Positions 1 to 22,003 of a stretch of DNA of 22,003 nt are shown here, piece by piece. The notes below the pieces were generated by a model. That model was not told where the DNA came from. It saw nothing but the letters and a program-made list of their open reading frames with translations, and searched no databases. The stretch is from a virus: positions 1-22,003 of IMG/VR virus record IMGVR_UViG_3300021389_000172; one strand, 5' to 3'. Positions within the stretch are counted from its first letter, which is position 1; the number at the start of each line of letters is the position of its first letter. A program made the translations under genes and the position numbers.

Positions 1-4
1 ACAA

Positions 5-136
5 ATGACTTTTGACCTACAGCAACACCTAAGGGACATGGGTTTACTTGAGCCTAAAGTAATCCTTGACAAAGCTACACGAGTAGAATACAAAGCATGG
101 AAGCCAGCTTACAAAGGTGAAGAACCACCGTTTTAA
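5..136 (+). CDS. Unknown short protein or C-terminal end of an upstream gene
   Basis: An open frame of 43 residues runs from an ATG at position 5 to TAA at 134-136. The frame is also open to the left edge of the window, and no ribosome site can be seen, so this may be the last part of a longer gene. The C-terminus is rich in Lys, Tyr and Glu and ends in PPF. An acidic tail with a terminal Phe is seen on several phage replication proteins (helicase, single-stranded DNA-binding protein), so the end of a helicase/primase is conceivable. That is a guess from position, because no catalytic motif is visible. Confidence 0.4.
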   Translation: MTFDLQQHLRDMGLLEPKVILDKATRVEYKAWKPAYKGEEPPF

Positions 137-154
137 CATTAGGAGTTACACAAG

Positions 155-487
155 ATGACCAATGAACACTTGTACAAGATGCTGTACGAAGCTGTACTAC
201 AGGAGAACAAGAAACTGCGACAGTCTACTATTGACAAATACCTAGAGAAAGCTAAGAAGGACTTGGGGCAAGACTACTGGGACTTCAAGGATACTATTGT
301 TGTAGAATCCCTAAAGGAAATTATCGAAAGTGTAGAGGATACTAACCTTGACATTTACGAGACACCAGCTAATAAAGCCTTTAGCTTGAGTGCCGCCTAT
401 GCTATGCTCAAATACCACTTGACACGGGCTGACTACAAAGAGTATGCTACCTCTCGGAAGCTACATAAGGATATCACCCATGACTGA
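155..487 (+). CDS. Hypothetical phage protein, 110 aa
   Basis: I do not recognise this protein. It is charged, probably mostly helical, and has no membrane segment or signal peptide. The start is supported by an AGGAG ribosome site at 141-145, nine bases before the ATG. The stop overlaps the start of the next gene (ATG at 480), so the two are translationally coupled. It lies at the head of the DNA polymerase cluster, which suggests a replication-associated accessory role, but nothing in the sequence shows one. Confidence 0.75.
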   Translation: MTNEHLYKMLYEAVLQENKKLRQSTIDKYLEKAKKDLGQDYWDFKDTIVVESLKEIIESVEDTNLDIYETPANKAFSLSAAYAMLKYHLTRADYKEYATSRKLHKDITHD

Positions 488-842
488 CTACAGTGACTAT
501 AAGGTGTGGAAAGAGGTAGAGCTTTACTCTGATGGGGTAACCTTGTCGGAACACGAGGAATACACACCAGAGGACATCCTAAGCATTTCTACACGACTTG
601 CGGAAGTAGCTAAAAGAAAAGGCCTTGAAGGTTGTTACCTAAGGTTTAAGTCTCACCACGAGCCTTATGAGGACTACTTGGGTTCCCCTTCTATTACCCC
701 TTGTGGCTATCGTAAAGTAACAGACTACGAACGTGAGGAACTTCAACACCAAGAGAATATCCAAAAGAAAGCTGATGAGTTGGGTATTACTTTCCACGAG
801 GCTAATATCCTTACGCAGTTACAAGAAAGAGGGGTGATCTAA
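480..842 (+). CDS. Hypothetical phage protein, 120 aa
   Basis: The open frame extends back to 444, but the ATG at 480 is the better start. An AAGGA site lies just upstream (about 467-471) and the ATG overlaps the preceding stop by eight bases, the usual coupling in this genome. The protein is acidic and soluble. A central segment (EDYLGSPSITPCGYRKVT) is followed by a helical C-terminus ending in QLQERGVI. The layout resembles conserved small proteins of unknown role from phage replication regions. No catalytic motif is seen. Confidence 0.75.
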   Translation: MTDYSDYKVWKEVELYSDGVTLSEHEEYTPEDILSISTRLAEVAKRKGLEGCYLRFKSHHEPYEDYLGSPSITPCGYRKVTDYEREELQHQENIQKKADELGITFHEANILTQLQERGVI

Positions 843-843
843 G

Positions 844-1296
844 GTGCGTGAGGTAGTATTTGATACGGAAACTGATGGATTGCTACAGGACTGCACAAAG
901 ATACACGTGTTGTCCTACTCCTACGATGGTACTAACGTAACGTCAACAGATGACTACAAGGAAATGGCTAGGGTACTCACGCAGCATGAGACCTTGTACA
1001 TTGGTCATAATGTCATAATGTTTGACATGCCTGTGTTCCATAAGATTCTTGGTCTAGAGATGAACTACCAGCGGTATTCAGATACCTTGGCCTTGAGTTG
1101 GTTCCTAGAGCCTAATAGGCAGTCTCATGCTTTGGGTAGCTTCCAGAAGGAATCCGGTCTTGTGAAGCCTGTTGTAGATGATTGGGAAAATGTTACCTAC
1201 GACCAAATGGTTCACCGCTGTAGTTCTGACGTTCTCTTGAACTGGTGGCTGTGGCAGAAACAGAGGAAAAGACTAATGGAGATTTACAATGGCTGA
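844..1296 (+). CDS. Stand-alone 3'-5' exonuclease domain of a split T7-like DNA polymerase
   Basis: This 150-residue protein matches the N-terminal proofreading domain of family A (T7 gp5-like) polymerases, encoded as its own gene. Exo I is FDTET (D7, E9). Exo II is the GHNVIMFD stretch (N56, D61). The segment SHALGSF corresponds to the conserved SHAL region of T7 gp5. The Exo III region is HRCSSDV, with D129 present but Arg at the position normally held by Tyr (Tyr-x3-Asp). The start is GTG at 844 behind a GAGGGG site. T7 polymerase keeps this domain and the polymerase in one chain of about 700 residues; here the polymerase starts at 2214, with two ORFs between. It presumably acts with that protein to edit the nascent strand. 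The family is secure; activity is uncertain because of the Exo III change. Confidence 0.88.
   Translation: MREVVFDTETDGLLQDCTKIHVLSYSYDGTNVTSTDDYKEMARVLTQHETLYIGHNVIMFDMPVFHKILGLEMNYQRYSDTLALSWFLEPNRQSHALGSFQKESGLVKPVVDDWENVTYDQMVHRCSSDVLLNWWLWQKQRKRLMEIYNG
1257..1292 (+). repeat. 36-bp direct repeat, copy 1
   Basis: This 36-base segment covers the last codons of the exonuclease gene, the ribosome site (AATGGAG) and the start codon of the next gene. It recurs at 1773-1808 with a single difference (G at 1265, A at 1781). The distance between copies is 516 bases, and the second copy again supplies a ribosome site and ATG, this time to the gene at 1805. Confidence 0.9.
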
Positions 1297-1660
1297 ACAA
1301 CTAAAGCAAAGACTGAGGGATATGAGTGTTCTGAGTAACTCCCTTACACCTAAGGATGCCCTTGAGTATATAGAAGACCTTGAGCTTCAAGTTATATCGG
1401 CTCTAGGGCAAGCACAAGAGGCTTATGAGGCTCAGGTGGGGCTAGAGGGACAGGTACAAGAAGCTCAACAGTGGGTAAACTATTGGGCAGAACTATGGGA
1501 ACGTTCAAGTACACTTCTTATGCAACACCACCCAGCCTTTACCGAAGCTACAGGAGTTATCTCTAAAGATAAGAAAGCTTTTATCAAGGAACTTTTTGGG
1601 GAGGGTTTACTGGTTAAGGTAAGTGTCGTAGAGAATGAGGATACTAAAGATGAATACTAA
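1289..1660 (+). CDS. Hypothetical coiled-coil protein inside the split polymerase locus
   Basis: I do not recognise this 123-residue protein. It is Gln- and Glu-rich and probably forms a long helix or coiled coil over residues 1-75 (repeats such as QAQEAYEAQ and EGQVQEAQQ), followed by a small C-terminal domain. The ATG at 1289 overlaps the exonuclease stop and uses the ribosome site within the duplicated 36-bp segment. It lies between the exonuclease and polymerase halves and shares no motif with either. It could be an inserted gene or an accessory subunit of the polymerase; neither can be shown from sequence. Confidence 0.75.
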   Translation: MAEQLKQRLRDMSVLSNSLTPKDALEYIEDLELQVISALGQAQEAYEAQVGLEGQVQEAQQWVNYWAELWERSSTLLMQHHPAFTEATGVISKDKKAFIKELFGEGLLVKVSVVENEDTKDEY

Positions 1661-1718
1661 TGAACCGCCTGAGCTACTACCTCACGATGTAGGAGAGTCC
1701 CTAGCCAAACACGCTTAA
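1650..1718 (+). CDS. Possible 22-residue ORF
   Basis: A short frame beginning ATG AAT ACT overlaps the end of the preceding gene and stops at TAA 1716-1718. A GAGG sequence lies about ten bases before the ATG. The predicted peptide starts MNTNEPPELLPHD and has no recognisable feature. It sits in the 144-base gap before the second repeat copy, so it may be a remnant of the rearrangement there rather than a working gene. Confidence 0.2.
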   Translation: MNTNEPPELLPHDVGESLAKHA

Positions 1719-1751
1719 GTTCTAGGGTATAACATTAGGAGCTTGACCTTG

Positions 1752-1829
1752 GTGTATTACGTGGCTATGGATGAAACAGAAGAAAAGACTAATGGAGATT
1801 TACAATGGATGAGAATGACCTTTCACTAG
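1752..1829 (+). CDS. Possible 25-residue leader ORF or gene remnant
   Basis: A frame starting at GTG 1752 (or at the in-frame ATG 1767) ends with TAG at 1827-1829, inside the next gene. Ten bases before the GTG is AACATTAGGAG (1731-1741), identical over 11 bases to the ribosome-site region of the gene at 155 (135-145), at almost the same spacing. The frame reads through the second repeat copy in a different phase from the exonuclease. It may be the start of a gene whose remainder was replaced, or a coupling leader for the gene at 1805. Confidence 0.2.
   Translation: MYYVAMDETEEKTNGDLQWMRMTFH
1773..1808 (+). repeat. 36-bp direct repeat, copy 2
   Basis: This is the second copy of the segment at 1257-1292, with one mismatch. 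Read in the exonuclease frame it again encodes the exonuclease tail RLMEIYNG, now preceded by ATG (1771) and followed by TGA at 1810-1812. It also supplies the ribosome site and start codon of the gene at 1805. This is the footprint expected from a duplication or insertion at the exonuclease 3' end. Confidence 0.9.
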
Positions 1830-2236
1830 AGCATGCAAAGAAAGTTTTTGACGGTTACGGACTATCTTATGATGTTAAGTTAGGTGGTAGTATGATGTGG
1901 GTACAATCTAAGGCTGGTAATGTCTACGGGTACTATCCGACCACACACAGATGGGCACCAAGGCACTTGAGAGGCAAACATTACAGGGCTAAGTCTACAG
2001 AAGACTTTGTAGAGCGTTTTGTTCTCAAAGGTGACGAACGTAAAAACGCATACAGCGACTTTGTTAAGGAAAGTTATGGGGTAGATACAGAGAAAGCTGG
2101 CTTGTCAGACTTAGTTTTCTACATTTGGGAGGGTTTTGATAGTGGTATGACAAAAAGCGCAGTGCTTACAGATGTCCAAAACCTTATTTGGGAACATATT
2201 AGGGAAACGCATAATGCAAGAACAACTGACACCTGA
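1805..2236 (+). CDS. Hypothetical protein within the split polymerase locus, 143 aa
   Basis: I do not recognise this soluble protein. A central segment rich in Tyr, Arg and His (GYYPTTHRWAPRHLRGKHYR, about residues 42-61) could form a basic, possibly nucleic-acid-binding surface. The C-terminal half is predicted helical. The ATG follows a GGAG site supplied by repeat copy 2. The end overlaps the polymerase start at 2214 by 23 bases, so expression is probably coupled to the polymerase. It has no exonuclease, polymerase or homing-endonuclease motif that I can see. Confidence 0.75.
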   Translation: MDENDLSLEHAKKVFDGYGLSYDVKLGGSMMWVQSKAGNVYGYYPTTHRWAPRHLRGKHYRAKSTEDFVERFVLKGDERKNAYSDFVKESYGVDTEKAGLSDLVFYIWEGFDSGMTKSAVLTDVQNLIWEHIRETHNARTTDT

Positions 2237-3794
2237 TATTCTAAGGTTCATACGCTACCTTAGCTTCAAGCAAGATTGTATGAGAGAGCAAGAAGCATCA
2301 CCGTTGTGCGTAGACCTAGAGAAAGCACAACGGCACTACGATGAACTTGAGGCCCTAAAGCAAGAGAAGACAGAAGCCTTGGCTAAGGTAATGCCTAAGG
2401 TACCAGTTTGTAGCTACAAGAATAAGCCTAAGGTAATGACCAAGCAAGACGGTTCCATGAGTGCCTTAGCTGAGAAGTGGTATCAGTTACTCAAGGAACA
2501 ACACCTACCTAGCACCACAGAAGGTACCGTAACAGTAATAGAGTGTCACGAGGATGGGAACCCCAATAGCCCTAGCCAAGTTAAGGAGTGGCTCTACAGC
2601 TTAGGTTGGAAGCCCTGCACGTACAAATACGATAGGAACAAAGCTACAGGGGAAGAAAAGAAGATTGAACAAGTGCGCTATAGTTCACCTAGTGATCCTC
2701 GTAAGGGTATGCTTACTGATAGTGTACTCAAGCTGAAGTCTAAGGAACAAGGGATTGAACACCTTGAGGGGCTTACTGTAGCTAGTCACCGTATGAGTAT
2801 CTTTAAGGGGTTCCTTGAAGCGGCGCGGCCTATTGACGGGACTGCATTAGGTCATGTAGTAGCTGGTGCTGGTGGCTTTACTAATACACTAAGGTTCAAG
2901 CACAGAGCGCCTATCGTCAATCTACCTAAAGTAGGGTCTGCATGGGGTGAGGAGATACGTGGGTGTATTGTAGCGCCACCACCCAAGATGAGGGAAGGTG
3001 AGTGTGTCCGTAAGTGTGAAGGCTTCAATGTACCTTGTACTAAAGAGTGTGCCATTGTTGATACTTTTGTAATATGTGGTGCTGATGTTGTGTCACTAGA
3101 GGATATGACCAAGCGTCACTACATGAAACCTCTGGACCCTGCTTATGTAGAGGAAATGGATGTCGAGGGCTTCGACCCCCACGTTAAACTTTTGGTGGTA
3201 GCAGGTAAGATTACCTCAGAGGATTACGACTTCTTTGTAGACTGTCAACTTAATGGCACAGAAGGAAAGGACCAAGAACGGTACAAACGTCTCAAGGCTA
3301 TGCGAGGGCCAGCTAAGGTTACTAACTACAGTTCCCTCTACGGTGTAGGGGCTACTAAACTAGCACGAGAGGCTGGTATGACTGTGGGTGAGGCTAAGGC
3401 CCTTATTGACGCCTTCTGGGATATGAATTGGGCTATCAAGCAAGTGTCTAAGGACGCCTATGTGAAGACCCTTAAGGACGGTAGTATGTACCTTAAGAAC
3501 CCTGTTAGTGGCTTCTACTACAGCCTTAGGTATGACAAGGACATTTGGTCAACCACTAACCAAGGTACAGGGGTCTTTGTGTTTGACTTGTGGGTGATGA
3601 AGTGTAGACAGAAAGGCATAGTATTCTCCGCCCAGTACCACGACGAGCATTTGTCCTACGTAAAGATCGGCAATGAAGATCGGCAAACGGAGTTACTAGA
3701 GGAGGCTATGAGAGAGGTAAATGAAACCTTGAAGCTAAACGTAGAGATTACCAGTGACATTCAATATGGCCTGAGCTACTCGGCTGTGCATTAG
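2214..3794 (+). CDS. T7-like family A DNA polymerase, polymerase domain only
   Basis: This 526-residue protein carries the thumb, fingers and palm of a T7 gp5-type replicative polymerase and has no exonuclease domain of its own. Motif A is DVVSLE (D291, E296). Motif B (O-helix) has R364, K368, Y372 and Y376-G377 with T7 spacing. Motif C is HDE at 476-478. A thumb segment near 118-140 (NSPSQVKEWLYSLGW) matches the T7 NPSS...GW region. The open frame extends back to 2172, but only the ATG at 2214 has a ribosome site (TTAGGGA) upstream. An unusual Cys cluster, C264-x3-C268-x6-C275-x3-C279, is inserted just before motif A. It should replicate the phage genome, probably with the separate exonuclease at 844. 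Whether it uses host thioredoxin as T7 does cannot be judged. Confidence 0.93.
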   Translation: MQEQLTPDILRFIRYLSFKQDCMREQEASPLCVDLEKAQRHYDELEALKQEKTEALAKVMPKVPVCSYKNKPKVMTKQDGSMSALAEKWYQLLKEQHLPSTTEGTVTVIECHEDGNPNSPSQVKEWLYSLGWKPCTYKYDRNKATGEEKKIEQVRYSSPSDPRKGMLTDSVLKLKSKEQGIEHLEGLTVASHRMSIFKGFLEAARPIDGTALGHVVAGAGGFTNTLRFKHRAPIVNLPKVGSAWGEEIRGCIVAPPPKMREGECVRKCEGFNVPCTKECAIVDTFVICGADVVSLEDMTKRHYMKPLDPAYVEEMDVEGFDPHVKLLVVAGKITSEDYDFFVDCQLNGTEGKDQERYKRLKAMRGPAKVTNYSSLYGVGATKLAREAGMTVGEAKALIDAFWDMNWAIKQVSKDAYVKTLKDGSMYLKNPVSGFYYSLRYDKDIWSTTNQGTGVFVFDLWVMKCRQKGIVFSAQYHDEHLSYVKIGNEDRQTELLEEAMREVNETLKLNVEITSDIQYGLSYSAVH

Positions 3795-3802
3795 TGAGTC
3801 TT

Positions 3803-3845
3803 AAATACAACACTTGAACTATATAAACAATAACCTATTGTATTT
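3803..3845. repeat. 8-bp inverted repeat in the promoter region
   Basis: AAATACAA (3803-3810) is matched by its exact reverse complement TTGTATTT (3838-3845), with 27 bases between. The arms flank or overlap the upstream candidate promoter hexamers (TTGAAC 3814-3819, TATTGT 3836-3841). This fits an operator or a weak RNA stem, but in such AT-rich sequence chance is possible. Confidence 0.35.
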
Positions 3846-3869
3846 CCTCTGGAAAAGGACTTATATAAT
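3814..3869 (+). promoter_or_regulatory. Candidate sigma70-type promoter(s) for the SSB-ThyX operon
   Basis: The 109-base gap between the polymerase and the next gene contains a perfect -10 hexamer TATAAT at 3864-3869. No good -35 lies at 17 bases; TTGTAT at 3838 is 20 bases away. A second possible pair is TTGAAC (3814-3819), 16 bases, TATTGT (3836-3841). The gap is AT-rich and is one of only a few sizeable + strand gaps, and the SSB gene after it has its own AAAGGA ribosome site. Single-stranded DNA-binding proteins are usually highly expressed, so a dedicated promoter is reasonable. Confidence 0.5.
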
Positions 3870-3903
3870 AGGGTAACACGCAGTAGATAAAGGACTAAAG
3901 AAC

Positions 3904-4416
3904 ATGGCTACAGTATATATCGAAGGTACAGCACAATACGCACGAGTATTCGAAGGGGACCAAGACTTGGGTAAGAACCTCCCTGATGGGTCAGACCAGC
4001 GTGTTAAACTTGAGAGCATCCAAGGTCAATACGTGATGAACCTTTATGTTACTAAGGACGCTAAGAAGAAAGCTATTGCCGATGGCATCCCCACCAAGGG
4101 TATGGTAGGGCAACTCTGGAAGGAAGACCAAGAGGGTGAAATCTTCTACAAGTGTACTCGTAAGCACTTTAACCCTAAGTTCACAGATAAAGTCACGGGT
4201 GAGCAGGGTGTAGTAATGGGGCCACCACAAGTTGTTAAGGATACACCTGAGGGTGTTAAGCCTTGGGATAAGGCTGAGGATGGTTTCATTGGTAATGGTT
4301 CTAAAGTGGTAGTTAAGTTTAACGTGTGGGAAGATAAGATTTGTGAGATGCAAGCCATTAAGGTCGTAGAGTTGGTTCCTTATGAGCCTGCATCTAGTAA
4401 CGAAGGAGGCTTCTGA
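3904..4416 (+). CDS. Probable single-stranded DNA-binding protein (T7 gp2.5-like)
   Basis: The 170-residue protein starts with a beta-rich segment, has a basic middle (CTRKHFNPKF) and contains the stretch GSKVVVKFNVW followed by AIKVVELVPYE, as in phage OB-fold proteins of the gp2.5 type. The tail is short and mildly acidic and ends in Phe (SSNEGGF), resembling the aromatic-terminated tails that phage SSBs use to contact polymerase and helicase. It follows the polymerase directly, as expected for a replisome component that coats exposed strands. The start has AAAGGA about nine bases upstream. The assignment rests on architecture and position, not on a strong motif. Confidence 0.7.
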   Translation: MATVYIEGTAQYARVFEGDQDLGKNLPDGSDQRVKLESIQGQYVMNLYVTKDAKKKAIADGIPTKGMVGQLWKEDQEGEIFYKCTRKHFNPKFTDKVTGEQGVVMGPPQVVKDTPEGVKPWDKAEDGFIGNGSKVVVKFNVWEDKICEMQAIKVVELVPYEPASSNEGGF

Positions 4417-4418
4417 TT

Positions 4419-4622
4419 ATGACTAAAGTAACATTCCTGTACGAAGAAGGCTGTGAATACACGGGTACACGCACTATGATGCTAACACGGGATAAGGATG
4501 AGATGGACCTTAAAGACCTAGTGGACTTCCTTGCTGATGCTGCACGAGCTGCTGGTTATACTTACGTAGAACAAGTGGGTGTCATTAAGGATAATGGTGA
4601 TGAAGTATGGAGTGAAAGCTAA
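4419..4622 (+). CDS. Hypothetical small acidic protein, 67 aa
   Basis: I do not recognise this protein. It looks like a small beta-alpha fold with many Asp and Glu residues and no membrane segment. A full AAGGAGG site lies in the end of the SSB gene, giving strong coupled translation. Its stop shares a base with the ATG of the next gene (TAATG). It is probably expressed with the SSB. Confidence 0.7.
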   Translation: MTKVTFLYEEGCEYTGTRTMMLTRDKDEMDLKDLVDFLADAARAAGYTYVEQVGVIKDNGDEVWSES

Positions 4623-4807
4623 TGAATAATTGGGTAGCGTCTACCATTAGTACAATTATCTTGTTTGTGTTGATAGGGGTTACTGTAGGTCTAATTACCT
4701 TTGCCCCTAGTATCTTTGTCCCATTGGTTATCCTTGGTATCTTTGTAGCTATCGTAATTTCAGGTAAGAAGGCATTAGATGATAAAGATGAGGGGGACTA
4801 CTGGTGA
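4622..4807 (+). CDS. Small membrane protein, 61 aa
   Basis: Two hydrophobic stretches (about residues 8-28 and 30-47) fill most of the protein, leaving a short charged C-terminal tail (KKALDDKDEGDYW). This predicts a two-pass inner-membrane protein. It overlaps both neighbours by one to four bases, TAATG upstream and GTGA downstream. The function is unknown; small early phage membrane proteins often act on the host, but no family is recognised. Confidence 0.7.
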   Translation: MNNWVASTISTIILFVLIGVTVGLITFAPSIFVPLVILGIFVAIVISGKKALDDKDEGDYW

Positions 4808-5733
4808 GTGAAAACCAAATAATTGTACAACTAAACCCTGATGTACCCCCTACAGGGTCCGACTTGGGTATCGTAAATGCAGCTAGAAAATCCTTTGGTA
4901 AGCGTAGTGAGTGGGATTACACAGACCCTATCAACGGTAAGCCTGTGGACCCAAAGGATACCTCTTATGAGTATCTTGAGATATGCGGTAAGAGTCTTAA
5001 GCCCAAAGACAAGCGGTTGCTAGAGTTCTTGGCTAGGGGTATGACTGCGGATGACTTTGAGGGGCTACACTCAAGTATTGACGCCACTATTATAGATGAG
5101 TATGACAGTGATACGCAGTGTGATTACGACAAGCTAACAAAGATACTTTGGCAATGGCGCAATACACCTACCCACGATACACCATTTAACCACGGGTTCT
5201 TCTCTTTTGAGGTGAAGGCTCCTATCTTTGTAGCACGTCACTTGGTTAAACATGAGTATCTCATTATGAGTGAATACTCTCGTAGGTATATCACTGAGGA
5301 TGTAGAGTTTTATGTGCCTGATGTGTGGCGTAAGGCTGCTAAGGATGTAAAGCAGGGGAGTTCTGATGATGGCATAGACTTCAAGGGCATCTCAAACACG
5401 GGAACCCCTATGATGGAAGTCCACGCCAACGAACGCTCCTACACAGAAACTATGGAAGAGTATATCTGCGAAGAGTCTAAAAATCAGTTTGAGGTGTACA
5501 AAAGACTTCTACTTGTGGGTGTGGCCCCTGAGCAAGCCCGTATGGCGCTTCCACAGTCTCTTATGACCTCATGGACTTGGAGTGGTACACTAGGTGCCTT
5601 TGCGAACATGTGTAAGCTACGCCTAAGTAAAGACACTCAGGTAGAGACGCGCTATGTAGCTGAGAAGGTTTATGAGGAACTCAAGAAGCAGTTTCCTGTG
5701 GCTGCGCCATTACTTGTAGAGGGTGTTACATGA
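4804..5733 (+). CDS. thyX: Flavin-dependent thymidylate synthase, divergent (ThyX)
   Basis: ThyX makes dTMP from dUMP using methylene-tetrahydrofolate and reduced FAD. The core is recognisable: FNHGFFSFEVKAPIFVARH (about 128-146), the signature block at 149-162 and the C-terminal EQARMALPQSLMTSWTW (243-259) followed by DTQVETR. The signature is altered. Where most family members read RHR-x2-S-x-NE-x-S-x-RY, this protein reads KHEYLIMSEYSRRY, so the FAD/dUMP-binding RHR has become KHE and the NE has become SE. At 309 residues it is longer than the usual 220-260, with extra segments around 75-115 and 178-212. The start is GTG at 4804 behind GAGGGGG. With the class II reductase it gives the phage its own dTTP route. 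The family is clear; activity is less certain. Confidence 0.88.
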   Translation: MSENQIIVQLNPDVPPTGSDLGIVNAARKSFGKRSEWDYTDPINGKPVDPKDTSYEYLEICGKSLKPKDKRLLEFLARGMTADDFEGLHSSIDATIIDEYDSDTQCDYDKLTKILWQWRNTPTHDTPFNHGFFSFEVKAPIFVARHLVKHEYLIMSEYSRRYITEDVEFYVPDVWRKAAKDVKQGSSDDGIDFKGISNTGTPMMEVHANERSYTETMEEYICEESKNQFEVYKRLLLVGVAPEQARMALPQSLMTSWTWSGTLGAFANMCKLRLSKDTQVETRYVAEKVYEELKKQFPVAAPLLVEGVT

Positions 5734-6461
5734 GTAAACCCAAGAGCATTACTAAGTGCATCATAGACGGTGACATAATTGCATACCGAAGCGCAGCAGG
5801 CACAGAAGGGAGCCACCCAGACGACACTATCGACAAAGTAGATACCTTGATGAACTTCATTGTAGCTGAGACTGTAGTGTTTCCTACATCAAGTAACCTA
5901 GAGTGCTACCTCACAGGTAAGGGAAACTTTCGCTATGAGGTAGCCAAGACTGTACCCTACAAAGGCAATCGTAAGGATGTAGTTAAACCTACAAACCTAC
6001 CGTTGGCTAGGCAACACCTTATAGACAAGTGGGGTGCTGTAGTATCACAAGGGGAGGAAGCTGACGATCTTATTGGTATTGCCTCAGCTAGAGGTGACCC
6101 TGAGACTACTGTTATCTGTAGCCAAGACAAGGACTTCCTGACAATAAATAGCTGGATGTTTAACTTTGTAAAAGGTACTTGGGTTTACTCTACGGAAGTT
6201 GACGCCATTAGATACTTCTACTCTCAAGTTCTTACGGGCGATAGGGCTGACAATATTTTAGGGTTGTTTCGTATTGGTCCTAAGAAAGCTGAGGCGATAC
6301 TTAAAGGCTTGACAACTGAAGAAAGCTTGTTTAGTGCTTGTTTAGAGGCATACCAGAAGCACCCCACTTTAGAAGGTGACCCATATGAAAGGTTAGTTGA
6401 AAATGCAAAACTCTTGCACCTTAGACGCTACGAAGGTCAAATCTGGGAAGCCCCGAAGTAA
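5730..6461 (+). CDS. 5'-3' exonuclease / flap endonuclease (T7 gp6, T5 D15 superfamily)
   Basis: The metal-binding acidic residues of the FEN-type nuclease family are present: DGD at 13-15, EEADDLIG at 109-116, SQDKDF at 131-136 and GDRADNI at 170-176. A helix-three-turn-helix (RIGPKKAEAIL, 181-191) for DNA binding follows. At 243 residues it has the length of phage stand-alone enzymes. It would remove RNA primers and degrade or process DNA 5' ends during replication and recombination. Its ATG overlaps the ThyX stop (ATGA). Its 3' end overlaps the following homing-type gene by 59 bases. Confidence 0.92.
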   Translation: MSKPKSITKCIIDGDIIAYRSAAGTEGSHPDDTIDKVDTLMNFIVAETVVFPTSSNLECYLTGKGNFRYEVAKTVPYKGNRKDVVKPTNLPLARQHLIDKWGAVVSQGEEADDLIGIASARGDPETTVICSQDKDFLTINSWMFNFVKGTWVYSTEVDAIRYFYSQVLTGDRADNILGLFRIGPKKAEAILKGLTTEESLFSACLEAYQKHPTLEGDPYERLVENAKLLHLRRYEGQIWEAPK

Positions 6462-7050
6462 AGGGGGTGTTTTTGGTATTGGTATAAACGATGTTGACGG
6501 AGTAGTTTACCAGAAGAACTCTGAAGGTGTATATGCGGTCGATCCTTTTTACTACAAGTGGAAGAAGATGCTTGAGAGGGTCTATTACAAGAAGTGCCAC
6601 AACCTACAACCTAACTACCTAGGTATAACATTACACGAGCCTTGGCTCAGGTTTTCTACCTTCAAGAATTGGATGTTAGACCACCAGTGGGAAGGTAAGG
6701 AATTGGACAAAGACCTCTTAGGTGATGGTACGTTATATTCCCCAGACACTTGCTGTTTTGTTTACGATAAGACAAACAACTTCTTGAAGACGCCCAAGAT
6801 GAAAGGTAGAGACCCTAGTCTTCCTATAGGGGTAACACTTAGGTATGGTAAGTTTGTAGCTACTATCTCAGACTTTACTGTAAGCAAAACTTTGAGCCTA
6901 GGTACTTTTGACAATCCTATGGATGCCCATTTAGCATGGCTAAGTAATAAACGTAGGCTGGCTTACTTATTGGCTGACATGGAACACGACCCCAGAGTGA
7001 AGGAAGCCCTAAGGGGTAGGTACAAGGAGTCTTTGTGGGATGGTAGCTAA
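6403..7050 (+). CDS. Putative DNA-binding homing-endonuclease-type phage protein
   Basis: The layout matches a widespread T7-like and marine phage family. The N-terminus has GIGINDVDG, followed by YYKWKKMLERVY, a WLRFSTFKNWM segment and LDKDLL...YSPDTCCFV (about residues 105-125), a layout like HNH-related homing enzymes. A C-terminal AP2-like DNA-binding stretch (PIGVTLRYGKFVATI ... LGTFDNPMDAHLAW) ends before DPRVKEALRGRY. The open frame extends to a TTG at 6397, but ATG 6403 sits ten bases after AAAGG and is preferred. It overlaps the 5'-3' exonuclease end by 59 bases, an unusually long overlap here that suggests a late insertion. Catalytic residues are not certain, so it might only bind DNA. 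Confidence 0.65.
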   Translation: MQNSCTLDATKVKSGKPRSKGGVFGIGINDVDGVVYQKNSEGVYAVDPFYYKWKKMLERVYYKKCHNLQPNYLGITLHEPWLRFSTFKNWMLDHQWEGKELDKDLLGDGTLYSPDTCCFVYDKTNNFLKTPKMKGRDPSLPIGVTLRYGKFVATISDFTVSKTLSLGTFDNPMDAHLAWLSNKRRLAYLLADMEHDPRVKEALRGRYKESLWDGS

Positions 7051-7411
7051 AAGGGAACACTTCAGGTCAGGTCTTGAGTACAAGATAGCTTGTGACTTAG
7101 ATGACAAGGGGTACACCTACGAATACGAGACCTTCAAGATCAAGTACCAAAGGAAAATCTCTAGCTACACACCTGACTTCCGTTTACCTAATGGCATCAT
7201 TATAGAAGGGAAGGGTTTGTTTTGTAGTTCCGATAGGTCTAAGCACTTGTTGGTTAAAGAGCAACACCCTGAGTTAGACATTAGGTTTGTCTTTAGTAAC
7301 AGTAAGTCTAAGTTGTACAAAGGGTCTAAGAATACTTATGGTGACTGGTGTAGTCAACACGGGTTCAAATACTCGGATAAGTTAGTGCCTATAGAATGGC
7401 TAAAGGAGTAA
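7040..7411 (+). CDS. Endonuclease I, Holliday-junction resolvase (T7 gp3-like)
   Basis: This is a close match to T7 endonuclease I, which cuts branched DNA and helps break down host DNA. Shared blocks are FRSGLE, SYTPDFRLPNGIIIEGKGL, KHLLVKEQHPELDIRFVFS, KLYKGSKNTYG and DKLVPIEWLKE. The catalytic set E13, D46, E56 and K58 keeps the T7 spacing (E20, D55, E65, K67). At 123 residues it is shorter than T7 gp3 (149), lacking part of the N-terminus and the basic C-terminal tail. The ATG at 7040 has AAGGAG ten bases upstream. It lies between two probable homing-type genes. Confidence 0.93.
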   Translation: MVAKREHFRSGLEYKIACDLDDKGYTYEYETFKIKYQRKISSYTPDFRLPNGIIIEGKGLFCSSDRSKHLLVKEQHPELDIRFVFSNSKSKLYKGSKNTYGDWCSQHGFKYSDKLVPIEWLKE

Positions 7412-7414
7412 CTA

Positions 7415-7732
7415 ATGAAACGATTAAAGATTAGGGCAGGGCTTCTGTTAGTTAGCTTTGGGCTTTGGCTAGGTAAGATTGGTGTAGACATGACTGGAGT
7501 AACCTTTAACACTACAAAGATACACAATGTCGTTAGTGGCCCTTTCTGTCAAGAGGACTTAGGTAGTGATTGGGATGGGCCAGATGAGGCTGAGTGTTAC
7601 CTTAATGTACTGCTAGAGGACGAAGGTAAGATCAATGAAGTAGAATGGTACTTCGGTACGCTAGATGAGGCATATGACATGGTTAAGCACTTTAAGGTTA
7701 CTATTGAACCTATCGAAGTTAGGGGTTACTAA
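7415..7732 (+). CDS. Hypothetical protein with N-terminal membrane segment, 105 aa
   Basis: A basic N-terminus (MKRLKIR) is followed by a hydrophobic stretch (about 8-24), so the protein is either membrane-anchored or exported. The remainder is acidic, with two Cys and several Trp and Tyr residues. AAAGGAG stands just before the ATG. It is not recognised. Its stop is shared with the ATG of the next gene (TAATG). Confidence 0.7.
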   Translation: MKRLKIRAGLLLVSFGLWLGKIGVDMTGVTFNTTKIHNVVSGPFCQEDLGSDWDGPDEAECYLNVLLEDEGKINEVEWYFGTLDEAYDMVKHFKVTIEPIEVRGY

Positions 7733-7953
7733 TGGGTGATGATCTTATTAAAGCAGCTACTAATGCCCACATGACAATAGAAGCTGTTTACAAGTGGGTT
7801 GACATGGTTGATGAAGCTGGCGGTTTAACTTGCATCGGCGGTGTAGCCAAAGCAAACGCAATGTTTGACAGCCTAAAGAAAAATAGAAAGCGTTTAGATA
7901 CTCTTGTTACAGAGCCACTGATTAAAGCTATTAAGGAGCTAGGGGATGGGTAA
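7732..7953 (+). CDS. Hypothetical small helical protein, 73 aa
   Basis: This short protein is mainly helical with a Gly-rich middle (AGGLTCIGGVAKA). No known motif is seen. AGGGG lies upstream of the start, and the 3' end overlaps the HNH gene at 7946 by eight bases. It is part of the same tightly coupled run as its neighbours. Confidence 0.65.
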   Translation: MGDDLIKAATNAHMTIEAVYKWVDMVDEAGGLTCIGGVAKANAMFDSLKKNRKRLDTLVTEPLIKAIKELGDG

Positions 7954-8461
7954 AGATTATTTGGTAGAGGGTTATGGGGTAACACCTTGTGGTATAGTCT
8001 TTTCTAAAGAGCGTGAACAAGAGATTAATAACAGGTGGGGTGGTACAACAGTACGCATCCTCAAGGGACGTAACATCAAACCATACACTGACAGTAAAGG
8101 ACGTTACCAATACGTGCATCTTGGTGGGGATGCTAGAGTGAGTGTTCATAGGTTAGTTGCATCTGTCTACCTACCCAACCCCGATGATAAACCCTGTGTA
8201 CACCACAAAGACAGTAACCCCAAGAATAACAAAGTTACCAACCTTGAGTGGGTAACTCATGAAGAAAACATGCGTTATGCCTCTGGGGATGGAAATATTA
8301 AGAATTTCTACGGGAAACAGAAGTTGAAACCTTCTGACTGTACGGATAGTGTACTTCTGAAGGAGTATGAACGTGTAGGGAGTATCACGAAAATGGGAGG
8401 TTTTATGGGTTGCAGTAGGACGACTATTGGGCGTTATATGAAAAAAAGGGAGCTTCTGTAA
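7946..8461 (+). CDS. HNH homing endonuclease
   Basis: The protein has a central HNH_3-type domain: VHRLVASVYLPNP (67-79), then CVHHKDSNPKNNKVTNLEWV (84-103), with H86, H87, D89 and N99 in the usual places, and EENMRYA after it. The N-terminal region (YGVTPCGIVFS ... GRYQYVHL) looks like a NUMOD-type recognition segment. The C-terminus (SITKMGGFMGCSRTTIGRYM) looks like a helix-turn-helix. This recognition-HNH-HTH order is typical of free-standing phage homing nucleases that cut related phage genomes. It is inserted between small ORFs and the phosphoesterase gene. The start has AAGGAG upstream. Confidence 0.88.
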   Translation: MGKDYLVEGYGVTPCGIVFSKEREQEINNRWGGTTVRILKGRNIKPYTDSKGRYQYVHLGGDARVSVHRLVASVYLPNPDDKPCVHHKDSNPKNNKVTNLEWVTHEENMRYASGDGNIKNFYGKQKLKPSDCTDSVLLKEYERVGSITKMGGFMGCSRTTIGRYMKKRELL

Positions 8462-9237
8462 TGGGAAAGGAATATCTAGTATGTCCCGACAGTCATTCCC
8501 ATCCAGACCACAATAACGATAGAGCTGACTGGCTAGGGCAGTTCATTAAAGACCGTAAACCTGATGTTGTAGTTAATATGGGGGATACTTGGGACTTGCC
8601 TTCCTTGAGTTCTTTCGATAAGGGCAAGGCTTCTTTTAACGGCGCTAACTACGAGAAGGATATTAATGCTGGGTTAGACTTCCAAGATCGCATGTGGCAC
8701 CCTATTAAGCAATCTAAGAAGAAACAACCCCGTAAGGTATTCCTAGTTGGGAATCATGAACAGAGGCTCAACAAGGTACTTGAGTACGAACCCCACTTGG
8801 CAGGTGACCGCTACGGTATCAGCTTCAAGAACTTCCAGCTTGACAATTACTACCATGATGTCGTAGAGTATGAAGGTGGTACACCGGGTATCATTAACCT
8901 AGATGGGATTTCCTTTGCTCACTTCATGGTGTCAGGTCTTATGGGGCGTCCTATCGGTGGTGAGCATCATGCTTCTAGCCTACTACAGAAGAACTACAGC
9001 TCTTGTATTGTAGGCCACAGCCATACAGCAGACTTTGCCATTAGGTCAGGCTCCAGTGGTAAGACTATCATGGGGCTGGTGTGTGGTGTCTACCAAGATT
9101 TCGATAGTGGTTGGGCTGGCTTGTGTAACCGACTTTGGTGGAGAGGTCTTGTGTATCTTAAGAATGTGGATGAGGGAGTCTTCGAGCCGGAGTTTATCTC
9201 TATGGAGTCACTAAGGAGAGCTTATGGGAAAGCGTGA
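8461..9237 (+). CDS. Calcineurin-like metallophosphoesterase
   Basis: The two-metal phosphoesterase motifs appear in order: D10-x-H12 (PDSHSHP), GDTWD at 41-45, GNHE at 97-100, H154 (SFAH) and GHSH at 185-188. The length, 258 residues, is normal. Such enzymes hydrolyse phosphomonoesters or phosphodiesters; the substrate cannot be deduced. Phage members are often found near nucleotide-metabolism genes, as here. The start follows GGGAG and shares a base with the HNH stop (TAATG). The end overlaps the methyltransferase-like gene by 14 bases. Confidence 0.88.
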   Translation: MGKEYLVCPDSHSHPDHNNDRADWLGQFIKDRKPDVVVNMGDTWDLPSLSSFDKGKASFNGANYEKDINAGLDFQDRMWHPIKQSKKKQPRKVFLVGNHEQRLNKVLEYEPHLAGDRYGISFKNFQLDNYYHDVVEYEGGTPGIINLDGISFAHFMVSGLMGRPIGGEHHASSLLQKNYSSCIVGHSHTADFAIRSGSSGKTIMGLVCGVYQDFDSGWAGLCNRLWWRGLVYLKNVDEGVFEPEFISMESLRRAYGKA

Positions 9238-9763
9238 AGAGGTAAAACTATACGGCAAGGTAGAAAAAGACTACTACCCGACTGTAGACCCCGATGCAGT
9301 AATACCTTTGTTACCCTACATCCGTGGTAAGACCTATGCTGAACCCTTCTACGGGGAAGGACACCTAGAGGACTTACTTATGGACGTAGCTACATGCAAG
9401 TGGAGGAGTGACATTAGGGAGACTGTAGGTAGTTCTAAGGTACTGTCAGCTACGGAAGTTACGGAAGAGGATGTCTTTGGTATAGACTGCTTCATAAGTA
9501 ACCCTCCTTTTACCAAAAGTGTACTTTTACCTTGCATTGAACACCTAAGTAGTCTACTACCTACATGGTTACTACTACCCGCTGATATGCTACACAATAA
9601 GTACATGTCACCTCATATGACGAGATGCGAGTTGGTACTATCGGTGGGTAGACTTTGTTGGTTCCCTAACGCTGAAGGTAAGATGGTAAAGGGAGTTGAT
9701 AATTTCTGCTGGTATAAGTTTGTAGACTACGAGACTAACACGACATTCAAAGGGAGACTATAA
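9224..9763 (+). CDS. SAM-dependent methyltransferase-like protein (N6-adenine type)
   Basis: The protein has a probable motif I, AEPFYGEGHLEDLL (39-52), resembling the Gly-rich SAM-binding loop of adenine methyltransferases, and motif IV, ISNPPF (91-96), the NPPF catalytic motif of N6-adenine enzymes. At 179 residues it is short, with little room for a target-recognition domain. It could methylate phage DNA, with or without strict sequence preference, as anti-restriction protection; it may also be inactive or act on RNA. An AAGGAG site precedes the ATG, which lies inside the phosphoesterase gene. Confidence 0.75.
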   Translation: MGKREEVKLYGKVEKDYYPTVDPDAVIPLLPYIRGKTYAEPFYGEGHLEDLLMDVATCKWRSDIRETVGSSKVLSATEVTEEDVFGIDCFISNPPFTKSVLLPCIEHLSSLLPTWLLLPADMLHNKYMSPHMTRCELVLSVGRLCWFPNAEGKMVKGVDNFCWYKFVDYETNTTFKGRL

Positions 9764-10197
9764 TGCTAACTACAGAACAGATCGACTCATGGGACTACTA
9801 CGACATGATTGGACCTACAAAGACTGTACCTGAGATGGTACGTGAGTTTGCTAGGACTATGGGGCAAAAGAAAAACTCTACTTTGTCTGAAACTCTTATT
9901 GACGAGGAATATGAAGAGTGGACCTATGAAGTTAATCTTCAGTCCTCAGAGGTCTCTAAATACTACGGGGAAGAATATGACCCTGCCAAAGAACTAAAGG
10001 AGCTATCTGACCTTAACTATGTTATCCACGGGTATGCAGACTCTCGCGGATGGGATTTGGAAGAGTCTACTCGTAGGGTACATGAGAACAACATGGGACG
10101 GTGTATTCAACCTGATGGCAGTGTCCAAAGGCGTGAGGATGGTAAGATTCTAAAGAACAAGGATTATCCTAAGGTGCAACTAGGGGACCTAGTATGA
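9763..10197 (+). CDS. MazG/PRA-PH-like nucleotide pyrophosphohydrolase
   Basis: All-alpha pyrophosphohydrolase signatures are visible: LIDEEYEEW (46-53) as the E-x2-E helix and KELSDLNYVIHGY (79-91) as the E-x2-D helix, followed by VHENNMGR (106-113). The ending (GKILKNKDYP) is characteristic of phage PRA-PH-like proteins. Enzymes of this fold hydrolyse nucleoside triphosphates to monophosphates, and phage versions may clean the nucleotide pool or affect alarmone levels. It sits between the methyltransferase-like gene and the reductase operon end. The 3' end overlaps the next ORF (10194) by four bases. Confidence 0.85.
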   Translation: MLTTEQIDSWDYYDMIGPTKTVPEMVREFARTMGQKKNSTLSETLIDEEYEEWTYEVNLQSSEVSKYYGEEYDPAKELKELSDLNYVIHGYADSRGWDLEESTRRVHENNMGRCIQPDGSVQRREDGKILKNKDYPKVQLGDLV

Positions 10198-10370
10198 GTT
10201 TCAATAACATAACCCCCGCGTGGATAATCTATGCAGACAACGCTATCCAAAACTATATCAGTGGTGTGGTTACCTACGAGACTGCTAGGAGGTTCCTAGA
10301 GGAACTAGGGGCTACACCAAAGGTGATGGACCGACTAATGGAATGTAAGAAAGAGAAAGAACAACAATGA
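10194..10370 (+). CDS. Hypothetical 58-aa protein
   Basis: A short frame of 58 codons runs from ATG at 10194 to TGA at 10368-10370 and overlaps both neighbours (ATGA on each side), with AGGGGACC before its start. The peptide has a helical middle (YETARRFLEELGATPKVMDR) and a charged tail (CKKEKEQQ). The perfect tiling between the MazG-like gene and the reductase argues that it is real. No function is recognised; it is too small to be a reductase subunit. Confidence 0.7.
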   Translation: MSFNNITPAWIIYADNAIQNYISGVVTYETARRFLEELGATPKVMDRLMECKKEKEQQ

Positions 10371-12061
10371 GTAAGTATAAGTCCAATCTAAACCCCATGT
10401 TTCGTAGCAAGTTCTCGGAAGACATCTTTAACCACAAGTATCGACATGAAGGCGCGGAGACGTGGGCTTCCCTGTCTAAGACTTTGGTTGAAGATGTTAT
10501 GTCTGCTGGCGGTGATGCCGTTACTAAAGAGGACAAGGACCAACTTGAGAAATACATTCGTGAATTGAAGTTTATTCCCGGCGGTCGTTACCTTTACTAC
10601 GCTGGACGCCTTAATAAATTCTTTAATAACTGCTACCTACTTAAAGCGGAAGAAGATACTCGTGAGGATTGGGCTAACCTCTCTTGGAAAGCTGAGTCTT
10701 GCTTAATGACTGGCGGTGGTATCGGGGTTGACTACTCTGTATATCGTGCAGAGGGTACACCTATTCACAAAACTGGCGGCGAAGCCTCAGGGCCAATCCC
10801 TAAGATGAATATGCTGAATGAGATTGGTCGGCGTGTTATGCAAGGTGGCTCCCGTCGATCTGCTATCTATGCCTCTCTTAACTGGCAGCACGGGGATATT
10901 GAGAAGTTCCTAAAGGCTAAGGACTGGGAATCAATGCCTGTAGGTAAAACAGGTAAGACCCTGTGGGACATCAAACAAGACGATTTTAACTTCCCAGCCC
11001 CACTGGATATGACTAATATCTCTGTAAACTACGACACTGAATGGCTTCTCAACTACTGGAAAACTGGTGACACTGGTAGTGTATTCAAGCAGAATGTACG
11101 TCAGGCTATGCAGACAGCGGAACCGGGGTTTTCCTTTAACTTCTTTGACAAAGAGAAAGAGACACTACGCAACGCATGTACCGAAGTCACCTCAGAGGAT
11201 GATAGTGATGTTTGTAACCTAGGCTCTTTGAACTTTGGTCGTATTGAGAGCATTGAAGAACTTCGGGATGTAGTTCGTTTGGGTACAATGTTCTTGATCT
11301 GTGGTACACTTAAGGCACAACTACCCTACGATAAGGTCTATCTAACACGGGCTAAGAACCGCCGACTTGGGCTTGGTTTTATGGGTGTACATGAGTGGTT
11401 GATTAAGAAGAACTACAAGTATGAGGTTACACCAGAGCTTCACCAGTGGTTGTCTGTCTATGAGGGTGTGTCGGATAGCGTAAGTAAGGACTTTGCTGAC
11501 CGCCTAAGTATCTCTCGTCCTGTGGCAAACCGTGCAGTTGCTCCTACAGGCTCTATTGGTATCCTAGCAGGTACGTCCACAGGTATTGAACCTATCTTTG
11601 CTGTAGCCTATAAACGGCGATACCTCAAAGGGAAGGACAAATGGGCCTATCAGTATGTTGTAGATAGTGCAGCACAGGAGTTGATTGAGTTCTATGGTGC
11701 TGACCCCAATAAGGTAGAGAGTGCTATTGACCTTGCGGATAAATATGAGCAGCGTATTAAGTTTCAAGCTGACGTACAGGACTATGTGGATATGTCAATC
11801 TCGTCTACAATCAACCTACCATCTTGGGGTAGTAAACTAAACAATGAAGATACGGTAGATAAATTCGCTAGTACACTTGCGTCCTATGCACACAGACTTC
11901 GGGGGTTTACTTGTTACCCCGATGGTGCGCGTGGTGGTCAGCCTTTGACTTCTGTACCATACTCCGAGGCTGTAAGTAAGCTAGGGGAAGAGTTCTATGA
12001 GCATGTTGAGACACATGATATCTGTGATATTAGTGGTTCTGGTGGTAGTTGTGGTGTGTAG
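10367..12061 (+). CDS. Class II (B12-dependent) ribonucleotide reductase
   Basis: It reduces ribonucleotides to deoxyribonucleotides using adenosylcobalamin, with no separate radical subunit; no NrdB-like gene is seen nearby. Visible marks are the redox Cys NNCY (C89), the radical site NACTE (N269, C271, E273), the partner Cys in CNLGSLN (C283), RLGLGFMG (333-340) and the PTGSIGILAGTSTGIEPIFA block near 390. The C-terminus ends CDISGSGGSCGV and could carry the swinging disulfide, though the Cys pair is wider apart than the usual CxxC or CxxxxC. At 564 residues it is shorter than many class II enzymes. The start is ATGA-coupled to the ORF before it; the end has tandem stops (TAG TAA). It is a key supplier of dNTPs for phage replication. 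Confidence 0.9.
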   Translation: MSKYKSNLNPMFRSKFSEDIFNHKYRHEGAETWASLSKTLVEDVMSAGGDAVTKEDKDQLEKYIRELKFIPGGRYLYYAGRLNKFFNNCYLLKAEEDTREDWANLSWKAESCLMTGGGIGVDYSVYRAEGTPIHKTGGEASGPIPKMNMLNEIGRRVMQGGSRRSAIYASLNWQHGDIEKFLKAKDWESMPVGKTGKTLWDIKQDDFNFPAPLDMTNISVNYDTEWLLNYWKTGDTGSVFKQNVRQAMQTAEPGFSFNFFDKEKETLRNACTEVTSEDDSDVCNLGSLNFGRIESIEELRDVVRLGTMFLICGTLKAQLPYDKVYLTRAKNRRLGLGFMGVHEWLIKKNYKYEVTPELHQWLSVYEGVSDSVSKDFADRLSISRPVANRAVAPTGSIGILAGTSTGIEPIFAVAYKRRYLKGKDKWAYQYVVDSAAQELIEFYGADPNKVESAIDLADKYEQRIKFQADVQDYVDMSISSTINLPSWGSKLNNEDTVDKFASTLASYAHRLRGFTCYPDGARGGQPLTSVPYSEAVSKLGEEFYEHVETHDICDISGSGGSCGV

Positions 12062-12082
12062 TAATACCTAAGAATCCTGAAG

Positions 12083-12128
12083 CAACACTTGACAAACAAC
12101 TAAAGTATCCCTACGTAGGGGGTACCAA
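12083..12128 (+). promoter_or_regulatory. Candidate promoter or regulatory element before the tRNA
   Basis: The 67-base gap after the reductase gene contains a perfect -35 hexamer TTGACA (12089-12094). No good -10 lies at the right distance (TACGTA at 12112 is poor). The decamer CAACACTTGA (12083-12092) also occurs at 3808-3817 in the other main + strand gap. A short palindrome CTACGTAG (12111-12118) follows. This may be a promoter for the tRNA and downstream genes, or a processing or regulatory site. Confidence 0.35.
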
Positions 12129-12205
12129 GGCCAATTAGCTCAACTGGATAGAGCAATCCCCTCCTAAGGGATAGGTTACGTGTTCGACTCACGTATTGGC
12201 CGCCA
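12129..12205 (+). tRNA. tRNA-Arg (anticodon CCU)
   Basis: A full cloverleaf can be drawn. The acceptor stem is GGCCAAT with ATTGGCC, the D arm is GCTC with GAGC, the anticodon stem is ATCCC with GGGAT around loop CTCCTAA (anticodon CCT), and the T arm is ACGTG with CACGT around TTCGACT. The discriminator G and an encoded CCA end (12203-12205) follow, giving 77 nucleotides. It reads AGG, an Arg codon that recurs in this phage's genes and is rare in many bacteria, so it probably supplements the host supply. Confidence 0.93.
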
Positions 12206-12232
12206 ATATATTTTAACTTGAGGAGATAGCGT

Positions 12233-12652
12233 ATGGAACATGAGTTTAAGGTTGGTGATAAAGTCCGTGTGGTAGATACGGTTTATGGTCACGGGTTTGA
12301 TATTGGTGACGTAGTTACAGTGGTGGGGGTTAATGAGGGTGATTATGAATGTAACGGGGTAGGATCACGGGGTACTTGGTTTCTTGTAGACGAGGAGGTG
12401 GAGTTGGTAACTACCCAAGACACACCCAAACCTTTTGACCCTGTGAGTAAACCTAGTCACTACAACCAATATGGCATTGAAGCTATTGATGCTATTCGTG
12501 CATCCCTTGGGCCTGTAGGTTTCCAAGCCTACTGTAAAGGTAATGTGATTAAATACTTGTGGCGTTACGAATACAAAAATGGCCTTGAGGACTTGAAGAA
12601 GGCTCAAGTATATCTTAATTGGATGGTAGAATCAAAGGAGGCTACAGAATGA
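12233..12652 (+). CDS. DUF3310 protein, nucleotide-kinase-like (T7 gp1.7 C-terminal type)
   Basis: Residues 72-130 form a classic DUF3310 domain: SKPSHYNQYGIEAIDAI, then FQAYCKGNVIKYLWRYEYKN and DLKKAQVYLNW. The domain is shared with T7 gp1.7, described as a nucleotide kinase. Residues 1-60 form a separate small beta domain (FKVGDKVRVVD ... FDIGDVVTVVGV), like an SH3-type fold. Its place after the reductase suits a role in nucleotide metabolism. GAGGAG precedes the ATG. Biochemical activity is inferred from the family only. Confidence 0.82.
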   Translation: MEHEFKVGDKVRVVDTVYGHGFDIGDVVTVVGVNEGDYECNGVGSRGTWFLVDEEVELVTTQDTPKPFDPVSKPSHYNQYGIEAIDAIRASLGPVGFQAYCKGNVIKYLWRYEYKNGLEDLKKAQVYLNWMVESKEATE

Positions 12653-12831
12653 AGTACGTTAGAGTAATTATGGTACTATCTTTTATCTTTCTGTTTTGGT
12701 ACGGCTGGGGTAGTAACCTTGTCACACTTTACCAAAAGTCAGATACTATGAGTACGGGGCAGATTGTAGTACGTGGGGTAGGTATCCCTATCTTACCTAT
12801 TGGGGTAGTAATGGGATACATTGGAGAATGA
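12649..12831 (+). CDS. Small membrane protein, 60 aa
   Basis: Two hydrophobic segments (about residues 5-22 and 40-57) predict a two-pass membrane protein. The frame is open back to 12619, but ATG 12649 has a perfect AAAGGAGG site and overlaps the DUF3310 stop, so it is the preferred start. It ends with ATGA coupling to the next gene. No function is recognised. A regulatory or host-membrane role is possible, and a lysis role is less likely since the lysis genes lie on the other strand. Confidence 0.65.
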   Translation: MKYVRVIMVLSFIFLFWYGWGSNLVTLYQKSDTMSTGQIVVRGVGIPILPIGVVMGYIGE

Positions 12832-13118
12832 ATACGCTTAAGTATATTTACCTAGCAGCAGCCCTAGTGTTGGCTACACCCACCTATGGGAATACAGTAG
12901 AAACCTGTTATACATACTCTGAGATTGTCCTTAACACTGCTAATCTACGTGACCAAGGGCTGACACCTAAGGAAGTCCTAGAGATACTACTTCGAGTAGG
13001 TATGCCCCTAGAGGTGGCTAAGACACTCTTGGTGTATGTGTATGCAGTAGGGGCTAAGGTAGGGCCAGAGGAACTACAAGCTAACTTTATGAATACCTGT
13101 GTAGGTGACCAAGCGTAG
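12828..13118 (+). CDS. Small exported protein, 96 aa
   Basis: An N-terminal signal peptide (basic start, hydrophobic core YLAAALVLATP, likely cleavage near TYG-N at 21-22) leaves a mature protein of about 75 residues with two Cys (C27 and C91), which could form a disulfide in the periplasm. The middle is helical. It ends in tandem stops (TAG TAG) just before the terminator. A phage-encoded periplasmic protein expressed with early or middle genes may act in superinfection exclusion or envelope changes, but that is only an idea from location. Confidence 0.65.
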   Translation: MNTLKYIYLAAALVLATPTYGNTVETCYTYSEIVLNTANLRDQGLTPKEVLEILLRVGMPLEVAKTLLVYVYAVGAKVGPEELQANFMNTCVGDQA

Positions 13119-13132
13119 TAGTTAGACAAAAG

Positions 13133-13173
13133 AAAACCCCCAAGGAGTCCACTCAGGATTCCTTGGGGGTTTT
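13133..13173. terminator. Bidirectional intrinsic terminator between convergent arms
   Basis: AAAACCCCCAAGGA (13133-13146) pairs exactly with TCCTTGGGGGTTTT (13160-13173). The stem continues four more pairs (GTCC with GGAT, one G-T) to a five-base loop ACTCA. T-runs follow on the + strand, and T-runs also follow on the complementary strand (from the AAAAGAAAA at 13128-13136). It lies 14 bases after the last + strand gene and just past the last - strand gene, so it should stop transcripts from both sides. Confidence 0.93.
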
Positions 13174-13174
13174 G

Positions 13175-13546
13175 TCATTTGGGCTTCCTGATGAACAGTG
13201 CCTTAATGTATCTAGCTATCTCATTAGGGCTAGGGAATAGCCACCCTAGTACAAGCAATAGGATGACCCATACAGGTACTTCATTAACTACTACTGTCTG
13301 TACACTATCAGCTTGTACCTTAGAGGTATCATTACTCTGCCTGATAGTCCTAGCCTGAGGTCTTACTAAGGTCTGTTCTACATTGTTTGTAGTACCTACA
13401 GTCTGTGTGTTGGTCTTACCCACTTGGGTGTTAGCAGCTACATTAGGTCCACCCCCTGTGAGTAAACTTAGGGGGCTAAGGCTGCTACACGCTGGTATCA
13501 CCAGTAGTGCTATAACTACCAACTTTATCTTTAATCTGTTTAGCAT
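13175..13546 (-). CDS. Candidate unimolecular spanin (lipoprotein with C-terminal membrane segment)
   Basis: The protein begins with a lipoprotein signal (LVVIALLVIPAC, acylated Cys predicted at residue 20). It continues with a low-complexity, Thr/Asn/Gln/Val-rich linker (about 30-88) and has a hydrophobic segment VPVWVILLLVLGWLF (90-104) near the C-terminus. Outer-membrane lipid anchor, periplasmic linker and inner-membrane anchor in one chain is the layout of u-spanins (for example T1 gp11), which fuse the two membranes at the end of lysis. It is the last gene of the - strand arm, next to the endolysin cassette. The start overlaps the preceding holin candidate by 62 bases. The family is not certain. 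Confidence 0.6.
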   Translation of the reverse strand: MLNRLKIKLVVIALLVIPACSSLSPLSLLTGGGPNVAANTQVGKTNTQTVGTTNNVEQTLVRPQARTIRQSNDTSKVQADSVQTVVVNEVPVWVILLLVLGWLFPSPNEIARYIKALFIRKPK

Positions 13547-13706
13547 AACTGTCCAATCCGAAAGCAGCCATAGCGAAGGTGAACACAGGCCACACTATAA
13601 CCTCTACCATAGGAATGTTACCAGTGAATACTACATAAGCTAAACCCACAAGCAATAGTGCAGCAGCTTCCCTCTTGTAACTCTTAGGGGCGTCCTTTGA
13701 TAGCAT
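13485..13706 (-). CDS. Small membrane protein, holin candidate, 73 aa
   Basis: Two hydrophobic stretches (about 14-28 and 32-50: LLLVGLAYVVFTG, VEVIVWPVFTFAMAAFGL) are followed by a short charged C-terminus. This size and shape fits a two-pass (class II-like) holin that would let the endolysin reach the cell wall. It lies two genes after the peptidase endolysin. The gene overlaps both neighbours (23 and 62 bases). Holins share little sequence, so the call depends on topology and position. Confidence 0.55.
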   Translation of the reverse strand: MLSKDAPKSYKREAAALLLVGLAYVVFTGNIPMVEVIVWPVFTFAMAAFGLDSYAKQIKDKVGSYSTTGDTSV

Positions 13707-13938
13707 CTTTGATTACTTTCAGGTTCTCATCTATCCTAGCCAAGAGTACAGATTGGTCCCTAACCATACGGTCTAGGTATTCCACTTGTGCCTGTGACCT
13801 TAAGATAGAATCTTTGTTGTTGTTTACGTCATTCCGTAGTGTTGCTACAAACCATATGAGTGCTATAGTCTGTAGTAAGATAGCTAGAATGAAACTAATG
13901 GGTACACTCTTGTTCAAGTGCCAAGGCTCTTCACTCAC
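13684..13938 (-). CDS. Single-pass membrane protein with coiled coil, lysis cassette
   Basis: One hydrophobic segment near the N-terminus (about 11-33: VPISFILAILLQTIALIWFVATL) is followed by a roughly 50-residue charged helix, probably a coiled coil. This layout fits an inner-membrane spanin-type protein or a small holin or antiholin. It starts with GTG at 13938, overlapping the endolysin stop (GTGA), so it is translated directly after the endolysin. Pairing with the lipoprotein at 13175 as an i-/o-spanin couple is an alternative to the u-spanin reading of that gene. Confidence 0.6.
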   Translation of the reverse strand: MSEEPWHLNKSVPISFILAILLQTIALIWFVATLRNDVNNNKDSILRSQAQVEYLDRMVRDQSVLLARIDENLKVIKDAIKGRP

Positions 13939-14336
13939 TTGTACTTCTTTCTGTCTAACTCATGGTGCGGTGCATCCCAACCCCAGTCGTACCCGTGTAC
14001 AAGTGCTACCCCAAGTTCATCCCCCGCTTGCTTGATAGCGTCTACAATAATCTTGTAGGTATCAAAGTCATCACTATTAGGTACACCATCTACGTCATGG
14101 TCACCTTTGTACGGGTGTGGGTGCAGGTCTACAGCGTGACCCGTGATATGCCTAGAGTTCATGGTACGAGACGCACCTGATGCCACGAGGCGCTTTTGAC
14201 GTTCTACGCTGCGGATACCTTCCCCTACGAAGAAGTCCATCCCTGTAATCTCAATAGCCCTCTTGACCACCTTAACCAAATCAGGGTGTACACCTGAGAG
14301 CCTTTGCCTACTTCTCAATGATAGTGAGTAACTCAT
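13935..14336 (-). CDS. Endolysin, L-alanyl-D-glutamate peptidase (M15 / VanY family)
   Basis: The zinc-peptidase motif SRHITGHAVDL (61-71) gives ligands H63 and D70, and PHHEL (123-127) supplies the third His (H124) and catalytic Glu. EGIRSVERQ (39-47) is the conserved substrate-pocket stretch. At 133 residues it matches T5-type endolysins, which cut the peptide stems of peptidoglycan. There is no signal peptide, so a holin is needed. It heads the lysis cassette at the 3' end of the structural arm, and its start overlaps the previous gene by four bases. Confidence 0.92.
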   Translation of the reverse strand: MSYSLSLRSRQRLSGVHPDLVKVVKRAIEITGMDFFVGEGIRSVERQKRLVASGASRTMNSRHITGHAVDLHPHPYKGDHDVDGVPNSDDFDTYKIIVDAIKQAGDELGVALVHGYDWGWDAPHHELDRKKYK

Positions 14337-14614
14337 ATTTCGCCATTCCTTTGTAGTGTTTTTCTAGCCCTAGACACTTCGCTATCCCAAGCACTTGCAC
14401 AGTGATCCTCTTGCCAAAAGAATACCTTGTTGATACGCCACTTACGGTGTAACCACTCTAGGGAAGTCTTAGAGTCCATGTGTGTCCTAGCGGATAGTGT
14501 CTGGTGGATAGAACCTTTGTACCAGACTGCATTAACTATCCTACTACCCGTAGCAAAGAGGAAGTATCCAACCTCATAAGCTACATGACCTGCTTGTTCG
14601 ATTGGATTTCTCAT
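14333..14614 (-). CDS. Hypothetical phage protein, 93 aa
   Basis: I do not recognise a domain. The N-terminus has a mildly hydrophobic stretch (EVGYFLFATGSRIVNAVWY, 14-32), and the rest is basic with several Trp residues (KWRINKVFFWQEDHCASAWD). It overlaps both neighbours by one to four bases. It sits between the fibre-associated protein and the endolysin, so a late-expressed virion or lysis accessory is possible. Confidence 0.7.
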   Translation of the reverse strand: MRNPIEQAGHVAYEVGYFLFATGSRIVNAVWYKGSIHQTLSARTHMDSKTSLEWLHRKWRINKVFFWQEDHCASAWDSEVSRARKTLQRNGEI

Positions 14615-15045
14615 TAGATGATAACCTTTGCAGCAGCCCTAAATAGGTCGTCTACTTGGGTATCTGTGTACTCTAGGAGGTACTGGAAGAACATGATATT
14701 CTGTGAGTTACGCCTCCAGTCTAATGCGCTATCAATGATGACCTTCTCTTGCCATGAGGCGTAGTTATCACGATAGGAAAGAACCTTGTTCCATTGTGAT
14801 TCACCTAAGGTCAGGATACCTTGTAGCGGGCTACAGGTCATCATAGAGCGTTCTTTGGTAAGGGTATCTTCTTGTGTAGGCGCTGGAGAGGCTACATAAG
14901 GAATAGGGTTAGCCTTAACTGCCGCAGCTTGTAATTGCGGGTTTTCATCGGCTGGGATTGTGTGAGGTATCCAACCGTAATCAGGATGATTAATCTCGCA
15001 ATCAATGGTGCCATGCTCGTTATATGCGGGGTTTCTAAATTGCAT
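14614..15045 (-). CDS. Tail-fibre-associated small protein (possible assembly chaperone)
   Basis: The N-terminal part (FRNPAYNEHGTIDCEINHPD, then GWIPHTIP) is of the type found in small proteins encoded immediately after phage tail fibres, which help fold or assemble the fibre. The C-terminal half is helical and ends DDLFRAAAKVII. At 143 residues it is in the right range. It follows the fibre-like gene with one base between. The chaperone role is inferred from position and N-terminal resemblance. Confidence 0.55.
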   Translation of the reverse strand: MQFRNPAYNEHGTIDCEINHPDYGWIPHTIPADENPQLQAAAVKANPIPYVASPAPTQEDTLTKERSMMTCSPLQGILTLGESQWNKVLSYRDNYASWQEKVIIDSALDWRRNSQNIMFFQYLLEYTDTQVDDLFRAAAKVII

Positions 15046-15046
15046 T

Positions 15047-15667
15047 TTAGCTAATCCTTAACCAAAGTGTTGCATAACGCTCGCTTTCAAAAGTGTACCC
15101 ATAACCCATACACCGCCACGATCCAGATGGTACGCCGCCAAAAGCTGAGACATTACCTGCAATACCAACGTACCTAAGTGCAGACCCCGCAAGGGTTGAT
15201 CCGGGAGCGTAAGGTCCTGTAGTAGTGTAAACTAGAAAAGCATAAGAGCCGACAGCGCCAACACTTGCGCCAGCGGTAGCACCCAAAACTTCCGCAGTGC
15301 TAGGGGCTGTCTGTGGGGGTATCACAACCAAGGCATCAATAGCTCCAGCCAACTTCAAAGGACTAATAAGTGCCTCCGTGGTACTAGTGCCAGCATCCCA
15401 AGTGGTTTGATCTAGTGTAGCTACACCCGCCGGGCTAAAGGTATTTAAGGACTGATCTAGTGTACCCAGAGTAATCCAAGCATCATCAGCTTCACTACGC
15501 ATCTTGAGGGTATTACTTGCGGTATCATACCACATCATATTAGCGTAGGTAGGGCTAGGGGCAGTTGCACCCGAAGAAGTAGACGCTAGGGCTTGTAGCG
15601 CAAGGTTCAAGTCTGCCCTAAACAATGGTGTGGTTTGGTTTGCAATCACATAATCATTTTGTGACAT
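15047..15667 (-). CDS. Short tail fibre or receptor-binding-type protein
   Basis: The N-terminal part (MSQNDYVIANQTTPLFRADL, then NLALQALASTSSG and MMWYDTASNTLKMRSEADD) is typical of phage fibre proteins that attach to the tail tip. A Ser/Thr/Ala-rich middle leads to a C-terminus rich in Gly, Tyr and Trp (GSWRCMGYGYTFESERYATLWLRIS region, about 182-206), similar to fibre tip domains. At 206 residues it is short for a fibre. It is encoded right after the tail-tip protein, with AAGGAG upstream. It probably contributes to host recognition. Confidence 0.72.
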   Translation of the reverse strand: MSQNDYVIANQTTPLFRADLNLALQALASTSSGATAPSPTYANMMWYDTASNTLKMRSEADDAWITLGTLDQSLNTFSPAGVATLDQTTWDAGTSTTEALISPLKLAGAIDALVVIPPQTAPSTAEVLGATAGASVGAVGSYAFLVYTTTGPYAPGSTLAGSALRYVGIAGNVSAFGGVPSGSWRCMGYGYTFESERYATLWLRIS

Positions 15668-15690
15668 ATTAACTCCTTCGGGTTTTCATA

Positions 15691-18225
15691 TCAATTGTAC
15701 TCTACGATAGCGTCTAGACTGATTATATTAGGTGTTGTATTATCAGCAGAACTCTTTAATACCACTTGGAACCTGAAAGCCCTACCGTAGTAATTACCTA
15801 CCCTAAACTTAACGTAAGGTGTCCATGTGGGTGTACCAGCAGGGTCATCCTCAGTTGTAGAGATGTAGAACTCTAGGTTGGTATCTGAGAAGTCTTGTTC
15901 ACCTGATAAGTCATCAAACAACCCAGTCAGATCACCAAATAACCCCGGAAGATCATCAAAAGTATTACCAGCCTCATTGACACGTATGACAGCAGCGTCT
16001 ACCCTAGCCTTAACCCTACGAACACTACCTGTGTCAATATAGTTAGAGAATGTATAGGTAGCTTCAGAAGGTGCTACAGAAGGATCAGTAATCTCTAGGT
16101 AATTACTAACATTAACACTACACCCAGACTTAGTACCTGAGAAGGTAGGGTCTTCAGTCTGTGTTAGGGTTGTAGTAAAAGGCTCTAACACCTCAGGTAA
16201 CACTACTATACTTGAGTATCCAACAGAACTAACACCACCCTTATCATAAGGTCGTATCATGTAAGTACCTGAACGAGACGCTAAAGATACTGAGGATGCA
16301 GGACGTGGCACCTTATCAATAGCAGTTGTAGCGTTAGCCCATGTAGCCCCTGTAGTCCCCACAGCATGTCTCACACGGTAGAATGACAAGTCTAGGTCAG
16401 GTACAGGGTTCCACTCTAGGAAGGCATTACCATTAGTAATCTCATATGCTAGACCTGTAATATCGCTAGGTGGCACTGCAAGACCTGAGGCTTCTATGTT
16501 AAACAAGAACTCCCATTCACCCTTAATACCAAAGGTGTTTATAGCCCTAGCCCTAAAGTCATATAGCTCATCTTCAAGGTCAATAACCTCAAAAGTGCCT
16601 GTCTGTCCTGTACCTACAGTCTTCCAATCTGTATCAGAAGCTAGTTTGAATTGAACCTCTACATGGTCGATACGTTCAGAAGCACCTGAGGTAACTACCA
16701 AAGAGGCAATGTTAGTCAGCTTCTCCTTTAGGACTTGTAGTCTAACTGTGACTGACAGACCTACAGACGGGGTTTCAAAAGGCGAAACCAAAGTAGTATT
16801 ATCCCTAGTGTAAACTACACCATCGTCTACTTCATCGAAGACACTCTCGGATATTTCCCTAAGGCTTAGTTGTACTTGTAGGTCATTACCACCTACGACA
16901 CCAAAGTTCCAAGTTACAATCTCAAACTCTTTAGCGTCCCACCCTCGCCTTACGGAGGTTAGCGTAACCAAGTCACCAACCTGCAAACCAAAGGCTTTCA
17001 TACCAAAAGAAGCTGATACAGTAAGTTGTTGCCTATTACGCTCTAGGGCTATCCTAGCAATCCTACGAGCAATAACACTAGAGGACGTAAACGGTAGGTC
17101 AAGGTCAATAACACTAGACTGCCCATTATCCTCTTCTACAAAAGCAGCATTAGTGTACTCAGGGTAGTCAGTTACTTGCCAGTTAGTTTCAGCACCCTTG
17201 AAAGTACCTTTGACAGTGTTGAAGTTATCCCTACGGGAGTGCCTAGTTTGGATAGAAATACTAGAGCGTAAGTCATCATCTGTAAGGTTAGTTACTGGGG
17301 CTGTGTAGTATGCAGGCTTAACCCTCCACTTACCTTGGCTGTACCAAATAGTACCACCCATTGAGGACATAATATTGTTCATGAAGTCATAAGGTGTTAC
17401 TGCGGTAGTGAAGGCACCATCGGTAGAGAACTTAATACCACCTGTGAGTGTTGGGTAGTTTAGGTTATCACATACGTTAGCAGCTACAATAAAGGCATCG
17501 TCATCTATGTTAGCACTTGATTCACCAAGGCCATAAGTGCTAGAGGCTAGATAATCCCTAACACAAAGAGCATTGTTAGCACTCCAAGCTGTAGTATCTG
17601 TACGAGGGTCATATATCTTTTTACCCCTAATTACAGAGGTAATCGTGGGAACACCATTAGGGAAAGCGTCAGCATCAAAAGCTAGGCGCACGTACAGGTA
17701 AGCAATACCTTGAAGTCTGTGGCTGCTTGTCCACTCAGCTACTTCAGATACTAGGCTGGCATCAGCTACTTGTGTGTCTGCACCTAAGTGTTTAAGGATA
17801 CGAATCTTACCTACGTATTGACTTGGTGAAGTTACATTTCCACTACCATCTAAAGTAACCAATTCATCATTGACGTATATTTGCTCAAAGGAGTTAATCT
17901 CGTGGCCAGCAAAGGCGATAATCCTGTGTAGGAATTTGTTGTTAGTACCTGTAGCATTGTCATAAACTACAGCCCCACCAGTTTTAACTTCACCATAGAT
18001 AATCTGGTGGTCTAGGGCTGAACCAAAGGAGTTTACATCATACCCACGGTTGTTAGTCTGTGAGCTAGGCTTTGGTGCCAATGCACTCATGAGGAAGCCT
18101 AAGGCAAACTGTGCAGCGAAGCCAATAGCTACTGTAGCAAAAGAGACAGTACCAACAATAAAACTAGCACCTAAGGCGTTTGCAACAGTAACACCTAATG
18201 CAGCAGCAGCAGTAACAAAAACCAT
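15691..18225 (-). CDS. Tail-tip / central hub protein (lambda J-like)
   Basis: At 844 residues this is the largest complete gene in the window. A hydrophobic Ala/Val-rich N-terminus (1-50) is followed by the tail-hub region (YDVNSFGSALDHQIIYGEV, then YLYVRLAFD and IRGKKIYDPRTD near 165-210) typical of J-like proteins. A fibronectin-III-like domain follows (about 580-680: LEWNPVPDLDLSFYRVRHA). The C-terminal part contains two GLFxDL repeats (about 755-775) before a beta-rich end. J-type proteins close the tail tip and contact the host receptor. It follows the GNAT gene by one base and precedes the fibre gene, which suits this role. Confidence 0.85.
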   Translation of the reverse strand: MVFVTAAAALGVTVANALGASFIVGTVSFATVAIGFAAQFALGFLMSALAPKPSSQTNNRGYDVNSFGSALDHQIIYGEVKTGGAVVYDNATGTNNKFLHRIIAFAGHEINSFEQIYVNDELVTLDGSGNVTSPSQYVGKIRILKHLGADTQVADASLVSEVAEWTSSHRLQGIAYLYVRLAFDADAFPNGVPTITSVIRGKKIYDPRTDTTAWSANNALCVRDYLASSTYGLGESSANIDDDAFIVAANVCDNLNYPTLTGGIKFSTDGAFTTAVTPYDFMNNIMSSMGGTIWYSQGKWRVKPAYYTAPVTNLTDDDLRSSISIQTRHSRRDNFNTVKGTFKGAETNWQVTDYPEYTNAAFVEEDNGQSSVIDLDLPFTSSSVIARRIARIALERNRQQLTVSASFGMKAFGLQVGDLVTLTSVRRGWDAKEFEIVTWNFGVVGGNDLQVQLSLREISESVFDEVDDGVVYTRDNTTLVSPFETPSVGLSVTVRLQVLKEKLTNIASLVVTSGASERIDHVEVQFKLASDTDWKTVGTGQTGTFEVIDLEDELYDFRARAINTFGIKGEWEFLFNIEASGLAVPPSDITGLAYEITNGNAFLEWNPVPDLDLSFYRVRHAVGTTGATWANATTAIDKVPRPASSVSLASRSGTYMIRPYDKGGVSSVGYSSIVVLPEVLEPFTTTLTQTEDPTFSGTKSGCSVNVSNYLEITDPSVAPSEATYTFSNYIDTGSVRRVKARVDAAVIRVNEAGNTFDDLPGLFGDLTGLFDDLSGEQDFSDTNLEFYISTTEDDPAGTPTWTPYVKFRVGNYYGRAFRFQVVLKSSADNTTPNIISLDAIVEYN

Positions 18226-18226
18226 A

Positions 18227-18670
18227 TCACAACACCTTCTCGTACTTAGTTTCTATTTCATCATACCCAATACGAGTGAGGAATTTACCAATAGGGTTCT
18301 TAACAGAGGATGAAGCTACAACACGGTAAACACCATCTTCAACCATACATTTCTCTACAAACTTAAACAGCTTACGGCCTACGGTAGACTTACGGTAATC
18401 CTTGTGTACAAATACCGCATCGTAGCTACCTACAAGCTCACCCTTGTTAGTCAAAGGGGTAAACAGTATAACTACAAAATAACCAATCAGTAGACCATCC
18501 TTACGGACTGTAAAGAACTTTAACGCACCAGTTTCCTCTAGCCTAAAGTAAGTGTCCCAATCAATATGCAGGCTCGTAGTAGGGTGTCCAGATTCTTCCC
18601 ACTCAAGCACAGCCAAAGGAGTAACCTCATCTTCAGTCATGCTTAGGAACTCTTGTTGGTAGGTTATCAC
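18227..18670 (-). CDS. GNAT-family acetyltransferase in the tail module
   Basis: The fold order of GNAT enzymes is visible: GLLIGYFVVILF (59-70), then the Asp-rich strand AVFVHKDYRKSTVGRKLF (85-102), matching the motif A acyl-CoA loop with its R-x4-G-x-x-L form, and a C-terminal PIGKFLTRIGYDEIETKYEK. The start is GTG at 18670, overlapping the preceding tail gene stop (GTGA); an ATG at 18640 is a weaker alternative. It lies where lambda-like phages put the NlpC/P60 (K) tail-tip gene, with no K-like peptidase present. The substrate is unknown; phage GNATs may modify phage structural proteins or host targets. Confidence 0.85.
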   Translation of the reverse strand: MITYQQEFLSMTEDEVTPLAVLEWEESGHPTTSLHIDWDTYFRLEETGALKFFTVRKDGLLIGYFVVILFTPLTNKGELVGSYDAVFVHKDYRKSTVGRKLFKFVEKCMVEDGVYRVVASSSVKNPIGKFLTRIGYDEIETKYEKVL

Positions 18671-19275
18671 TTGAAAGACCCTCTGGAAAGGGCGCTTTTA
18701 CCGCTCGTGGAGTTAGCTGTTGCCTTACCCCATGAGATAGGTCTATCCTGTAGGCTCTCTACGAAGTCTAGCCCAAGGTCATTAGGGAACTTAGACTTCT
18801 GATAACCACTGGTAAACCTAGCTACCCTAGCCCTCTCAAGGTCAATGAGTTTGTTCTCTACCTTGAGTTCAATACTACAAGTCTCTGGGCCTTCTTCGAT
18901 ATTCATTTGGTCCATATAGCCTGAGAATATCTGTGTGAAGTTATACTCACTCAAGGTCTTATCTATCATACCAAAGTAGATATTACAGACACGCCCTTGG
19001 TATGGTGTACTTAGGGCCAAAGACAGCAAGTCAGAAGGGATACCACTAAGGCTAATGGTAGCGCCCTTAACTGATATTTCTGTAGTTTCCTCTACACTAG
19101 AGAAACTAAGGAGGTTCCCCGTACCTGTGTACGTATTACCACCATAAGTTATATCACCAATACCAGTCCAAGAACGAATAGGATTACCATCGAATAGCAT
19201 ATCTACAGCAAAGAACGGGTAGATAACACTATCGTCTAGGTTGGCTTCAAGATTAGTCGGGAGTTCTCTTGACAT
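18667..19275 (-). CDS. Minor tail protein (tail-tip complex)
   Basis: This 202-residue protein is beta-rich. It has a central stretch of the kind seen in phage tail-tip proteins (YPFFAVDMLFDGNPIRSWTG, TYTGTGNLLSFSS, IYFGMIDKTL) and a C-terminal half beginning SIELKVENKLIDLERARVAR. It lies between the preceding minor tail gene and GNAT/J, the position of L-like minor tail proteins in lambda-type modules. It presumably forms part of the tail tip. No Cys cluster typical of lambda L is seen, so direct equivalence is not claimed. Confidence 0.72.
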   Translation of the reverse strand: MSRELPTNLEANLDDSVIYPFFAVDMLFDGNPIRSWTGIGDITYGGNTYTGTGNLLSFSSVEETTEISVKGATISLSGIPSDLLSLALSTPYQGRVCNIYFGMIDKTLSEYNFTQIFSGYMDQMNIEEGPETCSIELKVENKLIDLERARVARFTSGYQKSKFPNDLGLDFVESLQDRPISWGKATANSTSGKSALSRGSFK

Positions 19276-19284
19276 ATTCTATCC

Positions 19285-19872
19285 TTAGATTAGCACCTCA
19301 ACAGCATTAAAACTGATACCGTAGGTACTTGAGTTATTGATTGACCAAGAGGTAATGTTCTCAGCTAGTCGAAATACACCTTTGGCACTATTGAAAGTAA
19401 CTACAGCATCTGTGTAGTCGTCCCTTAGGTCAGGCCATATCTCTAGTGAACCATCCCCAGTCTTGTCTGCTAGGACTTGGTGTAGTTTAGCACTTGAGCC
19501 GCCACCTAACTGGATGTAGTCACCAGCCTTGAGTGTCCCTGTCATAACTACCGTAGCTGTACCACTACCTGTAACCCCTGTTAGGGTACATGAGGACACG
19601 TCCCCTTGAGGTGTAGCATAGTCAGGGTCACTAAGTAGGAACGTACCAGCTTGCCCCTTGAGAGACGTTAGAAATGCCTTCCAAGGGGCTGCTAGGTTGC
19701 GGTGTACAGAGGGGATAGAAACAGAGGCTTCCCACCTTTGACCGGGAAAGGAAACCACTTGTTGCTTAAAGGTGAAGGGCGATTGAGAAGTAGAGACTAC
19801 GTTGACAGCCCTAAGTTCAATACTCTCAATACCTATGCTTGTAGGTGTAGCTAGTGGGTATGTAATCGCCAT
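19285..19872 (-). CDS. Minor tail / distal tail protein
   Basis: This 195-residue beta-rich protein carries PGQRWEASVSIPS, then WKAFLTSLKGQAGTFLLSDPD (about 44-82), a pattern of a widespread siphophage minor tail family encoded after the tape measure. It ends SYGISFNAVEVLI-like, again typical. GGAAAC lies before the ATG. It probably sits at the distal end of the tail tube, joining tube and tip proteins. The family name is not certain from memory, but the tail role is well supported by order and pattern. Confidence 0.75.
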   Translation of the reverse strand: MAITYPLATPTSIGIESIELRAVNVVSTSQSPFTFKQQVVSFPGQRWEASVSIPSVHRNLAAPWKAFLTSLKGQAGTFLLSDPDYATPQGDVSSCTLTGVTGSGTATVVMTGTLKAGDYIQLGGGSSAKLHQVLADKTGDGSLEIWPDLRDDYTDAVVTFNSAKGVFRLAENITSWSINNSSTYGISFNAVEVLI

Positions 19873-19883
19873 TTAGTTTCCTA

Positions 19884-22003
19884 TCATCCGAAGGCACCCT
19901 TCATAGCGCCACCCCTACGCCTTTGGTCCATCATACTCTGTTGTGTCATACTAGCAATTCTAGGTGCAGCTTCAGCAATAATCCTCTTGACACTCTCATC
20001 ACCATTAGCTTGGAAGTTAAAGTTCTGGTGGATAACTGTAGTATTGCTACCGCCACCCTCCATCTGTACCCCTAGCTTACCATTAGCACCCCTCTTGAGA
20101 GGCATGATAGCTTCAGGTCCAGCTTCACCCATGAGGCCAGTCTTACCACCAGCCATAGGGAATGTAGTAGGACTACCAACGACACCACCATTGGCAAACT
20201 TCTTGTCTGGAGCGCCACCAGAGAATACACCACCATCAGCATAACCAAAGAAGGTTTTAACACCTTCTACTAGCTTCTGTACTACATAAACTTTCCAGAG
20301 TTCCGCGATAACAGCACGAGCCATATCCTTGAAGGCATCCTTAACAGACTTAGTACCATCAACGATAGATGTAAGACCTGCACCAATGGAATCAGCTACG
20401 GTATCCACAATAGCCTTACGATCAGCCTCTGCTTGCTTCATAGCCTCAATAGCAACTACTTGAGCTTGTAGGTTAGCAATCTGTGTAGGTTCAATAGTGT
20501 TATAACTATCGCCCAAAGCATTTCTTACGGTGATGTACTCTTCGGATTTACCAATCAACTCTCCCTGTAGGTCTAGTTGCTTTTGTAGTTTCTCTATAGC
20601 TTCAGCAGCCACTTCTGATGGGGTTTTCTCTTTAGAACCGCCACCGCCACCGCCACCACGAGTTTTCTTTGGTGTGTTGAATTTGCTAGGTGTGCTGTAC
20701 TTAAAATCACCAGAACCACCGAAGGCATCAATGTCAACCATAGCTTCTGCCTTAGCCTGACGTATCAGGTTGATAGCCTCAGAGAAAGCTATACCAAGTC
20801 GAGTACCGAGTTCCTCAGCAGCGTCAACAGTATTGTACATTTCATCTGTTATATCAACAGAGGTGTCATACAAAGTCAGTAAGTCCTCAATTTGAGTACC
20901 AATCAGTTTGCCCTTTCTGATTTCTGTTTCGTAAGCTACCTTTGCTTGTCTAGCCTCTTCCGCTCGGGCTTCTTTAGAGTCCTTGCCGTACTGAAGTATA
21001 ATACTGTTTAAGGCTATTTGATTTTGTAGCTCTTTGGTATAATCCTCATTGGTAGTAAACCTCTCGTTTAAGAAGTCTTGGTACTCCCGATCTTGGTCAG
21101 CAATTGCCTCAGCAATCTCAAGAGCTTTTTCACGCTTTACATTTGCTTCTTCGATAAGACCAGCTTGATTACTTATTGCTAAGTTATTTAACTTAAGGAT
21201 GAAACCATAGGCTGTTGTAATCTCACTTTTTCTAACCTGAGCATCAATGGCAGCGTTAATACCTTCGACTTCTTGACGCCGTTCTTCAGCCCTTACCTGA
21301 TAAGAATCTTCTCCATACTGCATGGATAGCCTCTGTATTTCAGCTTGGCCCTCTAGTTCTCTATTCTGTTCTCTAAAGACTACCAGACGTTCTTCTTCTT
21401 GTTTTAGTAGCAGCTTATTCAAAAGAGATTCTGCATCCTTTACAGCAGTCTCTTTTACACCACGCTTTCCGGTAGGTGATAAGTCTTCCGAAAGACCCTC
21501 ACCACTAGAGCCTTCATACAGAGTGTCTAGCTCTTTTTTTAGCTTTGCTAAGTCATCCCTAGCGGACTTAACATTTTTTATACCCAGAAGTTGCTCTACA
21601 GAAACACCCATAGATGCAGCCTCTTTTGCTGCTGCCCAGTCTTCAAGGGTACCTGTTAAAGATTTTACCCCTTCTTCAAGGGAAGATAATTCTTTCTTGG
21701 CGTTCTTAGCCTCGGCACCAGTCCTCATAAAGTAAGCACCAATGGCAGTAACCAGTGGGATAATAATACCAGCTGCGGCGATAAGAGTTCCTACAGAAAG
21801 ACTTAATCCAAAAATAGTTCTGCTAGTAGCTAGGATAGCAGGCGGCAACATATAGAAAGCGCCTGCAAGCTGTGTAGCCTGTTGACCAAAAGCAACCATC
21901 CAGTTAGTACCGCCTTGAACCTGTACCAAGAAGTCACCAACTTGATAACCAGTTTGCTGGACTATGACACCAGAGCGAGACATGTGCTTACTGCTTGTTT
22001 GAG
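19884..22003 (-). CDS. Tail tape measure protein (5' end probably beyond the window)
   Basis: About 700 residues are visible. A segment near the visible start (GYQVGDFLVQVQGGTNW) is typically internal to tape measure proteins. A hydrophobic stretch follows (about 43-88), then long coiled-coil regions (about 95-460) and a Gly/Lys linker encoded by a CCACCG-type simple repeat (20638-20660). The C-terminal part is typical of lambda-type tape measures: a membrane-active or scaffold stretch, ADGGVFSGG, GEAGPEAIMPL and the final QRRRGG. An ATG at 21983 lacks a good ribosome site, and the frame stays open to 22003, so the true start probably lies upstream. It sets tail length and helps DNA entry. 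Its presence makes this a siphovirus-type (long-tailed) phage. Confidence 0.88.
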   Translation of the reverse strand, partial: QTSSKHMSRSGVIVQQTGYQVGDFLVQVQGGTNWMVAFGQQATQLAGAFYMLPPAILATSRTIFGLSLSVGTLIAAAGIIIPLVTAIGAYFMRTGAEAKNAKKELSSLEEGVKSLTGTLEDWAAAKEAASMGVSVEQLLGIKNVKSARDDLAKLKKELDTLYEGSSGEGLSEDLSPTGKRGVKETAVKDAESLLNKLLLKQEEERLVVFREQNRELEGQAEIQRLSMQYGEDSYQVRAEERRQEVEGINAAIDAQVRKSEITTAYGFILKLNNLAISNQAGLIEEANVKREKALEIAEAIADQDREYQDFLNERFTTNEDYTKELQNQIALNSIILQYGKDSKEARAEEARQAKVAYETEIRKGKLIGTQIEDLLTLYDTSVDITDEMYNTVDAAEELGTRLGIAFSEAINLIRQAKAEAMVDIDAFGGSGDFKYSTPSKFNTPKKTRGGGGGGGSKEKTPSEVAAEAIEKLQKQLDLQGELIGKSEEYITVRNALGDSYNTIEPTQIANLQAQVVAIEAMKQAEADRKAIVDTVADSIGAGLTSIVDGTKSVKDAFKDMARAVIAELWKVYVVQKLVEGVKTFFGYADGGVFSGGAPDKKFANGGVVGSPTTFPMAGGKTGLMGEAGPEAIMPLKRGANGKLGVQMEGGGSNTTVIHQNFNFQANGDESVKRIIAEAAPRIASMTQQSMMDQRRRGGAMKGAFG

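Follow-up and report, generated by a model that had tools for sequence, protein, structure and literature searches.

The division of exonuclease and polymerase domains over separate genes is already known, since it has been published for the entire LUZ24 group of phages and for phiEco32 (PMC3517423, PMC3890496), with another split of a family A polymerase in OM43 phages. In the LUZ24 group (LUZ24, PaP3, tf, phiIBB-PAA2 and UFV-P2), where the two genes are designated 'DNA polymerase part I' and 'part II', an exonuclease of about 170 aa and a polymerase of about 545 aa are, as in the locus analysed here, separate and have unrelated small open reading frames (ORFs) between them. Unlike in this locus, however, the halves lie 1.9-2.1 kb apart, the interval holding several small ORFs, one of them a holin, and identity to the sequences described here amounts to about 23-30%. 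The family A polymerase of the OM43 phages MEP401 and MEP402 is likewise divided over two ORFs that flank a small one, although there the cut lies inside the polymerase domain, whose N-terminal part is held by the first ORF (PMC10580990). In T4-type phages, the split of gene 43 into 43A and 43B (phages 25 and 44RR) and of nrdA by mobE in Aeh1 likewise distributes a replication gene over two polypeptides, with a homing endonuclease sometimes surrounded by the split genes (PMC2988022). The T4-type genes code for a family B polymerase or a ribonucleotide reductase and are not homologous to the present locus, in whose clade most of the cargo, that is, the genes between the halves, is non-nuclease. 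For the exact arrangement, nothing was found in the literature beyond the LUZ24, phiEco32, OM43 and T4 cases. As far as the searches reach, the series of intermediates, the overlap of exonuclease tail and ribosome site that serves various cargo genes, and the tail duplication described below are new. With close relatives in every state, whether fused, split and empty, or occupied by one or several cargo genes, the evolutionary intermediates have survived unusually well and the steps of gene fission become visible.

Layout of the locus and content of the two halves

The window, that is, the whole stretch of DNA studied, is a 22,003-base IMG/VR virus record from a marine phage. An earlier note, made from the sequence alone, had claimed that exonuclease (exo) and polymerase (pol) are separate genes here with two unrelated ORFs between them. 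This is borne out by matches of the two ORFs to adjoining parts of one profile, PHROG 17 'DNA polymerase', with exo covering residues 670-830 (E 5.5e-26) and pol residues 836-1230 (E 7e-58). In the nearest phage isolates identified by tblastn, such as Roseobacter phage CRP-6, exo and pol form one uninterrupted gene; T7 gp5 is one polypeptide as well, whereas the window encodes two. The features of the locus are as follows:

844..1296, plus strand: exo, a gene of its own for the 3'-5' exonuclease half of a T7 gp5-like family A DNA polymerase; 150 aa from a GTG start
1245..1296, plus strand: copy A of the exo 3' tail, terminal codons and stop; holds the GGAG ribosome site and ATG of ORF2
1289..1660, plus strand: ORF2, cargo ORF of 123 aa; homologues in contigs L049 and L001
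1761..1812, plus strand: copy B of the exo 3' tail, probable recombination scar; holds the ribosome site and ATG of ORF3
1805..2236, plus strand: ORF3, cargo ORF of 143 aa; homologues in contigs L148 and L158
2214..3794, plus strand: pol, stand-alone thumb/palm/fingers half of a family A DNA polymerase; 526 aa

The ATG at 2214, which follows TTAGGGA, is the likely start of pol, because homology sets in at about residue 15 of the longer, mechanically called ORF that opens at 2172. The pol protein matches PF00476 (E 2.7e-11), and its motif A (DxxxxE; D291..E296), motif B (RxxxKxxxYxxxYG; R364..K368..Y372..Y376-G377) and motif C (HDE; H476-D477-E478) are invariant among the 14 sequences of relatives. 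No pol relatives were found in bacteria or prophages in genome_contigs. The exo protein shares 65-67% identity with IMG/VR exo genes that likewise stand alone; the first 86 positions of the exo profile align with T7 residues 1-100, and the DnaQ-type acidic residues of exo I (DxE), exo II (D) and exo III (D), namely D7, E9, D61 and D129, are invariant in 19 sequences. The claim that the main motifs are kept thus holds for these residues and for pol motifs A, B and C, but not for exo III as a whole, which reads R125xxxD129 across the clade, in fused and split genes alike, and lacks the tyrosine of the Tyr-xxx-Asp (YxxxD) form. T7 gp5 has this tyrosine where the window clade has arginine; the residue is a usual, not a strictly defining, feature of a family A (T7 gp5-like) DNA polymerase.

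The structure model of the enzyme is that of the fused relative L006, computed with 18 aligned sequences (mean pLDDT 90.7). Its top Foldseek matches are T7 chains (E 1.7e-25), and the alignment with T7 DNA polymerase covers its whole length (VIA Z about 30; residues 1-631 against T7 1-704), with the same fold and domain order. At the position of the cut, the model places the last helix of the exonuclease (121-150), a three-residue loop (151-153) and the first helix of the thumb (154-176), with the split located at the loop. Because the split falls in this interdomain loop, each half is, according to the model, a whole domain and the cut coincides with a natural domain boundary. Both halves are under purifying selection; in gene pairs of the clade, dN/dS is 0.015-0.19 in the case of exo and 0.08-0.24 in that of pol.

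Split, fused and occupied junctions in relatives

IMG/VR was scanned with pol, exo, ORF2, ORF3 and the tail pattern and the junctions of the relatives, the close ones all being metagenome contigs, were then classified, with L076 left unscored as to split or fused. How widespread the split is, a check that the earlier note had proposed, can be answered with at least 14 other IMG/VR contigs. An overlap or a few bases separate the halves in L001, L002, L003, L009/L010, L050 and L071 as well as in the more distant L023 and L072, and the halves lie in differing frames among the split contigs. Other junctions are occupied:

L005/L138: HNH gene of the endonuclease VII-like kind (213 aa), located precisely in the exo-pol gap (PHROG 1035, E 6e-23)
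L046: ORF of 58 aa
L049: two ORFs, one a homologue of ORF2
L008/L012/L013: ORF of about 72-77 aa
L014: ORF of 44 aa and a methyltransferase-like ORF of 175 aa
L139: 236-aa N6/N4 methyltransferase directly after exo, on a contig that stops before pol
L148: homologue of ORF3
L158: three ORFs, the last a homologue of ORF3

L004, a contig that stops short of exo, is probably another split with insert. In every contig that shows both halves, exo adjoins pol or lies at most about 1 kb away. A fused gene is present in L006/L007, L144 and every relative of about 45% identity with the exception of L023 and L072. Three occupied junctions can be matched with close counterparts, namely the empty L050 with the occupied L046 (exo 91%, pol 91% identical), the empty L002 with L005 and its HNH insert (exo 89%) and the fused L006 with the split L008 (exo 93%), where 41 nt are replaced by 245 nt and the exo tail has been exchanged together with the insert. 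These matched pairs offer a test of whether a cut is tolerated in an essential replicative polymerase and of its cost in fidelity. The idea that an out-of-frame start and a ribosome site are already present at the junction of fused genes was considered and dropped, as a motif search located the junction in only three genes out of 43, all three lacking both features.

The split or fused state requires at least three changes on the pol tree and equally on the exo tree, all changes being forced by strongly supported (starred) branches; the trees are unrooted and pol is mosaic, and these counts do not separate fissions from fusions. Judged from the trees, a single event would be insufficient to produce the distribution of the two states. 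Furthermore, the exo and pol trees are incongruent, with L008 and L012 sharing exo and insert while their pol genes stand apart, which indicates that exo and pol partners have been exchanged. As much closer relatives of the window are fused, the splits may be independent in the window clade and in the LUZ24 group, which is not on the trees.

Duplicated exonuclease tail and the genes at the junction

A 52-base direct repeat (D1), missed in the earlier note, is formed by 1245-1296 and 1761-1812, which are 90% identical. Copy B constitutes a second exo C-terminus, WLWMKQKKRLMEIYNG, immediately before ORF3, with about 16 codons still readable as such. In both copies, the M-E-I-Y-N-G codons provide GGAG and ATG for the following gene, so that the ATG of ORF2 (1289) is located inside the 3' end of exo and its ribosome site within the terminal exo codons. 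A degenerate tail pattern has exactly two matches in the window, copies A and B, versus none in 100 shuffles. Copy B agrees with the L046 exo tail at 47/48 positions (96% over 53 nt), versus 43/48 with copy A. Because copy B is closer to the L046 tail than to the tail of the window's own exo, the window is probably a recombinant that carries a scar. Two histories are suggested: either the sequence from 1761 onward stems from a genome with the order exo-ORF3-pol and exo-ORF2 from another source, or another exo entered upstream and the previous one was lost by deletion except for its tail. The order exo-ORF3-pol, which the recombinant reading predicts, was subsequently found in L148.

Neither a Pfam family nor, in Pfam and PHROG, a match to a nuclease family was found for ORF2 and ORF3, and no homing endonuclease gene was found at the split of the window. 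The position of ORF2 varies: it lies downstream of exo in the window and, as a homologue inside the exo-pol gap, in L049 (62%), but upstream of exo in L001 (69%), which agrees with a reshuffling around exo. Homologues of ORF3 lie directly before pol in L148 (48%) and L158 (56%); at the sensitivity used, ORF3 is known in IMG/VR only at the exo-pol junction (3/3 contigs, the window included), and no homologues were found among phage isolates. This restriction could mean a functional link. A single-sequence structure model of ORF3 is weak (pLDDT 64).

A probable two-polypeptide polymerase and competing explanations

It is probable that the locus encodes a two-polypeptide T7 gp5-like polymerase expressed from one operon, cut at the domain boundary and with a junction that serves as a tolerated site of gene exchange, at which the window joins two junction types. 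One transcript would yield two polypeptides, a proofreading exonuclease and a polymerase, whereby the terminal exo codons (about L-x-E-I-Y-N-G-stop) would act as ribosome site and start for the next gene, which is pol itself in some relatives and cargo in others. Once the gene had been cut, the junction would tolerate gain, loss and swapping of genes by recombination, and the window would join exo-ORF2 with (exo tail)-ORF3-pol, the second tail being retained as ribosome site of ORF3. The exo and pol proteins would associate noncovalently into one proofreading polymerase, an assembly that we infer because the domains are complete, the neighbourhood is constant, selection acts on the halves and, by analogy, the halves of split T4-type polymerases purify together in active form (PMC2988022). 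Naturally bipartite family A enzymes of this kind could allow proofreading to be supplied or withheld in trans.

That exo is instead an independent nuclease and pol works without built-in proofreading would fit with the incongruent trees and exchanged partners, but is unlikely in view of the proximity of exo to pol, at most about 1 kb away wherever both are seen, the purifying selection on exo, the completeness of both domains after the cut and the T4-type precedent of active, co-purifying halves (PMC2988022). Whether the middle ORFs are inserts or a bridge between the halves had been left undecided in the earlier note. A role of ORF3, perhaps also of ORF2, as a subunit that bridges exo and pol or aids the split enzyme could draw on the exclusive position of ORF3 immediately before pol in each of the three contigs known to have it. 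Yet it is very unlikely: the interval between exo and pol is nearly or wholly empty in eight split relatives and no bridging protein is thus needed, others possess an unrelated HNH nuclease or methyltransferases at this position, and ORF2 lies outside the gap in L001. For the same reasons inserts are favoured, and ORF2 and ORF3 are read as passengers. Conservation of the same two ORFs at the gap extends to ORF2 in L049 and ORF3 in L148/L158, but not to the nearly empty junctions or those with other genes.

Rejoining of the parts at the RNA or protein level through an intron, an intein or a programmed frameshift has some background, as some phage polymerase genes contain introns and an intron has been proposed for other split polymerases (PMC10580990, PMC3890496), but is highly improbable here. 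The halves are separated by a stop codon and by two genes that each have a start, and where they overlap in relatives, they do so in different frames and inspection shows no evident slippery site. A self-splicing intron was rejected, with no Rfam match up to E 1 in window positions 1-6000 and no intron match at the gathering score in ten relatives; the fusion by frameshifting or splicing that the earlier note had named as contrary evidence was not encountered in these searches. An uninterrupted gene does exist in the related L006/L007 and L144, the other such evidence that the note had named, but the split is no sequencing error: decay or an assembly or sequencing error is rejected as hardly conceivable, given that numerous independent contigs have the same split, that dN/dS lies well below 1 for exo as well as for pol and that active-site residues are intact, all of which support the view of the note that this is a working split enzyme.

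As to the origin of the split, a homing endonuclease may have created and still drive it, whereby the HNH gene would home into the junction with co-conversion of the exo tail, and the small ORFs would be leftovers or hitch-hikers; this is compatible with a two-polypeptide enzyme. Such an origin agrees with the HNH gene located exactly in the gap of L005/L138, the arrival of inserts with an exchanged exo tail (L006/L008, L050/L046) and the precedents in T4-type phages (PMC2988022). It is nevertheless somewhat unlikely, as one insert type only is a nuclease, the window ORFs have no nuclease domain, several insert-free splits resemble frameshift or overlap events and the methyltransferase cargo is left unexplained. 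A further idea, tentative and on balance rather doubtful, regards the exo tail of about 50 bases with its ribosome site and start as a portable socket that would travel with cargo genes between phages, the exo-pol junction being a dedicated docking site where scars such as the second tail of the window record past exchanges.

The window exo itself is the most divergent and fastest-evolving of the clade, with an end branch of 0.54 on the exo tree, and some relaxation or replacement is for this reason possible; its dN/dS against L046 and L001 is 0.14-0.19 at nearly saturated synonymous sites.

Allele types and divergence within the polymerase and exonuclease genes

In the alignment (A1) of the polymerase palm (window 3076-3400) with its relatives, two allele types, LED..KVTNYS versus LES..FKPANYAGVYG, occur between motifs A and B, and because their distribution cuts across the groupings of the tree, the palm is a mosaic in its own right. 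The separate exonuclease gene diverges unevenly, with a nucleotide identity to relatives of ~69% in its first half (window 844-1080) and ~77-78% in its second half; the greater divergence of the first half suggests a recombinant or fast-evolving gene.

Cysteine-rich inserts

Immediately 5' of motif A, the window polymerase carries a Cys-rich insert of ~27 amino acids (2976-3075; ECVRKCEGFNVPCTKEC), which most relatives lack. At the same position, the polymerase of the related contig L014 harbours a different insert with two CxxCxGxG-type motifs (CPVCKGHG and CYRCKGKG), recalling the DnaJ-like motif described in HMO-2011-type polymerases (PMC8528129). Equally, an insert in the exonuclease of contig L158 (1593-2096) bears the DnaJ zinc-finger-like motifs CEACQGDG and CEKCQGTG.

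Accessory and neighbouring genes

A small ORF with CxxC motifs differs between related contigs in its position relative to exonuclease and polymerase and, from this varying place, is a further mobile accessory gene.

Small CxxC-motif ORF in related contigs
L004, 4-261
L001, 4189-4431
L072, 3398-3640
L076, 4441-4656

Elsewhere in the window, an ORF at 7946-8461 resembles, by eye only, an HNH homing endonuclease (HHKDSNPKNNKVTNLEWVTHEENM).

Other window genes
7040-7411, T7-type endonuclease I (PF05367, E 1.9e-54)
12129-12202, + strand, tRNA gene (Rfam RF00005, 65 bits)
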